Assembly (NCBI RefSeq): GCF_014640615.1
Contig: NZ_BMHH01000008.1
Span: forward strand, 1-64,000
Source of the DNA: Paramesorhizobium endophyticum
GTDB lineage: Bacteria > Pseudomonadota > Alphaproteobacteria > Rhizobiales > Rhizobiaceae
Length of the DNA: 64,000 bases
Reading direction: 5' to 3'
The notes under the pieces are model-generated. The model saw nothing but the letters and a program-made list of their open reading frames with translations, made no database searches and was not told where the DNA came from. This document shows, one piece after another, positions 1 through 64,000 of this stretch (its first letter is position 1; each line of letters begins with the position of its first letter). Position numbers and translations under genes: made by a program.

Positions 1-61
1 GCTACCCCTTACCCGGGCCGGACTTTCACCGGCTGGAACGCGCCAGCTTCGCCTGGCGCAC
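1..61 (-). mobile_element. 5' end of a putative group II intron (runs off the window)
   Basis: Read on the minus strand, the reading frame of the GntR gene stops matching its family exactly where the sequence becomes GTGCGCC, the canonical GUGYG-type 5' boundary of bacterial group II introns. A GC-rich stem (CCAGGCGAAGCTGG) and a CCGG-GTGAAAGT-CCGG element follow, as expected for the start of intron domain I. Only 61 bases are in the window, so the RNA core, the intron-encoded reverse transcriptase and the 3' exon cannot be seen. An alternative is a rearrangement breakpoint. The boundary and stems are seen directly; the intron identity rests on recalled family consensus. Confidence 0.7.
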
Positions 62-261
62 CAGAAAAATCCCTTGCCCGGCTGAAAGTCGATCAGTTGT
101 TCGGCAACCAGCCGATTCAGCGCTTCGCGCAGCGGTGTGCGGCTGGCATCCAGCTCACGCGCCAGCATCACTTCGTTAAGACGCTCGCCCGGACGAAGGC
201 GGAAGTTCACCGTCATTTCCTTCAGTTGCGCGTATAGAGCCTCGACCCGTCCCTCGCTCAT
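62..261 (-). CDS. GntR/FadR-type regulator, N-terminal exon, interrupted
   Basis: This exon encodes about 66 residues of a GntR-family winged helix-turn-helix. It carries the typical LRPGERLNE segment, the recognition helix region ASRTPLREALNRL and the wing ending QPGKGFF. The start ATG at 261 follows a GGAGCAGGA ribosome-binding site. In the family the next residues are usually CRSL or VR, leading into a ligand-binding FCD domain, but here the gene is cut inside that codon by an intron-like sequence, so no effector domain is visible. It is divergent from the TPP-enzyme operon at 388 and probably controls it. Whether a full protein is made depends on splicing that cannot be judged here. Confidence 0.75.
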
Positions 262-292
262 TCCTGCTCCTCGGATAAATTGGTCTGGCTTC

Positions 293-337
293 TTGACATA
301 GGCAGCGGTGATATTCAACATGCAGTTCTGTATACAG
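293..337 (+). promoter_or_regulatory. Putative promoter and GntR operator
   Basis: The divergent intergenic region holds TTGACA at 293-298 with a weak -10-like CAACAT at 316-321 (17-bp spacer). Just downstream, at 328-337, is the perfect 10-bp palindrome CTGTATACAG. Short palindromes of the form TGTATACA are typical GntR/FadR operators, and this one would overlap the transcription start of the 388 operon. The sequence elements are seen; their function is inferred. Confidence 0.45.
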
Positions 338-387
338 CGCCGCATTCAGAATTTCCAGTAACCAATTTGCAAAGGACTGCTCCTTCA

Positions 388-2091
388 ATGACAGACCAAA
401 GCCGCCCCAACACGCTGACAGCCGCCGAAGCGATGGTGCGCATGCTTGAAGCTCATGGGGTCACCCACATGTTCGGCCTATGTGGCGATACGACCTTGCC
501 CTTCTACGATGCCCTGGCGACCGTCGACCACGGCATTACCCACATTTTGACCCGCGACGAGCGCCATGCCGGCTACATGGCCGATGGCTATGCCCGGGTC
601 ACCGGAAAACCGGGCGTCTGCGAAGGGCCTTCCGGAGGTGGCGCTACCTATATCCTGCCTGGCCTGGTCGAGGCCAACGAGAGCTCGATCCCGATCCTGG
701 CCATTACAAGCGATATCTCCACGAATTCGCGCGGACGCTATCCGCTGACCGAACTGAACCAGGTGGGGCTGATGCGACCGCTGACCAAATGGAACGCCTC
801 GATCGATGATCCCGCAAGACTGCCGGCCATGGTGCGCGCAGCCTTTCGGGCGATGACCACCGGCAGGCCCGGTTCGGCCCATATCGCCTTTCCGTTCGAT
901 ACGCAGAAGGGCCCGTCCGACCCCACCGAAATCTGGGCCGACCACCACCATTGCGTCTATCCGACGGAGCGCTCCGCACCCGATCCGAAAGCCATCCGCG
1001 ATGCCGCCGACGCCCTGCTGTCGGCGAAATCGGCGGTTGCGATCTGCGGCGGCGGTCCGGTGATCGCGGGCGCCGAGGCCGAACTGCTGCGTCTGGCACG
1101 CCTTCTGGACCTTCCGGTGGCCACCACCGTCTCCGGCCAAGGGTCGATAGCCGAGATCGATCCCCTCGCAGTCGGCGTCGTCGGCTCCAATGGCGGAGTG
1201 CCCTCCACGCGTGCCGTCGTCGATGAGGCCGATCTCGTGCTTTTCATCGGCTGCCGGGCAGGCTCGGTCACCACCGAACGGTGGCAATCGCCCAAGAAGC
1301 ACACCCGGATCGTCCATATCGACAGCGACCCGCTGGTCATCAGCGCCAATTATCAGACGGAAGTGGCCATCTGCGCCGACGCCAGGCTGGCGCTGGCTGC
1401 CCTCTGCGAGGAGCTGGAAAGCCGTGACGTCGCCATTTCCCAGAGCGGCGCTGCGCGCGCCAAACGCGCCTGGGACCTGAAACTTGCCGCCTTCTCGCCG
1501 TTGGCCTCATCCACTGATCGCCCGATCAGGCCGGAAAGGGTGATCGCGGCACTCAGTTCTCTGCTCGGCGACGATGCGATCATCGTCGCCGACCCCGGTA
1601 CGCCTTGTCCATATTTCTCCGCCCATTATCGTTGGCGCAAATCCGGGCGCAACTTTATCACCAACCGCGCCCATGGGGCGCTCGGCTATGCGCTTGCCGC
1701 CTCGATGGGCGCCCATGTCGGTCGTCCAGACGTAAAGACGGTTGCCGTCATGGGCGACGGCTCTTTCGGCTTTTGCTGCGGCGAATTCGAAACCATCGTT
1801 CGTGAAAAGATGCCTATCACCGCGATCGTCTTTTCCAACGCCACCTATGGCTGGATCAAGGCCGGCCAGAATACTGGCTTCGGAAAGCGGTTCTACAATG
1901 TCGACTTCAACCGCACGGACCATGCCGCAGTCGCTAGTGCCTTCGGCGTCAAGTCGTTTCGGGTGGAGGACCCCGAGATGTTGATCCCGGTGCTCAGAGA
2001 GGCCATTGCGTATGACGGCCCGACGCTCGTCGATATCATTGCCCAGCCGCTGCACGAAGCTGCCGCACCGGTCAGCGAGTGGGTTGCCTGA
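388..2091 (+). CDS. Thiamine-diphosphate-dependent enzyme (acetolactate synthase/decarboxylase family)
   Basis: This 567-residue cytoplasmic enzyme has the three-domain layout of the ALS/benzoylformate-decarboxylase/sulfoacetaldehyde-acetyltransferase superfamily. The catalytic Glu lies in RDERHAGYMADGYAR (about residue 58). The central FAD/nucleotide-like domain spans about 190-330, and the ThDP/Mg motif GDGS starts near residue 456, with the second ligand Asn about 28 residues later (FSNATYG). The start at 388 follows AAAGGA; an in-frame upstream start at 280 lacks a site and would cover the promoter. It is the first gene of the operon and overlaps the next by one base (TGATG). With an amine/amino-acid oxidase next to it, it may act on the resulting 2-oxo acid. 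The substrate cannot be read from the sequence. Confidence 0.85.
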   Translation: MTDQSRPNTLTAAEAMVRMLEAHGVTHMFGLCGDTTLPFYDALATVDHGITHILTRDERHAGYMADGYARVTGKPGVCEGPSGGGATYILPGLVEANESSIPILAITSDISTNSRGRYPLTELNQVGLMRPLTKWNASIDDPARLPAMVRAAFRAMTTGRPGSAHIAFPFDTQKGPSDPTEIWADHHHCVYPTERSAPDPKAIRDAADALLSAKSAVAICGGGPVIAGAEAELLRLARLLDLPVATTVSGQGSIAEIDPLAVGVVGSNGGVPSTRAVVDEADLVLFIGCRAGSVTTERWQSPKKHTRIVHIDSDPLVISANYQTEVAICADARLALAALCEELESRDVAISQSGAARAKRAWDLKLAAFSPLASSTDRPIRPERVIAALSSLLGDDAIIVADPGTPCPYFSAHYRWRKSGRNFITNRAHGALGYALAASMGAHVGRPDVKTVAVMGDGSFGFCCGEFETIVREKMPITAIVFSNATYGWIKAGQNTGFGKRFYNVDFNRTDHAAVASAFGVKSFRVEDPEMLIPVLREAIAYDGPTLVDIIAQPLHEAAAPVSEWVA

Positions 2092-3344
2092 TGGCAATAG
2101 CCGAACCCAGACATGTCGTGATCGTTGGAGCAGGAATAGTCGGTGTCTCGACCGCCGTCTGGCTGCAACGCGCCGGCCATCGGGTGACGCTTATCGATCG
2201 GCTGGGAGTCGCCGAACGCACAAGCTACGGCAATGGGGGCGTTCTGGCCTCCTGCTCGATCGTGCCGGTAACGGTTCCGGGTCTTATGCGCAAGGCGCCG
2301 CGCATGTTGTTCGACCGTAGCCAGCCATTGTTCCTGCGCTGGCCCTATCTGCCGAAGCTGGCGCCTTGGCTGGTTCGTTATCTCAGTCATTGCAATGCGA
2401 AGGATGTCGAACGCATTGCCATGGCTATTCACGGCATTGTTGGAGACAGCCTTTCCGACCATCAGGCGCTTTCGGTCGGAACGGGCGCGCAACGATACCT
2501 GATCCCCTCGGATTACGTCTTCGTCTACAGCGACCGCGCCCATTTCGCGCAAGATGCCTTCGGCTGGGGCATCCGCAAGGCCCATGGCATTGCCTGGGAG
2601 GAACTGGAAGGGAGCGCGCTCCAGGACTATGATCCGAGCTTTTCGCCGATGCTCGGCTTCGGCGCGCGGCTTGGTGGGCATGGGTTGATCTCGGATCCAG
2701 GTGCCTATGTGAAAGCGCTCGCCGCCCATGCGCAGGCAGGCGGCGCCACCTTCCGAAAGGGCGACGTCAGCGATGTTGTCCACGCGCAAGGCAAGGTCAG
2801 CGGCGTTCGCCTCGGTGGCGAGACGCTGATCTGCGACGATGTAGTGATCGCCACCGGTGCCTGGTCGAAACCGCTTGCGCGAATGCTCGGACTTGACGTG
2901 CCTCTCGAAAGCGAACGCGGTTATCACATCGAATTGCTGGAACCCAATATCATGCCCCGTTCGCCGGTGATGATGGCAGCCGGAAAATTTGTGGTGACGC
3001 CGATGGAGAGCCGCATACGTCTGGCTGGCATTGTTGAATTCGGCGGACTCAATGCGCCCGCTTCGCGCCCCCCGTTCGACCTTCTGATGCGCAATATCAA
3101 GGCTGCGATGCCAACTCTTACCTGGAAAGGCACCCGGGAATGGATGGGGCATAGGCCGGCACCAGCGGATTCAATTCCCGTAATTGGTGCGGTACCGACG
3201 ATTTCCGGCGCCTGGCTCGGCTTCGGCCATCATCATATCGGCTTGACCGGCGGACCCAAGACCGGTCGGCTACTCGCGCAGATGATCTGCGGACAGAAAA
3301 CAAAACTCGACCTTGCACCATATGCGCCAATCCGATTTCAATAA
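2091..3344 (+). CDS. FAD-dependent oxidoreductase, DadA/DAO family
   Basis: This 417-residue protein opens with the Rossmann dinucleotide motif VIVGAGIVGVSTA and an acidic strand end (LIDR), and closes with the DAO-family C-terminal segment around GHRPAPADSIPVIG and GHHHIGLTGGPKTG that contacts the flavin. D-amino acid dehydrogenases and related amine oxidases share this layout. It probably oxidises an imported amino or imino compound to a 2-oxo acid plus ammonium. It is translationally coupled to the upstream ThDP enzyme and precedes the TRAP importer. No signal peptide is seen, so it is cytoplasmic or on the inner face of the membrane. The specific substrate is unknown. Confidence 0.85.
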   Translation: MAIAEPRHVVIVGAGIVGVSTAVWLQRAGHRVTLIDRLGVAERTSYGNGGVLASCSIVPVTVPGLMRKAPRMLFDRSQPLFLRWPYLPKLAPWLVRYLSHCNAKDVERIAMAIHGIVGDSLSDHQALSVGTGAQRYLIPSDYVFVYSDRAHFAQDAFGWGIRKAHGIAWEELEGSALQDYDPSFSPMLGFGARLGGHGLISDPGAYVKALAAHAQAGGATFRKGDVSDVVHAQGKVSGVRLGGETLICDDVVIATGAWSKPLARMLGLDVPLESERGYHIELLEPNIMPRSPVMMAAGKFVVTPMESRIRLAGIVEFGGLNAPASRPPFDLLMRNIKAAMPTLTWKGTREWMGHRPAPADSIPVIGAVPTISGAWLGFGHHHIGLTGGPKTGRLLAQMICGQKTKLDLAPYAPIRFQ

Positions 3345-3374
3345 TGCCACGAACAAAAAAGGGGAATTTTACAA

Positions 3375-4349
3375 ATGAAAAAAATGACTTCGGTTCTTGC
3401 CGGCACCGCATGCAGCCTGACATTGGCTACATCGGCCTTCGCCGAAAAGTGGGATATGCCGGTTGCCTACCCGGCCACCAATTTTCACACCGAAACGGCC
3501 GTAGCCTTCACCAAATGCGTAGCCGACAGCACCAAGGGCGGTCTCGAGATCGTCACCCATGCCAACGGCTCGCTATTTGCCGGCAACGACATCAAGCGGG
3601 CGGTACAGACCGGGCAGGCACCGATCGGCGAACGCCTGCTTTCGGCGCATGCCAATGAAAACCCGCTGTTTGCCGTCGATTCCATTCCTTTCCTTGCCAG
3701 TTCCTTCGACGCTTCCAACAAGCTCTGGTCGGCGGCACGCGAGAAGGTCAGCGCCGCGCTCGAAGCCCAGAACCTGATCTATGTCTATGCCGTTCCGTGG
3801 GCGCCACAGGGGCTCTTTACAAAAAAGCCAGTCGCTTCGGCCGCCGACCTCAAGGGTGTGAAATTCCGCGCCTATAATGCGGCGACCGCCCGTATCGCCG
3901 AGCTTGCCGGTATGGTGCCGGTGCAGATCGAGGCAGCCGAACTCAGCCAGGCGCTGGCGACCGGAATTGCCGACAGTTTCGTCTCCTCAGGCTCGACAGG
4001 CGTGGATTCCAAGGTCTGGGATAGCCTGAAATATTTCTACGACGTCCAGGCCTGGTTGCCGCGCAATGTCGTCTTCGTCAATAAAGGGGCATATGACGGA
4101 CTCGACGACGCCTCCAAGAAGGCGTTGATGGATTGCGGCGCCAAGGCGGCGGAGGCCGGGGAAGCCACGTCCAGGAAACTTACGGCCCAATACCTCAAGA
4201 CGTTCGCCGAAAACGGCATGACGGTTAGCGATCCCACCGCACAGTTGAAGAACGACCTCCACGGTTATGGCGCGACGATGACGGACGAGTGGCTGGCCAA
4301 GGCCGGGGCCGACGGCAAGGCGATCATCGACGCCTACAAGGCGAAGTAA
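3375..4349 (+). CDS. TRAP transporter substrate-binding protein, DctP family
   Basis: This 324-residue periplasmic protein begins with a Sec signal peptide (MKKMTSVLAG...ATSAFA, cleavage near residue 23). The DctP core includes the substrate-carboxylate-binding Arg region KFRAYNAATARIAELAG and the domain-closing segment ALATGIADSFVSSG. An AAGGGGAA ribosome-binding site sits upstream of the start. It feeds the DctQ and DctM genes that follow, after a 67-base gap containing a strong hairpin. The ligand is probably an organic acid, amino acid or sulfonate, since DctP proteins usually bind a carboxylate or sulfonate through the conserved Arg. The identity is not determinable here. Confidence 0.92.
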   Translation: MKKMTSVLAGTACSLTLATSAFAEKWDMPVAYPATNFHTETAVAFTKCVADSTKGGLEIVTHANGSLFAGNDIKRAVQTGQAPIGERLLSAHANENPLFAVDSIPFLASSFDASNKLWSAAREKVSAALEAQNLIYVYAVPWAPQGLFTKKPVASAADLKGVKFRAYNAATARIAELAGMVPVQIEAAELSQALATGIADSFVSSGSTGVDSKVWDSLKYFYDVQAWLPRNVVFVNKGAYDGLDDASKKALMDCGAKAAEAGEATSRKLTAQYLKTFAENGMTVSDPTAQLKNDLHGYGATMTDEWLAKAGADGKAIIDAYKAK

Positions 4350-4366
4350 CCCTTGGGCAAGACAAT

Positions 4367-4389
4367 GCCCGGCGGGTCCTCTGCCGGGC
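4367..4389 (+). promoter_or_regulatory. Hairpin between dctP-type and dctQ-type genes
   Basis: A perfect inverted repeat GCCCGGC / GCCGGGC with a 9-base loop lies just after the binding-protein stop codon, followed by TTACCTTTCT. It may act as a partial terminator or 3'-end stabiliser that leaves the binding-protein mRNA more abundant than the permease mRNA. The repeat is seen; the role is inferred. Confidence 0.6.
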
Positions 4390-4416
4390 TTACCTTTCTC
4401 TGCTCAAGGGGCCACC

Positions 4417-4956
4417 ATGTACGGATCAACTCGCAAGAACCCGGTGCGCCTGGTTCTCGATCGCCTTTATAATGCAGCTGGCGTCGTTTCTGCCTTGTGC
4501 CTGGTCGCCATTCTGCTGGTCATCGTCGCGCAGATGGTGGCACGCTGGTCGAGCCTGACCTTTCCAGGCAGTGCCGAATATGCCGGCTATCTGATGGCCT
4601 CGGCATCGTTCCTCGCCTTTGCCCACGCCCTTAATCACGGCGCTCATATCCGCGTCAACCTGCTCCTGACTGCCTTGGGCCGGTACAAGTTCTGGGGTGA
4701 GCTCTGGTGCCTGACGGTAGCCACCGCCGCCTCGACCTATGTCGCCTGGTATGCAGTCAAGCTGGTCTACTGGTCGCGCAAGCTCGGTGATATCAGCCAG
4801 GGCCAGGATGAAAGCATGATGTGGATCGTGCAATCGCCAATGGCGGCCGGTGCCATCCTGCTGGCCATCTGCTTTGCCGACAATCTTCTTACGCTCATCA
4901 TGACCGGCAGGGATAATATCGCAACCGACCTGGCTGAACAAAGCCACGGCGAATAG
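4417..4956 (+). CDS. TRAP transporter small permease, DctQ family
   Basis: This 179-residue integral membrane protein has four predicted hydrophobic segments (about residues 20-42, 55-75, 93-115 and 140-162), the usual DctQ topology. It contains the family-typical SLTFPGSAEYAGYLMASASFLA and HGAHIRVNLLL stretches in the middle. DctQ scaffolds the large permease DctM, encoded 10 bases downstream. Together with the binding protein it forms a Na+- or H+-coupled secondary importer. It lies between the binding-protein gene and DctM in the same operon as the ThDP enzyme and oxidase, which points to a role in bringing in their substrate. Confidence 0.9.
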   Translation: MYGSTRKNPVRLVLDRLYNAAGVVSALCLVAILLVIVAQMVARWSSLTFPGSAEYAGYLMASASFLAFAHALNHGAHIRVNLLLTALGRYKFWGELWCLTVATAASTYVAWYAVKLVYWSRKLGDISQGQDESMMWIVQSPMAAGAILLAICFADNLLTLIMTGRDNIATDLAEQSHGE

Positions 4957-4966
4957 GGGCACCATC

Positions 4967-6283
4967 ATGATTGCAGAACTCGCCCCAGTCGCCATTTTCC
5001 TCTTCGTTCTCTTCCTTCTGCTCGGCACTGGCGTCTGGGTAGGCCTGGCGCTGCTGGGCGTTGCCTGGTTCGGGATGGAGCTATTCACCAATCGTCCGGT
5101 CGGCGACGCGATGATGACGATCATCTGGCGTTCTTCCTCTTCCTGGTCGCTGACTGCGTTGCCGCTGTTCATCTGGATGGGCGAAATCCTTTTTCGCACC
5201 CGCCTGTCAGAAGACATGTTCAAGGGGCTTTCGCCGTGGATGGCGAAGCTGCCGGGCGGCCTCCTGCACACCAATGTCGTCGGTTGCACCGTCTTTGCCG
5301 CCGTCTCCGGTTCCTCAGCGGCGACATTGACAACCGTCGGCAAGATGTCGATCCCTGAGCTCCGGCGCCGCAATTATCCCGAAAAGATGGTGATCGGCAC
5401 CCTGGCGGGGGCCGCGACCCTCGGGCTGATGATCCCGCCGTCACTGACGCTGATCGTCTACGGCGTCACGATCAATGAATCGATTACGAAGCTCTTCATC
5501 GCAGGTATCGTGCCCGGCCTGGTGCTAGCTGCCCTGTTCATGGGCTACGTCGCGATCATGGCGAAACTCTCGAAGGGCTATCATCCTGATCCCGAACCGG
5601 CGATGAGCCTCAGGCAAAAACTGGTCAATTCGCGCTTCCTTCTGCCGGTGATGTCCCTGATCCTGGTGGTCATCGGCTCGATGTATCTAGGCGTTGCCAC
5701 AGCGACCGAGGCTGCCGCCTTCGGTGTCATCGGCTCGCTGCTGCTGGCCGCGGCGCAAGGCTCATTGAACCGAAAAACGCTGATGGAAAGCCTGATGGGC
5801 GCCACGCGGACCTCAGCGATGATCGCGCTGATTCTCGCCGGCGCCTCTTTCTTGTCTTTGTCGATGGGTTTTACCGGCTTGCCGCGGGCGCTGGCCGAAT
5901 GGATCGCCTCGATGGAACTGAGCCGCTTCGAACTCCTGATGGCCCTTCTGGTGTTTTACATCGTTATCGGCTGCATTCTCGATGGCATTTCCGCAGTCGT
6001 TCTCACCATCGCTGTGGTCGAGCCGATGATCCGCCAGGCCGGTATCGATCTCATCTGGTTCGGCATCTTCATCGTCGTCGTCGTTGAAATGGCGCAGATC
6101 ACCCCGCCAATCGGCTTCAACCTGTTCGTGTTACAGGGTATGACCGGGCATGAAATGAACTTCATTGCCCGGGCAGCTTTTCCAATGTTCCTCATCATGG
6201 TGTTGATGGTCTTCATCCTGATCGCGTTTCCTGATCTCGCCACCTGGCTGCCGGAACACATGCGGCAGGGGCCGGCGGGCTAG
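4967..6283 (+). CDS. TRAP transporter large permease, DctM family
   Basis: This 438-residue membrane protein has about 12 hydrophobic segments and the conserved DctM features: the early PLFIWMGEILFRTRLSE region, the SGSSAATLTTVGKMSIPE segment (GSSAAT is a hallmark of the first half) and QITPPIGFNLFVLQGM in the second half. It forms the translocation channel of the TRAP importer with DctQ. Length matches the family (about 420-440). It is followed after 10 bases by the TauE/SafE gene, so the importer and the exporter are probably cotranscribed. Confidence 0.93.
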   Translation: MIAELAPVAIFLFVLFLLLGTGVWVGLALLGVAWFGMELFTNRPVGDAMMTIIWRSSSSWSLTALPLFIWMGEILFRTRLSEDMFKGLSPWMAKLPGGLLHTNVVGCTVFAAVSGSSAATLTTVGKMSIPELRRRNYPEKMVIGTLAGAATLGLMIPPSLTLIVYGVTINESITKLFIAGIVPGLVLAALFMGYVAIMAKLSKGYHPDPEPAMSLRQKLVNSRFLLPVMSLILVVIGSMYLGVATATEAAAFGVIGSLLLAAAQGSLNRKTLMESLMGATRTSAMIALILAGASFLSLSMGFTGLPRALAEWIASMELSRFELLMALLVFYIVIGCILDGISAVVLTIAVVEPMIRQAGIDLIWFGIFIVVVVEMAQITPPIGFNLFVLQGMTGHEMNFIARAAFPMFLIMVLMVFILIAFPDLATWLPEHMRQGPAG

Positions 6284-6293
6284 GAGCTGGCCG

Positions 6294-7028
6294 TTGATCC
6301 CCGATCTCTTTTCCTCGCCGATGCTGATGGTGGCTGTATTTGCCATCGTCATGGTTGCCGCCATCGTTCAGGCCGGACTCGGCATGGGTTTCGGGCTGAC
6401 GGCCGCGCCGCTGCTGGCGCTGATCGACCCGGCGCTGGTGCCGGCACCGGCGTTGTTTCTCGGCATGCTCACCGCAATTTGGGGGGCATGGCGCGAGCGC
6501 GATGCCATTGCCTGGAACGAAGTCAGCCTCGGAGTTGTCGGGCGGCTCTGTGGGGTAATCGCCGCGACCCTAGTGCTCACGGCGCTGCCCGACCGCCATA
6601 CGTTCATGCTGCTGTTTGGACTGATGATTGCCGCGGCGGTGCTTCTGTCGTTGATCGGTTGGCAGTTCGCTTTCAACCCTGCCACGCTGCTGGCAATGTC
6701 GGGCGTTTCTGGATTGATGGGCACCATAACGTCGGTCGGCGCCCCGCCGCTGGCGCTCATCTATCAGGGACGCTCCGCCCGTCAGGCACGCCCGACGCTG
6801 GCTGCCTTCTTTGCAATCGGCTGCATCCTGTCGCTGGGCGGACTCTATGTCAGCGGCTGGGCCGGTCTGAAGGACGCAGCGCTGGCTGCCGTGATGGTGC
6901 CGCCGATGTTGCTGGGAACGGTCGTGGCTCGCTATCTCGGTGCCCATTTCGACAAGCGGTTCCGTGTTGCGCTGTTGGCCGTTTCAGCGGCTGCCGCGCT
7001 GACGCTGATCTTGCGAGGCACGCTGTGA
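6294..7028 (+). CDS. TauE/SafE-family membrane exporter
   Basis: This 244-residue protein has about 7-8 hydrophobic segments and the repeated family motif, seen here as AGLGMGFGLTAAPLLALIDP near the N-terminus and GTITSVGAPPLALIYQG in the second half. Known members export sulfite, sulfoacetate or other organic anions. The start is taken as TTG at 6294, placed about 7 bases after AGGAG; no ATG is as well placed. It is the sixth gene of the ThDP-enzyme/TRAP operon and overlaps the next gene by four bases. Export of a by-product anion such as sulfite would fit a sulfonate pathway, but that is inference. Confidence 0.8.
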   Translation: MIPDLFSSPMLMVAVFAIVMVAAIVQAGLGMGFGLTAAPLLALIDPALVPAPALFLGMLTAIWGAWRERDAIAWNEVSLGVVGRLCGVIAATLVLTALPDRHTFMLLFGLMIAAAVLLSLIGWQFAFNPATLLAMSGVSGLMGTITSVGAPPLALIYQGRSARQARPTLAAFFAIGCILSLGGLYVSGWAGLKDAALAAVMVPPMLLGTVVARYLGAHFDKRFRVALLAVSAAAALTLILRGTL

Positions 7029-7969
7029 GCCTGCTTCATCATTTTCTGCATTTTCTCGCCCGCCATGGCCGTTACGTGCTGGTGGGCGGGCTGGTCGTGG
7101 GGATTGCATTTCCCGCACTTGCCGCCCTGCTACAGCCAATGATTCCTGAAATCGTGGCAATCATGCTGTTCGCGGCAGCGCTGCGGATCGGTCCTGCCCA
7201 GGCCTTCGGTCGCCTTGGCGACATCCGTGTCTCTCTCGGCATGGTGGCGCTTTACCAGCTGCTGCTGCCTTGCGGCCTGGCCCTGGCCTTCCTTTTCCTC
7301 GGCCTTAGCGGGCCATTGGCAACCGGCGCGGTGCTGGTAACCGCGGCCTCGCCGATTTCCGGCAGCCCCAATCTCACGCTGCTGACGGGAAACGATCCGG
7401 CACCCGCCCTGCGTTTGCTGATTACCGGCACCGCGCTTCTGCCACTGACCGTCCTGCCGGCATTCGCGTTGTGGCCGGCATTCGGCACGGCCGGCGCCGT
7501 CATCTTTGCCTCCGTCAAGCTCGTTTGCCTGATTGGCGTTGCAGCGGCCCTGGCATTCGCTATCCGGCATTTCCTTTTACCGCGGCCGGATGCGCGCACG
7601 ATTACTGCCATTGACGGCTTTTCCGCGCTGATGATGGCAATCGCGGTGATCGGCCTGACGTCAGCAATAGGCCCGGCTTTCACCAGCCGCCCGGGGGCGC
7701 TCGTCATGAACCTGCTTGCCGCCTTCGCGGTGAATTTCGGCCTGCAGGTGCTGGCCTTCAGCGTCGTGCGCGTGCGTGAGCCAGCGAAGGCCGTCGCTTA
7801 TGCGATCGTTGCCGGCAACCGCAACGCCATGCTGTTCCTAGCCGCCCTTCCGGTCGCAGCAATGGAACCGCTATTGCTGTTCATCGCCTGCTATCAGGTG
7901 CCGATGTACCTGACGCCCATCTTGCTTGGCAAACTCTACGCGGCTGATCGAGATCGGTCGTACCCTTAG
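7025..7969 (+). CDS. BASS-like (bile acid:sodium symporter-type) membrane protein
   Basis: This 314-residue membrane protein has about ten hydrophobic segments. It is probably a distant member of the bile-acid/arsenite/riboflavin transporter superfamily, with TAASPISGSPNLTLLTGND resembling the family's first crossover region and AIVAGNRNAMLFLAALP its second. The start is GTG at 7025, overlapping the TauE-type stop as GTGA; longer in-frame extensions upstream lie inside the TauE gene and are not real. It ends the operon, facing the convergent TRAP gene at 8030. It may be an alternative exporter or importer for the same pathway; the substrate is unknown. Confidence 0.65.
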   Translation: MSLLHHFLHFLARHGRYVLVGGLVVGIAFPALAALLQPMIPEIVAIMLFAAALRIGPAQAFGRLGDIRVSLGMVALYQLLLPCGLALAFLFLGLSGPLATGAVLVTAASPISGSPNLTLLTGNDPAPALRLLITGTALLPLTVLPAFALWPAFGTAGAVIFASVKLVCLIGVAAALAFAIRHFLLPRPDARTITAIDGFSALMMAIAVIGLTSAIGPAFTSRPGALVMNLLAAFAVNFGLQVLAFSVVRVREPAKAVAYAIVAGNRNAMLFLAALPVAAMEPLLLFIACYQVPMYLTPILLGKLYAADRDRSYP

Positions 7970-8029
7970 CATTGTTGCACGACCGCATCTCTCATCGCTT
8001 ATCGTAAGTGGTATTCGCCAATCGTTGGT

Positions 8030-10096
8030 TCATTGCTCTACTGCAACTGCGCCCAACTCGCGCTGCCGGGCTATCCACTGGTTGGCCAGTACGGGGACGG
8101 TGATTAAAAGCCCCACCAGCGACGAAACGAGCTCTGGCACGACGAACAAGATCGCTGCCGCGATCAGCAGAAGCTTTTCCCAGATCATGGTTCTGACCAG
8201 AAGAAAGCCTGACAGCGAGGAGCCGAGGCAGAAGATTCCGAGTACACAACCGGTAAAGGCGACGGCGAATTTGGTCCAGGTAAAGTCGGCGGTTACCAGG
8301 AGCAACGAGGGCGAAAACACGAAGACGAAGGGCACCAGCACCTTGCCAAGCCCCAGGCGGAAGGCGGTATTGCCGGTTTTGAATGGATCCGCCCCGGCCA
8401 TTCCCGCCGCCGCATAGGCGGCCAGCGCCACCGGTGGGGTGATGTCGGCCAAGACGCCATAATAGAATACGAAGAAGTGCGCGACGATCGGCTCCACGCC
8501 GAGCATGCCCAGCGTCGGGGCGGCGATGGTGGCCATGATGATGTAGTTGGCCGTGGTCGGAATGCCGCAGCCCATCAGAATGCAGACGATCCCGGTCATG
8601 ATCAGCGTGAACAGCAGCGTAAGGGTCGATGGACCGAACCATGTGGCGGGGATGATCGTGCCCGCCCATGTGGCCATCTCCGCAGCGGTCGTGGTAACGA
8701 TATAGGAGATTTTGAAGCCAACCCCGGTAAGCGTCACGACCCCGACGATGATGCCGACAGTGGCGGCGGCGGCGCCGACGGCAAGGGCGTATTTGGCGCC
8801 GTCGCGTAGACCTTCGAGAACTTCGACCACCGACATCCGGCGTTTCGGGTTCAGCAGACCGACGGCGATGCACAGCGTAATACCCCAGAATGCGGCAAGG
8901 TAGGGCGTGTAGCCGGAAAGCAGAATGCCGATCAAGACGACCAGCGGAATGACGGTCGGCCAATCGCGCTTGAAGGCTTCTTTGAGGTCCGGCATTTCCT
9001 CTTTCGTCATCCCGCGCAGACCTTCCCGCTTGGCTTCGAAATGCACCTGAACCAGCACGCCGAAAAAATGCATGAAGGCCGGCACAACCGCCGCCAGAAT
9101 GATCGTGGTATAGGGCAGGTTGAGGAACTCGATCATCAAAAAGGCCGCCGCCCCCATGATCGGCGGCGTGATCTGGCCGCCGGTCGAGGATGCGGACTCA
9201 ACTGCCGCGGCAAAGGTGCGCTTGTAGCCAAGTCGGATCATCGCCGGAATGGTCAGCGAGCCGACGGTCACCGTATTGGCTACCGACGAACCGGAAATCA
9301 TCCCGAACAGAGCCGAGCCGAAGATCGAGATCTTGGCCGGGCCACCCGCATAGCGCCCGGCGACCCAGGCGGCGCAGTCAAGAAACAGCTGCCCGAGGCC
9401 GATGCGGGTGGCAAAGACCCCGAAAAGCACGAAATGGAAAACATAGGTAGCGACGACACCAAGCGCGATGCCATAAATGCCCTGACTGGTCAAATAGAGA
9501 TGGTTGATCAACTGCGAAACGGAGGCGCCCGGATGCACGAGAATTCCCGGCATGGATGGCCCATAAAGCGCGTAGACCATGAACAGGACGGCAATGATCG
9601 GCAAGGGCCAGCCTACCGAACGGCGCGTGGCTTCCAAGAGGACCACCACCAGCAGGCCGCCGAGCACGACGTCCGTGGAGGTTGGATTGCCGACCCGGAA
9701 AGCGAGATCGTCCAGCGGGATAAGCGGCACATGCATGACCGCGATGATTGCTCCCACTGCAAGGGCCCAGTCGATAAGGGAAATGCCCAGGGGTCGCAGC
9801 AATCCGGATGCAGAAGGCTCGGCATAGCCGGCACGATTGACCGGAAAGACCAGGAAGATCAATCCCATGACAAAGGAAAGGTGAATGCCGCGTTGCAGCA
9901 TTTCCGGCAGCAATCCGAACCCGGCAGTATAGTAATGGAACAGGGACAGCAGGATCAGCAGTCCGCCAACCAGCTTGGCGGCAACGGGTGCCAGCGGACG
10001 AAAGCGGATTTCGGCATCGAACTGTTCTTCCAGTGCCCTCGCCTTGACCTCGTCCAACTCCATAGCGGACACTTTTCCCTCGCCATTTGGCGTCAT
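8030..10096 (-). CDS. TRAP transporter fused permease (4TM-12TM type)
   Basis: This 688-residue protein is a fused TRAP permease: the N-terminal third corresponds to DctQ and the rest to DctM, the form that partners TAXI binding proteins. It has many hydrophobic segments, the GMISGSSVANTVTVGSLTIPAMIRLGY motif of the first DctM half and the ADITPPVALAAYAAAGMAGADP motif of the second. GGGGAG lies 9 bases before the start ATG. It is encoded 89 bases downstream of the TAXI protein gene, separated by a hairpin, and converges with the operon ending at 7969. TAXI-TRAP substrates are often dicarboxylates or glutamate; none can be assigned here. Confidence 0.92.
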   Translation of the reverse strand: MTPNGEGKVSAMELDEVKARALEEQFDAEIRFRPLAPVAAKLVGGLLILLSLFHYYTAGFGLLPEMLQRGIHLSFVMGLIFLVFPVNRAGYAEPSASGLLRPLGISLIDWALAVGAIIAVMHVPLIPLDDLAFRVGNPTSTDVVLGGLLVVVLLEATRRSVGWPLPIIAVLFMVYALYGPSMPGILVHPGASVSQLINHLYLTSQGIYGIALGVVATYVFHFVLFGVFATRIGLGQLFLDCAAWVAGRYAGGPAKISIFGSALFGMISGSSVANTVTVGSLTIPAMIRLGYKRTFAAAVESASSTGGQITPPIMGAAAFLMIEFLNLPYTTIILAAVVPAFMHFFGVLVQVHFEAKREGLRGMTKEEMPDLKEAFKRDWPTVIPLVVLIGILLSGYTPYLAAFWGITLCIAVGLLNPKRRMSVVEVLEGLRDGAKYALAVGAAAATVGIIVGVVTLTGVGFKISYIVTTTAAEMATWAGTIIPATWFGPSTLTLLFTLIMTGIVCILMGCGIPTTANYIIMATIAAPTLGMLGVEPIVAHFFVFYYGVLADITPPVALAAYAAAGMAGADPFKTGNTAFRLGLGKVLVPFVFVFSPSLLLVTADFTWTKFAVAFTGCVLGIFCLGSSLSGFLLVRTMIWEKLLLIAAAILFVVPELVSSLVGLLITVPVLANQWIARQRELGAVAVEQ

Positions 10097-10134
10097 CGTC
10101 GTCTACTCCCCACAAAATTATTGTCAAACGCAAG

Positions 10135-10161
10135 GCGGCGGCCAGCGATGCCGGCCGCCGC
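10135..10161 (-). promoter_or_regulatory. Hairpin between TAXI protein gene and permease gene
   Basis: A perfect 9-bp inverted repeat GCGGCGGCC / GGCCGCCGC with a 9-base loop sits in the gap after the binding-protein stop codon. On the transcribed strand a weakly T-rich stretch follows. It could partly terminate transcription or protect the 3' end of the upstream message. Confidence 0.6.
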
Positions 10162-10185
10162 ACCTGCGGACGAAGTTCCTGGAAG

Positions 10186-11169
10186 CTATTTCAGCACACC
10201 GGCTTCCTTGTAGAAGCGTTCGGCACCCGGATGTAGCGGAATGCCCAGGCTGGTGGTGGCGTTCTGCAAGGTGATCATCTTGCCCTTGGCATGGCCAGCA
10301 TCAAGGGCCGTTCGCGTGGCATCGTTCCACAGAACCTTGGTAATGTTGTAAACAAGGTCGTCGGACTGCTTGGCGCTGGTCACCCACTGCGCGGCAACGG
10401 AAATGGTTGGGGTCGCGTCAACACCGGCATAGGTGCCGGCGGGAACGGTATCCTTGGAAAAGAAGCTGTATTTGCCGATCATCTTGTCGACTTCGGGTCC
10501 CTCGATCGGCACCAGCGAGATACCGCTGGACGTAGCAAGCTCCGAAATCGCCCCGGTCGGATAGCCGCCCACGAAGAAATAGGCATCAAGGCCACCATCG
10601 CGCAGCCGGTCCCCTGCAGGTCCCGGCTTCAAGTGCTCCGCCTGGATGTCCGATTCGCTGAGGCCGTAGGCGGCCAATACGATGCGGGCGTCGACGATAG
10701 TGCCCGAGCCGGGCTCGTCGATTGAGACGCGCTTGCCCTTCAGATCGGCCACCGACTTGATACCAGCATCCTTGCGGGCGACCAGATGGATGGTCTCCGG
10801 GTAGAGCGTGGCGATCAGGCGAAGATCCTCGACCTTTCCCTTGCCGTCATAGAGGCCGGTGCCGCTATAGGCCCAATAGGCGACGTCGGACTGTGTAAAG
10901 CCCGATTCCATCGTTCCGCTCTGGATGGCGTTGATATTGGCGACCGAACCGTTGGATGCGACTGCTGTGGCGACGAGATTGGGCACACCTTTGTCGGCGT
11001 TGCCGGAGATTGCGTTGGCGATCAGGCCGCCGATCGGATAATAGGTGCCGGCCGTTCCGCCTGTGCCGATCCGAAAGAAAGTAGGTGTCTGCGCAACTGC
11101 CAGGCCGATGCCTAGAGCAAGCGTGCCGACCGCCGCGCCAATCGTGATAAATCGTCTGTTGAAAATCAT
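10186..11169 (-). CDS. TAXI-family TRAP substrate-binding protein
   Basis: This 327-residue periplasmic protein has a signal peptide (MIFNRRFITIGAAVG...GLAVAQ, cleavage near residue 27). The diagnostic TAXI N-terminal block reads RIGTGGTAGTYYPIGGLIANAIS, followed by NINAIQSGTMESGFTQSDVAYWA. The start at 11169 is preferred to an in-frame ATG at 11193 because the AAGGAGAAAGGGA site lies between the two. It delivers ligand to the fused permease encoded downstream. No catabolic gene is coupled to this pair, so the substrate is open. Confidence 0.93.
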   Translation of the reverse strand: MIFNRRFITIGAAVGTLALGIGLAVAQTPTFFRIGTGGTAGTYYPIGGLIANAISGNADKGVPNLVATAVASNGSVANINAIQSGTMESGFTQSDVAYWAYSGTGLYDGKGKVEDLRLIATLYPETIHLVARKDAGIKSVADLKGKRVSIDEPGSGTIVDARIVLAAYGLSESDIQAEHLKPGPAGDRLRDGGLDAYFFVGGYPTGAISELATSSGISLVPIEGPEVDKMIGKYSFFSKDTVPAGTYAGVDATPTISVAAQWVTSAKQSDDLVYNITKVLWNDATRTALDAGHAKGKMITLQNATTSLGIPLHPGAERFYKEAGVLK

Positions 11170-11765
11170 GATGTTCCCTTTCTCCTTTTTCATCCCACAT
11201 CGAGAACTGTAACCGGCCTCACGGGATAATCAATGCCCAGCGGATACGCCGCCAAGCGCGCGGCGAAGGGCTATGTGCTGAACGTCACCGGCGGCGACTG
11301 AAATGCTATGGTCCGGCCAGCCGTTCGAGTGCTCATCCCGCCTGAAAGTCGTGAAGCCGGTCCCCCCAGGGTCCTTCGGCGTGTTTTCAGCGATATGCCA
11401 TGTATCCAATTAAGCCCGTTATTTTCCAGCGCGTCTCATCGCGGCGGCAGAAGTAAAGGTCTGCCAGTTAAGGCGATCCACAGAACCATCTGTCCTGGCA
11501 ATTTCGCCATCGAACTTTTTGTGCGCGATGGCGAAGACGATTTCCTTTTGAGGGTCTGGACAGGGGCAGGTTTTGACGGTGACCGACGCTTGTTGACTGT
11601 AGAAGTTTGAAGCCAGTCCCCGCGATAGCGTCAGGCTTGGATTAACGACCTGAAGCCGCTTCAACTGATCGGAAGCGGCGAAGCTTCTTTCACGGTCGAT
11701 ATTGGACTGTTCGCCTTGCTTGCCAATATTGCGGTGGCAATCGCGGTTAATGCTGCAATACCCGG
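11170..11765. other. Intergenic region without a convincing gene
   Basis: This gap of about 600 bases lies between the TAXI gene start and the TenA gene end. A 22-codon plus-strand frame at 11233-11301 (ending YVLNVTGGD) has coding-like composition and may be the tail of a lost gene. Longer frames on either strand at 11308-11610 and 11419-11769 have no recognisable family features. It may hold the TAXI operon promoter near 11170-11220. Confidence 0.4.
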
Positions 11766-12413
11766 TCACCCCTCGGTCACAAAGGCGGCGTTGAAAAAGG
11801 CAAGTTCAAGCGCCACCGCCCGCAGGAAGAAATCTCGGCTTAGATCAGCCTGAGCGGGTCCGATCCGATCAAGTTCCTCGCGCAAGAAGGCCACGAAGTC
11901 ACGGAAATCGGAATTGTCATGCAGTGTAATCCATTCGGCATGAACAAAATTCTTCGGCAATGGCTTTGGAGCTCGGGAAGCCCAATCGAGATAAAGCCAT
12001 TCGGCGACGTTCAGGACAGAAAGTATAGCAACGTAAGAGCGGGTTTCCGCAGCTTCGCGCATGATGTTCTGGAAGCCTTTGGTGGGCTTGGTATCCGGAA
12101 TGTCTGTACGCTGCCCATCCGTCACTCCCAGCGCCTTGAATGCGCGCAGGAAATAGGTGTTCTCCTCATTCGATACCATGCCGGCGAAGCGACCGAAGCG
12201 AAGGCGCGCCGTGAACGTATCGGCGGTGGCGATCGCCGCGCCGATCAGCGTCAGGAAACTATCCAGGAAACGATGGTCTTGCACCAGATATGCGGCCATC
12301 ACCTCGTCGGGGATGGTTCCTGTGCAAAGCTGTTTGACGAAGCGATGCTCGACCGCCCATGTCCAATTCGGCTCGCTGGCTTGCCTAAGCGTTTCGGTGA
12401 ACCGTGCGGTCAT
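11766..12413 (-). CDS. tenA: TenA/PqqC-family protein (thiaminase II-like)
   Basis: This 215-residue all-helical protein matches the TenA fold: an acidic residue in YLVQDHRFLDSF (equivalent to the pyrimidine-binding Asp), the EWITLHDNSDFRDFV segment, and the C-terminal Glu in RAVALELAFFNAAF. The usual catalytic Cys of TenA_C proteins is not visible in VAILSVLNVAEWLYLDWA, which suggests a TenA_E-type member that salvages a different thiamine breakdown product. The start at 12413 follows GGAGAG; upstream in-frame extension lies in the GMC region and is not supported. It sits 130 bases downstream of the GMC oxidoreductase on the same strand. The link between them is unclear. Confidence 0.75.
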   Translation of the reverse strand: MTARFTETLRQASEPNWTWAVEHRFVKQLCTGTIPDEVMAAYLVQDHRFLDSFLTLIGAAIATADTFTARLRFGRFAGMVSNEENTYFLRAFKALGVTDGQRTDIPDTKPTKGFQNIMREAAETRSYVAILSVLNVAEWLYLDWASRAPKPLPKNFVHAEWITLHDNSDFRDFVAFLREELDRIGPAQADLSRDFFLRAVALELAFFNAAFVTEG

Positions 12414-12543
12414 GATGCTTCTCTCCGTGGCGCATATCGAAATCGTGGATTTCTGGCACGGGGCCGCTTCGCAATGCAAGCTTGCGAATATTGTGCCGCG
12501 ACCTGAATGCGAAGCGTACTGTCTAGCTGCGGGTAAAATATCG

Positions 12544-14310
12544 TTATGCCGGCACCAGCGGCCCTTCGTTCTTGAGATAGCGGGTGCGGATGGCATCCGC
12601 CGCCTTAAATGCCAGCGCGCCGACGGTTCCGGTCGGGTTATAGCCAGCATTCTGCGGAAAGGCGGAAGCACCGACGACGAAGACATTCGGCACGTCCCAG
12701 CTTTGCAGATATTTGTTGACAACGCTTGTTGCCGGATCGCTGCCCATGATCGCGCCGCCGGTATTGTGCGTGCTCTGATAAGGCACGACACTGTATGGCT
12801 TTTTGAGATAGTGCGGCACGATCTGACGCGGGTTCATGGCTTTCGCGATCCCCGCCGCTTTATCAGCCACATAGTTGATCATGCGGATGTCATTGTCGGG
12901 AAAATCGAACGTCATGCGCAGGAGCGGTCGGCCCAGGCGGTCCTTATAGGTAGGATCAAGGTCGAGATAATTGCCGCGCGTGGCATAGCTTGAGCCCTGC
13001 GCGTTGAGATAGAGATTGCTTAAATAATTATCAGTGGTGGCTTTTTTCCATGTAGAACCCCAGCGCGGCGTTCCCGGCGGTGTTGGCCGCGTCGAGATCG
13101 GACGCCCGTTGGTCATATTGTACATGATTCCCGCGCCGCCGACGAAATCGAGGCCGGAATGATCAAAGCTGTCGCCATTGAAATTGTCGATACCCTGCCC
13201 CATTGCCCCGGTCGAGATGAATGGATTGAAGTTCTTGTTATCAAAGAACATTTCAACCCCGGCATAGGTCTGATAGGCATAGTTGCGCCCGACCGTGCCC
13301 GTTGCTGTTTTCGGGTCGTACGCTTTGCCGATTCCGGACACGAGCAGCAGATGTACGTTGAAGAGGATAAAGGCGCAAACGAGCACGATATCACCCGGCT
13401 GCTCCCATTCCTGTCCTTGCGCATCGACATAGGTAACGCCGGTAGCGCGCTTTCCCGACCTGTCTAGATTGATTCTAACCACTTCGGAATTCACGCGGCA
13501 CTCAAAATTGGATTTGCGCATCAGGACCGGCAGAATGGTCGTTTGTGCACTCGCCTTGCTGTAATTGGCGCAGCCGTGACGGTCGCAAAAGCCGCAATAG
13601 GTGCACGCGCCCATAACCACGCCGAGCGGATTGGTATAGCTTTGCGAGATGGTAGCCGCCGGTAAGGGAAAAGGATGATAGCCCGCCTCGCGCGCGCCTT
13701 CCGCGAATAAAGTTGCGCCATAGTTCATATCGAGCGACGGCAGCGGGTATCCCCGAGTTCGCGACCCTTCGAACGGATTGCCGCCCTGCTGAAGCGTACC
13801 GTTGATATTGCCGGCCGTGCCGGAAATACCGGCAAGGTATTCGAACTTGTCGTAATAAGGCTCCATCTCCTCATAGGTGACGCCCCAGTCCTGAATCGCC
13901 AACTCTTCCCCGATGAATTTTGCACCATAACGTTCAACAAGATGACTGCGGCAGCGAAAATCACTGGGCAGGAACCGCCAGGTTAGCCCGCTCCAATGTA
14001 CGCCCGCGCCGCCGACGCCATTGCCCGGCAGGAAGGATCCAAATTCGCGGATCGGCAGCGCCTCCTGATTGGTATTGTTGCGAAACGTCAGCGTGCTCTG
14101 TGCGGGTCTTAAGAAAAGATCCTTTCTGATCGCGTAGCGCAATTCATCCTGAATGTAGCCCGGATTAAAGTCGCTCGCGGTATCGCGCCAGGGGCCGCGC
14201 TCGATAGCGACCACATCGAGCCCCTCGTCCGTCAGTTCGTTGGCGAGGATCGAACCGGTCCAGCCCAGTCCGACGATGACCACATCCTTGCGGGGAAGCT
14301 TCGTCGCCAT
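12544..14310 (-). CDS. GMC-family oxidoreductase, gluconate 2-dehydrogenase large-subunit type
   Basis: This 588-residue flavoprotein has an N-terminal FAD-binding GLGWTG motif (residues 14-19) and an acidic strand end IERG. A CTYCGFCDRHGC segment matches the cysteine-containing stretch of membrane-bound gluconate/sorbitol/2-ketogluconate dehydrogenases, and the C-terminal catalytic His/Asn region reads STHNTGG and GYNPTGTVGALA. These enzymes oxidise sugar acids or polyols in the periplasm and pass electrons to a cytochrome c subunit. The small subunit is encoded immediately upstream (14314). No cytochrome c gene follows, so the electron acceptor must be elsewhere or the set is incomplete. 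Confidence 0.85.
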   Translation of the reverse strand: MATKLPRKDVVIVGLGWTGSILANELTDEGLDVVAIERGPWRDTASDFNPGYIQDELRYAIRKDLFLRPAQSTLTFRNNTNQEALPIREFGSFLPGNGVGGAGVHWSGLTWRFLPSDFRCRSHLVERYGAKFIGEELAIQDWGVTYEEMEPYYDKFEYLAGISGTAGNINGTLQQGGNPFEGSRTRGYPLPSLDMNYGATLFAEGAREAGYHPFPLPAATISQSYTNPLGVVMGACTYCGFCDRHGCANYSKASAQTTILPVLMRKSNFECRVNSEVVRINLDRSGKRATGVTYVDAQGQEWEQPGDIVLVCAFILFNVHLLLVSGIGKAYDPKTATGTVGRNYAYQTYAGVEMFFDNKNFNPFISTGAMGQGIDNFNGDSFDHSGLDFVGGAGIMYNMTNGRPISTRPTPPGTPRWGSTWKKATTDNYLSNLYLNAQGSSYATRGNYLDLDPTYKDRLGRPLLRMTFDFPDNDIRMINYVADKAAGIAKAMNPRQIVPHYLKKPYSVVPYQSTHNTGGAIMGSDPATSVVNKYLQSWDVPNVFVVGASAFPQNAGYNPTGTVGALAFKAADAIRTRYLKNEGPLVPA

Positions 14311-14313
14311 GGC

Positions 14314-15015
14314 TTAGGCTTTCCCGGCGCAGTCGCTACGGCCCGTGATGTTGGCTGGAGCGTAGCGTGTACGGGCGAAACTGGCCTTTTTCCAACGCTG
14401 GCTGCTGGTTTCGCCATAGACAGGATCAGCAAGAAACCCTTCCATCGTGTCTTGCAGGACAAGTGCGAAGAAGGCCTTGGGATCCAGCGCGCCGAGATGG
14501 ATGGCTCCTTGCTCAAGTCCTTGCAGCACCTTGTCCTGCTGCCGGGATCCAAGCTCGGGAAACGTCTTCCCGCAAAAAGTGCTGCGGCAATATTCATTGA
14601 GACGGGCAAGACCGGACCGGTAGCGCTGCGCCGGGGAATTGACCGATTGTGCATTGAATTGCGGCAAGCGCCCGGTGAAGGGTTCCTCCATAGCATGTCG
14701 CTCCGTGCTGGGGACGATGCGGGCAAGCTGGCGATCGATGAAAACCGCGCATCCCGCTTCCTTGCCGCCAATATCCAACTCATCAGCGAGGATAAGGCGA
14801 TCAACGATGGCCTCAACCGTTGCCGCTTCCTCATCGGTGAAGAACAGCCATGGTCCCGCTTGTGGCGGAACAGGCGGACTGGCCGCGAAGGAACTCCAGG
14901 CCAGCCGCCCTGCGACGGAACGGGCCAACACCGCCGGCCTGGAGGCGAAAAGCACGATGATGGCCCTGGCCCCAGGGGCCTGCCGATGGTTTGAATTGGT
15001 ATTGGAAATTTTCAT
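14314..15015 (-). CDS. Gluconate 2-dehydrogenase subunit 3 family protein
   Basis: This protein of about 233 residues has the highly conserved subunit-3 block GPWLFFTDEEAATVEAIVDRL followed by ADELDIGGKEAGCAVFIDRQL, and the FLADPVYG segment near the C-terminus. In the family it carries the Tat or secretion signal that escorts the flavoprotein. Here the N-terminus (MKISNTNSNHR...AIIVLFASRPAVLARS) is only weakly signal-like, and the C-terminal 35 residues diverge, so some decay is possible. ATG 15015 (GGAAG upstream) is chosen over 15027. The gene ends 3 bases before the large-subunit gene begins, as expected for one complex. Confidence 0.78.
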   Translation of the reverse strand: MKISNTNSNHRQAPGARAIIVLFASRPAVLARSVAGRLAWSSFAASPPVPPQAGPWLFFTDEEAATVEAIVDRLILADELDIGGKEAGCAVFIDRQLARIVPSTERHAMEEPFTGRLPQFNAQSVNSPAQRYRSGLARLNEYCRSTFCGKTFPELGSRQQDKVLQGLEQGAIHLGALDPKAFFALVLQDTMEGFLADPVYGETSSQRWKKASFARTRYAPANITGRSDCAGKA

Positions 15016-15334
15016 TATAGCTTCCATGAGAGATCGAAAGAGAAACTACTCGATGAAACAAGTATTATTCAATGTTTTTTATGAAAAATTGAATTAATTT
15101 CAAACAAAATCCAGTGCATGCGGAGATTAAAAGGAAGATGTAGACGATGTGCCTTGTTTGCCGCTACTGGCTGCTCTTGGCTTTGCCGCAGCCTTTGCAG
15201 TTTCGCGCGGAACCGTGAAGTGGCGATCAGATTACGGGACCATGAGCAGCCGGTGACCTGAATGCCCGCTGCTTGTTCTCAGACGGCGGTCAATGGTAAG
15301 GAGGGTTTACGAATAACCGAATCCGGGGTGCCCC
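15016..15334. other. Divergent AT-rich intergenic region
   Basis: This 319-base region lies between the divergent dehydrogenase and ROK genes. Its left part (about 15050-15115) is strongly AT-rich and holds the imperfect palindrome TTGAATTAATTTCAA at 15089-15103, a plausible promoter/operator zone for the dehydrogenase. I see no gene in the remainder. Confidence 0.4.
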
Positions 15335-16522
15335 TTGACCGCCTCTTGGCCAACGCCGTTTATCGACGCTCCATCGCTGACGGAAAGCTCCCGTGCGGTG
15401 CTGCGGTTGATTGCGAATAACGGCCCGGCGACGCGCCCGCAGTTGAGCGCTACGCTGAATTTCTCTAAGCCCACCATGTCCGCTGCGGTGAGCGAGCTGG
15501 AGCGGCATGATCTTCTCGCACCGGTCGGCATCAACCGTGGGTCGGTTGGGCGCACCTCAGTGACCTATGGTCTCGCCCCCAAGGCAGGCTTCGTCGTCGG
15601 TCTCGATTGCGGGACGACGCATATCAGCGGGATTGCGCGCGGGCTCGATGGGGAGACTCTTGCTACAATCTCCCAGCCACTCGCCGAGTCAGAGCCCCGG
15701 CAGCGATTTCCAGTGCTCGAAGAGGTTGTCGCGCGGCTTGTCGGGGAGTTCGATGCGCAGGCTATGCCGCTGCGATCGGTCGCCATCGCCATGCCCAACA
15801 TCATCTCTCCAGCGCTCGACCGCATGCACGAACGTGACACGCTGCTGCCAATCCTTGAGCGCCTGCAAGCGCGTTACGGTGCGCCGGTATTGCTTGAGAA
15901 CAACGTCAATTGCGCGGCGCTGGCCGAATATCATGAGGGCGCGGCAAAAGAGCATTCCTTCGCTGTCTACATGCAGATCGGCGTCAAGATCGGTGTCGGC
16001 ATCGTGCTGGATGGGCGGCTGTTTCGGGGCTTTACCGGCGGCGCGGGCGAGATCGGCCACCTGCCCTTTCCCTGGTCGCAACGCGAACAGCCGCAATGGC
16101 AGGAGGTCGAAACCTATATGGGCTCGGCGGCGCTGCTCAAGCGCGCTGCGGCGATCTGGCCGGCGGTTGAGGGCAATCCGCCGCAAAGCGCCAATGAACT
16201 CTTCGCACGAGCTGACGTATCGGCAACTGCGCGCGCCATTATCGAACAGCATGCGCGTGATGTCGGCAATCTGGTCGCCGCCTGCGTCAGCTTTCTCGAT
16301 CCTCAATTGATCGTCCTGGGCGGCGGCGTGGGACAAAGTCCGCTGCTGTTGCCGCACGTCTGCGAGGTGGTGAAGCAATTGTGCTGGCCGGTCGAAGTGG
16401 TCAACGGTCAATTGTCGAACGAGGCGACCGTTCTGGGCGCCGTACGCCTCGCCATCGATTATGCGATGGCGAGGCTGCTTGGAGAAGAGGCCAAGCCGGC
16501 CTTCCTGTTGTCCAGCCGCTGA
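15335..16522 (+). CDS. ROK-family transcriptional regulator (NagC/XylR type)
   Basis: This 395-residue protein has an N-terminal winged HTH (NNGPATRPQLSATLNFSKPTMSAAVSEL, about residues 27-55) joined to a ROK sugar-sensing domain (GLDCGTTHISG phosphate-1-like motif; GGAGEIGHLPF). The Cys-rich zinc site usual after GEIGH (CxCGxxGCxE) is absent and replaced by a Cys-free stretch, so sugar binding may be altered. The start is TTG at 15335, since the first in-frame ATG would remove the HTH. It converges with the SIS/ABC/kinase operon on the other strand and probably regulates it through the inverted repeat at 21154-21194. Confidence 0.85.
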   Translation: MTASWPTPFIDAPSLTESSRAVLRLIANNGPATRPQLSATLNFSKPTMSAAVSELERHDLLAPVGINRGSVGRTSVTYGLAPKAGFVVGLDCGTTHISGIARGLDGETLATISQPLAESEPRQRFPVLEEVVARLVGEFDAQAMPLRSVAIAMPNIISPALDRMHERDTLLPILERLQARYGAPVLLENNVNCAALAEYHEGAAKEHSFAVYMQIGVKIGVGIVLDGRLFRGFTGGAGEIGHLPFPWSQREQPQWQEVETYMGSAALLKRAAAIWPAVEGNPPQSANELFARADVSATARAIIEQHARDVGNLVAACVSFLDPQLIVLGGGVGQSPLLLPHVCEVVKQLCWPVEVVNGQLSNEATVLGAVRLAIDYAMARLLGEEAKPAFLLSSR

Positions 16523-16526
16523 ACCG

Positions 16527-17534
16527 TCAACGGTCCCGCTTGGTGTCGGTCTGGCGATAGCGGAACTCGCAGACCGGCAGGCCGGCATCTTCCGACAGGG
16601 TGGCGATGAGGAGTTGGACCGGGATCGCCTGAAGGATCGCGTCGCCGATGCCTTCGCAGAAAGCCGGGACGTGGATGACGACGAGATTATCGGCGTCAAG
16701 CACATCGGAGCGCGATGTCACCAGGACAGACGGAATGCCGAAGCCTGCGAGATCCTGCGCGAGCTTGACCTCGCGGCCATTGCCGAACAGGAGCACGCCG
16801 CTGTCCTTGTCATTGGGCTCCATCGGTCCATGCAGGAAATTGAGCGTATCCCAATCCTGCGCCGGCACCCGCGCCGCCTCCCGGATGAGAAGGGCCGCAT
16901 AGCCGGCAGTGCCGAGCGCGACGCCAGCCCCGACACAGTCGATGGATTTCTTGCCGGCCAGCAGGCGCGCCCCCTTGTCCGCCTGCGCGCGCGTATCGTG
17001 CAGAACCGTTTCGGCACGGGCAGGCAGATCCGCCCACGGCGCGCCGGACGGCCTGCCGGCCTTGTCGGCGATCATGGCTGAAGTCAGGAGCGAGCCCAGA
17101 TAGCTTGTGGTGTTCGGGCCGCTGTCCGGGCCGCTGCTCGTGGCGATCATATGCTTGACAACCCGCGATAGCGGTGTGCCGTCCGCCTTGGCGATACCAT
17201 AGGAATGGGCATGCGGGCGCAACTCCATGGCATGCGCAGGTTCTTCGCTTCGCCCCGAAGCGGAGAGGGCAATATAGGCGCCACCGGCGTCGATCGACGG
17301 ATCATAGAGATCGGTGCCCGGCAATGCGAAAGCACGAAGCCCTTGCGTACGCATCTGCGCCGCGGCGGCGACGGCGGCATAGAGGCTCGCGCCGATGCCG
17401 ACGAGTACCGCCGGACCGCTCCTGATCGGTTCGATATCCAGCGTCTCGAGCCGCGTCGAGACTGCATCAAAGCAGGCTTTCAAGGCGGCGGGTTGCATGG
17501 CGATAGCTTCGCGGTATGGCATTCTGTCGGTCAT
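16527..17534 (-). CDS. SIS-domain sugar isomerase/deglycase (GlmS/AgaS/FrlB-like)
   Basis: This 335-residue cytoplasmic protein has two SIS folds: the opening MPYREAIAMQPAALKA typical of GlmS-type isomerase halves, a sugar-phosphate loop SASGRSEEP, and the C-terminal catalytic-type FLHGPMEPND. GlmS, AgaS and fructosamine-6-phosphate deglycases share this layout. ATG 17534 is preferred (GGAAG upstream) over GTG 17540. It is the last gene of the operon kinase-permease-ATPase-binding protein-SIS, after a strong hairpin. With an amino-acid-type transporter and a sugar kinase upstream, a deglycase acting on a phosphorylated sugar-amino-acid conjugate is the best guess, though unproven. Confidence 0.78.
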   Translation of the reverse strand: MTDRMPYREAIAMQPAALKACFDAVSTRLETLDIEPIRSGPAVLVGIGASLYAAVAAAAQMRTQGLRAFALPGTDLYDPSIDAGGAYIALSASGRSEEPAHAMELRPHAHSYGIAKADGTPLSRVVKHMIATSSGPDSGPNTTSYLGSLLTSAMIADKAGRPSGAPWADLPARAETVLHDTRAQADKGARLLAGKKSIDCVGAGVALGTAGYAALLIREAARVPAQDWDTLNFLHGPMEPNDKDSGVLLFGNGREVKLAQDLAGFGIPSVLVTSRSDVLDADNLVVIHVPAFCEGIGDAILQAIPVQLLIATLSEDAGLPVCEFRYRQTDTKRDR

Positions 17535-17557
17535 GGTCACTTCCGTTTGCTGTGGAA

Positions 17558-17590
17558 GCCGTTAACCGGAACTATATTCCGATTAACGGC
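17558..17590 (-). promoter_or_regulatory. Hairpin between binding-protein and SIS genes
   Basis: A 14-bp inverted repeat (GCCGTTAACCGGAA against TTCCGATTAACGGC, one mismatch) with a 5-base loop fills the gap after the binding-protein stop codon. It lacks a T-run, so 3'-end stabilisation or partial termination is more likely than full termination. Confidence 0.65.
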
Positions 17591-17598
17591 AGATGGTC

Positions 17599-18489
17599 TC
17601 AGTCGAGCTTCATGTAATCGGCGAAGCGGGCGGCATCGTTGATGGTCACCTTGTCGAGCTTGTTCTCGCTCAAGCCCCATTTGTCGAAGATTTTGGCGTA
17701 GGCGCCATCGTCAATCATGGCCTGCATGGTTGCGGCCAGCGCATCGCGAAGCTGCGGATTATCCTTGGCGACCAGCATGGCCTGATAGCCGGCGGCATAT
17801 TGGGTGCCGCTGATCAGCTCCAGCTTCTTGCTGCCTTCCGGCTGGTGCTGGAGGGAGTAGGCGGCGACACCGGTCGTATCCATCGACAGATCGACGCGTC
17901 CACTCTGCAGCGCGATCTTGATCTGGTCGTTCGATGGAAACTGCATGACCGTGAGGGGTTTGTCCGCCGGGCACAGCGTCTTCTGCTTGTCGAGCAGTTG
18001 CAGTGGGATCGATCCCTGCACCGCGCCGGCACGCAGACCGCAGGCATCCTTCAGCTTGTGAACGCCCTTCGGATTGCCGTCCAGCACGATGATGCTGGTG
18101 CCTTCAAGCATGTAATTGACGACATCGACGATCTTCTCCCGTTCGATGAAATCGCCGAAGGCCGACATGCCCATGTCGAAGCGCCCGGCCTGGATGCCGG
18201 GGATGATGCTGGCGAACTGCGCCGGCATGTCGATGAACTTGACGCCCAGGCGGACGCCCATTTCGCTGCGCAAATCCTTTTCAAGGCCGATAATGGTCTT
18301 GTTGTCCTCGCCATAGAAATTATATGGCGGCGTCTGCGGCTCGGTTCCGACCTTGATTTCGCCCCCCGATTTGATCTTCTCGGGCAGCATGTCATGCAGC
18401 TTTTGATCGAGACCGGCGGCTGAAGCCGATAGCGAAACCAACGCCGCGGCGGCGGCGAGCATGAGTTTCAAAGTGTTCTTCCCTTTCAT
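17599..18489 (-). CDS. Polar amino-acid-type ABC transporter substrate-binding protein
   Basis: This 296-residue periplasmic protein has a Sec signal peptide (MKGKNTLKLMLAAAAALVSLSASAA) and the SBP family 3 fold: KVGTEPQTPPYNFYGEDNK, GLEKDLRSEMGVRLG, and IPGIQAGRFDMGMSAFGDFIEREK. The ribosome-binding site AAAAGGGGAA precedes the ATG. Family 3 proteins bind amino acids, opines and sugar-amino-acid conjugates. It follows the ATPase gene, so the operon order is permease, ATPase, binding protein. A kinase and SIS protein in the same operon suggest a sugar-containing ligand. Confidence 0.9.
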   Translation of the reverse strand: MKGKNTLKLMLAAAAALVSLSASAAGLDQKLHDMLPEKIKSGGEIKVGTEPQTPPYNFYGEDNKTIIGLEKDLRSEMGVRLGVKFIDMPAQFASIIPGIQAGRFDMGMSAFGDFIEREKIVDVVNYMLEGTSIIVLDGNPKGVHKLKDACGLRAGAVQGSIPLQLLDKQKTLCPADKPLTVMQFPSNDQIKIALQSGRVDLSMDTTGVAAYSLQHQPEGSKKLELISGTQYAAGYQAMLVAKDNPQLRDALAATMQAMIDDGAYAKIFDKWGLSENKLDKVTINDAARFADYMKLD

Positions 18490-18545
18490 GGCATTCCCCT
18501 TTTATTGAGCACGTGAAGGACGTGCGGCCTTATGCCGAGGAGATG

Positions 18546-19331
18546 TCAGTGCATCCGCCTCAGAAACGAACGGGTTCTCTCCTGTGCCGGGTTGTCGAGC
18601 ACCTGGCGCGCCGGGCCCTGCTCAACGACGACGCCCTGATCCATGAACACAACCCGGTCAGCGACGTCGCGGGCAAAGGCGATCTCGTGTGTCACCACAA
18701 TCATCGTCATTCCGCCGGCTGCGAGTTTGCGCATGACGTTCAGCACCTCTCCGACAAGCTCGGGATCGAGCGCCGAGGTCGGCTCGTCGAACAGCATGAG
18801 CTTCGGGCTCATGGCCAGTGCGCGGGCGATAGCGACGCGCTGCTGCTGCCCGCCTGAGAGCTGATAGGGATAAGCGTCGCCGCGGCCCTCCAGATCCACC
18901 ATCTTCAGCAATTCGCGAGCTCGTGCGATTGCCTCCTCACGTGGCTGACCACGATTGAGCATGGGAGCCTGCGCGATATTGGTGATCACATCGTGATGGG
19001 CAAAGAGATTGAAGCGCTGGAAGACCATACCGATATCGCGGCGCTGCACGGCAAGCTCCCTGCCGCTCATCTCATACAGCGCGCCACCGCGCCCGTGATA
19101 TCCGATGAGCTGGCCATCGACGAGGATGCGACCGCTGGTCATGCGCTCCAGATGATTGATGCACCGCAGAAAGGTTGATTTTCCGCTGCCGGAAGGACCA
19201 AGCAGGCAAACCACCTCGCCCTTGTCGACGGTCAGGTCGATGCCTTTCAGGACGTCGAGCGAGCCGAAGGATTTGTGCACGCCGATCGCCTGAAGAAGCG
19301 GAATGCGGTGCGGAGTTTCGGGAATGTTCAT
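18546..19331 (-). CDS. Amino-acid-type ABC transporter ATP-binding protein
   Basis: This 261-residue cytoplasmic ATPase has Walker [10 protein letters not shown], the Q-loop MVFQRFNLFAH, signature LSGGQQQR and Walker B LMLFDEPTSALDPE, closest in form to GlnQ/HisP. The start ATG at 19331 follows GGGAGGAAAGG and overlaps the permease stop as ATGA; the longer frame is inside the permease gene. It powers the importer formed by the single permease at 19328 (as a homodimer) and the binding protein at 17599. Confidence 0.92.
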   Translation of the reverse strand: MNIPETPHRIPLLQAIGVHKSFGSLDVLKGIDLTVDKGEVVCLLGPSGSGKSTFLRCINHLERMTSGRILVDGQLIGYHGRGGALYEMSGRELAVQRRDIGMVFQRFNLFAHHDVITNIAQAPMLNRGQPREEAIARARELLKMVDLEGRGDAYPYQLSGGQQQRVAIARALAMSPKLMLFDEPTSALDPELVGEVLNVMRKLAAGGMTMIVVTHEIAFARDVADRVVFMDQGVVVEQGPARQVLDNPAQERTRSFLRRMH

Positions 19332-20194
19332 CCTTTCCTCCCTTCGGCGCGCATCAGGCGCAAGGCATTCCGCCATAGTCCGGGGCTCTCATGCGTCGAC
19401 CTGGAAAGCCGTTGTTCGATTGCCATCTGGACGGCGGAGGCAATGGTGGTCATCACCAGGTACCAGATGCTGGCGACGATCAGCAGTTCGATGATCAGGA
19501 AGTTCCTGGCATAGATGTTCTGCGCCCGGGTCAGGAGGTCCTGCGCCGCCACGACGGAGACAAGCGACGTCGTCTTCAGCATCGAGATGGTCTGATTGCC
19601 AATGGGCGGGATGATCACCCGAAGCGCCTGCGGAAAGATGACCCGCAGCATCGACTGCACCGGTGTGTAGCCCAGCGCCTTTGCCGCCTCGTGCTGGCCC
19701 TTGTCGACCGCCAGCAGACCGCCGCGAATGATTTCCGCCATATAGGCTGCCTCGTTAAGGCTCAAGGCAAGCAGCGCAGCGACAAAGGCGGTGACAATTG
19801 TGTTGGTCTCGATATGGAACACACCGATATTGATGCTGGGAATGAAGAGTTGGATGTTGAACCAGAAGATGATCTGCACCAGAAGCGGCGTGCCGCGAAA
19901 GAACCAGATATAGAGGCTGGCTAATCCGGAAAGGACGCCATTGGGCGACAACCGCATCGTCGCCAGCACCGCGCCAGCGAAGATGCTGATGATCATCGAC
20001 AGCAACGTGAAGATGATGGTTAGACGCACGCCATCGAGGATGGTCTCGTCGAAAAGATATTGCGGGATCGCCGACCAGGTGATGTGGCGGCTGGTTCCGA
20101 CCATATAAAGCAGCAGGACAACAAGGGCGGCCAGCAGAGCGGCGGCGAACCGCTGCCCCCAATTGCGCGCGGGGATGATCTTTTGCGGCGTCAT
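19328..20194 (-). CDS. Amino-acid-type ABC transporter permease
   Basis: This 288-residue inner-membrane protein is of the HisMQ/GltK type, with the typical core LSMIISIFAGAVLATMRLS, WFFRGTPLLVQIIFWF, LSLNEAAYMAEIIRGGLLAVDKGQ and the EAA loop EAAKALGYTPVQSMLRVIFPQA. Only one permease gene is present, so it probably works as a homodimer. It overlaps the kinase gene upstream and the ATPase gene downstream by ATGA, giving tight coupling. Confidence 0.92.
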   Translation of the reverse strand: MTPQKIIPARNWGQRFAAALLAALVVLLLYMVGTSRHITWSAIPQYLFDETILDGVRLTIIFTLLSMIISIFAGAVLATMRLSPNGVLSGLASLYIWFFRGTPLLVQIIFWFNIQLFIPSINIGVFHIETNTIVTAFVAALLALSLNEAAYMAEIIRGGLLAVDKGQHEAAKALGYTPVQSMLRVIFPQALRVIIPPIGNQTISMLKTTSLVSVVAAQDLLTRAQNIYARNFLIIELLIVASIWYLVMTTIASAVQMAIEQRLSRSTHESPGLWRNALRLMRAEGRKG

Positions 20195-21147
20195 GCAGCC
20201 CTCCCATCGTGGTTCGCCATAAGCAGGCCATCGGCATGCGGTATCGGCAAGTTTTCCGGCAATTGCGCGGCATCCAGCATGCGCGCCAGCTGAATGGCTC
20301 CATGGACCGGCGGCTCATGCAGCAACGTCAGGGATGCGCCCGGCAGGCGCTCAGCGAGGGCGGCCTGAAACGCCTCGAAAAGCCCGCGCTGGCGGGAAAT
20401 CACACCGCCGCCGGTAACGATATCAGTGGTTGGCGCGCCGCGCCGGACGAGTTGTTCGGCAAGCCTGGCCAGCGCGCCCCCCGCATGGCCTATCACCTTG
20501 CGGGCAAGCTCGGAGCCCGCGTCGGCCGCTGAGAAGATCAAGGGCGCAAACCGGCCTATGCCGGCAGCCGAGCCGATTTCGCCCAGAGCCCGGCCAAGCT
20601 CGATCGGCGAGGACACAGCCAGCGCTCGCATCAGCGCGTCCCCGAGATCTTCGAGGCCGTCGCCTTCATCGATTGAAGCGCGCACGGCGCGAGCCGCTTC
20701 CCGCACCATCCCGCTGGCGCTGCCGTCATCGCCCAAATACCAGCCCCAGCCGCCTGCGGCGAGCATCCGACGCTGGTCGTCGCGGGAAACAGCTATCGAG
20801 CCGGTGCCGCTGATCACCGATATGCCTGATGTTTTTCCGGCTGCAGGCAGCAGCAGCTCTGAATCGTTGAGAACGAGTACTTTGCCGGGCAAGCGGCGCG
20901 CCAGCCTGATTTGCAGTGCGAGCCGGTCTTCGTCGCTGTCGCAGCCATGGGCGCCTATCACCGTCACCGTGGGAGGTTTTCCTTCGGCCGTGGCGGTCAC
21001 CAGGTTAACGAGTGCGCTCGCATCTGCCTCATCATCGAAGCGGCCACGCCATTGGCCGGTCGGAAGAATCCGTTCGCCGACCAGCTTGCGGTTCTCGTTT
21101 GCCAGCAAGTGGGTCTTTGTTCCCCCGATATCTATTCCGACAAGCAT
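20191..21147 (-). CDS. BadF/BadG-type sugar kinase (N-acetylglucosamine/glucosamine kinase-like)
   Basis: This 318-residue ASKHA-fold kinase opens with the phosphate-1 motif GIDIGGTKTHLL, has the acidic GAHGCDSDEDR region, the second phosphate motif SVISGTGSIAVS and GGWGWYLGDDGSAS, which is diagnostic of the GlcNAc-kinase/BadF group, and a TGGGVIS adenosine motif. It probably phosphorylates the imported sugar or sugar conjugate before the SIS protein acts. It is the first gene of the five-gene operon and sits 6 bases from a large inverted repeat. Confidence 0.82.
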   Translation of the reverse strand: MLVGIDIGGTKTHLLANENRKLVGERILPTGQWRGRFDDEADASALVNLVTATAEGKPPTVTVIGAHGCDSDEDRLALQIRLARRLPGKVLVLNDSELLLPAAGKTSGISVISGTGSIAVSRDDQRRMLAAGGWGWYLGDDGSASGMVREAARAVRASIDEGDGLEDLGDALMRALAVSSPIELGRALGEIGSAAGIGRFAPLIFSAADAGSELARKVIGHAGGALARLAEQLVRRGAPTTDIVTGGGVISRQRGLFEAFQAALAERLPGASLTLLHEPPVHGAIQLARMLDAAQLPENLPIPHADGLLMANHDGRAA

Positions 21148-21153
21148 GCGTTC

Positions 21154-21194
21154 CCTTTCGTTTGATTAGGAAAGTTACCTAATTAAACGAAAGG
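21154..21194. promoter_or_regulatory. 17-bp inverted repeat, probable ROK operator
   Basis: Arms at 21154-21170 and 21178-21194 (CCTTTCGTTTGATTAGG against CCTAATTAAACGAAAGG) match at 16 of 17 positions across a 7-base spacer. The repeat lies directly before the kinase start codon. Its length and AT-rich core fit a dimeric repressor site, most simply that of the ROK regulator at 15335. Confidence 0.7.
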
Positions 21195-21742
21195 TGCAAG
21201 CGTTTTTTTGCCGGTCCGCTACCGAGCCGACCGGACCAGTCATATCTTGGCATGTGTTTATCACATCGGCTCGTCGGCTAGCCGGCTCAGAGCTGCGTTC
21301 CCTTTATGGAAGCCAACTTCGGGATTGACGGCCAGCAAAGGCCTCCTCACTCCCGGCGATATTGCGGTTTGCCAAGTTTGGTTGCGCTTGCTTCAGTGTG
21401 ACCAGGAAATAGCGTCTCAATCAAAGCCTCGTGGCAAGGACCATAGCGAAGGATAATTTCCTCAATACTATAAACCTCTCCCGCGAGAAGCGACGCGCTC
21501 CGGCAGGAATTTGCGCGCATTGGGTGCAAGGCATGACTTTGCGATCACGTCGTTGTCATGCAAAGCGGTGGCTTCGTCGAGATCGCAACGAAACGGCGGC
21601 CCGATGTGACGGGAAAAATATCCAACGCGATTGCCCCGCGGCAATTATATGGGATAAAGCTCGATGCGAGAGTTGAATGCGAGGACAGTCCGCATTACGC
21701 AATGGCTTGCTATGCAGACGTTTGTGTCCCAGGGAAGAATTT
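21195..21742. other. Intergenic region, no convincing gene
   Basis: About 550 bases lie between the ROK operator and the SyrB-like gene. Short frames exist (21347-21529 minus; 21556-21746 plus) but neither has a good start site or recognisable features. The plus-strand frame has a protein-like stretch (LYGIKLDARVECEDS) and could be a gene remnant. Promoters for the flanking genes are expected here but none is clear. Confidence 0.35.
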
Positions 21743-22447
21743 ATGAGGCAGCCGGCCCGACCGTTTATCGTGGAAGTCAAAAAAAAGCGCGGCCTTCAAA
21801 AGCAAACTCGTTCGATCTGGGCCGATGTTGATCTGTCTGCGTTTGCCGCTGAGACGGCAAACGAGACTCCCTTCGCCCAATTGCCGGGTCATCCGTTTGT
21901 TGACTCCAGTATGTCGCTCGTTAATGCTGCAACAAAACACAAATCTTTCGCGGAGCACCATATGGCCCACCCTCAGGAAACCGAAGCAGAACAGATCGCT
22001 TCTGAAGCGCCTGCCAAAGCAGAAGCGCCCGAGACGAAGGGGATGGCCCCACGGTCGTCTAAAGCAAAGGCGGAATCCAGGCCGTCCGCGAGCAAGAAGG
22101 CAACCCGGATGGCTGAATCTTCGATAGCTGCGGTTCGAAGCCGTCGAAAGCTCCATTCCCCACAGGAACGCACCCAAATTCTCAGCGATATCGAACAGTC
22201 AGTCGGTGGCGGGCAGAGCATCAAGAGCGCGGCCACAGAGGCTGGCATATCGGAACAGACGTATTATCAATGGAAGAAGACTGCGGCTCCTGCTGCAGCC
22301 CCTGTAGCAGCGCTTGTTTCAGAGAACAACGATCTAATAAAGGATCTGCTGGCGCTTGAAGAAGAAAACAAACGCCTGAAGAGCCTGCTTGCGGAACGTC
22401 TGCGCAAAGAGAATGCCGAACTGAGGAAGAAGCTGGGGCTGGAGTAA
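21743..22447 (+). CDS. SyrB-like / transposase-helix HTH regulator
   Basis: This 234-residue protein has an N-terminal RPFIVEVKKKRG segment seen in rhizobial SyrB relatives, a low-complexity Ala/Glu/Lys-rich linker (about 75-140), an IS3/IS66-OrfA-like helix-turn-helix (RTQILSDIEQSVGGG...SIKSAATEAGISEQTYYQWKK) and a C-terminal coiled coil (LEEENKRLKSLLAERLRKENAELRKKLGLE). SyrB is a Sinorhizobium regulator of exopolysaccharide genes. The start at 21743 has AGGGAAG upstream. It stands alone between two minus-strand operons, with no recombinase nearby, so a regulatory role is more likely than an active transposase part. Confidence 0.75.
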   Translation: MRQPARPFIVEVKKKRGLQKQTRSIWADVDLSAFAAETANETPFAQLPGHPFVDSSMSLVNAATKHKSFAEHHMAHPQETEAEQIASEAPAKAEAPETKGMAPRSSKAKAESRPSASKKATRMAESSIAAVRSRRKLHSPQERTQILSDIEQSVGGGQSIKSAATEAGISEQTYYQWKKTAAPAAAPVAALVSENNDLIKDLLALEEENKRLKSLLAERLRKENAELRKKLGLE

Positions 22448-22499
22448 GAGCAAAACCGGCAATCGCGCATATAAATGGATGATGTTCCGCCCCCTCTAA

Positions 22500-23333
22500 C
22501 TAAGCGAACCAATGCCGATAAACATCGGAAAGCATCTTCACTGAGGTAATGGCGAGGAAAATGCCGAAAAGCCGGCGCAGCCATCGGGGATCAATCGTAT
22601 GGGCGGCTCTGGCGCCCAACGGCGCAAAGAACATGCTGGTAAGAGCGATGGCGATGAAGCCGGCGCCGTTGACATAGCCCCACGAGAACGGTGGAAGCCC
22701 GCTGGCGTTCCAGCCGTTTATCACGAAGCCGATGGCGCCGGGCAGAGCGATGATCAGGCCAATGACGGAAGCGGTACCGACTGCGCGGCGCACTGGATAA
22801 TTGCACAGGCTCAATGTCGGAACGGTCAGTGTGCCGCCGCCGATACCCATCAAGGTGGAAATCCCCCCGATAATGGTTGCCATCAGCCCCTGAAACGGCT
22901 TGGCGGGAAGGCTTTTCATCAGGTGCATGCCTTCGGGCGTCAGCAGCATATGCATTGCAACCAGCGCCGCGACGACCCCGAACACAGCGGTGAGCAGTGC
23001 GCCCGGCGAGATGCCGGCAAGGATGACGCCGATGAGAACACCTGATGCCACGAAAAACGCCCACCATTTCAGTAGCGCGGTGTCCACCGCGCCGCGGGCG
23101 TAATGCGCCTTGATCGACTGGATGGATGTCGGAATGATCGTCGCCAATGACGTTCCGACCGCGATATGGGCGCGCAGCGCCACATCCACATCGAAAGCTG
23201 CCAGCACATGGTAAAGCACCGGCACCACGACGATGCCGCCGCCGACGCCCAGAAGCCCGGCCAGAAACCCTGAAAAGCAGCCGACGAGCGCCAGGCCGAG
23301 AGCGAAGGGAAGCAGGAATGCAATGCTGTACAT
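22500..23333 (-). CDS. TauE/SafE-family membrane protein
   Basis: This 277-residue membrane protein has about eight hydrophobic segments. It carries both copies of the family signature, FSGFLAGLLGVGGGIVVVPVL near the N-terminus and GGISTLMGIGGGTLTVPTL in the middle. Family members move sulfite or organosulfur anions. It lies 171 bases downstream of the FAH-family gene and could be the last gene of that ABC operon or separately transcribed. Its sequence is clearly distinct from the TauE/SafE-type protein at 6294. Confidence 0.88.
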   Translation of the reverse strand: MYSIAFLLPFALGLALVGCFSGFLAGLLGVGGGIVVVPVLYHVLAAFDVDVALRAHIAVGTSLATIIPTSIQSIKAHYARGAVDTALLKWWAFFVASGVLIGVILAGISPGALLTAVFGVVAALVAMHMLLTPEGMHLMKSLPAKPFQGLMATIIGGISTLMGIGGGTLTVPTLSLCNYPVRRAVGTASVIGLIIALPGAIGFVINGWNASGLPPFSWGYVNGAGFIAIALTSMFFAPLGARAAHTIDPRWLRRLFGIFLAITSVKMLSDVYRHWFA

Positions 23334-23504
23334 GAAACGCGGCCCATGAATCCGCCCTGCCCGGCAAACATGCGGGGCAGCGGATGATGAAGATAAGTCG
23401 GCAAACTATGACTTACGGCTGCCAAAGCAGCCGCTGAACCGATATCGATCGGGCCGGGCATCGCTGTCTTGTAGGGGGAGCAACACCCGGCCAATCGGCG
23501 GAAA

Positions 23505-24212
23505 TCACACGACGCGGGTGTGGATCTCGCCGACGCCGTCGATACCGCCCTCGATCCTGTCGCCGCGCACCACCGCGCCTACACCGGCTGGCGTGCCGGC
23601 GAAGATCAGGTCGCCGGCCTGAAGCTCGAAGAGGCCCGAGAGATAGGAAACCATTTCCGGCACTTTCCAGATCATCTGGTTAAGGTCGCCGCTTTGGCGC
23701 ATCTGGTCGTTCACCTTGATCCAGATGGCCCCGGCGTCCGGGTGACCGATTTTCGAAGCGGGGATCAGCGGCGAGCAAGGTGCGGACGCCTCGAACGATT
23801 TGCCGGTTTCCCATGGACGGCCCATCTTCTTCGCCTCGCCTTGCAGATCGCGCCGGGTCATGTCCAGGCCGACGCCATAGCCATACACATGCTCCAGCGC
23901 CTTTTCGACGGGGATATCGATGCCGCCCTTGTTCAACGCCACGACCAGCTCAATTTCATGATGCACGTCGCTGGTCTGTGACGGATAGGGAAAATCCTCG
24001 CCCGAAAGCAGCAGCGCATCCGGGTTCTTCTGGAAGAAAAACGGCGGCTCGCGATTGGGGTCATGGCCCATTTCGATGGCGTGATCGGCGAAATTACGGC
24101 CGACGCAATAGATGCGGTGAACTGGAAACACCGCGTCGCTCCCTGTGACCGGCAAGGCTGGAATGGGCAACGGCGTAAAGAGGTATTTTTGTCCAGAAGT
24201 ATGCACGTTCAT
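23505..24212 (-). CDS. Fumarylacetoacetate hydrolase family protein
   Basis: This 235-residue cytoplasmic enzyme has the FAHD1/fumarylpyruvate-hydrolase layout: IYCVGRNFADHAIEMG, FFFQKNP, the metal-binding Glu pair in HHEIELVVAL, the following Asp in GYGVGLDMTRRD, and the C-terminal GDLIFAGTPAGVGAV. Members cleave C-C bonds in acylpyruvates or decarboxylate oxaloacetate. The start ATG overlaps the permease stop (TAATG) with GGAGAAAG upstream. Being coupled to an NMT1-type ABC importer suggests an aromatic or dicarboxylic acid breakdown step, but no ring-cleavage enzyme is present here. Confidence 0.85.
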   Translation of the reverse strand: MNVHTSGQKYLFTPLPIPALPVTGSDAVFPVHRIYCVGRNFADHAIEMGHDPNREPPFFFQKNPDALLLSGEDFPYPSQTSDVHHEIELVVALNKGGIDIPVEKALEHVYGYGVGLDMTRRDLQGEAKKMGRPWETGKSFEASAPCSPLIPASKIGHPDAGAIWIKVNDQMRQSGDLNQMIWKVPEMVSYLSGLFELQAGDLIFAGTPAGVGAVVRGDRIEGGIDGVGEIHTRVV

Positions 24213-24964
24213 TATCTTTCTCCAGCGTAATATTCGAGACGTTTTTCGAAGGTCTCTATCAGCGCGGACAGCAGCATTGCCGCCGCGAAAAGGATCATGG
24301 TCAGGGCCCAGAAGCTTTCCATTTCAAAGCTGCGGGAAAAGAGCTCGAACAGCTCGCCATAGCCGATGATCGATACCAGGATCTGGCCGATGACCACACC
24401 CTTGACCCCGCGGATCAACCCGATACGGATCCCCGCCAGGATCTCCGGCAGGGCTGAAAGCAGGATGATCTTGACGAACAGCGTCCAGCCGTTCGCGCCG
24501 TAGCTGCGGCCCATTTCGATGAGCGATTGCGGCACCTGCATGACGCCCGCCCGTGCGTCGAGGACGATGATCCACACCGCGAACAGGAAGACGGTGACGA
24601 CGACCGTCGTCTCGCCAAGGCCGAAGAGGATCATCAGCACGGGCACCAGCGCCGACAGCGGTGCGCTGACGAACATGTTGACCCACAGGCCCATCAGATT
24701 ATCAACGGCCTTGAAGCGGCCCATGAGAATGCCGAGCGGTACGCCGATGCCGATGGCCAGCGCCATGCCGAGGGCAAAGCTGCGCAGCGTGATGATCGAG
24801 GCGGCCTGCCATGAACTGGTCTGCACCAGTTGCACCCCGGCCTCGAATATCCCGCTCAGCGGCGGGATCAGGAAGATCAGGTCGAGCCGGCCGACGATTT
24901 CCCAAAGCAGGGCCCAGACGATGAGCGAAGCCATCATCGGGATGCGGTATCCGAACAGTGTCAT
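24212..24964 (-). CDS. ABC transporter permease, SsuC/TauC type
   Basis: This 250-residue inner-membrane protein has about six hydrophobic segments and the SsuC/TauC-type core: ALAIGIGVPLGILMGRFKAVD, PLSALVPVLMILFGLGET, the EAA-like loop EMGRSYGANGWTLFVKIIL and GVKGVVIGQILVS. It is the second of two related permeases in the operon (the other at 25782), which would form a heterodimer. It follows the ATPase gene after 9 bases. Confidence 0.9.
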   Translation of the reverse strand: MTLFGYRIPMMASLIVWALLWEIVGRLDLIFLIPPLSGIFEAGVQLVQTSSWQAASIITLRSFALGMALAIGIGVPLGILMGRFKAVDNLMGLWVNMFVSAPLSALVPVLMILFGLGETTVVVTVFLFAVWIIVLDARAGVMQVPQSLIEMGRSYGANGWTLFVKIILLSALPEILAGIRIGLIRGVKGVVIGQILVSIIGYGELFELFSRSFEMESFWALTMILFAAAMLLSALIETFEKRLEYYAGER

Positions 24965-24973
24965 TGCCCCACC

Positions 24974-25780
24974 TCAATCCGCATATTGCCTGAGCCCGTC
25001 CCAGATCTCCTCGACGGTGTCGAGATAAGCTGGGGCGCGGCGAATGTCATCCGGCGAGGCGCTTCGATCGATATCGGGATCGATTATTTGCGATATCCGT
25101 CCGGGACGCGGCGACAGCAACACGATGCGGTCCGAGACATAGACGGCCTCCTCGATCGAATGGGTGACGAAGATGAAGGTCTTCTTCTCTAGATCGACCA
25201 GCCGGAGCAGATCCTCCTGGAACTTGCGGCGGTTCTGTTCGTCGACAGCCGAGAACGGCTCGTCGAGAAGCAGCACGTCGGCATTGACCGCGAAGGCGCG
25301 GGCGATACCGACGCGCTGACGCATGCCGCCTGATAGTTCGTGCGGATATTTATCCTCGAACCCGGTGAGCCCCACCTTTTCGATATATTGCATCGCCACC
25401 CGCTTGCGCTCGGCGGCGTTGACGCCGCGTAGCTCAAGGCCGAAGGCGACATTGCGCATCACGGTCGCCCAGGGCATCAAGGCGAAATCCTGGAAGACGA
25501 AGGCGCGCTCTGGCCCAGGACCGGTCACGACCCGGCCATTGACGCGGACTTCGCCGCTACTTGCCGGTATCAGCCCCGCGATGATCTTGAGCAGCGTGGT
25601 CTTGCCGCATCCGGACGGTCCCAGAAGCGTGGTCAGCTTGCCGCGCGCGAACTCCAGGTCGATATTGCGCAGCGCCTCCACGTCATTATAGGTCTTCGAA
25701 ATGCCGCGAACCTGGACGACGGCATCGTCGCCGGTCGCCGGAGCGTCGGCGTGGACAGGGGATTGGACAGCTTGCGGCAT
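24974..25780 (-). CDS. ABC transporter ATP-binding protein, SsuB/TauB type
   Basis: This 268-residue ATPase has Walker A GPSGCGKTT, the Q-loop FVFQDFALMPW, signature LSGGMRQR and Walker B VLLLDEPFSAVDEQ, as in nitrate/sulfonate/taurine-type importers. The start at 25780 follows AGAGGAAGAGG and lies two bases after the stop of the upstream permease gene. Upstream in-frame residues belong to the permease region and are excluded. Confidence 0.92.
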   Translation of the reverse strand: MPQAVQSPVHADAPATGDDAVVQVRGISKTYNDVEALRNIDLEFARGKLTTLLGPSGCGKTTLLKIIAGLIPASSGEVRVNGRVVTGPGPERAFVFQDFALMPWATVMRNVAFGLELRGVNAAERKRVAMQYIEKVGLTGFEDKYPHELSGGMRQRVGIARAFAVNADVLLLDEPFSAVDEQNRRKFQEDLLRLVDLEKKTFIFVTHSIEEAVYVSDRIVLLSPRPGRISQIIDPDIDRSASPDDIRRAPAYLDTVEEIWDGLRQYAD

Positions 25781-25781
25781 G

Positions 25782-26630
25782 TTACCTCTTCCTCTTTTCA
25801 GGACGCAGGAACCGGAGCTCGAAACGTTGCAGTCCGGCGAGCGTGACGGTCGAGACGACGATGATCGACGCAACGGCCGCATACATATGCGCGTAATTGG
25901 CGACGGAGCGGTGATAGGTGATCAGATCGCCGACGCCTGTTGGCGTGATCAGCAGTTCGGCCAGCATGACGCCAATGAAGCCGGCGGCGATGCCGAGCCG
26001 CAGGCCGGCAAACATCACCGGTGAAGCATCGGGAATGATGATCTTGACGATCTGCTGCAGGCGCGTGCCTTGAAACGAACGACACATGGCGATCAGCGAC
26101 GGGTTGACGTGGCGAACCGCCTTGTAGGAGTTGAGCACGATCACCGGCAGCGCCAGCATGATGACCGCAAGCGTCTTCGCCGTCAGGCCGATGCCGTAGA
26201 CGAAGGTCACCAGCGGCACGAGAGCGGCCATCGGCGCTGCCTGCAGCACGATGAAAACCGGCGCCATCAGCCATTCGGCCTTTCGCGACAGCCCCATCGT
26301 GATGCCTATGGCAATGCCCAACATGGCTGAGATGGCGACACCGAGCAGCAGCGGCTGCAATGTCAGGAAATAGGCATGCACCATCGTTCCGTCGAGGACC
26401 ATCTCCACGAAAGCGACAAGCGTCGCGGAGAAGGTCGGAAAAGCGATGCTGATCGGTATCAGACCGGCAATCTCCCAGGCACCGAACAGGAGGGCGAGAG
26501 ACGCGACCGACCACAGCGCCGGCCTGGCGGCAAACGCCTGACTGAGGAACTCCGTGATATGAACAGGACTTTTGGGGACAGGACTTTTGTGCATCCCGGT
26601 CACGCCACCCATTTTGACGGATGAAGACAT
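25782..26630 (-). CDS. ABC transporter permease, SsuC/TauC type
   Basis: This 282-residue inner-membrane protein matches the same family as the 24212 permease: LLLGVAISAMLGIAIGITMGLS, PMAALVPLVTFVYGIGLTAK, the EAA-like loop MCRSFQGTRLQQIVKIIIPDASP and GVMLAELLITPTGVGD. ATG 26630 with AGGGA upstream and a 10-base gap after the binding-protein stop is preferred. Two different permeases in one operon point to a heterodimeric channel. Confidence 0.88.
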   Translation of the reverse strand: MSSSVKMGGVTGMHKSPVPKSPVHITEFLSQAFAARPALWSVASLALLFGAWEIAGLIPISIAFPTFSATLVAFVEMVLDGTMVHAYFLTLQPLLLGVAISAMLGIAIGITMGLSRKAEWLMAPVFIVLQAAPMAALVPLVTFVYGIGLTAKTLAVIMLALPVIVLNSYKAVRHVNPSLIAMCRSFQGTRLQQIVKIIIPDASPVMFAGLRLGIAAGFIGVMLAELLITPTGVGDLITYHRSVANYAHMYAAVASIIVVSTVTLAGLQRFELRFLRPEKRKR

Positions 26631-26640
26631 TCTCTCGTCC

Positions 26641-27630
26641 CTATTTGGTGCCGATTTTGGCAAGTGCGGTGTTGAGAGGCCCGAGTTCCCAGAAATCCGC
26701 GACCTTGAGTTCATCGGCCTTGCCGGTAAGCGCACCGGAGATCGTGTAGAATTCGAAATCGTCATGGGCCGCCTTTTCGCCGCCGCCATTGACCGGCAGC
26801 CCCAGCTTCGCGGCTTCTACGAAATACGGCTCGATATCGGCGACCATTTCCGGCGTGGCATCGGGCAGGAGCTTGTATTTCTCGCGCAGCGCCAACACCG
26901 ATTTCGGATCGGCCTGAACTTCACGCCAGGTGGTGAGGATCGCCTCGATCAGCTTTGCTACGCCTTGCGGATCCTTTTTGAGAAAGGCCGTATTGGCGAA
27001 CAATGCCTCGTCGGTCGCGCTGACATCGTTGACCGGCAGGAAGATAAACTTGCCCGGCGCCTTGTCTTCAAGAATGCGCTTGCCCGAGGAATCGACGATC
27101 GTCGCTTTGACATTGCCTTGCAGCAATGCGCCGGTGCGCACTTCCGCGCCCGGCACAAAGGAAATGTTGGAATAGGCGATGCCGTGCTTGTCGGCCATCA
27201 GCCGCATGATGGCTTCCGTACCAGAGCCGCGCGAATGGACGGCGATCTCCTGCCCGTCGAGATCCTTCCAGCCCTTGTAGAATTCGGAATTGACCACGGG
27301 ATAGAACCGCAACTGGCTGAGTTGCAGGAACATGCGGATCGGCGCTTTGACCTTCTGGATGAGAGCATAGGGCGCGCCGATGCCGATATCGGCCTGTCCG
27401 CCTACCACGGCCTGGGCCGCGATATCCTCCGATTTCAGATAGGTCACCTTCAGGTCGAGCCCCTTCTCCCTGGCCCGCTCGAAAGCGATCAGCAGATGCA
27501 GGGATTCGACCGTCGCAATATCTCCAAACGCGATGCGGATCGGATCGGCGGCAGCCGGTGCGGCGGCGAAAAGCGCACTGAATGTCAAAGCGGCGGCAGC
27601 CGCTCTCAATCTGACAGCAAGTCTGTACAT
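26641..27630 (-). CDS. NMT1/THI5-type ABC substrate-binding protein
   Basis: This 329-residue periplasmic protein has a signal peptide (MYRLAVRLRAAAAALTFSALFAAAPAAA) and an SsuA/NMT1-type fold: IRIAFGDIATVESLHLLIAFERA, VGGQADIGIGAPYALIQ and IAVHSRGSGTEAIMRLMADKHGI. Relatives bind sulfonates, nitrate, aromatic acids or thiamine precursors. It is the first gene of the operon. Unlike the other binding-protein genes in this window it is followed by only 10 bases and no hairpin. Confidence 0.9.
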   Translation of the reverse strand: MYRLAVRLRAAAAALTFSALFAAAPAAADPIRIAFGDIATVESLHLLIAFERAREKGLDLKVTYLKSEDIAAQAVVGGQADIGIGAPYALIQKVKAPIRMFLQLSQLRFYPVVNSEFYKGWKDLDGQEIAVHSRGSGTEAIMRLMADKHGIAYSNISFVPGAEVRTGALLQGNVKATIVDSSGKRILEDKAPGKFIFLPVNDVSATDEALFANTAFLKKDPQGVAKLIEAILTTWREVQADPKSVLALREKYKLLPDATPEMVADIEPYFVEAAKLGLPVNGGGEKAAHDDFEFYTISGALTGKADELKVADFWELGPLNTALAKIGTK

Positions 27631-27681
27631 TTTTTCCCTCCCAAGGTGATTGGTCGAACACCCCTCCTCAGGTGCAATTCA

Positions 27682-27911
27682 AACCAATTCATGAATAAAC
27701 TAGATTGATATCGCTTATGGAGTCAACAGCACACTTGATATCTCTGGAGGTTCAGCGCGCTGCCGATATGCGAAAAACCCCAAAATATTGTATAAAACTG
27801 TTGAATAACAATGAATTAATTAGATATGCCAATGGCACGAAATCCCGAGTTCCGAATGATTGACAGAAGGGATTCAAGTGAATATAAATCGAACCAATCG
27901 TTAAATTGGTT
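27682..27911. promoter_or_regulatory. Divergent control region with AACCAAT inverted repeat
   Basis: This AT-rich region separates the divergent ABC operon and GntR gene. At 27892-27911 lies AACCAAT-N6-ATTGGTT, a perfect 7-bp inverted repeat 6 bases before the GntR start ATG. A matching half-site AACCAAT occurs at 27682-27688 near the ABC operon start. This fits autoregulation and control of the divergent operon by the GntR protein. Confidence 0.55.
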
Positions 27912-27917
27912 TATAAA

Positions 27918-28601
27918 ATGATAGATTTGATCGAGACCAATCGCCAACCGGACGTTGCAGCCAGGCTGCGGGATTTCCTGTCGGAAACGGAGTTGCCCAG
28001 CGACGGACGCCTGCCGCCCGAGCGCGAACTCGCGGAAATTCTTGGCGTTGGCCGCGCGGCTCTGCGCAAGGCGCTGGCGGAATTACAGGCCGAAGGGCAA
28101 CTCTGGCGTCATGTAGGCAAAGGCACGTTTACGGGAAGCCGGCCCATCGATACTGTTGCCGATGTCAGCGCCATGGCACGGCGCAGCAACCCGATCGAAG
28201 TGATGGGCGCAAGGATCGCGATAGAGCCCGAGATAGCCCGCTGTGCGGCGCTGAACGCCACGCCTGCGCAAGTCGCGGATATGCGCAACTGCATCCTCCG
28301 CACCCGCCAGGCGCCATCATGGCGCCAGTATGAGCTGTGGGATAACAGGCTGCATCGCGCCATCGGCGAGGCAACGCAGAACAGTCTGCTATTGGGCCTG
28401 CTCGATACGCTAAATGCAGTGCGGCGGGAGGTGACCTGGGGCCGGCTGCGCGACACGCCGGTGCGTCCGCCTGCGGACCATCACAGCTTCTGCGAACATG
28501 ATCAGATCGTCGGTGCCATCGCCAACCGGGACACCGCCGGCGCTGCCGCCGCGATGCGCGCCCATCTGCAGAATGTTGAACGGCATCTGCGCAATTCCTG
28601 A
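27918..28601 (+). CDS. GntR-family regulator, FadR subfamily
   Basis: This 227-residue protein has an N-terminal winged HTH (LPPERELAEILGVGRAALRKALAELQAEG, about 38-66; GKGTFTG wing) and an FCD ligand domain with metal-binding positions (ARIAIEPEIARCAA; DNRLHRAIGEATQNSLLLGLL; HDQIVGAI). FCD regulators sense small carboxylic acids. ATG 27918 is taken as the start although no strong ribosome-binding site is seen. It is divergent from the NMT1-type operon and followed by an aroQ remnant. Confidence 0.85.
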   Translation: MIDLIETNRQPDVAARLRDFLSETELPSDGRLPPERELAEILGVGRAALRKALAELQAEGQLWRHVGKGTFTGSRPIDTVADVSAMARRSNPIEVMGARIAIEPEIARCAALNATPAQVADMRNCILRTRQAPSWRQYELWDNRLHRAIGEATQNSLLLGLLDTLNAVRREVTWGRLRDTPVRPPADHHSFCEHDQIVGAIANRDTAGAAAAMRAHLQNVERHLRNS

Positions 28602-28652
28602 AGCAGTGCAGGAGTGCAGGAGCGCCCTTGTGGAATCTTGAGTAGAAACGGT

Positions 28653-29041
28653 GCAAGGGCTGAGATTGGCAACCGGTGCCACGCCCATGCTGCAGCGATC
28701 AGCCTGCAACTCGAATTTCGCCAGTCCAACCATGACGGCCAGATCGCCGACTGGATCCAGTAACGCGGTAGGCGGCTCAGGGGCTGGCCATCAATGCAGC
28801 AGGCCTGTTCTACAGTTCTGGCCCGATCCTGGGTGCTCTGCTCGCCTATGACGGCCCCGATCATCGAGCGCATATGAGCAATATCTGGAAGCGTGAGCCG
28901 TTCCGGCATCACTTGTACATTTCCAAGGCTGCCACCGGCGTCATTGTCGGTTTGGCGCGCAATGGCGTGGTCGTGCATGGTATTTTCGGATTCCGAGCCT
29001 ATGCAACCGACCTATCACCGTCTATCCATGTTGCGACATGA
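28653..29041 (+). pseudogene. aroQ: Decayed type II 3-dehydroquinate dehydratase
   Basis: Across frame changes this region still encodes recognisable AroQ blocks: LQLEFRQSNHDGQIADWIQ, then a TAA stop at 28761-28763, then, in another frame, INAAGLFYSSGPILGALLAYDGP and SNIWKREPFRHHLYISKAATGVIVGL. Functional enzymes have INAAGYTHTS here with a catalytic His, which is lost, and the N-terminal part with the catalytic Tyr is missing or unrecognisable. It is therefore a pseudogene, with at least one stop, one frameshift and active-site loss. Its 3' end overlaps nagA antisense. It follows the FCD regulator, as in some quinate/shikimate loci. Confidence 0.75.
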
Positions 29042-30156
29042 TCGAGACGATCACTCAATACAATGAAATCGGCCACGCAGTTTGGCTTCAGGAAGCCATA
29101 TCGCTCATTAAGTCCAACCGCTTTGGCGGGGATGCTGGATGCCATCGCCAACGTGCGCTCAAGGGACAATCCGAGTAATTGGTGGACGAATTTCACGCTT
29201 GCCAACATGTCTATGTCTGCGCCAGCCAACGTACCATCCGCAAGTCTTAGGCTTCCTGCACTGCGATGAATCGGCCGTCCGTTCAGCTCAAAGCGCGCCA
29301 GTGCCGTTCCGATCGTTTGCATTGCGTCCGTGACGAGGAAGATATCGCCAGGCAGCTTTTTTGACCGTAGGGCAATCTTCATTGTCACCGGATCGACATG
29401 AAAGCCGTCTGCGATCAAGCCGGCATAAATCCGGCCATCTTCCAGTGCGGCCCCTACGATCCCTGGCTCGCGGTTGCCGAGCGGGCTCATAGCGTTGAAC
29501 AAATGCGTGACCATTGAAGCGCCGGCGTCGAAATATGCCCGCGCAGTCCGCAGTGTGGCGTCGCTGTGTCCGAGGCTGACCACAACCCCCGCCTCAACCA
29601 GCTTTGCAACTTGCTCCGCGGAAACATTTTCCGGCGCAATCGTGGTCAGGAGGAAACCGGCCTGCTTGCGATATCGACAAATTGCCGCCAAATCATCCGC
29701 CGTCATCGGACGGATGAATGAGGGATTGTGCGCGCCCTTGCGCTCGATAGACAGATGCGGTCCTTCCAAATGAAGGCCGAGGAAACCCGGAATCTTGGCA
29801 GCGTGCGCCTGTCGCCCCGCCTCAAGGGCACGTGCCGTTACCTCGGGCGTGTCTGTGATCAGGGTCGGCAGCAGTTTGGTGGTGCCGAAGCGAGCGTGGG
29901 CGTTCGTGATCTGACGAATAGCTTCAAGCGACGTTTCCTCTCCGAAACGGACGCCTCCGCCCCCGTTTACCTGAAGATCGATGAAGCCCGGAACGATCTG
30001 CTGTCCGTCGTAGTCGATACGATCGGCATCGCCGGGGATAGCCGAAACTGGCACAATGCCGACGACATGCTCATTCTTTACTAGCAAGGCGCTGTTCTCA
30101 TGCCAGTCGGATCCGTCGAAAATGCGAGCGGCGGTGATTGCCCTCAAGGTTGTCAT
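28999..30156 (-). CDS. nagA: N-acetylglucosamine-6-phosphate deacetylase
   Basis: This 385-residue metal-dependent amidohydrolase removes acetate from GlcNAc-6-phosphate. Visible family motifs, in order: PGFIDLQVNGGGG (where other members have DxHxHG), GLHLEGPHLS with the metal-binding Glu, SLGHSDAT (metal-binding His), THLFNAMSPL, GLIADGFHVDP, and the catalytic Asp in LVTDAMQ. It overlaps the SIS gene by four bases (ATGA) and ends the long amino-sugar operon. Its product, GlcN-6-phosphate, would be the substrate of the SIS protein encoded just upstream. Confidence 0.93.
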   Translation of the reverse strand: MTTLRAITAARIFDGSDWHENSALLVKNEHVVGIVPVSAIPGDADRIDYDGQQIVPGFIDLQVNGGGGVRFGEETSLEAIRQITNAHARFGTTKLLPTLITDTPEVTARALEAGRQAHAAKIPGFLGLHLEGPHLSIERKGAHNPSFIRPMTADDLAAICRYRKQAGFLLTTIAPENVSAEQVAKLVEAGVVVSLGHSDATLRTARAYFDAGASMVTHLFNAMSPLGNREPGIVGAALEDGRIYAGLIADGFHVDPVTMKIALRSKKLPGDIFLVTDAMQTIGTALARFELNGRPIHRSAGSLRLADGTLAGADIDMLASVKFVHQLLGLSLERTLAMASSIPAKAVGLNERYGFLKPNCVADFIVLSDRLDHVATWIDGDRSVA

Positions 30157-31190
30157 CGTGTCTGGGTCACTTTTTTAAGGGCGACGGGCTGATCCGGGTT
30201 CAAGCCGCGGCGACGCGACAGTTGCTCGCAAAAGACATAGAAGGGGACGATCAGGGCGAGAGCGTCCGTCAGCGCATGTCCGGTTTCGGCGAATGACAAT
30301 GACTGGGCCGATGTGGTCTTCTTCGAGGTTACGAAGACATTTGCGCCGCGACCCGCAAAATCGTCAGCGAGCGAGAGCGTGGCGGCTTCCGAAGCGTCCC
30401 TTCCGGCGAGCACAAGAACCGGGAATCCTGGCGCCACCAGCGCGAGCGGCCCATGCATGACCTCGGCGACCGAATAGGCTTCTGCATGGAGATTGGACGT
30501 TTCCTTGAATTTCAGCGCGATTTCCGACGCGATGGCGAGGCCAGGACCCCGCCCAAGAATATAAAGAGACGTCGCGTCCTCGAGTGAAGGAAGCATGGCG
30601 CTCCAATCGACCGCAAGCGCTGCGCGGAGTTGATCTGGAAGCAACCTGACCGCTGACTTGAGATCATTATCGTCAATCCACTCCGCAAGAACGGCCAGTC
30701 CGGCCACGATGGAGTTGACGAACGATTTCGTCGCGGCCACCGCAAGCTCCGGCCCGGCGGCGAGATCGATTGGTATTTCCGCCTGTTGCCAGATTGGCGA
30801 GTTCGGCGTGTTGGTCAGCCCTAGCGTCAACGCGCCCTGCCGTCTTGCTGATGCACACATATCGATGATGTCCGGGCTACCGCCTGACTGGGAAATAGTC
30901 AACGTCGCTGCCTGACGAAGATCGATCGGGCGTTCGTAAATGGAGGCAAGCGAGGGACCAAGGGACGCGACGGCTTTGCCTGCATAGAGCTCGATCGCGT
31001 ATTTTAAGAAAAGAGAAGCATGATCCGATGAGCCTCGCGCGATCGTCGCCACGAAAACCGGATCTTTGTCGGCCAGAGCTTTGCCCGCGGCCTTCAGCTG
31101 GGAAGCCGAAGCATCCAGCAACCGCGCCACGGCGCTGGGGATCTCCTCGATCTCACGCCGCATATTGGTCGTCGCTGCCATGGTTGTCAT
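30153..31190 (-). CDS. SIS-domain glucosamine-6-phosphate deaminase-like (GlmS isomerase type)
   Basis: This 345-residue cytoplasmic protein has two SIS domains and no glutaminase domain. It opens with MRREIEEIPSAVARLL and carries ARGSSDHASLFLKY, SQSGGSPDI, AVAATKSFVNSI, LGRGPGLAIASEIALKFKETSNLHAEAYSVAEVMHGPLALV and a C-terminal NPDQPVALKKVTQT. GlmS-like proteins without glutaminase act as GlcN-6-P deaminases (NagB-II/GlmD), giving fructose-6-P plus ammonia. This fits its coupling to nagA. The start is ATG 31190 or the in-frame ATG 31181. Confidence 0.88.
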   Translation of the reverse strand: MTTMAATTNMRREIEEIPSAVARLLDASASQLKAAGKALADKDPVFVATIARGSSDHASLFLKYAIELYAGKAVASLGPSLASIYERPIDLRQAATLTISQSGGSPDIIDMCASARRQGALTLGLTNTPNSPIWQQAEIPIDLAAGPELAVAATKSFVNSIVAGLAVLAEWIDDNDLKSAVRLLPDQLRAALAVDWSAMLPSLEDATSLYILGRGPGLAIASEIALKFKETSNLHAEAYSVAEVMHGPLALVAPGFPVLVLAGRDASEAATLSLADDFAGRGANVFVTSKKTTSAQSLSFAETGHALTDALALIVPFYVFCEQLSRRRGLNPDQPVALKKVTQTR

Positions 31191-31242
31191 CCTCTGTTTT
31201 CCTTGAAGTTCCGGCGTTGCCGTACCGTTGCGTGGATATCCA

Positions 31243-32382
31243 TCAGAAGTGCTCCGCCACCCAGGGCGGCGAACCGGCAAAGACGCTATCGGCGAGAGCC
31301 ACTGTCGTGGCGATACCGTCGGCATATCCCGCCCGCTGCAGAAAGGTCGCAGAACGAAAGCCGGAGAAGAGGCTGGGAAAGTAAGCTTTCTGAATCGACA
31401 GCACGCCCGGTCCATCATCGCCGCCTCGCGCGCAGGTTGCCCGGCCACCGCGAATGGAGAGTTGCAGGACAAGTCGCTCGTCGTCTTCAATTACAAGCGT
31501 GAGTTCTGCGTCCCGGCAGACATAACCACGAGCATTGAGCGCGGAAACCGGATTGAGAACTCGCATCAGGAATTCTTCCTGGTGAATGAGAGTCCACCCC
31601 TTGTCCGGCAAAGCAAACACCAGCGCATCATGCGGCGCGCCGTGCCAGCGTGTTTTGCCATACACCGTGGAAAAGGTGCCGATGAACTTGAGGATCTGAC
31701 GCGCCGCAGCACCGGTCAGCGCTGCCCAGTCGCGGATCTCAACAATTCCGGCGCGGGACGTATCGAGCACCGCGTAGCCTTCTTTGTCGCCGAAAACGAA
31801 GACGGAGGGCGTATTCGCAGTCACATCGAGGTGTAAATTCCAGTGCGCATCCTGGCGGTCGAGAAGCCCGGCTTCCCCCAGACACGCACGCCGGTAGATA
31901 GGCTCCAGCACGGCGCGGGCCTCATCGATATGTATCCGGCGGCAGCGCACCTCCTGCTGGACCTTATATAGCTCGGAGGTTTCGGCTTCGTAGACCATCT
32001 CGTGGCCGGCAAGGTTGAAGCCGGCGCGGCGATAGACTGGACGCGTCGATGCAAAGAGGCTGGCAACGCAGGCTCCATCCTTGCGGGCATCCTCGCAGGA
32101 CAGGTCGAGAATATCGGCGGCGAGACCGCTGCCGCGAAACTCGGGCTGGATTGCGACATGGGCGATGTTGGCCGCCGGAACGGCACGGCCGCCGAACCAA
32201 TGGCCGCAGCCGATCACCGCCCAGACTGCTGCCGGCTGTCCGTTTTTCTCGAGGAGGCGGAAGCAGCCGATGCCCGTGTTTTCGGCATAGTGGCGCGTTC
32301 GCTCTTCGCTGAAGGCGAAGGCGAGACGGTAGGCGTCGATGACGAATGGCAAATCTGCCATCGCAGCTTTGCGAACCAACAT
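31243..32382 (-). CDS. Eis-type GNAT N-acetyltransferase
   Basis: This 379-residue protein has an N-terminal GNAT domain with the acetyl-CoA loop QPEFRGSGLAADIL, a second acetyltransferase-like domain, and a C-terminal sterol-carrier-like domain (LNARGYVCRDAELTLVIED). It ends in PPWVAEHF, so the chain terminates in Phe, whose carboxylate is the catalytic base in mycobacterial Eis. The start at 32382 follows AAGGAGGAG. Eis proteins acetylate amines, including aminoglycosides. Lying between a sugar kinase and a GlcN-6-P deaminase gene, it may act on amino sugars. That is inference. Confidence 0.82.
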   Translation of the reverse strand: MLVRKAAMADLPFVIDAYRLAFAFSEERTRHYAENTGIGCFRLLEKNGQPAAVWAVIGCGHWFGGRAVPAANIAHVAIQPEFRGSGLAADILDLSCEDARKDGACVASLFASTRPVYRRAGFNLAGHEMVYEAETSELYKVQQEVRCRRIHIDEARAVLEPIYRRACLGEAGLLDRQDAHWNLHLDVTANTPSVFVFGDKEGYAVLDTSRAGIVEIRDWAALTGAAARQILKFIGTFSTVYGKTRWHGAPHDALVFALPDKGWTLIHQEEFLMRVLNPVSALNARGYVCRDAELTLVIEDDERLVLQLSIRGGRATCARGGDDGPGVLSIQKAYFPSLFSGFRSATFLQRAGYADGIATTVALADSVFAGSPPWVAEHF

Positions 32383-32424
32383 GGCTGGCTCCTCCTTCTT
32401 TGGCGGCAGTGGCAACTTAACGGC

Positions 32425-33279
32425 TCACCCCGAAAATTTGATGCGGGCCAGATCGGCGACGCCGAGAATACCTGCACGAACATCGAGTTGGGCGCGACAG
32501 ATTGGCACCGGCGGGACGGGACCGAGAGGAGACATCAGGGCGCGCACTCGATCGATAAAACCATCCGCCAGGCCGATGCCGCCACCGAGAACGATGCGCG
32601 GCGGGTCGAGCGCAAGCTGGATGTTGCGGCAAAGCCGGGCAACGCGTTGTGCCGAGGCCGCGACGATATCCGCCGCCCAAGTTTCGCCTGCCGACGCACT
32701 GGCGAAAACCTGTCTTGCATCAGCCTCATGCCCATAACGTCGGGCTTCCGCCGCCATCCACCGGCCTGAGACGCTGTCTTCCAGGAAAGCATTGTTGTCG
32801 CCGTCGGTGGTGAGCCCGAAGTGCCCGGCAAGCCCCTCAAGTACGCGGCCATTGAGAACGATGCCGCCGCCAATGCCAGTAGAAACGGTGAGGAAGACGA
32901 GATCCTCGCCCTGCCCCGCCCCAAGCGCATGCTCGCCCCAGGCAGCGGCCTGCGCGTCGTTGACGGCGATGGCCGGCAGGGCAAACAGCGCCTCGGCCTT
33001 GGTTTTGAGCGGGTAATTTGGCGGAATGCCGAGAGTCACCGGGTTCATCGCCGACCAGCAGCCATTGCGCACGAAGCCGCTGACGGCGAGCCCGACGCCG
33101 TGGAACTGTCCCCGCCAGGGCCGCGCAGCGGCAACGGCCGCTTCGATCCAGCAGTCCGGCCCATCCTCGCGTTCAGTGGGGATGGTGGTCTCTGCAATTA
33201 CGCCGGGTGCATCGACGAGCGCGACCAGCGTTTTGGTGCCGCCGATATCAATGGCAAGGATTGCCTTGTCGTTCGTCAT
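32425..33279 (-). CDS. nanK: ROK-family sugar kinase, probably N-acetylmannosamine kinase
   Basis: This 284-residue kinase opens with AILAIDIGGTKT, has VNDAQAAAWGEHALG around the catalytic Asp and VSTGIGGGIVLNGRVLEGLAGHFG, and an adenosine motif VLGGGIGLAD. The Cys-rich zinc motif usual after GHFG is missing (replaced by TTDGDNNAFLEDSVSG). The start at 33279 follows AGGATGGGA and lies 11 bases after the ATPase gene. In the operon with NanE and NagA, a ManNAc kinase role is the simplest reading; GlcNAc or glucose kinase are alternatives. Confidence 0.78.
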   Translation of the reverse strand: MTNDKAILAIDIGGTKTLVALVDAPGVIAETTIPTEREDGPDCWIEAAVAAARPWRGQFHGVGLAVSGFVRNGCWSAMNPVTLGIPPNYPLKTKAEALFALPAIAVNDAQAAAWGEHALGAGQGEDLVFLTVSTGIGGGIVLNGRVLEGLAGHFGLTTDGDNNAFLEDSVSGRWMAAEARRYGHEADARQVFASASAGETWAADIVAASAQRVARLCRNIQLALDPPRIVLGGGIGLADGFIDRVRALMSPLGPVPPVPICRAQLDVRAGILGVADLARIKFSG

Positions 33280-33289
33280 CGATCCCATC

Positions 33290-34384
<1,095 letters not shown>

Positions 34385-34388
34385 GATC

Positions 34389-35198
34389 TTATCCCTTGAT
34401 GCTGCCCAGCGACATTCCGCGCACGACCTTGCCCTGCACCAGCATTCCCAGAACCAGCATCGGCAGCATGACCAGCGTCGCCGCCGCCGTCAGAGGTCCC
34501 CATTGCACGCCCTGGAAGGTGAGGAAGGAGGTGATGCTGACCGGCAGGGTCTGCGTGTTGCGCCCTGTCAGCACCAGGGCGATGAAGAATTCGTTCCAGG
34601 TAAAGAGAACGCAGAGAATGAAGGTGGCGACCATACCGCCAAGGGCCACTGGAAGGAAAATCTCACGGAAGATCGTGAACTCTTTCGCGCCGTCGACCTT
34701 TGCCGCATCCCTGAGTTCTCGAGGAATATCCTCGAAGAAGGTGATAAGCAGCGAGATCGCGAACGGGATGTTGACGAAGGCATAGACTCCGATGACAATC
34801 CAGTGATTGTTAAGAAGCTTCATTTGCGCCGCCAGGAAATAGGTCGGAATGATGAAGATCAGCGGCGGCGCGATGCGCAGGCTCAGGATGAACTTCTCGT
34901 TCTGGCGTTTGGTCGCCTCGTCCTGCGCCACCAGCCCGTAGGCGACGAAAGCCCCGACGCTCACCGAAATCACGCTGGCAGAGAGCGATATCAGCACGCT
35001 GTTGAAGAAAGCGCGGATGAAGACGCTGTTGTCCAGAATCTTCGCATAGTTTTCCCAGGTCGGCGTGAACAGCCAAACGGGCGGCATCGAAAAGGCGTCG
35101 CGCTGGGTCTTCAGTGAAGTCACGATCACCCAGTAGAGCGGAAACAGCACACAGAGAAGAAGGATGGCGAGCGCAATCCAGAACACGATCCGTCGCAT
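34389..35198 (-). CDS. Sugar ABC transporter permease, MalG type
   Basis: This 269-residue inner-membrane protein has six hydrophobic segments and the CUT1 features YWVIVTSLKTQRDAF near the N-terminus, the EAA loop LRDAAKVDGAKEFTIFREIFLPVA, and a C-terminus VQGKVVRGMSLGSIKG typical of MalG. It overlaps the MalF-type stop by TGATG, so the two permeases are coupled. Confidence 0.93.
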   Translation of the reverse strand: MRRIVFWIALAILLLCVLFPLYWVIVTSLKTQRDAFSMPPVWLFTPTWENYAKILDNSVFIRAFFNSVLISLSASVISVSVGAFVAYGLVAQDEATKRQNEKFILSLRIAPPLIFIIPTYFLAAQMKLLNNHWIVIGVYAFVNIPFAISLLITFFEDIPRELRDAAKVDGAKEFTIFREIFLPVALGGMVATFILCVLFTWNEFFIALVLTGRNTQTLPVSITSFLTFQGVQWGPLTAAATLVMLPMLVLGMLVQGKVVRGMSLGSIKG

Positions 35199-36067
35199 CA
35201 GGTCTCTCCTTGCTTTGGCGCCTTGAAGGCGAGATTGTAGAGCAATAGCAGTGCGACGTTCGTCAGAATGGTCAGCACCATGGCGATCGTCAGCGAATAC
35301 GAGATGTCAAAATTGGTAAAGGCGGAGATGTAGCCATAGAGATTGAGAGTCTCGGTTGAGAGAGCCGGACCGCCGCGCGTCATGATGTAGAAAATGTCGA
35401 AAGCCTTGACGCTGTCGATCGCGCGGATCAGCGCAACCACCAGCAGCGCGCGCTTTAACGCCGGCAAGGTGATGTACCAGAGCACCTGCCATTCCTTTGC
35501 TCCATCGACACGGGCGGCGTTTTGCGGGTCACCCGGCAAGGATTCGAGGGAGGCCATGGTCAAGAGCACGACAAAGGGCGTCCATTGCCAGATGTCGGCC
35601 ATCAGGAGCGAAAAAAGCGCGACGTTCGGATTTCCGAGCCAGTCCACGGGACCGAGGCCGATGGTGGAGAGCAGGTAATTCATCATACCGTTGGACGGGT
35701 CGAGCAGGAAGCGCCAGGTGAGGCCCACGACAACCGGCGTCATGACGATCGGCACGAGCAGGATGCCGCGCACGATACGCTTGCCGAAAAACTCCCGGTC
35801 CACGAGCAACGAAATTGCAAGGCCCAGCGCCACCTCGATGGCGGTCGCTGCGACCGTGAACAGCACGGTGCGGCCGAGCGCGTTGATTGCGCGGGCGTCG
35901 AAGAGTAGCCGGATATAGTTGTCCAGGCCAATGAAGCTCTCCCGCCCCGGACGCAGCAGGCTGATATTATGCAACGTCAGCCATAGTACATAGGTGGTCA
36001 GGATGACCGATATCGTTCCAAACAGAAGGATGACCGGTCGATAAAAATAGGTTGTCGTATCCCTCAT
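35198..36067 (-). CDS. Sugar ABC transporter permease, MalF type
   Basis: This 289-residue inner-membrane protein has six hydrophobic segments, a GLDNYIRLLFD motif, TVLFTVAATAIEVALGLAISLLVD and the EAA loop PQNAARVDGAKEWQVLWYITLPALK. ATG 36067 is chosen because it follows GGGGGAG at 8 bases; in-frame starts further upstream at 36112 and TTG 36127 overlap the hairpin or the binding-protein stop and have no site. Confidence 0.9.
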   Translation of the reverse strand: MRDTTTYFYRPVILLFGTISVILTTYVLWLTLHNISLLRPGRESFIGLDNYIRLLFDARAINALGRTVLFTVAATAIEVALGLAISLLVDREFFGKRIVRGILLVPIVMTPVVVGLTWRFLLDPSNGMMNYLLSTIGLGPVDWLGNPNVALFSLLMADIWQWTPFVVLLTMASLESLPGDPQNAARVDGAKEWQVLWYITLPALKRALLVVALIRAIDSVKAFDIFYIMTRGGPALSTETLNLYGYISAFTNFDISYSLTIAMVLTILTNVALLLLYNLAFKAPKQGET

Positions 36068-36088
36068 CGCGCCACTCCCCCGCAAGCT

Positions 36089-36116
36089 GGCCATGCCCGG
36101 CAGACCGGACATGGCC
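36089..36116 (-). promoter_or_regulatory. Hairpin between sugar-binding-protein and MalF-type genes
   Basis: A 12-bp inverted repeat (GGCCATGCCCGG against CCGGACATGGCC, one mismatch) with a 4-base loop lies just after the binding-protein stop. Its compact loop makes it a strong RNA hairpin, placed to stabilise the upstream message or to lower read-through into the permease genes. Confidence 0.65.
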
Positions 36117-36123
36117 TGTTTTC

Positions 36124-37419
36124 TCAACGGCTCAACGCGGCGTCGTTCGCCGCACTGGCTTCGGCGAGTGCATCCTTTGCCGTGGCAGAGCCCGCCAGCA
36201 CCTTCGAGACGGCGATGCCGGTATTGTTGATGATCTCGTTGGCAGCCTCAACGGTTGGCAGATATTGTGGGTTGCCAATGTTTATCGAGGCCAGCATGGC
36301 ATCCTTAAAGGCGCCGTAGCGCTTGTTGAACGCTTCGGAATTCAGCGCCGCAAGCGAAGTCACGCCGGAATTGGGCGCAATGCCGAAAGACTTGATCTGC
36401 TGCTCCTTAGCCGTCGCCCACGAGGCAAAGAGCCAGGCCGCTTCCTTGTGCTGGGACGCAGACGAAACATAGAAACTGTGAACCGCGAGCGAGGAAGAAC
36501 CGCCTTTCAACTTGTCGGTCTCGACCGGCACCGGCACGTAGCCCACCTTGCCGACAACAGAGGATATGGACGGATCTTCATTGAACGCGCCGTTCACGGT
36601 GGCGTCCATTGTCATGCCCGCCTTCCCCTGCTGGAAAAGAACGCGGTTCTCTTCCCATCCGAAGTTCGCGACGCCGACCGGACCATAGTTGCGCAATACA
36701 TTCGCGAAAGCGTCAAGCGAAGCGGCAGCCTCCTCGGAACCAAGCGCTGACTTGCCGTCCTTGGTGATGAATTCTCCGCCGTATCCCCACAGCCATCCCG
36801 CCCAGACATAGACGTTCTGGATCCCCTGCGCGCCACGCATGGTGATGCCGGCGATTTCCCCATTCGACTTTTCCTTGATGGTTTTCGCCGCGGCGGTCAC
36901 ATCGGAGAAGCTCTTTGGAGGAGCGATGCCGAACTGCTCAAAGAGATCCTTCCGATACATCAGGAAGGTGCTTTCGCCATAGACTGGCAGGCCATAGAGT
37001 TTGCCGTCAACGATGTTCGTGTTGAGGTAGCCGGGTACAAAGTCCGTCTTGTCGTAGTTGGTCGCGAACCTGCTCGCCAGTTCGTCGAGCGGCGCGATAT
37101 AGCCGGCTTTCACGAAACCCGGAATGTAGATAATGTTGTTTTGGACAACGTCATAGCGGCCGGAGCCCGAGGAAAATTCCAACAGCATTTTGGCAGTGAT
37201 GTCGGATTCCGGCACCACTTCAAGTTCGACTTCGATGCCGGTTGCCTTGGTGAACTCTGGCAAGAGCGCCTGAATACCGTCGGTGGTTGGATGACCTTCC
37301 ATCAAAACGGCAAGGTGGGTTCCCTTGTAGGGCTGGGACGACGCATCCTGTGCGAAGGCCGGCACCGCCACGGACGAGGACAGTGCAAGCGTAAGAGCAA
37401 TAAAGTGACGTCTGTTCAT
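36124..37419 (-). CDS. Sugar ABC transporter substrate-binding protein (family 1)
   Basis: This 431-residue periplasmic protein has a signal peptide (MNRRHFIALTLALSSSVAVPAFAQ, cleavage near residue 24). The SBP family 1 features are LLPEFTKATGIEVELEVVPESDI, YDVVQNNIIYIPGFVKAGYI, GLPVYGESTFLMYRKDLFEQFGIAPP and AWLFASWATA. The start at 37419 has AAGGGGAA upstream. In the operon with NanE, NanK and NagA functions, its ligand is probably an N-acetylated amino sugar such as ManNAc or a glycan containing it. The ligand itself cannot be read from sequence. Confidence 0.92.
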   Translation of the reverse strand: MNRRHFIALTLALSSSVAVPAFAQDASSQPYKGTHLAVLMEGHPTTDGIQALLPEFTKATGIEVELEVVPESDITAKMLLEFSSGSGRYDVVQNNIIYIPGFVKAGYIAPLDELASRFATNYDKTDFVPGYLNTNIVDGKLYGLPVYGESTFLMYRKDLFEQFGIAPPKSFSDVTAAAKTIKEKSNGEIAGITMRGAQGIQNVYVWAGWLWGYGGEFITKDGKSALGSEEAAASLDAFANVLRNYGPVGVANFGWEENRVLFQQGKAGMTMDATVNGAFNEDPSISSVVGKVGYVPVPVETDKLKGGSSSLAVHSFYVSSASQHKEAAWLFASWATAKEQQIKSFGIAPNSGVTSLAALNSEAFNKRYGAFKDAMLASINIGNPQYLPTVEAANEIINNTGIAVSKVLAGSATAKDALAEASAANDAALSR

Positions 37420-37521
37420 GTCATTCCCCTTTTTCTGGTTGTCGCTCGTCAACGAGCCGTCAGTCGCACTTCGCAGCGCGAAGACGCGCTGTATCCCTTT
37501 GAATTTCTCACGCGTTCGTCG

Positions 37522-38535
37522 TCAGAACCGCTGCACCTCGCCCGTATCGGCCGAACGCACCAGCGCCTGCGTTAATTCAAGCGAAAGCAGCGCCTCTTCG
37601 CCGGTTGCCACTTGGCAGTCAGCGCCGCCGATCCATTCGAGGACACCTGAAAGCTGGAGACGCAGGTCGCCGCCGACCTTGCCGCCGATTTCGGGCCAAT
37701 GTTGCGTGTCGATCTCACGCGACGCCTGGTTGTCGGCAAAATAGAGACCGCTGTCGCCGCACTGCACCTCAAAGGAGCCTTCCGTGCCGATCATTTCGAG
37801 GCGCGCATCGATCATGTGCCGGGCGCCGGCCGGCAGGGACCAGGCGCTTTCGAAGGTCACCACCGTGCCTCCCGAGAAGCGGACGACGCCCGCGATCGTA
37901 TCCTGCGTGCCCATCTCACCAAGCAGGATCTCGGTCTGCTGCGCATAGGCAGTGACCGGCGTCTGTCCCTTCAACATCCAAAGCACCATATCGACGTCGT
38001 GCACGGTGACGTGCATGGCGAGCGGCAGCGTGCCGGCATAACGTTTCGGCCCCTCGGTGCGGGCGCTGTTGCGTCGGGCATAGACATGGATCGGCGTACC
38101 AATCTTGCCGGTTTCGATGAGTTCGCGTGCCTTGTAGTAGCGCGGATCGAAGCGCAAGAGATAACCGACACCGAGTTTCACCCCGGTCGCCTTGCAGGCC
38201 GCCACGATCTTGCGCCCATCCTCGATCGTCGAGGCGATGGGCTTTTCGATGAAGAGGTTTATGCCCTTGGCAGCGATCGCCAGCGCGGGTTCGAGGTGGA
38301 GATGGTCCGGCGTGCAGATACTGACCAGGTCCGGCGTCTCGGCCGCCAGCAGATCTTCATGCGAACCGTAGACGCGCACGTCGCCGCCAAGCCGATCGGC
38401 CAACTCCTGCGCCCTGGCCATATCCCGGTCGACCACCGCGATCAGTTTCGCCCGCGGATCGCTTGCGAAGATCGAGGCGTGCATCGAGCCCATGAAGCCG
38501 GCGCCGATAACGGCCACTTTTGCTGTCCTGATCAT
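37522..38535 (-). CDS. Gfo/Idh/MocA-family NAD(P)-dependent dehydrogenase
   Basis: This 337-residue oxidoreductase has the Rossmann motif VAVIGAGFMGSMHASIF, an acidic NAD-selective strand end (AVVDRD), CTPDHLHLEPALAIAAKG and the family hallmark EKPIAST with the catalytic Lys, then GVGYLLRFDPRY. It probably oxidises or epimerises a sugar delivered by the transporter. The start at 38535 has TTGGAGGATGG upstream. It is encoded between nanE and the binding-protein gene; its substrate is unknown and it is not part of the standard ManNAc route. Confidence 0.9.
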   Translation of the reverse strand: MIRTAKVAVIGAGFMGSMHASIFASDPRAKLIAVVDRDMARAQELADRLGGDVRVYGSHEDLLAAETPDLVSICTPDHLHLEPALAIAAKGINLFIEKPIASTIEDGRKIVAACKATGVKLGVGYLLRFDPRYYKARELIETGKIGTPIHVYARRNSARTEGPKRYAGTLPLAMHVTVHDVDMVLWMLKGQTPVTAYAQQTEILLGEMGTQDTIAGVVRFSGGTVVTFESAWSLPAGARHMIDARLEMIGTEGSFEVQCGDSGLYFADNQASREIDTQHWPEIGGKVGGDLRLQLSGVLEWIGGADCQVATGEEALLSLELTQALVRSADTGEVQRF

Positions 38536-38551
38536 TCCATCCTCCAAAATC

Positions 38552-39226
38552 TCAGCGCTGCCCATCGGCAATCGCGTCAGCAAACCGTTTGGCAATTTCA
38601 TCGGGGCGCGTGATCGCCGAGCCGACGACGACGAAGGCCGCGCCGAGTTCCAAGGCGCGCCGAGCCTGCGATGGCTCCCAGATCCGTCCCTCCGCGACAA
38701 AGGGGATGCCCGCCTCTGCAAGACTGCGCATCAGCGCGAAGTCCGGCGCCGGGGCGCCGACCGTATAAGGCGTGTAACCCGACAGCGTGGTGCCGACGAA
38801 ATCCGCGCCCGCGGCGATGGCCTGCCGGGCTTCGTCCAGCGTACTGATATCGGCCATGCTAATTTTCCCGAGCCGGGCGATTTCCAATACGATATCCGCG
38901 ACGGGTACCGGGCGCGGCCGATCCGTGGCATCGAAGGCGATGATATCGGCGCCTGCCGCCGCGAGGCTGCGCACATCCTCCAGCGAAGGGGTGATATAGA
39001 CGTCGGAGCCTGACTGGGCGATTTTGGTGATGCCGATGATCGGCAGATTGATGGCACTCCGCACCGTCTGAACGTTGCGCACGCCCTCTATTCTAACACC
39101 TTGCGCGCCGCCCAGAACGACCGCGCGGGCCAGCGCCACAATATGCTCGGTCGCATGAAGCGGGCTCGTTTCTGCAGCCTGGCAGGAGACGATGAGCCTT
39201 CCCCGCAAAATTTCCATGATGTCCAT
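38552..39226 (-). CDS. nanE: N-acetylmannosamine-6-phosphate 2-epimerase
   Basis: This 224-residue TIM-barrel enzyme converts ManNAc-6-P to GlcNAc-6-P. It shows the NanE features LRGRLIVSCQA, GAQGVRIEGVRNVQTVR, LPIIGITKIAQSGSDVYITP with the catalytic Lys, IIAFDATDRPRP, ADISTLDEARQA, GTTLSGYT and FVAEGRIWEPSQARRALELGA with the catalytic Glu. GGGAG precedes the start. It is the first gene of the amino-sugar operon, right after an RpiR-type operator-like palindrome. No nanA (sialic acid lyase) is seen in the window. Confidence 0.93.
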   Translation of the reverse strand: MDIMEILRGRLIVSCQAAETSPLHATEHIVALARAVVLGGAQGVRIEGVRNVQTVRSAINLPIIGITKIAQSGSDVYITPSLEDVRSLAAAGADIIAFDATDRPRPVPVADIVLEIARLGKISMADISTLDEARQAIAAGADFVGTTLSGYTPYTVGAPAPDFALMRSLAEAGIPFVAEGRIWEPSQARRALELGAAFVVVGSAITRPDEIAKRFADAIADGQR

Positions 39227-39296
39227 AAACGCCGCATCTCCCTGAATGATGCGACATTAATCTCTATGTAGAAAATCGTCAAACATTTTTTTTATC

Positions 39297-39311
39297 TGAA
39301 GTTTATCTTCA
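39297..39311. promoter_or_regulatory. Palindrome before nanE, probable RpiR operator
   Basis: TGAAGTTTATCTTCA is an inverted repeat (TGAAG/CTTCA) in the 95-base gap between the rpiR-type gene and nanE, close to a run of eight T. A very similar element, TTGGAGTTTTTCTCCAA, occurs at 44647 before the second sugar-ABC operon. RpiR regulators often bind GAA-N-TTC type palindromes. Confidence 0.55.
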
Positions 39312-39321
39312 AAAACATCCT

Positions 39322-40161
39322 TCAGAGGTTCCGATCGCTGACGCTCTGCGCGGTATCCTTGATGATCTTCAGGCGCGAAGGGTCCAACTTGGTTATCGTG
39401 TTCGCCAGCGCATCCACGATCAGGAGTTGGCTGATCTTCGATGGAAAGGCTCCACCTGTCAGCGGCGTTTCAGGAGACGATGCTAGGAGTTTGAAGTTGC
39501 ATATTGCAGCAAGGGGACTTTTGGTTCGGTTGGTTATCCCGACCACCCGGGCCCCGCGGCCGTGTGCGTTCTCCGCGACCCGCAGGGTATCGATCGTCGA
39601 ACCCGAACTGGAGACGAGGATGTAAATATCCTCGGGCGAGGCCGTTGCCGATGCCATGGTTGCGAGATGCGCATCGCGAGGGATGTGTGCCGGAATGCCA
39701 AGGCGAGCGAGTTTGTATTCCAGATATTGGGCCGTGATGGCCGACGCAGCCACGCCAAAGATCTCAACGTGACGCGCGGAAAGCAGCAGCGACGAAACCT
39801 GCTCGATCGCTTGACGATCAAGCAGCCGCTCGGTTTCCGCAAGAGCCGTGCGCGCCGTGTCGACGAGCTCCTGAACGATATCGCCAGGTGATGGAGGGGA
39901 CGCGGGGTGTTCGAGTGTCGCCAGTTCATGTGCCAGGGCCAGCTTGAAATTCTGGAAGCCAGAATATCCGAGCTCGCGGCAGAACCGGATCACACTGGCA
40001 TCTGACGATTCCGCCTCGTCGGCCAGTTCCGTAATACTCTTGTATAGGACAGACTGAGGGTCTGCCAGGACGAAGGCTGCCACCCGTTCAAGAGCACGAG
40101 TCATGGTGGGCGCGTGCGATCGAATACGCGCAATGAGCGGGGGTTGGGTATGTACGTCCAC
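39322..40161 (-). CDS. RpiR-family transcriptional regulator
   Basis: This 279-residue regulator has an N-terminal RpiR HTH (LADEAESSDASVIRFCRELGYSGFQNFKLALAHEL, about 45-80) and a C-terminal SIS sugar-phosphate sensing domain (HVEIFGVAASAITAQYLEYKL; ILVSSSGSTIDTLRVAENAHGRGARVVGITN). The start is GTG at 40161 with AGGGA upstream. It lies between two sugar operons on the same strand, downstream of the second ABC system and upstream of nanE. It probably senses an amino-sugar phosphate such as ManNAc-6-P or GlcNAc-6-P, as NanR-type RpiR proteins do. Confidence 0.9.
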   Translation of the reverse strand: MDVHTQPPLIARIRSHAPTMTRALERVAAFVLADPQSVLYKSITELADEAESSDASVIRFCRELGYSGFQNFKLALAHELATLEHPASPPSPGDIVQELVDTARTALAETERLLDRQAIEQVSSLLLSARHVEIFGVAASAITAQYLEYKLARLGIPAHIPRDAHLATMASATASPEDIYILVSSSGSTIDTLRVAENAHGRGARVVGITNRTKSPLAAICNFKLLASSPETPLTGGAFPSKISQLLIVDALANTITKLDPSRLKIIKDTAQSVSDRNL

Positions 40162-40338
40162 GTGATTTTCCCTACAATGCTTCTGATCGTGCCTGCTGCA
40201 TATGCGCCCCCTACTCGCAATAAATCAATTATTGTCTGTCCGGCGGGTTCTGCCCCAGGCGCAACAATGCAAGGACCCGTTTATAAGGCGCGTCAGTGTA
40301 GATGCCGCCAGTTTCTTCCCCGCCGACTGCGACGTCCT

Positions 40339-41343
40339 TTAAGCGAGAGCGTTTCCTTCTGGGTCGAACCTGTGAATGAAACTCTCCATCGGGGAAAGAC
40401 CGATCATGTCTCCGACTCTCGTGGCGGCGGATCCCGGGGCTCGCACAACCAACGAGCCTGTGGCATCCGACGCAACATGCACATGAGCCTCGGCGCCGAG
40501 ATTTTCGACTATTTCGACCTTTGCCTGCCACAGGCCGGTGCCATTCTCGACAATCCGAAAATGCTCGGGTCTTATGCCAATTGTCGCAGCACCAAGCTTG
40601 GCGGCGAGTTCGCCCTCGATCCGATTCATGCGCGGCGCGCCGATGAACTCGGCGACGAACAGGTTCGCAGGTCGCTCGTAAAGCGCTTGCGGTGTCCCGA
40701 CCTGCTCGATTTTTCCGTGATTCAACACGACGATCCGGTCGGCCATAGTCATGGCTTCAACCTGATCATGCGTGACGTAGATCATGGTGCTTTTCAATTG
40801 CTGGTGCAGCTTCATGATTTCCAGACGCATGTTGCCGCGCAATGCCGCATCCAGATTGGAGAGCGGCTCATCGAACAGGAAGGCTGTTGGATTGCGTACG
40901 ATGGCGCGACCGATGGCCACTCGCTGCCGCTGACCACCTGAAAGCTGGGCCGGTCGGCGATCGAGAAAGGGCGTCAGACTCAAGATGCGTGCGGCATCCT
41001 CGATCTTGCCGGAGATCGATAACTTGCTTTCGCCAGCCATCTCGAGTGGAAAGGCCATATTCTGGCGCACGGTCATGTGCGGGTAGAGTGCATAGGATTG
41101 GAAAACCATGGCAAGGCCGCGGTCGCCACAGGCCATCGTCGTCACATCCCTGCCCTCGATGCGGATACGACCGCCACTGCTTTCTTCCAGGCCAGCGATC
41201 AGCCTCAGCAGGGTCGATTTTCCACTACCGGAAGGGCCGACAAAAACAACGAATTCACCCGTGCCGATCTCCAGGTCGAGAGGGGGGATGACGGTGATTG
41301 GGCCGAAGGCCTTGCTGATGCCTTCGAGTTCGATCTGAGCCAT
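40339..41343 (-). CDS. Sugar ABC transporter ATP-binding protein, UgpC/MalK type (second system)
   Basis: This 334-residue ATPase has Walker [10 protein letters not shown], the Q-loop [11 protein letters not shown], signature LSGGQRQR, Walker [17 protein letters not shown] and a somewhat short C-terminal regulatory domain ([11 protein letters not shown]). The start at 41343 follows TTGGAG; the longer frame falls in the permease gene. It ends the second sugar-ABC operon and is followed, after 177 bases, by the rpiR-type gene. Confidence 0.93.
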
Positions 41344-41372
41344 GGTCACTCCAATAAGTTCGTGCGTCCGAC

Positions 41373-42191
41373 TCAGCCCTTGACCGCGCCGGCGGTCATG
41401 GATCCGGTCAATTGTCTGTAGATGATCATCCCGAGGGCGGCTGGCGGCAGTGCGCCGAGGATCATGACGGCCGACGCAATGCCCCACTGGACGCCTCCGC
41501 CGCTTGCGGAAAAGAAGAAGGATGCGCCGACAGTCACAGGTACGGCTGTCCGCGTCGTCAGCATTAGGCCGAAGAGGTATTCGTTCCAGGCAGTGATGAA
41601 GCCAAAGATGAAGGCCGTGACGATCGCCGGGCGGATGACCGGCCGGACGATGCGTCTGAGAATGACCAAGGCTCCGGCGCGATCCATGCGCGCGGCCTCG
41701 TCGATTTCCGCAGGCATGTCGGCGATGGCATTCACCATCATCATCAAGGTGAGAGGCAGATTGACGATGATCAGGATCAGGCCAAGCCCCAGACGGGTAT
41801 CGAGCAGGCCGACGAATTGAAACATCATATAGAGTGGGATCGCAAAGACGACGAGCGGCACGACGCGAAGATTTGCGACCAGCGGCAGCAGAATCGTGCG
41901 CCCCGCCTGCATGCGCACGATAGCGTAGGCGGCCGGCAGCGTCAGAATCAAGGCCAATAAGGCGCCGATAAGAGCCACCACCGTACTGTTGAAGAGATAG
42001 GCGTAAATGTTGAACCGACTGGTGTCGGTCAAAACCTTTGCGTAATTCGCGAGCGTCGGTGCTTGGATGAGAAGGCCTGGGTTCATGGCGATCTCCCGGG
42101 CGCTCTTGAACGAGGTGATCAGCGTGACGACCACCGGAAAGTTCATCGCGAAGGCGGCAATGGCGAAGATGCTCCAGCGCAGCACTCTCAT
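41373..42191 (-). CDS. Sugar ABC transporter permease, MalG type (second system)
   Basis: This 272-residue inner-membrane protein has six hydrophobic segments, [18 protein letters not shown] after the first, the EAA loop [26 protein letters not shown] and a MalG-like C-terminus [15 protein letters not shown]. It overlaps the MalF-type gene by ATGA. It forms the channel with the 42188 protein. Confidence 0.92.
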
Positions 42192-43072
42192 GTGGCGACC
42201 CTCCGGCTTTGTAACCGCGACCTCAACAGGGCGCCCCCATACAGGGTAGCGAGCGAGGCGATGAACAGCAGAACGGAAGCCGCGACGGCCTGACCGATTT
42301 GGCCGCCCTTGAAGAAAGCCTGGTAGATGTAGATCGACAGCGACGTCGTGGAGCCCCCAGCCCCCGCGCCGGTGAGTGCAAAAACGTTGTCGAAGACACG
42401 GAAGCCGTCAATGAAGCGGATGCCGAGCGCGATGGCGATCGTCGCCTTCATCATCGGCAACTCGATGCGCAAGAGGACCTGCCATGCTTTTGCGCGGTCC
42501 ATCGCCGCCGCCTCACGGATATCCGATGGAATAGAGATATAGGCGACGTGGAACAGCAGGAAAGCAAAGGGCGTCCACTGCAGGACTTCGACCACGACGA
42601 GCGTCCAAAAGGCATTGTTGGCGTCGAGAAAAGCCGGGCTCGTTCCGAACCACAGCGTCATATAGTAGGGTAACGGACCAACGAATTCGTGCAGTACGAG
42701 GCGGTACATCAGACCCACCATCGACGGCGCCACCATCATCGGCAGCATCAAGACCGCCATCGTCCAGCCATGGCGGCTGACGATGGGCGACAGGAAGACC
42801 GCAAGCGCCAGACCGAGCGCGCATTCGGTGACGGCCGTCAGCAGCCCAAAGCGAAGCGAGAACCAGCACGCGGCCCAGAATTCCGGATCGGCGGTGACCT
42901 GCCAAAAGTTACGTAAGCCTGCGATCTGAGGCGCGCGCATCGTCTGGAAAGTCACGTCGGAAAGCGAATAGACGATGTTGACCAGGGCCGGAAAGCTCAG
43001 GAAAACAAGCATAAAGGCGACCAGCGGCGCCAGGAGGAGTCGACCTTCCGCCTTCCTGGAAATGTTGCGCAT
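42188..43072 (-). CDS. Sugar ABC transporter permease, MalF type (second system)
   Basis: This 294-residue inner-membrane protein has six hydrophobic segments, [30 protein letters not shown], and the EAA loop [28 protein letters not shown] 43072 is chosen since GGGAG lies about 7 bases before it; ATG 43087 upstream has no site. Confidence 0.9.
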
Positions 43073-43093
43073 GTTTGCTCCCAGCATGAGGGG

Positions 43094-43117
43094 TGCCCGG
43101 GCCAAGGGACCCGGGCA
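43094..43117 (-). promoter_or_regulatory. Hairpin between second sugar-binding-protein and MalF-type genes
   Basis: A perfect 8-bp inverted repeat TGCCCGGG / CCCGGGCA with an 8-base loop lies within 12 bases of the binding-protein stop. Its position repeats what is seen after five other binding-protein genes in the window. Confidence 0.62.
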
Positions 43118-43128
43118 TCGCTCCATGA

Positions 43129-44460
43129 CTATTTCAACAAGTCGGTCATGCCTTTTACGGTGGCTGAAAGGGCCTCATCCAAGCTCTTCTGACCAGCCCA
43201 GTAGGCCGTGAATTCCTTGGCCTGCGTCTCGTAGACGGAAAGCGCATTAGCTGAGGTGGCGCCGTTCATGACGTAGCCGTAGCTTCCAGCGAAGGTGCCA
43301 AGCTTGACGAGGTCCGGCCGTTCTGACGCAATTTTTTCGACCACCGATGGCGAAAGCGCTGGGGACCCGCCTGCCTTGGCATAGATCAGCACCGCGTCTT
43401 CCGAAGCAAGCCATTTGAGGAAGCGGATCGCTCCCTTTTTGTGCTTGGAGTTCTTGTTTAGCCCCAGGCCCAAGCCATGAATATGGTCTTTTCGACCGTC
43501 AGGTCCGCTTGGAGGCGCTACCATCTGCGTTACTTCGGCCACGGCCGGGGCAGTCTCCACATTTGTCAGTTCGCTTGCCGCGGCGTTCCATTGAAGCGCG
43601 GTGGCGACCTGGCCGGAAGTCCACGCAGCATTGGTTTCGGGGTATTCATAGCTCAGTGAGTCCTTCGGCGTCGCACCAGCGTCATAGAGCTTCTTATAGA
43701 GCTCCAGTCCGGTGCGGTAGGCAGAAGAGTCTACGGTAACTTTGCCAGATGCGTCCCTCCAGTCGCCACCGTAAGAGCGCGGCAGCGACTGGAACACCAT
43801 CATGTTGAAAACCAGGTTTTTCATCTGCAGCACGGTGCCATATCGGACCGGGCTTTCGGGATTGACCGATTTGCTGAAATAGAGTGCCGTAGCGGCCCAA
43901 TCATCCCACGTCCAGGCATCGGGATCCTTAGGCTGCAGGCTTTTGCCGAGAAACTTTTGGGCGATCTCCGCGTATTTTGCTTTGGCGGCGCTGTCGGACA
44001 TCAGTTTGTCGATGAGGTCTTTGCGATAATACATGAAATGCAGCGAAAGGTCGGTCGGCACTCCGTACTGCTTGCCGTCGAACTGCATAGTCTCGAGGAT
44101 CGGTTTTTCGAAGACGTTCTCGGCATCGAGTCCCAGATCAAGCGGCTCCATGAATGGGGCATATCGCCCGATTGAATAGGTCGCGATCAAGTTGATGTCG
44201 AATGCGTCCGAACCCGCCGCGAGATCAGCCTGCAATTTGTCGTAGAAGCCATCGCGATTGAAGAATAGAAGCTCGATCTTGTCGTCATCGGCGGTGCCGG
44301 GAAGCGTGTTATAAGCATCAGCCGCCGCACGCAGAGCAGTTTCCTCAGAACCACCAGGCCAGCCAAGCACGGTAACTTCTGCCCAGGCAACATTCGACGC
44401 ACCGGCCGTTGCGAGAAGTAACACCGCACCAGCAGCTAAAAGTCGCGGCATTTTCGTCAT
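43129..44460 (-). CDS. Sugar ABC transporter substrate-binding protein (second system)
   Basis: This 443-residue periplasmic protein has a signal peptide (MTKMPRLLAAGAVLLLATAGASNVAWA, cleavage near residue 27) and SBP family 1 features: FYDKLQADLAAGSDAFDINLIATYSIGRYA, YGVPTDLSLHFMYYRKDLID, AWTWDDWAATALYFSK and AIRFLKWLASEDAVLIYAKAGGSPALS. AAGGGGGA precedes ATG 44460; residues upstream of this are not supported. It heads the second sugar operon, under an RpiR-type operator at 44647. The ligand is unknown but may be an oligosaccharide, given the large binding protein. Confidence 0.92.
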   Translation of the reverse strand: MTKMPRLLAAGAVLLLATAGASNVAWAEVTVLGWPGGSEETALRAAADAYNTLPGTADDDKIELLFFNRDGFYDKLQADLAAGSDAFDINLIATYSIGRYAPFMEPLDLGLDAENVFEKPILETMQFDGKQYGVPTDLSLHFMYYRKDLIDKLMSDSAAKAKYAEIAQKFLGKSLQPKDPDAWTWDDWAATALYFSKSVNPESPVRYGTVLQMKNLVFNMMVFQSLPRSYGGDWRDASGKVTVDSSAYRTGLELYKKLYDAGATPKDSLSYEYPETNAAWTSGQVATALQWNAAASELTNVETAPAVAEVTQMVAPPSGPDGRKDHIHGLGLGLNKNSKHKKGAIRFLKWLASEDAVLIYAKAGGSPALSPSVVEKIASERPDLVKLGTFAGSYGYVMNGATSANALSVYETQAKEFTAYWAGQKSLDEALSATVKGMTDLLK

Positions 44461-44901
44461 GATGTTTGTCCCCCTTTTTATATGTGATTGATACTTACCC
44501 GAATGTGCCGACCGCGTGACTGGGTGAGCCGAACTGCATATCGAACAAGACCTGCTCAAAGCCAAAGCATGTCCATCTCCTGACGCTCGCAGCTCATTAT
44601 TGTGAGCCTAATCGACATGGCGATAAGCGTCAATATTTTATTTCTCTTGGAGTTTTTCTCCAAAACTGTCCGCAAGGCGTTCTTCAAGCGTCTCAATGGG
44701 CTCCATACCCGTGAATCCGTATGAGGTGATAGGTCATAGTGAGATGATGCAGCCTTAGCCGGTCGTGCAACGTATCCTGCATCGCCGGTATCGTCTGTTG
44801 CTCGTCTGAGACACTTGCCAGTCAGCTAACGGAGAAGCTCCCATTGGCGGCCTGAAATACTTGGCCCTGCTATACCGTGTCGGCGCGAATCCCAGCCGAT
44901 G
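44461..44901. other. Upstream region of second sugar operon
   Basis: This gap of about 440 bases contains the promoter zone of the 43129 operon. The palindrome TTGGAGTTTTTCTCCAA at 44647-44663 is annotated separately. No credible gene is seen; short frames have no ribosome-binding site or recognisable features. Confidence 0.4.
44647..44663. promoter_or_regulatory. Palindrome before second sugar operon, probable RpiR operator
   Basis: TTGGAG-TTTTT-CTCCAA is a perfect 6-bp inverted repeat in the upstream region of the binding-protein gene. It closely resembles the TGAAGTTTATCTTCA element before nanE in arm sequence, T-rich centre and spacing, which suggests that the same RpiR protein controls both operons. 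Confidence 0.55.
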
Positions 44902-45177
44902 TCACGCTGCCCTTTGCAGGGCGCCAACCTGTGGCTTTTCTCCGTCACAAACCAGAATGCCGGCGGAACGCACCGCCTCAATAAAATGCTTCCGCGCACG
45001 TCCCGCCAGATCCTCGTTGCCATCATAACTCAAAAGGCACGCAATTATCGCATCGTTCAGCACTCGAGGCTGAAAAAGGAACCAATTTCCCAGAATAAAA
45101 TATTCAGCATCTTTTGTGCTGGAGATGCTGTGATAAACATCAGAAACCTGAACTGCTATAGGTGAATTCCATTTCAT
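44902..45177 (-). CDS. DUF982-like small protein
   Basis: This 91-residue protein resembles DUF982 proteins, which are common and multicopy in Rhizobiaceae: a short N-terminal strand MKWNSPIAVQVSD, a helix with an aromatic centre (DAEYFILGNWF), a central DAIIACLLSYDGNEDLAGRARKHFIEAVRSAGILV. A GGAAG lies 11 bases before the start. The usual G-Pro-REAL-NRWP motif is degenerate, so it may be a divergent copy. The function of the family is unknown. Confidence 0.55.
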   Translation of the reverse strand: MKWNSPIAVQVSDVYHSISSTKDAEYFILGNWFLFQPRVLNDAIIACLLSYDGNEDLAGRARKHFIEAVRSAGILVCDGEKPQVGALQRAA

Positions 45178-45648
45178 CGCATGCTTCCATCAGTATAGTT
45201 TTTATGGTTCGGGCGACACCATAAGCATATTTCGGCTTTAATCCAGAATAGAGTCGTGAATACCCTAAACAAAACTTAATTTGCGAACTAATCTATATTA
45301 TTATTACATTATCCAAGTCCCCTCGCGTACCATTCTGATGACCGACACGCCAAACCCTGTCAAGGCATGCTGGTTGCTCACTTCTTTGTCAAAGGTCGCG
45401 CGCCAGCGCCAATTTGGCTTTAACGGTCTGAGCGGTCGGATGGATGCGCTCGCCAAATTTACAAACAATTCGTTCTGTTTTTAATAGACAGTCGGCGCAC
45501 GATCATGTCCAATGGCGGACGGGATCAGAATTTTCATAAAACACGGCGCCTGCGGCATTTATCCGACCGGTCATGGCCAGTCGCGGCTTCATGAGCCATT
45601 CGCTCTTACGGTGCGGCCAGGTCCGCTGAATTTGGGAGACGTGCAATC
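45178..45648. other. Intergenic region upstream of the cysteine hydrolase
   Basis: About 470 bases, AT-rich on the left. It holds the motif CTGTTTTTAATAGACA at 45475-45490, which recurs before the amidohydrolase gene. No convincing gene is seen on either strand. Confidence 0.4.
45475..45490. promoter_or_regulatory. Shared operator-like motif, copy 1
   Basis: CTGTTTTTAATAGACA, with partial dyad symmetry (CTGT...ACAG), followed by a GTCGGCG stretch, lies 159 bases upstream of the cysteine hydrolase start. It matches the element at 47078 in 15 of 16 positions. Probably a TetR operator or a shared promoter element. Confidence 0.5.
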
Positions 45649-46287
45649 ATGTTTGATGATTACCAGTCCGCAGGCTATGGCGAGATCAGTGTTGGATTCG
45701 GCAGGAAGCCTGCCATTCTTGTTGTCGACTTTCAGAAGTCACATACGTCTCAGGAGTTTCCATTCGGCGGCAAGCCTCTTGCAATGCGCGCGCTCGAAAA
45801 CACACGCAAGCTTCTTGCGGTGGCGCGCCCGCTCAACATACCGGTCGCCATTTGCTTTACGGCCTATCAGAGCGAAAAAGATATGCCCTACTGGAAAATC
45901 CGGCCCGTGCGCGAGAATTACCTGCCTGGCAACAAGGCCATCGAGCTGGAAGAGGAACTGGCCGATCCGACCTATGATCTGATCATCCGCAAGACCGGCC
46001 CCTCAATGTTCTATGAGACCAAAATCGAACCTTTCCTCATCAAGGCAGGCGTCGATACGGTCATCGTGACCGGCGTCAACACGAGTGGCTGCATTCGCGC
46101 CACTGTCATCGACAGTTTCCAGCGCGGTTATCGCACCATCGTTCCTGAGCCCTGCGTCGGCGACGTCGAGGAGGGCCCTCACCGCTACAATTTGCGTGAT
46201 GTCGGCCGCCGCTATGCCGATGTCGTCGAACTGGAGGATGTCCTCAATTATCTGCGCCAGTTGCCAAAGACTGACACGATCGATTAG
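45649..46287 (+). CDS. Isochorismatase-family cysteine hydrolase
   Basis: This 212-residue enzyme has the family catalytic triad: Asp in AILVVDFQKSH (about residue 28), Lys in DLIIRKTGPSMFYET (about 115), and Cys in VIVTGVNTSGCIRATVIDSFQRGY (about 150). The TSGC-R-T-DS pattern is typical of N-carbamoylsarcosine amidase-type amidohydrolases, which release ammonia or carbamoyl from small amides. It converges with the TetR gene, overlapping it by four bases. Together with the amidohydrolase and the polyamine-type transporter it suggests breakdown of an amide-bearing nitrogen compound. Confidence 0.88.
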   Translation: MFDDYQSAGYGEISVGFGRKPAILVVDFQKSHTSQEFPFGGKPLAMRALENTRKLLAVARPLNIPVAICFTAYQSEKDMPYWKIRPVRENYLPGNKAIELEEELADPTYDLIIRKTGPSMFYETKIEPFLIKAGVDTVIVTGVNTSGCIRATVIDSFQRGYRTIVPEPCVGDVEEGPHRYNLRDVGRRYADVVELEDVLNYLRQLPKTDTID

Positions 46288-46925
46288 CCCGGTTCGGCAA
46301 TGCGGCAAAGAATGGATTTCCACAGTTCGACCAGCTTCGCGCCGGCTGTTGCATCCTGATCGAAGCTCTGGTGAACGGCGATCCCGCGCAACACCGACAA
46401 GATAAGATGCAATTGCAGCGTGTCGTCACGTCGTGCCGGGTCAAAGCCTACGAGCAGCGCCACCCGTTCGTCTCGCATATCGACCCAGCGTTTCATCTCT
46501 TCGCGCAGCCTGCGTCCGAGTTCATTGTCCAGGCGGGCAGCCAGCATCAATTCGATCGAAGCGATATATCGCCTGTCGGAGAAGATGTTCTGCCACAGCC
46601 TGTCAATCAGATCGGGCAGGCTGTATCGGACCGTGTCGGGATCGGCGCCAAAAGGGTCGGTCAGTTGCCAATCTTCGTGCAGATGGCGCAACGCCGCAAC
46701 CAGCAAGTCGTTTCGGGCCGGGAACTGATGGGTGAGCGCCCCGCGCGAAACTTCGGCCCTTTCCGCAATCATCGTTGTGGAAATTCGCTCATGCCCGACT
46801 TCCGCCAGCGCTTCGAGCGTCGCCTCGCAAATCCGCTTCCTCGTGGAGGCTGACCGTTCGGCCTGCGTCTTGCGGCGCGCAACAGATACGGTTCGATTTC
46901 TGGCAGGCGAAGCGGATCTGGTCAT
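46284..46925 (-). CDS. TetR-family regulator
   Basis: This 213-residue protein has a TetR HTH (ATLEALAEVGHERISTTMIAERAEVSRGALTHQFPARNDLLVAAL, about 34-78) with a basic N-terminus, and an all-helical ligand domain. It is divergent from the amidohydrolase/ABC operon and convergent with the cysteine hydrolase. Matching operator-like motifs occur upstream of both target genes (45475 and 47078), so it probably represses both. Confidence 0.9.
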   Translation of the reverse strand: MTRSASPARNRTVSVARRKTQAERSASTRKRICEATLEALAEVGHERISTTMIAERAEVSRGALTHQFPARNDLLVAALRHLHEDWQLTDPFGADPDTVRYSLPDLIDRLWQNIFSDRRYIASIELMLAARLDNELGRRLREEMKRWVDMRDERVALLVGFDPARRDDTLQLHLILSVLRGIAVHQSFDQDATAGAKLVELWKSILCRIAEPG

Positions 46926-47077
46926 GGGAAGGCGTCTCTACAGATTGGCTCGGGTTGAAAGCAAGGCGTATTTTATCCAGAAACCGAGCGCATGCAAGGC
47001 AACGATACATTCCTATGCGCCGGAAAATATCGATAAAACAAACATTTGCTGGCTCTCTCTAAAAGATACAGACCATC

Positions 47078-47093
47078 CTGTTTTTTATAGACA
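47078..47093. promoter_or_regulatory. Shared operator-like motif, copy 2
   Basis: CTGTTTTTTATAGACA, followed by CCGGCG, lies 86 bases upstream of the amidohydrolase start and 153 bases from the divergent TetR start. It is nearly identical to the 45475 element, including the CGGCG tail. Confidence 0.5.
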
Positions 47094-47163
47094 CCGGCGG
47101 GAAATCATGCAGAATGAACGAAAGATAAACGCCGACGAACGGCGCAGAATGGGGAATGCAAGC

Positions 47164-48396
47164 ATGAACAATTATGTGTTTTTCGGCGGCCGGATTCTGG
47201 ATGTGGACGAAGGCGTCCTCAAGGATGGACTGGAAGTTCTGGTAGAGGGTGAGCGCATCACGCGCGTCAGCCAGCAGGCCATTGAGATGCCGGACGCCAC
47301 GCGCATTGATCTGGGCGGACGCACGCTGATGCCTGGACTTGTCGATGCCCATGTCCATGTCGTCGCCACGCTTGTGGATCTTTCCCAGAACGCCGCATTG
47401 CCGACATCGCTTATTGCCTTGCGCAGCGCCGGCATTATGCACGACATGCTCATGCGCGGTTTCACCACCGTGCGCGATCTTGCCGGAGCCGACCTTGGGC
47501 TGAAACTTGCGATCGAAGAAGGTACGATTCAGGCACCGCGCCTGGTGATCTGCGGCAAAGCGCTCAGCCAGACCGTCGGCCATGGCGACTATCGCGCCCG
47601 CTATGATAATCGCCCCCTGCATGAAGCGCGCCTTGGCGGTCTTGCCCGCCTTGCAGACGGCGTCGACGCGGTTCGGCGAGCGGCGCGCGAAGAGATCAAG
47701 AATGGCGCTCAATTCATCAAGATCATGGCCAATGGCGGCGTGGCTTCGCCCAACGATCCCATCCACGTCCTGCAATATTCGCGCGATGAAATCCGCGCCA
47801 TCGTCGAGGAGGCGGAGAATTATGGTCTCTATGTCGCCGCGCACACCTATTCCGATGCTTCCATTCGTCGGGCCGTTGAATGCGGCGTGAGGTCGCTTGA
47901 ACACTGCAATCTCATAACAGCTGAGACCGCTCGCCTGGCAGCTGAAGCTGGCGCGATCGCCTGTCCAACCCTGGTCGCCTATGAGGGATTGGCGCTCGAA
48001 GGCGCCGCCTTCGGCCTCAACCCGGATTCGCAAGCCAAAATCGATACGGTTCGCCGTGGAGGCCTGGAATCGCTCGCCATCATGCGGGATGCCGGCTTGC
48101 CAATGGCTTTCGGCTCCGACCTCCTCGGACAACTACACAAATATCAGTCGATGGAGTTCTCGCTGCGCACCAGGGTATTGCCGAACAGCGATGTGCTCCA
48201 TTCGGCAACCCGGGTTTCGGCGCAGCTTTGCGGAATGGAAAATGAGATCGGGGTCATTGCGCCCGGCGCCTATGCCGATCTCCTGATCATTGATGGCAAC
48301 CCGCTCGATGACATCACTACGTTGGAGCGCCATGATCAGTGTCTGGCCGCCGTCATGAAGGGTGGGGTTTTCCACAAAAACACCATCACGGGGTAA
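47164..48396 (+). CDS. Metal-dependent amidohydrolase (imidazolonepropionase/prolidase-like)
   Basis: This 410-residue TIM-barrel hydrolase has the metal motif LVDAHVHVV, a carboxylated-Lys candidate in QFIKIMANGGVASP, His in YVAAHTYSD and SLEHCNLI, and the catalytic Asp in MAFGSDLLGQLH, ending with the typical APGAYADLLIIDGNPL. Members of this branch hydrolyse cyclic amides, dipeptides or carbamates. ATG 47164 follows GGGGAATGC. The next gene, an ABC permease, starts 5 bases downstream. The substrate is unknown. Confidence 0.88.
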   Translation: MNNYVFFGGRILDVDEGVLKDGLEVLVEGERITRVSQQAIEMPDATRIDLGGRTLMPGLVDAHVHVVATLVDLSQNAALPTSLIALRSAGIMHDMLMRGFTTVRDLAGADLGLKLAIEEGTIQAPRLVICGKALSQTVGHGDYRARYDNRPLHEARLGGLARLADGVDAVRRAAREEIKNGAQFIKIMANGGVASPNDPIHVLQYSRDEIRAIVEEAENYGLYVAAHTYSDASIRRAVECGVRSLEHCNLITAETARLAAEAGAIACPTLVAYEGLALEGAAFGLNPDSQAKIDTVRRGGLESLAIMRDAGLPMAFGSDLLGQLHKYQSMEFSLRTRVLPNSDVLHSATRVSAQLCGMENEIGVIAPGAYADLLIIDGNPLDDITTLERHDQCLAAVMKGGVFHKNTITG

Positions 48397-48401
48397 CCGC
48401 C

Positions 48402-49226
48402 ATGATCCGGGGCAATTCTCTTTCCGAGCGCCTTGGACGATTGGGAACCGCAGCTGTCATCGCGACTGGCCTGGCGCTGATGCTCCTGCCGCTGGTCTTG
48501 GTTTTCTGGCTGTCCATCATCTCGAACGAGATCCTCTCGCTTCCCGTCGAGGGCTATTCGTTACACTGGTTCTCGGAGGCTTTCCGTCAGCCGCAATTCC
48601 TGAGCGGTTTTTTGCTTTCGGTCGCGGTTGCCGCCTTTGCAATGCTTGCAGGGCTTTTGGTATCGGTGCCCGCCGCAATCGTCATCATTCGCCGGCAATT
48701 CACCGGACGTGGCGCGCTGATCCAGCTTCTCATGTCACCACTGACCGTCCCTGCCATCGTCATCGGGGCAGCGCTTTACGTGACCGTGGTCGAGATAGAG
48801 ATTGCGTCGGGACTGCCATTGACCGGTTCAACCGTGGTTTTCGTTGCAGGCCACGTCCTTTTAACCATCCCCTGGTGCATAAGATTGCTGCTTGCCTCGC
48901 TCGAAGGCGTCAACCTTACCATCGAGGAGGCCGCGGCCTCGCTTGGCGCGCGTCCGGCGAGCGTGGTCTGGCTTGTGACCCTGCCGCTCATCCGACCCGG
49001 AATCTTCGCGGCCGCCGTATTCTCCTTCGTCGTCAGCTTCGGCAATCTTGAGGTTTCGATCTTCCTGTCGAGTCCGGGCCAGGTCACCCTTCCCGTCGCT
49101 ATGATGCAATATCTGGAATGGAAGATTGACCCAACCATTGCAGCCGTATCGTTGCTGCAGGTGGTCTTCGTGGCGTTGATGCTGGTTCTCTCCAACCGCT
49201 TTGTCAATATTTCGAGGATGGTCTGA
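48402..49226 (+). CDS. ABC transporter permease, PotC type
   Basis: This 274-residue inner-membrane protein has six hydrophobic segments and the spermidine/putrescine-type features: the N-terminal LMLLPLVLVFWLSI, GYSLHWFSEAFRQPQF, and the EAA loop IEEAAASLGARPASVVWLVTLPLIRPG. It follows the amidohydrolase by 5 bases and overlaps the ATPase gene by TGATG. The partner permease lies three genes further on, an unusual split order. Confidence 0.9.
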   Translation: MIRGNSLSERLGRLGTAAVIATGLALMLLPLVLVFWLSIISNEILSLPVEGYSLHWFSEAFRQPQFLSGFLLSVAVAAFAMLAGLLVSVPAAIVIIRRQFTGRGALIQLLMSPLTVPAIVIGAALYVTVVEIEIASGLPLTGSTVVFVAGHVLLTIPWCIRLLLASLEGVNLTIEEAAASLGARPASVVWLVTLPLIRPGIFAAAVFSFVVSFGNLEVSIFLSSPGQVTLPVAMMQYLEWKIDPTIAAVSLLQVVFVALMLVLSNRFVNISRMV

Positions 49227-50281
49227 TGGCAGATGTCGAAATCACGGGATTGACGAAGACTTATGGGCCGTTTCGCGCCGTTTCCAACCTGACGCTGCAG
49301 GTAAACGAAGGCGAGTTCATGATCTTCCTCGGCCCCTCGGGCTGCGGCAAGACCACGACGCTGCGAATGCTTGCCGGCTTTATCGCGCCGGACACAGGAA
49401 GCCTCCGGCTCGGCGCGAAAGATATCACCCATGAACCTCCATACCGCCGCAACATCGGCCTGGTGTTCCAGAATTATGCGCTCTTCCCGCATCTCAATAT
49501 CTTCGAAAACGTCGCATTCGGGTTGCGGCGGCGAAAAATTGCCGAGCCGGAACTGAAAAGCCGCGTGGCCGCCGCGCTTGACCTCGTGGACCTGCCGCAT
49601 CTGGCGGACCGCTTGCCTAAACAATTGTCGGGCGGCCAGCAGCAGCGTGTAGCGATTGCGCGGGCCATCGCTATCCGGCCCGACATTCTGTTGCTCGACG
49701 AACCGCTGTCCAATCTCGATGCGCGGTTGCGGCTCCAGGTCCGCGACGAATTGCGCAGCCTGCAAAAATCATTGGGCATTACGACGATCATGGTGACCCA
49801 TGATCAGGAGGAAGCGATGTCTGTTGGAGATCGCCTCGTTTTGATGCGCGCCGGCGAGATCGAACAGGTCGGCACGGCAAAAGAGCTTTACAACCAGCCT
49901 GTCAACCGCTTTGTCGCCGATTTCATCGGCCGCACCAATTTCATTCAGGGAAAAGGATCTGGCCGCGGGCTCTTTACCACACCAGGCGGTGTCGAGCTCA
50001 CCACATCCCATTATCAGCCTGATGCGACCGAGGCGCTCATCCGGCCCGAGGCTCTCCGCCTCAGCCGCGTGACCGTCCCTTCGGCGCCAAATAATCTGGC
50101 TGTACGCATAGTGAATTCCGTCTTCCTTGGCGGAATGGTCGAGGTCGGGCTTGTCTTGGCCGATGGCCAACATCTGACCGCGGTGACCTCACCGCGGGAA
50201 CTCACGGAGGCGGGGATAGAACTTGTCCCCGGCAGCTCGGTAATGATCAGCATCGCGTCCACCGACGTCGTGTTGCTGTAA
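49226..50281 (+). CDS. ABC transporter ATP-binding protein, PotA type
   Basis: This 351-residue ATPase has Walker A GPSGCGKTT, the Q-loop LVFQNYALFPHLNIFENV, signature LSGGQQQR, Walker [17 protein letters not shown] and a C-terminal TOBE regulatory domain (about 270-350). The sequence is of the PotA/FbpC group that imports polyamines, ferric iron or small organic acids. It sits between the first permease and the binding-protein gene. Confidence 0.94.
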   Translation: MADVEITGLTKTYGPFRAVSNLTLQVNEGEFMIFLGPSGCGKTTTLRMLAGFIAPDTGSLRLGAKDITHEPPYRRNIGLVFQNYALFPHLNIFENVAFGLRRRKIAEPELKSRVAAALDLVDLPHLADRLPKQLSGGQQQRVAIARAIAIRPDILLLDEPLSNLDARLRLQVRDELRSLQKSLGITTIMVTHDQEEAMSVGDRLVLMRAGEIEQVGTAKELYNQPVNRFVADFIGRTNFIQGKGSGRGLFTTPGGVELTTSHYQPDATEALIRPEALRLSRVTVPSAPNNLAVRIVNSVFLGGMVEVGLVLADGQHLTAVTSPRELTEAGIELVPGSSVMISIASTDVVLL

Positions 50282-50371
50282 CCGGCACTTGCCGAACCCG
50301 GCGTAAGTTCGGGAGGCAAGGGGAACGCAATCCATAACGGGAATGCAACAACCAACAATGGGAAAATCGAC

Positions 50372-51406
50372 ATGAACAGGATTAACAGACGGGACTTTGG
50401 TATCCTCACAGGCGGCCTAGTGGCTTCGGCCATGCTGCCTGCAGCCGCGCGGGCGGCGGGCCGGCTCGTCGTCGGAACATGGGGCGGAGACTATCAAAAC
50501 CTTCAGCAGATCAATATCGCCGATGGCGCCCTGAAGCAAAACGGGCTTCAGGTGATCTACGATCCGGCAAATGATACGGTACGCAAGGCCAAGCTGCTGG
50601 CCGAGCGCCGTCTGCCGCGCGGGTCGATGGATATCGCCTGCCTCACCCGGCAAGGCAGCTATGAAATGTTTGCACACGGGCTTGTCGAAGCGCTGGATGA
50701 AATCAAGGTTCCCAATCTCGGCAAGGTTCTACCATTCATTCGCACGGAATATGGGATACCGCATATCTATACGGGCCGGGTCATTCTCTATAATCCAAAA
50801 ATGGTGAACCCGGCGCCGACGTCCTACGCCGATTTGTGGAACCCTGAATATGCCGGGCGGATTGGGGTCATCGATATCCAGTACCAGACCACCATTGAGT
50901 CGGCGGCGATGATCGCCGGAGGCGGCCCTTCGAACTATGAGCCGGGTAAGGCCAAGCTTCTGGAACTGAAAAAACAGGGCGTAAAGATTTATCCGACCAA
51001 CGAAGCCATGGCGCAGGCGCTCAAATCAGGCGAGGTCGTCATGTGCATCATGTGGAATGCCCGCGGCTACATGTGGAAGAAGGCGGGCCTCGATATCGAC
51101 ATCGCGGTTCCGAAAGAAGGCATTGCGCTTTACCTGTCCGATATGTGCGTGCCAAAGAACGCTCCGAACAAGGATGCTGCGTATCGCTATCTCAACGCCA
51201 TGCTCGAACAGGCGCCCCAGATGGCGTTCGCCGCGCAGATGGGATATGCGCCGACCAATTCCGAAGTCAAGCTGGATCCAGATCTCGCATCGAAGGTCGA
51301 TTATACGCCTGAACAGCGTGAGAAATTCCTGCTGCCTGATCTTGGCTATCTGGCCAAGGCGGATGCCGGTCTCCAGGATTGGTGGAACAAGGTTTTCAAG
51401 GCCTGA
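50372..51406 (+). CDS. ABC transporter substrate-binding protein, PotD-like, Tat-exported
   Basis: This 344-residue periplasmic protein has a twin-arginine signal (RINRRDFGILTGGLVASAMLPAAARA, cleavage near residue 29), unusual among the binding proteins here. The PotD-type core includes VVGTWGGDYQN, HIYTGRVILYNPKMV, SYADLWNPEYAGRIGVIDIQ and EVVMCIMWNARGYMWKKAGLDIDIAVPKEG. Tat export suggests folding before export, perhaps with its ligand or cofactor. A hairpin follows within 12 bases of the stop codon. Confidence 0.9.
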   Translation: MNRINRRDFGILTGGLVASAMLPAAARAAGRLVVGTWGGDYQNLQQINIADGALKQNGLQVIYDPANDTVRKAKLLAERRLPRGSMDIACLTRQGSYEMFAHGLVEALDEIKVPNLGKVLPFIRTEYGIPHIYTGRVILYNPKMVNPAPTSYADLWNPEYAGRIGVIDIQYQTTIESAAMIAGGGPSNYEPGKAKLLELKKQGVKIYPTNEAMAQALKSGEVVMCIMWNARGYMWKKAGLDIDIAVPKEGIALYLSDMCVPKNAPNKDAAYRYLNAMLEQAPQMAFAAQMGYAPTNSEVKLDPDLASKVDYTPEQREKFLLPDLGYLAKADAGLQDWWNKVFKA

Positions 51407-51417
51407 TCCTGCAAAAA

Positions 51418-51446
51418 CGCCTGCCCGCGACAGTGCCGGGCGGGCG
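51418..51446 (+). promoter_or_regulatory. Hairpin between binding-protein and second permease genes
   Basis: A 10-bp inverted repeat (CGCCTGCCCG against CGGGCGGGCG, one mismatch) with a 9-base loop lies just after the binding-protein stop. It lacks a T-run, so it is unlikely to be a full terminator. Confidence 0.6.
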
Positions 51447-51474
51447 GCCATCCGAATTCGTCCGAGGCCGACCG

Positions 51475-52317
51475 ATGCAACAACGATCCCTCACCGCCGC
51501 AACCCTTCTCATGCCCGCCACCGGGCTCGTCATCGTTTTCATGGCACTGCCGCTGCTCTATCTCCTGCGCTACAGCTTCAATGATTTCGTGCCGGGCGAA
51601 TTCATGGTGCAGGGCTTCACGCTCGCAAACTACGCTGCTTTCTTTTCAGACCATTATTACCTGTCGGGAATGGCCACGACATTGGTGATGGCGGGTTCGG
51701 TTACTGCGCTCTGCATCGTGCTGGCCCTGCCCTTGGCCAATTGGGTTGCACGGCAGAGCGGCACGCTCAAGACGTTGCTGCTCATGGCGATCATCCTGCC
51801 GCTGTTCATATCGAATGCCGTGCGCGCCGCTGGCTGGATGGTGGCTTTCGGCCAGACGGGCGTCCTGAACTATGCACTCGTCAAACTGGGCATTGTTTCG
51901 GCGCCCTTGACGATCATGCACACGCCGCTCGCCGTTTTCATTGGCATTACGGCTGTCAATCTTCCCTATGTCGTCCTTACCTTGCAAAGCATTTTCGAGG
52001 GGCTGGACGAGAATATCGACTACGCAGCGGCCAGCCTTGGCGCACCACCGCTACAGGCATTCATGCTGGTTCGCCTGCCGCAAATCATGCCGGGGCTGCT
52101 TGCCGCATCCGTCCTATCGTTCATCCTCGCCATGAATGCCTACGCGACGCCGGTCCTGCTCGGCGGCCCCTCTTTCCGCATGATGGCGCCGATGATCGTG
52201 ACCGAAATCCTGAGCAAGGCAAACTGGCCGCTTGGCGCAGCGCTCGCCTTCATTCTTCTCAGCGTCACGATAACGATTTCGGTGGCCGCCGGACTGTTCA
52301 TCCGACGCCGTTACTAA
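51475..52317 (+). CDS. ABC transporter permease, PotB type
   Basis: This 280-residue inner-membrane protein has six hydrophobic segments, LIVFMALPLLYLLRYSFNDF near the N-terminus, and the EAA loop IDYAAASLGAPPLQAFMLVRLPQIMPG. It pairs with the PotC-type permease at 48402. The ATG at 51475 is preferred over upstream in-frame starts that overlap the binding-protein gene. It converges with the HMG-CoA lyase gene. Confidence 0.88.
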   Translation: MQQRSLTAATLLMPATGLVIVFMALPLLYLLRYSFNDFVPGEFMVQGFTLANYAAFFSDHYYLSGMATTLVMAGSVTALCIVLALPLANWVARQSGTLKTLLLMAIILPLFISNAVRAAGWMVAFGQTGVLNYALVKLGIVSAPLTIMHTPLAVFIGITAVNLPYVVLTLQSIFEGLDENIDYAAASLGAPPLQAFMLVRLPQIMPGLLAASVLSFILAMNAYATPVLLGGPSFRMMAPMIVTEILSKANWPLGAALAFILLSVTITISVAAGLFIRRRY

Positions 52318-52421
52318 ACGACAGCCCGCCTGTATTGGTAATGACCATGATGGGCTGTGATGGCATCGTTTCACCGGCCGAACAATAGATGTCCTTGCCC
52401 AGTCGCTTCTCAATTTCGCGG

Positions 52422-53315
52422 TCATAAGGCGCCATCAAGGATTTTTGAAATCGGCGAGACGGGATCGCGACCAAGCTTTTGGGCGGTTTCGACCGCCACA
52501 TGAGCGAGTTTTTGCAGATCGACGCCGGTCGGGATACCCATGCCCTCGAGCATGAAGACGAGTTCTTCGGTGGCAACGTTTCCGGTTGCGCCCTTCGCAT
52601 AAGGGCAGCCGCCCAGCCCGCCAACCGAAGAATCAAAGACGGTCACCCCCTCTTCCAGGCAGGCGAAGATGTTAGCCAGCGCCTGGCCGTACGTGTTGTG
52701 CTCGTGAAGCGCGATTGCCGTCATCGGGACTTCCCCTGCAACAGCTCTCACCATGGCGGCCGCCGCCTTCGGAGTCCCGATCCCGATCGTGTCGCCGAGC
52801 GAGATTTCATAGCACCCCATCGCGTGAAGGCGGCGTGCAACGCTGACGACGGAAGAAAGCGGCACCTGACCTTCATAAGGGCAGCCAAGGACGCAGGACA
52901 CGTAGCCACGGACGCGCATGCCGGCTTCGCGTGCGCCTTCGAACACGGGCATGAAGCGTTCAAAGCTTTCGATGATCGAGCAGTTGATATTCTTCTGCGA
53001 AAAGCTTTCGGATGCGGATGCGAAGATCGCGATTTCCTCAGCGCCCGCCTCACGGGCGGCCTCGAATCCTCTCAGGTTCGGAACGAGCACAGGCAGGCTG
53101 ATGCCGTCGCGGTGGCCCAGCATCGTCAGCACTTCCGCAGAATGTGCCATCTGCGGCACCCATTTCGGCGAAATGAAACTGCCGGCTTCAATTGTTCTAA
53201 GACCGGCGCCGATCAGGCCTTCAATCATCTGCACGCGGTCCGCGACGCCAAGCGACCGCGATTCGTTCTGCAGTCCGTCGCGCGGGCCAACCTCGACCAG
53301 TCGAACACTATCCAT
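52422..53315 (-). CDS. mvaB: Hydroxymethylglutaryl-CoA lyase
   Basis: This 297-residue TIM-barrel enzyme cleaves HMG-CoA to acetyl-CoA and acetoacetate. It shows the family features RLVEVGPRDGLQNE (metal-binding Asp), GSFISPKWVPQMA, GYVSCVLGCPYEG, EISLGDTIGIGTP, ALHEHNTYGQALAN (metal-binding His pair) and the active-site loop SVGGLGGCPYAKGATGN. The start at 53315 follows GGAGG. It overlaps the end of the MocR-type gene by 8 bases and is probably cotranscribed with it. In the mevalonate pathway it takes the product of the reductase encoded at 54823. Confidence 0.93.
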   Translation of the reverse strand: MDSVRLVEVGPRDGLQNESRSLGVADRVQMIEGLIGAGLRTIEAGSFISPKWVPQMAHSAEVLTMLGHRDGISLPVLVPNLRGFEAAREAGAEEIAIFASASESFSQKNINCSIIESFERFMPVFEGAREAGMRVRGYVSCVLGCPYEGQVPLSSVVSVARRLHAMGCYEISLGDTIGIGTPKAAAAMVRAVAGEVPMTAIALHEHNTYGQALANIFACLEEGVTVFDSSVGGLGGCPYAKGATGNVATEELVFMLEGMGIPTGVDLQKLAHVAVETAQKLGRDPVSPISKILDGAL

Positions 53316-54705
53316 CGTTTCCTCCATTTCTGATTTCGTCCCGCAGGAAAGCGCAAAAGCGCGGATCAGCGCCATAGGCGACGTTGACGCGCATGGCCGG
53401 CGGCATCGCGGCCTCGCGATCGGCGTAAAACACGCTTGCCGGCGCAATGAAGATGTTGGCCTTGGCCGCCCTGAGGCAGAAAGCGGTTTCGTCCAGCGTC
53501 GCCGGAAGCGGCACCCAGATGTAAAAGCCCTGCACTTTCGGAAGCGAGACTTCCAGTCCCACGGCGGTGAGAGCCTGCGCGGTCGCTTTCGCGCCATCCT
53601 CGATCCACCCGCGCAGGCGTCTCAGGTTCTTGAGATACTGACCGCTCTCGATCATCTCCAGCACGACCCGCTCAACATGCAGGGACGTGGCGACCATGGT
53701 GATCATCTTCAGATCGACGAGACTGCGGATCGTCTCGGGCGCGCCTGCAACATAGCCGCAGCGCAGGCTCGCCGACAGCGTCTTGGAAAACGACCCGACA
53801 TAGAGAACGCGCTGCTGCTGACCGAAGGCTGCAAGCCGAGGCAGGGTCGGAGCGATCAGATCGGCGAAGATATCGTCTTCGACCAGCCGAAAGTCGTGGA
53901 CTTCCGCCATCTGCAGAAGGGCGAAGGCATGGGCGGGCGACAAGGTGCCGCCGGTCGGGTTGTGCGCCTGGCTCTGGGTGAAGAACAGTTTTGGCCGGTG
54001 GCTGACGAGCTTCTGGCGGAGTTCGTCGAGATCGGGGCCGTCCTGCAGCCGGCGGATCGGAACGACATTTGCCTTGGCCAGCCGGAGCTTTGCATAGAGA
54101 GGATAATATCCCGGGCTATCGACGAACACCGTATCGCCGGGCTCCAGAAAATGCCGGATAATCAGGTCCAGGCCGTGATTGACGCCGCTTGTCAGCATGA
54201 CGCCATCCGGCTCGGTCGTGATTGAACGCTCGGCAAGCGAAACCCGAAGCCATTCCCGTAGCGCGCCGAGGCCCCAGGAACTGCCATATCCGAAATCCAC
54301 CTCTGCGGTTGCATTGCGGCTCGTGCGCAGGATCCGGCGCATGTCGGAATCTTCGGTCCAGCTGACCGGTGGCCGGCCATCGCCTGGCCGCGTCTTGTAG
54401 TTCTGGTCGAGTTGCTCCCTCAACAGCGACATGATGCCGGTCGCCTCGGTGACATCAGGTCTTACCCGCGGCGCCGGCGCCGGCCGATTCTCCGAGACGT
54501 AATAGCCAGAGCCCTGCCGCGCGATTGCGAGTCCGCGCGCAACGAGCCGGTCGTAGGCTTCCGCCATCGTGTTCTTGGAGACGCCGAACTGCTCGGCCCC
54601 TCCCCGGACAGACGGCAGTTTTTGACCCGCCTTGTAGAGCCCCGAGGCAATCTGCCCGCTCACATGGGCGATGATATTATCGACCACTTTCACCGATCGT
54701 CCCAC
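53308..54705 (-). CDS. MocR-type (GntR-aminotransferase) regulator
   Basis: This 465-residue protein joins an N-terminal GntR winged HTH (KLPSVRGGAEQFGVSKNTMAEAYDRLVARG) to a class I aminotransferase-like domain with the PLP Lys in VLYVGSFSKTLSASLRCGYV and HNPTGGT, AEVHDFRLVEDDIF. MocR proteins use the PLP domain to sense amino acids or PLP-linked ligands. It is divergent from the HMG-CoA reductase operon, with three GGGACAGT-type repeats between them, and overlaps HMG-CoA lyase. It is therefore the likely regulator of the mevalonate cluster. An active aminotransferase role is not excluded. Confidence 0.9.
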   Translation of the reverse strand: MGRSVKVVDNIIAHVSGQIASGLYKAGQKLPSVRGGAEQFGVSKNTMAEAYDRLVARGLAIARQGSGYYVSENRPAPAPRVRPDVTEATGIMSLLREQLDQNYKTRPGDGRPPVSWTEDSDMRRILRTSRNATAEVDFGYGSSWGLGALREWLRVSLAERSITTEPDGVMLTSGVNHGLDLIIRHFLEPGDTVFVDSPGYYPLYAKLRLAKANVVPIRRLQDGPDLDELRQKLVSHRPKLFFTQSQAHNPTGGTLSPAHAFALLQMAEVHDFRLVEDDIFADLIAPTLPRLAAFGQQQRVLYVGSFSKTLSASLRCGYVAGAPETIRSLVDLKMITMVATSLHVERVVLEMIESGQYLKNLRRLRGWIEDGAKATAQALTAVGLEVSLPKVQGFYIWVPLPATLDETAFCLRAAKANIFIAPASVFYADREAAMPPAMRVNVAYGADPRFCAFLRDEIRNGGNDG

Positions 54706-54714
54706 CTTTCATCT

Positions 54715-54777
54715 GGGACAGTGCCCGCAATTAATCGGTCAACTGTCCCTTGCCTCGCGGTCGCATTCTAGGACAGT
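54715..54777. promoter_or_regulatory. GGGACAGT repeats, probable MocR operator
   Basis: Three copies of a GGGACAGT-type box lie in the divergent region: GGGACAGT at 54715-54722, its inverse ACTGTCCC at 54742-54749 and GGACAGT at 54771-54777. MocR regulators typically bind paired direct and inverted boxes between divergent genes, which fits control of both the mvaA-type operon and the regulator itself. Confidence 0.6.
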
Positions 54778-54822
54778 TTGCTCCCGACGCAAGCTTAGAT
54801 GTATTGGTTTTGGAGTGAGCCA

Positions 54823-56115
54823 TTGACAAAAAAGACCGCAACATCGCGTATCGAGAATATGCGAAATCTGTCTCCTGCCGAGCGGCTGGAGCAGGTTGCC
54901 GCGGCAACGCAGATGGACGATCGGACGAAAGCTGTTCTTGCCGCCCCTGACGCCCTGTCTGTCGAGCGTGCCAACGGCATGATCGAAAACGTGATCGGGA
55001 CGTTCCAGCTTCCCCTCGGCGTGGCGACGAACTTTCTCGTTAATGGCCGGGACTACCTCGTGCCGATGGCTGTCGAGGAACCTTCGGTCGTTGCCGCCGC
55101 CTCCTACATGGCGCGTATCGTTCGCGGCTGCGGCGGTTTCCAGACCTCGTCCACGGCGCCGATCATGCGCGCCCAGGTCCAGATCATCGGCCTGTCTGAT
55201 CCGTACGGTGCGCGGCTGGCGATCCTTTCCGCGCGCGATGAAATCGTTACGTCCGCAAATTCCAAGGATCCGGTGCTTGTGAAGTTCGGCGGCGGCTGCC
55301 GCGACATCGAAGTGCATGTGTTCCCATCGACCTCCCGCGGCCCGATGGTCGTCGTGCATCTGCTGGTCGACGTCCGCGACGCGATGGGCGCCAACACCGT
55401 TAACACCATGGCCGAAGCCATCGCACCAATCGTCGAGCGGGTCACCGGGGGCGAAGTCCGGCTTCGCATTCTCTCGAACCTCGCGGATCTGCGGCTTGTG
55501 AGAGCCCGCGTAGAACTGACAGAGGAAGCCCTCGTCACGAAGGAGTTCTCGGGGCGCCGGATGATGGAGGGCATCGTAGACGCGTATGAATTCGCGGCCG
55601 TCGATCCCTACCGCGCCGCGACGCACAACAAAGGCATCATGAACGGTGTCGACCCGGTGGTCGTCGCGACCGGAAACGATTGGCGGGCGATCGAGGCCGG
55701 CGCCCATGCATATGCCGCACGCTTGGGTCGCTATACCTCGCTGACGACTTGGGAAATCAGCGCCAAGGGGACGCTTGTCGGCACTATCGAGATGCCAATG
55801 GCGCTGGGCCTGGTCGGCGGAGCAACAAAGACACATCCGACAGCACAGGCGGCGTTGCAGATCCTGAACGTCGGTTCGGCCGTGGAACTTGCTGAAGTGA
55901 CGGTCGCGGTTGGTCTTGCACAGAACATGGCAGCCCTTCGCGCACTCGCCACCGAAGGCATACAACGTGGCCATATGGCGCTGCATGCGCGCAACATCGC
56001 GATCGGCGCCGGCGCCGTGGGCGAAGAGATCGATGCGGTTGCACGCAGGCTGGCCGCCGATCATGACGTTCGCTCCACCCGCGCAGAGGAAATCCTCGAC
56101 GAACTGCGAAAGTAA
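54823..56115 (+). CDS. mvaA: Hydroxymethylglutaryl-CoA reductase, class II (degradative)
   Basis: This 430-residue enzyme oxidises mevalonate to HMG-CoA in catabolism. The sequence closely follows the Pseudomonas mevalonii type: [19 protein letters not shown], the catalytic Glu in [26 protein letters not shown], the Lys in [26 protein letters not shown] and the catalytic His in [12 protein letters not shown] 54823 follows TGGAG and gives about the length of the known enzyme; ATG 54799 adds eight residues but lacks a site. Rhizobia make isoprenoids by the MEP route, so a biosynthetic role is unlikely. Confidence 0.93.
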
Positions 56116-56215
56116 ACTGAAACCGGCAGTCGCGCAAAGGAGGAGCTTCGCCCGACTACCCGGCCACTTGCTGGCCATTTTTTCCGGTCGAGTGGCCGGC
56201 ACCTGGGAGGGTTAG

Positions 56216-56674
56216 ATGATAGATCAGAATGTTGTGCGCGCCACCGGCCCGCACGGTCAGCTTGCCGAGGTTTGGGGAGACGTGGTGTCTCGCCCTCAAC
56301 TCGCGAAAGCAATGATTATTGGCGCCATATTGAGCGTCGTTGTCTACTACGTCACGCTTGCGACGATCTCGCCGCTGGCAGCCACGCCAGCGGTCGGCAA
56401 GGCGTTGGCAATGCTTGCCGGCATTGTAGGCTCGGTCGTCAGCGGAGCCGTGTGTTCCCGGATGTTTGCACCCAAGCGCGTCGTCGTCGAGCAGGCCGAG
56501 ACAGGCACCGCCTGGCAGGCCGATATCCTTGAACAGCTTGAACAGGAGGGCGGGCCTATCGGCCGGGTGGAAGATCTTCCGCCTGTGGTGGCGCAGGAAA
56601 TGCGCGAGGTCGGGCTCTACGATCTCTTCAAGAATTACCAAGATCGTCGCGGCGTTGACAGGCAGGGGGAGTGA
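56216..56674 (+). CDS. Small membrane protein of the mevalonate cluster, unknown family
   Basis: I do not recognise this 152-residue protein. It has two hydrophobic segments (about 35-55 and 63-84) and a soluble acidic C-terminal tail of about 65 residues (EQAETGTAWQADILEQLEQEGG...). GGGAGGG precedes the start. It lies between the reductase and the TctA-like permease genes and ends one base before the permease start, so it is a good candidate accessory subunit in place of TctB. Its two-segment topology differs from the four segments of TctB. Confidence 0.75.
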   Translation: MIDQNVVRATGPHGQLAEVWGDVVSRPQLAKAMIIGAILSVVVYYVTLATISPLAATPAVGKALAMLAGIVGSVVSGAVCSRMFAPKRVVVEQAETGTAWQADILEQLEQEGGPIGRVEDLPPVVAQEMREVGLYDLFKNYQDRRGVDRQGE

Positions 56675-56675
56675 C

Positions 56676-58058
56676 ATGGACGGTATGATGTATGAAATAG
56701 TCATGGCCGTATCTCTCGGCCTTCTCGGAGCCATCCTGTTTTCCGCCATCGGCCTGATTTCAGGGACGGACGAAACCACCACCATCGCCCCAGTCACCCT
56801 TCTCGTCGTTCTTCTGGGGGCGCCGCCGGTCGCGGTCTTCACCTTCTGGATGTGCTCGGCGATTTCCAAGCACATGACCCATGCGGTGCCGACGGCGCTC
56901 CTCGGCATTCCGGGCGACACCATGGCGCTACCGCTTCTGCAGCAGGCCACCGCACTTCGCAATCTCGGCGCACCACATGTGGCGCTCCGCAAGATGCTGG
57001 CGGGCTCCGTCATATCGGCCTTCATTGCGATACCGCTTGCAGTTCTGTTCGCCGTCATCCTGGCGCCTTTCGGCAGCTATATCACCGCATCGGCCCCATG
57101 GCTCTTCATCGGGGCGGCACTCATCATTGCCTATTTCTCGGCCGGCCGCTGGGCTTCGGTCGTCGCACTGGTCCCGTTCACGCTGCTGATTATTGCTTTG
57201 CAGGGCTTCACCGCAGCGCATAACGTCAAGCTCGGCGTCAGCTATTTTCTCGGTATCGCCGTCGGGCCGCTGGTGGCGGAGCTGTTTTCCGCAATTTCGC
57301 CGCTCGAGCAGAAACGTATGAACCGCAACCAGTTGCGCCAGACCACGCTTGCGCCAGACGTGAAGGGCTGGGGCGGCTATTTCCCTAACCCATTCCGCGT
57401 GCTCGACAAGAGCCAGGTGGTGACGACGGCGACAGCCGCCGCCGTGACCAGCGCGACATTCGTGTTCAGCCCGGTCGCCGTAACCGTGATCGCCGGCGAA
57501 ATCGTCGGCGCGCGCATCAAGCACGCCTATCATCGCCTGACCTCCGTGCTCGCCGTTCGTAATGGCGTGACGGAATCGACCTACATTGCCGAAGCGCTGA
57601 TCCCGCTGATCGCTTTCGGTCTGCCACTCAGCCCAGTCGCCGCCGGGCCGGCCGCACCGCTGTTCAACGCACCACCGCGTTTCACGGTCGATACCGGAAC
57701 CGGCGTCGTCAACAACCTGCACACAATGATGTCGGTCTCCGAGTTCCTGATCTGGGGCCTGATCTCCGTCGTCATTGCCGCCGCCATCGCCTACCCCTTC
57801 GCAATGAACCACGCGCGCAGCGCCGCAGCGTTCGTGGCAAAGTACATTAGCCATGAAGCCATCATCGCCACCTTCGTCGGCCTCATCCTGGTGATCGGCC
57901 TCTGGGAGGGCGGACTGCTGGCCCTGCTGGTCATTGTCACCGTCGGCCTCGTCGGCGGCCTGCTTTACCGCGTGCTCGGAATGAACACCGGCGTGCAATT
58001 CATGGGCTATTACGCTGCGATCCTCAGTGTTCCGGCGATCCTGAAGCTGATCGGCTGA
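56676..58058 (+). CDS. TctA-like permease, probable mevalonate transporter
   Basis: This 460-residue membrane protein has about 11 hydrophobic segments and TctA-like elements: GLISGTDETTTIAPVTLLVVLLGAPP in the first quarter and THAVPTALLGIPGDTMALPLLQQA after it. TctA proteins are the large permease of tripartite tricarboxylate transporters, which normally need a TctC binding protein. None is encoded here. ATG 56676 follows AGGGGGAG. The position between HMG-CoA reductase and the lactonase gene suggests that it imports mevalonate. Confidence 0.72.
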   Translation: MDGMMYEIVMAVSLGLLGAILFSAIGLISGTDETTTIAPVTLLVVLLGAPPVAVFTFWMCSAISKHMTHAVPTALLGIPGDTMALPLLQQATALRNLGAPHVALRKMLAGSVISAFIAIPLAVLFAVILAPFGSYITASAPWLFIGAALIIAYFSAGRWASVVALVPFTLLIIALQGFTAAHNVKLGVSYFLGIAVGPLVAELFSAISPLEQKRMNRNQLRQTTLAPDVKGWGGYFPNPFRVLDKSQVVTTATAAAVTSATFVFSPVAVTVIAGEIVGARIKHAYHRLTSVLAVRNGVTESTYIAEALIPLIAFGLPLSPVAAGPAAPLFNAPPRFTVDTGTGVVNNLHTMMSVSEFLIWGLISVVIAAAIAYPFAMNHARSAAAFVAKYISHEAIIATFVGLILVIGLWEGGLLALLVIVTVGLVGGLLYRVLGMNTGVQFMGYYAAILSVPAILKLIG

Positions 58059-58098
58059 TCCAGCCGCTCGGCCTTGTGGCAAAATGGGAGGAGAGAAT

Positions 58099-59118
58099 AT
58101 GAACCGACTGGCGCACATGTCAGCTCTGGGCGCGGCACTGATCCTGATCGGTGTTGCTGCTCACGCGGCCGACGATACCGCAACGCTTCCAGCCTTGGAC
58201 ATCCCGCGGGCGCTTCGAAGCGCCGTACCTCTGCCGATGGCGGAAGCCGACTTGCCGTCTGTCGAGGCCAGGGAATACTTTAAGGTTTCCGAAAAAGGCC
58301 TGCAGCTCGAATGCCCGACATTCGATGCGAAGGGTGATCTCCTGTTCTGCGAAGTCTTCGGCGGAACGGTGTTTCGCCTGACCCCGGACAGGCAGCTTTC
58401 GAGTTTCGTGCCGAACCCGCAACTGCGCCCCGCCGGACTTGCGGTTGGCCGCAATGGCCGCATCTACATGGCCGAACTCGGGGACTTCAAGTCGCGTGGA
58501 TCAGTGGTCACCACGGCACCCGACGGTAGCGACGTCCAGACCATCGTGTCGAGAGATGACGGTTTTCTGCCTGACGACCTTGTCTTCAACAAGGATGGCG
58601 GATTTTATTTCACCGACTTCAAGGGTGGTTCCAGCACGCCCTCCGGCGGCGTCTATTACCTCGGTCCCGGTGGAGGCAAGCCGGTTCCGGTCGTGCCCGA
58701 TCTCCGGATCGCCAACGGTATCGGTCTCAGCCCAGACGGCAAGACGCTGTGGGTGACGGAGTTAGCCGGCGGCCAGTTGCACCGGATTTCGCTCGCAGAC
58801 GCCACCACCATCGCACCGTTCGGATCATCGGTCGTCTACAATTTTGTCGGCGGCGGCCCGGACTCCATCCGCGTCGATGCCGACGGCAACGTCTATGTGG
58901 CGATGTATGGTCAGGGGCGGATCATGGTATTCAATCCGCTCGGCTTCCCGATCGGCCAGTACCTGCTGCCCGGCCGCGATGACGGGCACAATCTGCGCTC
59001 GACCTCCATGGTCATTCGCCCCGGCACAGACGAACTGCTGATTTTCACGAACGATTGGGACAAAGGTCAAGGCTCGACCATCTTCGTAGCTAAGGCAGTT
59101 GCCAAAGCAGCGCCATAA
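58099..59118 (+). CDS. Secreted SMP-30/Drp35-type lactonase
   Basis: This 339-residue beta-propeller protein has a signal peptide (MNRLAHMSALGAALILIGVAAHA, cleavage near residue 23) and the calcium-dependent lactonase signature set: DLLFCEVFGGTVFRL with metal-binding Glu, PDDLVFNKDGGFYFTDF, IANGIGLSPDGKTLWVTE with metal-binding Asn, and GPDSIRVDADGNVYVAMYGQGR with catalytic Asp. The last two blocks strongly resemble Drp35, a lactonase. GGGAGGAGAG precedes ATG 58099. In this cluster the natural substrate is probably mevalonolactone, opened in the periplasm before uptake. Gluconolactone or other lactones are alternatives. Confidence 0.82.
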   Translation: MNRLAHMSALGAALILIGVAAHAADDTATLPALDIPRALRSAVPLPMAEADLPSVEAREYFKVSEKGLQLECPTFDAKGDLLFCEVFGGTVFRLTPDRQLSSFVPNPQLRPAGLAVGRNGRIYMAELGDFKSRGSVVTTAPDGSDVQTIVSRDDGFLPDDLVFNKDGGFYFTDFKGGSSTPSGGVYYLGPGGGKPVPVVPDLRIANGIGLSPDGKTLWVTELAGGQLHRISLADATTIAPFGSSVVYNFVGGGPDSIRVDADGNVYVAMYGQGRIMVFNPLGFPIGQYLLPGRDDGHNLRSTSMVIRPGTDELLIFTNDWDKGQGSTIFVAKAVAKAAP

Positions 59119-59244
59119 CGCGTTCACGGGGAACGCCTGTCAGGGGCGTATGACGGCCCACGCTGCTCACTTCCCTGCGGACCGCGAGAGCGACCCTACG
59201 GTCAATGACACTACCGGCTCACTTTAATAAGCACGGAGGAAAAA

Positions 59245-59958
59245 TTGAGGAAAATAGTATCAGGCGCCTCCGAGGCGCTGGCCGATATTCTCGTTGATGG
59301 CATGACTATCATGTCGGGTGGCTTTGGCCTTTGTGGCATTCCATCGGCGCTGATCGAGGCGATCCGGGTTTCTGGCGTGACGGATCTCACCGTTATATCG
59401 AACAATGCCGGCGTCGACGGGTGTGGACTCGGCCTGCTTCTTGAAAGCAGGCAGATCAGCAAGATGTTCTCGTCTTATGTCGGCGAGAATAAGCTCTTCG
59501 CGCAGCAATATCTGTCCGGCGATCTGGAACTGGAATTCAACCCACAGGGCACCTTGGCTGAACGAATCCGGGCCGGCGGAGCAGGCATCCCGGCCTTTTT
59601 TACGAGGACTGGCGTCGGCACACTCGTGGCTGAAGGAAAAGAACTCCGCCGGTTCGGTGAAAACGATTATGTAATGGAGACCGGCTTGTTTGCCGATCTT
59701 GCAGTCATTCATGCCTGGAAGGGCGATACGGAAGGCAACCTTGTGTACCGGAAGACGGCGCGGAATTTCAATCCGATCATGGCGACAGCTGCCAGCATAA
59801 CTGTTGCGGAGGTTGAAAATCTGGTCGATGTCGGAGAGATCGATCCCGATGCGGTCCATACGCCTGGGATTTACGTCCAAAAGGTCGTTCATGTCGCCTG
59901 TCCGGAAAAGCGTATCGAACAACGCACTGTACGTGCGCTGTCACAGGAGATCGCGTAA
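59245..59958 (+). CDS. scoA: 3-oxoacid CoA-transferase subunit A
   Basis: This 237-residue subunit has the CoA-transferase family I features [84 protein letters not shown] and [15 protein letters not shown]. The start is TTG at 59245, placed after a strong GGAGG. With subunit B it moves CoA from succinyl-CoA to acetoacetate, the product of HMG-CoA lyase. It ends the mevalonate operon together with scoB, after a 126-base gap from the lactonase gene. Confidence 0.92.
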
Positions 59959-59959
59959 C

Positions 59960-60622
59960 ATGGCTTGGACGCGTGAACAAATGGCGGCACGTGCCGCTCG
60001 TGAACTGCAGGATGGCTTCTACGTCAATCTTGGCATCGGCATCCCCACGCTGGTAGCCAACTTCATTCCGGACGACATCGAGGTGACGCTCCAGAGCGAG
60101 AACGGCATGCTCGGCATGGGTCCGTTCCCGTTTGAAGGCGAAGAGGACGCCGACCTTATCAACGCAGGCAAGCAGACGATAACGCAGTTGCCTAAGACGA
60201 GCTTTTTTTCGTCTGCCGACAGTTTTGCCATGATCCGCGGTGGTCATATCGATCTGTCGATCCTCGGCGCCATGCAGATCTCGCAATCTGGCGACCTTGC
60301 CAACTGGATGATCCCGGGCAAGATGGTAAAGGGCATGGGAGGCGCCATGGATCTTGTTGCAGGCGTCAAGAAGGTGGTGGTCGTCATGGAGCATGAGGCT
60401 AAGGGCGAGCCGAAGCTCCTGAAGGAGTGCACCTTGCCTCTGACCGGTCAGCGCGTCACGGACATGGTAATCACTGACCTCGCCGTTTTTCGCGTCGCCC
60501 GTACCGGTGCGCCAAAGATGGTCCTGGTGGAAATGGCTGAGGATGTCACGCTTGAGGAGATTCGCGCCAAAACGCAGGCGGAGTTCGAAGTTGGCCTAAC
60601 ATTGGATGGATCAGGCCCATGA
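59960..60622 (+). CDS. scoB: 3-oxoacid CoA-transferase subunit B
   Basis: This 220-residue subunit has the B-chain features [18 protein letters not shown], the catalytic Glu in [53 protein letters not shown] and EKxKGEPK-type [16 protein letters not shown]. The ATG lies one base after the subunit A stop codon. With scoA it yields acetoacetyl-CoA, which a thiolase elsewhere in the genome would cleave to two acetyl-CoA. The gene converges with the third UgpC-type operon. Confidence 0.93.
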
Positions 60623-60701
60623 CGAGGCCTTCAGTGGTGATTGCATAAGCTGCACCTCCGCCGTGCGTGCCCGAGTGCAGCCCCTTTTGACCTATGCGGG
60701 A

Positions 60702-61760
60702 CTAGCCAAGCCGCACTCCCTTCTTCCTGTCAAAGACGTGCACCGCGCCCTGATCGAGACACAGGGCGCGTTCGGCACCTACGTCGAAATCCGGCCGGTC
60801 GCGCAGAACAAGGGAAACCGGCCCCGTGTCCAATTGCATCTCCACGAAGGTTTCGGATCCCGTCGGCTCGATATTGCCGACCACCGCCATCAACGGACCC
60901 TCGGACGCAAGGCGGATCTCTTCCGGCCGCTTGCCGATCAAGACCTTGTGGTCTTCGCCGAGGTTTGCCGGCGCGGCAAGACCGGTCGGGCGTCCATCGT
61001 CGAGGAAGAGTCCGCCTGCCTTGGCGAAGGCCGGAAACAGGTTCATGGCGGGAGAACCGATGAACTGGGCGACGAAGGCATTGGCCGGACGGTCGTAGAG
61101 TTCGAGCGGCGTGCCGATCTGCTCGATCCGTCCGGCCTGCATGACGACGATCCGGTCGGCCATGGTCATGGCCTCGATCTGGTCGTGGGTAACATAGATC
61201 ATGGTCGTTCCGAGTCGGCGGTGCAGGCTCTTGATCTCGCTGCGCATTTGCACACGCAGCTTGGCGTCGAGATTTGACAGCGGCTCATCGAACAGGAAGA
61301 CCTGCGGGTTGCGCACGATTGAGCGGCCCATGGCGACACGCTGGCGCTGCCCACCCGAAAGCGCCTTGGGCTTGCGGTCCAGTAGAGGCGTGAGGCCGAG
61401 GATTTCAGCGGCCTCCCTGACCTTGCGTGTCTTCTCCTCCTTGCCGGCACCGGCCAGCGTAAGCGAGAAGGCCATATTCTCCTCGACCGTCATGTGTGGA
61501 TAAAGCGCGTAATTCTGGAATACCATCGAGATATCCCGGCTTTTCGGCGGCAGATCGTTGACAATCTTGCCGCCGATTGAAATCGTTCCGCCCGAAATGT
61601 CTTCCAGACCAGCGATCATTCGCAAAAGGGTCGACTTGCCGCAGCCGGAAGGACCGATCAGCACCACGAATTCACCGTCGCCGATCATCGCGTCGATGCC
61701 GTGGATCACCTCGACGCGGTCATATCGCTTGACAATCTTGTTGATCGAAACGCTTGCCAT
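60702..61760 (-). CDS. Sugar ABC transporter ATP-binding protein, UgpC/MalK type (third system)
   Basis: This 352-residue ATPase has Walker A GPSGCGKST, the Q-loop MVFQNYALYPH, signature LSGGQRQR, Walker [17 protein letters not shown] and a MalK-type C-terminal regulatory domain (IGKRPEEIRLA). It is the last visible gene of an operon that also encodes an ADP-ribosylglycohydrolase-type protein and a MalG-type permease at the right window edge. Confidence 0.94.
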   Translation of the reverse strand: MASVSINKIVKRYDRVEVIHGIDAMIGDGEFVVLIGPSGCGKSTLLRMIAGLEDISGGTISIGGKIVNDLPPKSRDISMVFQNYALYPHMTVEENMAFSLTLAGAGKEEKTRKVREAAEILGLTPLLDRKPKALSGGQRQRVAMGRSIVRNPQVFLFDEPLSNLDAKLRVQMRSEIKSLHRRLGTTMIYVTHDQIEAMTMADRIVVMQAGRIEQIGTPLELYDRPANAFVAQFIGSPAMNLFPAFAKAGGLFLDDGRPTGLAAPANLGEDHKVLIGKRPEEIRLASEGPLMAVVGNIEPTGSETFVEMQLDTGPVSLVLRDRPDFDVGAERALCLDQGAVHVFDRKKGVRLG

Positions 61761-61774
61761 GATGACTTTCTCCC

Positions 61775-63865
61775 TTAGGCCGGGCGAACCCGGATACGGG
61801 TCGCCGACAGCGCACCCTCATGAATGATGAGGCCCGCAGCTCCGCTGGAAAACGTCGCGTCCGAGGCCTCGACGACGATGTCGCCGACTGTCGCAACGAT
61901 GCGGTCGCCTTTCACCGACGCGGTAAGCGTGAAGGCGGTCTCGAGGCCGATATCGAGCCGCGCCGATGCAAGAACAGCTCGGTGCTCGTCCTTGCGCCGA
62001 ACAATCTGCAGTTCGCCTTTGCGTGTCAGCCACGCCGCATAATAGCGGCGTTGACCTTCTGCCCGCAGGACGAGGCCTCCGTGATCGCCAAGATGCAGCA
62101 TCAGGTCGGCTTCGACCACATAATCCGTCCAGTCACGCGTCCCCTGCAGGATCAGTCCCTCGCCGCGGTTCTGGCTGATACGGAAGTCCTGCGGAAAATG
62201 CTTTGAGAAGAAGTGAACGTTGCTGACCCACGCCTTGCGCCAGAAATCACCCGTTCCCGAAGGCCGACGGAATGTCACATTGGGGCAGCCGTCCCAGGAA
62301 AGGGCTTCCAGCAGCACCCGGCCATCGCTGCGGCCTTCCGGCGTGGTTAAGACCACGCCGACTTCGGCGATCGGCTGGCTACCGGTCTCCGGCACGATCC
62401 AAGTGAGCTCGGCTGACGGCCCTGTTCCCAGGAGAACCGGGGTCGGCATGTCGACATCAACGAGTTCGTCGCTGCCGTCATAATGGCGGATGCGCAGCCT
62501 CGCCTCGACCGTGCCGCGATTGCCGGCCTCCGCCCTGATCCTGGCTCTAAGCGTCTGACCCGCGTGGATGCGCGGGCTTGCCATCAGATCATAGGTACGC
62601 ATGCCCTTGACCTCCTGGGGCGTGAAGACCGGTGTCGTCGCGGCGGCCTCACGACCGGGGGCGAGCGCTGAAAAGTCGATCGCCAGCGCCTCCCCGGTGC
62701 CATGCACCTTGAGGTCCGGCAGGCTTGTCAGGCTTTTCTGCGGGCGAAAGCCTTGGACAGAGCCAGGCAGCGAGAAATGGAACTGTGCCCCACCTTTCGG
62801 CGCGGCAAGCGGCTCCTCGTCTGCAAGCTTGCGGCCGAGATTGGCAAGCCACAGCGAAATTTCTACCGCATCGGTAATCGACCGGCCGCCGTCGGCCGTC
62901 GAGATGTAAAGGCGGTCTGCGACCGGCCCGCGCCAGTCCGGACCGGCCTCCAGACCGTCGAGTCCGAGCATGATGCCATGCAGGCAACCGAGATTGCCGG
63001 CATTGCAATCCGTATCCCAGCCGGAGGTGTTGACGATCATCTGGCCACGCTGGAAATCGTGCGGCGCATGCAGCAGCGCCATGATCATCAGCGCATGATT
63101 GGGCACGACATGGCAGTTGCCCGGATATTTGTCGTAACCGTAATTGTCCTCGATCTTCTGGCGTGTCGCCTGCCAGTCCTCGTTGCCCGAGGTCCATTGC
63201 CGGATATCGGCGATCAGTCTGGCAATCAGGCTGTCCTTCGGGATGAAGGAGAGACCGGTGTCGAGAAGATGGTCGACGTCGCGGCTGACAAAGGCCTCCG
63301 CCTCCATCGCCGCCCAGAGCACGGCGGCGTGGACCGCCTCGCCATCATGGCTTACGGAACCTGCGGCACGCGCAAGCTTGGCCGCCTGGGCCGGATTTCC
63401 CGGAGAGATGAGCGCCCAGCCGTCGATGAATATCTGCGCGCCGATCTGTTCAGCAACGGTTGCGCCGTTTGTTTCGATCGAGCCGGAGGCAGGTGCGGGA
63501 ATGCCCCGCGCCAGATTGAGCCAGGCAGTGTGCTCGGTGGAATTTCCGGCGCCGCCCCACCAGAGGATCGAGCGCTCCTCGATGATGTAGTTGAGCCAGG
63601 CGCGACCGATATCCTCCGCCGAAAGTTCAGGCGAAATGCCGTAATCGTCGAGAGCGCGTGGGAAGGCGAACGTGCCAGCTACGTCGTCGTCGGTGACCAC
63701 CAGCGGGTCGCCGAGTTGCTCGTTGACGTAATAGGTGATCGGGCCGAGCTTTTCGAGAATGTCCCGGTAGCGCCAGTTTTCAAACGGTCGTCCGAGATAG
63801 ACGCCGATCAGCTTGCCGAGCACGCCGGCATAAACGCGGGTTTGGTAGTCTGAGGGAATGGACAT
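61775..63865 (-). CDS. ADP-ribosylglycohydrolase-type protein fused to a lectin-like domain
   Basis: This 696-residue protein joins an N-terminal ADP-ribosylglycohydrolase (DraG) domain (about 1-345) to a C-terminal concanavalin-like domain (about 535-696; GHGG-type LGDHGGLVLRAEGQRRYYAAWL). The dinuclear-metal residues are visible: LVVTDDDVAGTFAF near residue 60 and SGWDTDCNAGNLG near 285. No signal peptide is seen. These proteins hydrolyse N-glycosidic bonds of ADP-ribose-type compounds. Its place between a MalG-type permease and a UgpC-type ATPase suggests a role on an imported glycoside or ribosyl conjugate. The middle region (about 345-530) has no clear family. Confidence 0.82.
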   Translation of the reverse strand: MSIPSDYQTRVYAGVLGKLIGVYLGRPFENWRYRDILEKLGPITYYVNEQLGDPLVVTDDDVAGTFAFPRALDDYGISPELSAEDIGRAWLNYIIEERSILWWGGAGNSTEHTAWLNLARGIPAPASGSIETNGATVAEQIGAQIFIDGWALISPGNPAQAAKLARAAGSVSHDGEAVHAAVLWAAMEAEAFVSRDVDHLLDTGLSFIPKDSLIARLIADIRQWTSGNEDWQATRQKIEDNYGYDKYPGNCHVVPNHALMIMALLHAPHDFQRGQMIVNTSGWDTDCNAGNLGCLHGIMLGLDGLEAGPDWRGPVADRLYISTADGGRSITDAVEISLWLANLGRKLADEEPLAAPKGGAQFHFSLPGSVQGFRPQKSLTSLPDLKVHGTGEALAIDFSALAPGREAAATTPVFTPQEVKGMRTYDLMASPRIHAGQTLRARIRAEAGNRGTVEARLRIRHYDGSDELVDVDMPTPVLLGTGPSAELTWIVPETGSQPIAEVGVVLTTPEGRSDGRVLLEALSWDGCPNVTFRRPSGTGDFWRKAWVSNVHFFSKHFPQDFRISQNRGEGLILQGTRDWTDYVVEADLMLHLGDHGGLVLRAEGQRRYYAAWLTRKGELQIVRRKDEHRAVLASARLDIGLETAFTLTASVKGDRIVATVGDIVVEASDATFSSGAAGLIIHEGALSATRIRVRPA

Positions 63866-63878
63866 GGGAGACTCCTTG

Positions 63879-64000
63879 TCAGCCCTTCACCGAGCCGCCG
63901 GCCATGCCTTCGATAAAACGGCGCTGCAGCAGGATGAAGAGGATTACGATCGGTAGAATGATGATGAGGGCGGCGGCCATGATCTCACCCCAGTCGGACG
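63879..64000 (-). CDS. Sugar ABC transporter permease, MalG type, C-terminal end only
   Basis: The right edge of the window contains the last 40 codons of a minus-strand permease. The visible residues SDWGEIMAAALIIILPIVILF and the terminal RRFIEGMAGGSVKG match the C-termini of CUT1-type MalG permeases. It precedes the ADP-ribosylglycohydrolase-type gene by 13 bases. The rest of the gene, its partner permease and the binding protein are outside the window. Confidence 0.85.
   Translation of the reverse strand, partial: SDWGEIMAAALIIILPIVILFILLQRRFIEGMAGGSVKG

Follow-up and report, generated by a model that had tools for sequence, protein, structure and literature searches.

A probable mevalonate and mevalonolactone utilisation cluster with a TctA-family permease in Paramesorhizobium endophyticum

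Results

Genes of the cluster

The window, a stretch of 64,000 nucleotides from Paramesorhizobium endophyticum, contains a cluster of eight genes (Table 1). All eight were found intact by means of open reading frames and Pfam/NCBIfam family matches, which confirmed the gene content given in the original prediction; their start codons were picked by eye. The lyase gene starts inside the 3' end of the MocR gene, which makes cotranscription of the two probable. For the reductase gene, we chose the TTG at 54823, which follows a GGAG and makes the gene as long (1293 bp) as the copy annotated in Rhizobium etli; the ATG at 54799 was set aside because no ribosome site is visible there. Polyamine-type ABC genes adjoin the cluster (48339-52317).

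Table 1. Features of the cluster in the window
Feature	Position	Strand	Evidence or detail
HMG-CoA lyase	52422..53327	-	NF004283 421.7 bits, cut-off 246
MocR-type regulator (GntR + aminotransferase-like)	53308..54705	-	PF00392, PF00155
Predicted MocR operator, 3 ACTGTCC boxes, alternating direction	54716..54777	.	54716 (-), 54742 (+), 54771 (-)
Class II degradative-type HMG-CoA reductase	54823..56115	+	TIGR00532 436.2 bits, cut-off 259.95
Small membrane protein, no named family	56216..56674	+	Two hydrophobic stretches by eye, then soluble tail
TctA-family permease, proposed mevalonate importer	56676..58058	+	PF01970 66.4 bits, cut-off 28.9
Drp35/SMP-30-type lactonase, proposed periplasmic mevalonolactonase	58099..59118	+	E 3e-85 to Drp35 2dg0
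3-oxoacid CoA-transferase subunit A	59245..59958	+	TIGR02429 259.7 bits, cut-off 128.5
3-oxoacid CoA-transferase subunit B	59960..60622	+	TIGR02428 323.6 bits, cut-off 243.55

Evidence for a catabolic reductase

The reductase aligned with the solved chains 6dio (646 bits), 6p7k and 1qax (605 bits each), the last of which is the Pseudomonas mevalonii enzyme. Among the matches listed, Rhizobium sp. Leaf306 has the closest named copy of the reductase. In an alignment read by eye, the motifs EEPS, HNKG, NDWR and GHMALHARN are conserved relative to 6dio; the catalytic E, K, D and H were sited by their P. mevalonii positions. The closest solved relative of the lyase is 2ftp, with which the R-D, H-x-H and CPYAKGATGN motifs were aligned. 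A reductase of Burkholderia cenocepacia, termed 'oxidative' in the title of a reference, is of the kind that adjoins a TctA-like permease in one of the sampled loci (L153).

In the genome (99.89% complete), HMG-CoA synthase was not found and no mevalonate kinase scored over the cut-off; the matched part of a single sub-cut-off GHMP kinase fits a heptose kinase model better, also below that model's cut-off. The MEP markers IspG and a DRL-family protein are present, and DXR was not found. These gene contents support a catabolic role for the reductase, with NAD-dependent oxidation of mevalonate as the putative reaction. Such a role had been predicted originally; it agrees with the match to the degradative model TIGR00532, with the lyase and CoA-transferase genes alongside, and with a mevalonate-making route not being seen. 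The related claim, that isoprenoids are made via the MEP pathway, holds for both markers, with the amendment that a DRL-family protein was found instead of DXR. An absence of MEP genes, which had been named as possible counter-evidence, did not apply to the markers tested, since both IspG and the DRL family are represented.

MocR regulator and a candidate operator

The MocR protein has a GntR head and an aminotransferase-like body, and its best NCBIfam match is PdxR, below the cut-off of that model. We sampled 125 reductase loci, a sample that leans towards the window's kind; in 99 of them a MocR gene is divergent from and adjacent to the reductase gene. The box ACTGT[AC]C occurs in 81 of 94 divergent spacers and is 132-fold denser there than in the flanks. 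A held-out test of the related 7-mer CTGTACC also counts in favour of an operator; a longer form of the box gave 2 matches in the window versus 1.08 by chance and so does not stand out there. The three ACTGTCC boxes of the window, in the spacer 54706-54822, are predicted to be a candidate MocR operator. According to a section of PMC5320631, three boxes in alternating direction are the layout in 11% of regulons, and the spacer in the window is alike; the terms mevalonate, HMG-CoA and mva gave 0 hits in the main text of that paper.

The TctA-like permease and its small partner

Scoring up to four permease candidates per genome, we found good permease matches in 7 of 398 Pseudomonadota genomes. 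All seven are among the 15 genomes with a degradative reductase (hypergeometric P 2e-11), and in each the permease and reductase genes lie less than 1.6 kb apart. Within the order, good matches were present in 2 of 397 genomes, both with the reductase (P 0.008). The co-occurrence search proposed in the original prediction thus found the permease always with the reductase, at both the phylum (7/7) and the order (2/2) level.

The permease is well conserved (mean column identity 82%, 37 rows), and the 37-row profile found no solved relative at E 0.01. The small membrane protein matched no NCBIfam family, nor any Pfam family at E values up to 0.1; in its 45-row alignment 19 columns are invariant, that of the start Met among them. 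The 80 named loci carry the reductases closest to that of the window among the matches listed; 45 of them encode the small protein and 45 the permease. No TctB four-helix subunit was found in the cluster, where the small protein has two hydrophobic stretches by eye, and no TctC binding protein is among the eight genes. A standard TctABC system was rejected because the cluster contains neither TctB nor TctC. As noted in a passage of PMC5812351, archaeal TctA proteins also occur without these two partners. Elsewhere in the genome there are six ordinary full-length TctA proteins, which score 468-536 bits versus 65 for the cluster permease, and three partial TctA matches.

Exchange of transporters at reductase loci

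A TctA-like permease is encoded in 53 of the 125 reductase loci, the commonest arrangement sampled. The form with MocR, the small protein and TctA spans alpha-, beta- and gammaproteobacteria, and its counts among the 125 loci indicate that it is widespread. Other reductase loci have a TRAP, a branched-chain-type ABC or a ribose-type ABC transporter in the same neighbourhood, and 29 of the 125 have none of the four types. On the reductase tree, the transporter type changes at least nine times (93 loci with a named type); an earlier count of 23 changes was dropped, as loci without a named transporter had been scored as a type. Besides the TctA and TRAP types, a third transporter type carries an SMP-30-like propeller, which is fused to the permease. 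For the TRAP systems, no solved binding protein was recognised as a mevalonate binder among 60 of 83 matches, judged by molecule names only.

The remaining genes are less constant. The lactonase is found in 7 of the 125 loci and the CoA-transferase pair in 2, so both are optional add-ons; a plasmid-borne copy of the cluster in R. etli has no lactonase. In the vicinity of 62 of the 125 reductase genes, no lyase with 38% identity or more was seen. The original prediction regarded the combination of lactonase, TctA-type transport and MocR control as a new form of the pathway. This has to be revised: MocR, small protein and TctA make up the commonest form, not one special to this strain, and the lactonase and CoA-transferase are optional parts. 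Since its core recurs in many genomes, the arrangement of the cluster is not due to chance.

The Drp35-type lactonase

The N-terminus of the lactonase is signal-like by eye. Residues aligned with E48, D138, D236 and S237 of Drp35 (2dg0), its metal site, are conserved. D138 is common to all 7 reductase-linked copies; of the 11 Drp35-like proteins without this linkage, 9 carry N at the position. Linked lactonase genes lie shortly downstream of transporter genes, in alphaproteobacteria and one Pseudomonas; the linkage occurs in both TctA-type and TRAP-type loci, with at least four changes on the reductase tree. No such lactonase was found within about 10 kb in 49 of the 53 TctA-type loci, loci cut by contig ends included in the count.

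Six of the sampled genomes of the order encode a close homologue of the lactonase, and in 3 of these 6 no degradative reductase passes the cut-off (co-occurrence P 0.012). Unlinked homologues mostly adjoin genes for aldo-keto reductases, SDRs, cupins or LysR proteins, so the substrate cannot be read from the fold by itself, and a tie of the whole Drp35-like family to the reductase was rejected because reductase-free homologues are common. According to PMC6052127, mevalonolactone is the lactone that Drp35 of Staphylococcus aureus hydrolyses fastest, by a factor of at least 100 over the others in the test. This measured activity, together with the shared D138, favours the predicted opening of mevalonolactone in the periplasm as the probable function of the linked lactonase.

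Discussion

We propose that the locus is a cluster for utilisation of mevalonate and mevalonolactone. The secreted lactonase would convert mevalonolactone into mevalonate in the periplasm, and the permease with its small partner would carry mevalonate over the inner membrane without a binding protein, presumably driven by an ion gradient; we infer its substrate and coupling ion. Operating in the oxidative direction, the reductase may convert mevalonate, CoA and 2 NAD+ into HMG-CoA, which the lyase would split into acetyl-CoA and acetoacetate; the CoA-transferase would then form acetoacetyl-CoA from acetoacetate and succinyl-CoA. MocR, acting on the three-box operator between its own gene and the reductase gene, may switch both transcripts, in a direction that is presumed. 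We assign this reading, with lactonase, permease pair, reductase, lyase, CoA-transferase and MocR control as its parts, a probability of about 0.76, bearing in mind that the true substrate of reductase and permease could be a compound closely similar to mevalonate.

Several alternatives were weighed. Class II reductases supply mevalonate for isoprenoids in Gram-positive cocci, and this one could likewise be biosynthetic, with the surrounding genes unrelated to it. However, HMG-CoA synthase was not found in the genome, no mevalonate kinase passed the cut-off, IspG and the DRL family represent the MEP pathway, and the enzyme matches the degradative model in a cluster that holds a lyase and a CoA-transferase; barring missing contigs, a biosynthetic role is extremely improbable and was rejected on gene content. 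The permease pair might instead carry another compound of the pathway, for example 3-hydroxy-3-methylglutarate or acetoacetate, or might export a product. TctA proteins are classical carboxylate movers and several pathway compounds are carboxylates; furthermore, a family III CoA-transferase in 22 of the 125 loci and hydratase-like genes in some loci would suit hydroxymethylglutarate or methylglutaconate. We nevertheless regard another cargo as unlikely: the permease accompanies the reductase, an enzyme for which the cell has a use only when mevalonate comes in; 23 of the 53 TctA-type loci showed no lyase nearby, whereas the reductase is present in all of them by construction; and at other reductase loci there are transporters with binding proteins, which are importers as a class.

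Mevalonate catabolism may also be right and the lactonase a hitch-hiker downstream of the permease, acting on some other lactone. Its rarity at reductase loci (7/125), its absence from the R. etli plasmid cluster and the homologues of 50-60% identity without a reductase in the fetched stretch, mostly beside oxidoreductases, are all consistent with this. What makes it doubtful is that the gene is placed downstream of transporter genes in TctA-type and TRAP-type loci alike, that D138 of Drp35, an enzyme that acts best on mevalonolactone among the substrates tested, recurs in all seven linked copies, and that a third transporter type bears a fused SMP-30-like propeller.

Import of mevalonate by the TctA-like pair, as first predicted, is supported by the co-occurrence of permease and reductase and by other importers at the same place. 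The same core with a TctA-like or another uptake system in many bacteria points to an unnamed family of mevalonate importers. On balance, we favour a new and widespread importer type, consisting of a TctA-family permease and a new small subunit without a binding protein, to which some lineages add a secreted Drp35-type mevalonolactonase, with TRAP or ABC systems on the same core elsewhere. A passage of PMC12405511 says that several bacterial species have mevalonate import systems, and that an importer for engineered consortia was recently evolved from a monocarboxylate carrier of yeast; a natural importer would be of use in such consortia. In two beta-rhizobia, Mimosa root exudate induces a lyase and a CoA-transferase, termed mevalonate-pathway genes of isoprenoid catabolism in a passage of PMC5789663 that names no reductase. 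Judged by record titles, many of the carriers among the matches listed belong to genera associated with plants and soil, where mevalonate or its lactone may accordingly be a real nutrient. If our reading is correct, importer and lactonase together let the cell live on both forms, and the locus and its relatives offer testable candidates for uptake, ring opening and regulation, the outer half of the pathway.

P. mevalonii catabolises mevalonate via the reductase MvaA and the lyase MvaB, and the cluster has the same reductase class (605 bits, 1qax) and the same lyase step. To our knowledge, another regulator has been described for the P. mevalonii operon, and no MocR, TctA-type permease or lactonase; bacterial mevalonate degradation has, as far as we know, been studied mainly for its reductase. 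Among the matches listed in our literature search, none described MocR, TctA-type transport or a lactonase in a mevalonate cluster. MocR regulators of other catabolic genes, for example those for ectoine, GABA and taurine in a section of PMC5320631, have the same domain make-up, and their repeated boxes with a TGT group resemble those of the candidate operator. Like the permease of TctABC systems (PMC5812351), the cluster permease belongs to the TctA family, but an unnamed small protein occupies the position of TctB. The closest solved and nearest characterised relative of the lactonase is S. aureus Drp35 (PMC6052127), with which it has the metal-site residues in common; the host of Drp35 makes mevalonate, whereas the protein of the window has a signal-like N-terminus and is encoded in a catabolic operon.

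The window encodes a putative mevalonate-utilisation cluster

All eight genes of the cluster are intact and lie in two divergent runs, bearing out the mevalonate-degradation cluster originally read from this DNA. The reductase scored 436 bits against the degradative model (cut-off 260), and its alignment with solved reductases spans almost the full length; the HMG-CoA lyase retains its catalytic motifs, and the Drp35-type lactonase has a signal-like N-terminus. As a whole, the genes are best explained as a cluster for utilisation of mevalonate and mevalonolactone, a reading to which we give a probability of about three in four. Every function is assigned from sequence and context.

Features of the window and of the loci compared with it
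Feature	Location	Strand	Remarks
MocR regulator, HMG-CoA lyase	window 52422-60622, left run	-	lyase overlaps the end of the MocR gene
Degradative HMG-CoA reductase, small membrane protein, TctA-family permease, Drp35-type lactonase, CoA-transferase A and B	window 52422-60622, right run	+	
Amidohydrolase-like gene, then polyamine-type ABC transporter genes heading towards the lyase	window 46732-52317		named by eye; probably a separate operon
Fusion of a ribose-type ABC permease with an SMP-30/strictosidine-synthase-like propeller	L122:12792-14903; also L050, L056, L107, L117, L140		in reductase clusters
Fragment of a close lactonase relative	L221:6001-6354 (R. leguminosarum plasmid)		between IS6 elements; 77% identity over 35% of query

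A reductase of this family could instead serve isoprenoid synthesis. The window's genome (4.93 Mb, estimated completeness 99.89%) contains a single reductase match. It encodes IspG and, on contigs C11 and C22 (loci L171 and L172), proteins of the DRL family, an alternative to DXR; a MEP pathway with a DRL-type second enzyme is known for Brucella. DXR was not found in this genome, and its markers suggest a MEP pathway of the same kind. Because IspG and DRL are present, whereas neither HMG-CoA synthase nor a mevalonate kinase over the cut-off was found (the sole kinase match reached 69.6 vs 163 bits, and its matched part scored higher, at 120 bits, against a model for heptose kinases, again under the cut-off set for it), we saw no route needing the reductase for isoprenoids. 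For the markers tested, the assignment of the reductase to catabolism and of isoprenoids to the MEP pathway was upheld.

The TctA-type permease accompanies the reductase

Of 398 Pseudomonadota genomes drawn evenly, 15 carry a degradative reductase over the cut-off and seven, the window's own counted, match the window permease at better than E 1e-70, six with 67-100% identity and one (G440) with 36%; two matches with internal stops (E 5.6e-4 and 8.7e-4, 24-25% identity) were dropped. All seven fall within the 15 (hypergeometric P 2e-11), with permease and reductase less than 1.6 kb apart in each. The co-occurrence check across Rhizobiales, run on 397 genomes of the order, agreed: the reductase over the cut-off occurs in 37 and the permease in two (one spurious match dropped), both of which hold the reductase (P 0.008). 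At most four candidates per genome were scored in the permease searches. Elsewhere in the window genome, TctA proteins are either ordinary members of the family or partial matches. From this distribution we infer that the TctA-like permease belongs to the reductase's pathway, as had been proposed for the TctA-like pair. It is fairly likely that permease and small subunit form a new type of dedicated mevalonate importer, joined in some lineages by a mevalonolactonase.

In three plasmid records, the annotation reads "tripartite tricarboxylate transporter permease" for the permease, "hypothetical protein" for the small protein and "PLP-dependent aminotransferase family protein" for the MocR regulator. 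R. etli 8C-3 plasmid pRsp8C3a (L215), typed as conjugative, carries a near-copy of the MocR-lyase/reductase-small protein-TctA core without lactonase and CoA-transferase.

Transporter types and route ends vary among reductase loci

The comparison covered 125 reductase loci. Besides the window's own, the order draw supplied 36 and the phylum draw 8; the other 80 are named loci, the best 80 of at least 590 and hence biased towards the window's kind. Four loci duplicate others, and gene family names were taken from one representative per gene cluster. Near the reductase, 53 loci have a TctA-type transporter and 25 a TRAP transporter; 12 have a branched-chain-type ABC system and 6 a ribose-type ABC system with a propeller fusion. 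None of these four types occurred within about 10 kb of the reductase in 29 loci; among 12 of these inspected, some had other binding-protein or permease genes or ended at a contig end, and some showed no recognisable transporter. On a reductase tree of 121 rows, made by a quick method and with some long branches, transporter type changed at least 9 times when the 93 loci of named type were considered; switches between TctA-type and all others number at least 6. With labels shuffled, 34-39 changes result; therefore, transporter type is also inherited. Varied importers at one position are as expected if that position serves uptake of the reductase's substrate.

The propeller fusion was recognised by Pfam on one locus, with full-length matches in all six. 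Read by eye, the fused propellers keep a metal-site-like pattern (E, DD, N and PD). A second propeller-like stretch follows in five, and a Drp35-type gene is absent from all six loci. These fusions belong to another line of proteins and again hint at a coupling of ring opening with uptake.

Of the 125 loci, 63 have a lyase (38% identity or more) in the reductase's vicinity and only 2 the CoA-transferase pair. A family III CoA-transferase stands in some reductase clusters (L143, L146, L147, L121, L213) together with a hydratase-like small gene (PF13452) and another small gene that has no Pfam match; this set may serve to handle hydroxymethylglutarate or methylglutaconyl-CoA.

A probable mevalonolactonase in a minority of loci

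The best solved match of the window lactonase is S. aureus Drp35 (289 bits, query residues 35-341). According to the available part of PMC6052127, Drp35 acts on DL-mevalonolactone at 478 umol/min/mg and at least 100-fold less on other lactones tested, and in some staphylococci drp35 adjoins mevalonate genes. Among the 125 reductase loci, 7 (4 TctA-type, 3 TRAP-type) have a lactonase with 45% identity or more nearby, each time shortly downstream of the transporter genes; this linkage changed at least 4 times on the reductase tree. A signal-like N-terminal stretch was seen by eye in six of these linked lactonases (the start of the seventh, L072, was not reached by the script).

Another 11 Drp35-like proteins were compared. 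Three come from the order draw, two of these being identical, and eight are taken from the 15 plasmid records in which the match spans most of the query; no reductase was found near the 11 in fetched stretches of 5.9-19.8 kb. In a tree that includes two distant outgroup rows, the six linked lactonases from alphaproteobacteria form one clade (support 100/100); all seven do not in the best tree, but a single clade was not rejected (p-AU 0.33). The position of the Drp35 metal-site residue D138 is D in all seven, in the S. epidermidis protein and in a Variovorax plasmid protein, and N in the other 9/11 and both outgroup rows. Genes for the N-type proteins (L168, L169, L170, L218, L219, L223-L226) neighbour, where annotated or read, aldo-keto reductase, SDR, cupin, cyclophilin-like or paoABC genes; these proteins may belong to a second lactone pathway.

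The window enzyme probably opens mevalonolactone, given its Drp35 relationship, D138 and the linked copies, but its link to the reductase is not strict: among the six genomes of the order draw that encode a close homologue, three lack a degradative reductase over the cut-off (co-occurrence P 0.012), and 49/53 TctA-type loci lack the lactonase.

A conserved candidate MocR operator

A MocR gene is divergent from and adjoins the reductase in 99/125 loci (72/80 among the named). One or more exact ACTGT[AC]C boxes occur in 81/94 divergent spacers, at 8.4 per kb vs 0.064 per kb in the flanks; the A form is in 62 spacers, the C form (the window's) in 29 and both in 10. No box occurs in 13, among them two from Burkholderia and one from the lactonase-bearing Pseudomonas fluorescens P5A. 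Because the motif was discovered in the same spacers, the search was repeated on random halves: the top 7-mer of one half, CTGTACC, occurred in 34-39/47 spacers of the other, at 6-8 per kb vs 0.06-0.09, a test covering the A form but not the C form. When only the window is considered, an extended version of the box has 2 matches, both in the spacer, vs 1.08 expected. MocR control, as originally proposed, would fit gene position and boxes, and the operator is a prediction.

The observation behind the original prediction was right and its interpretation mostly holds, but this is not one odd rhizobial cluster and the novelty is broader: a proteobacterial catabolic core with a putative TctA-type importer specific to the reductase, a small subunit outside any named family and a conserved candidate MocR operator, which a secreted mevalonolactonase would join in a minority. 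The window's spacer holds three boxes in alternating direction, a layout that PMC5320631 also describes for some MocR regulators.
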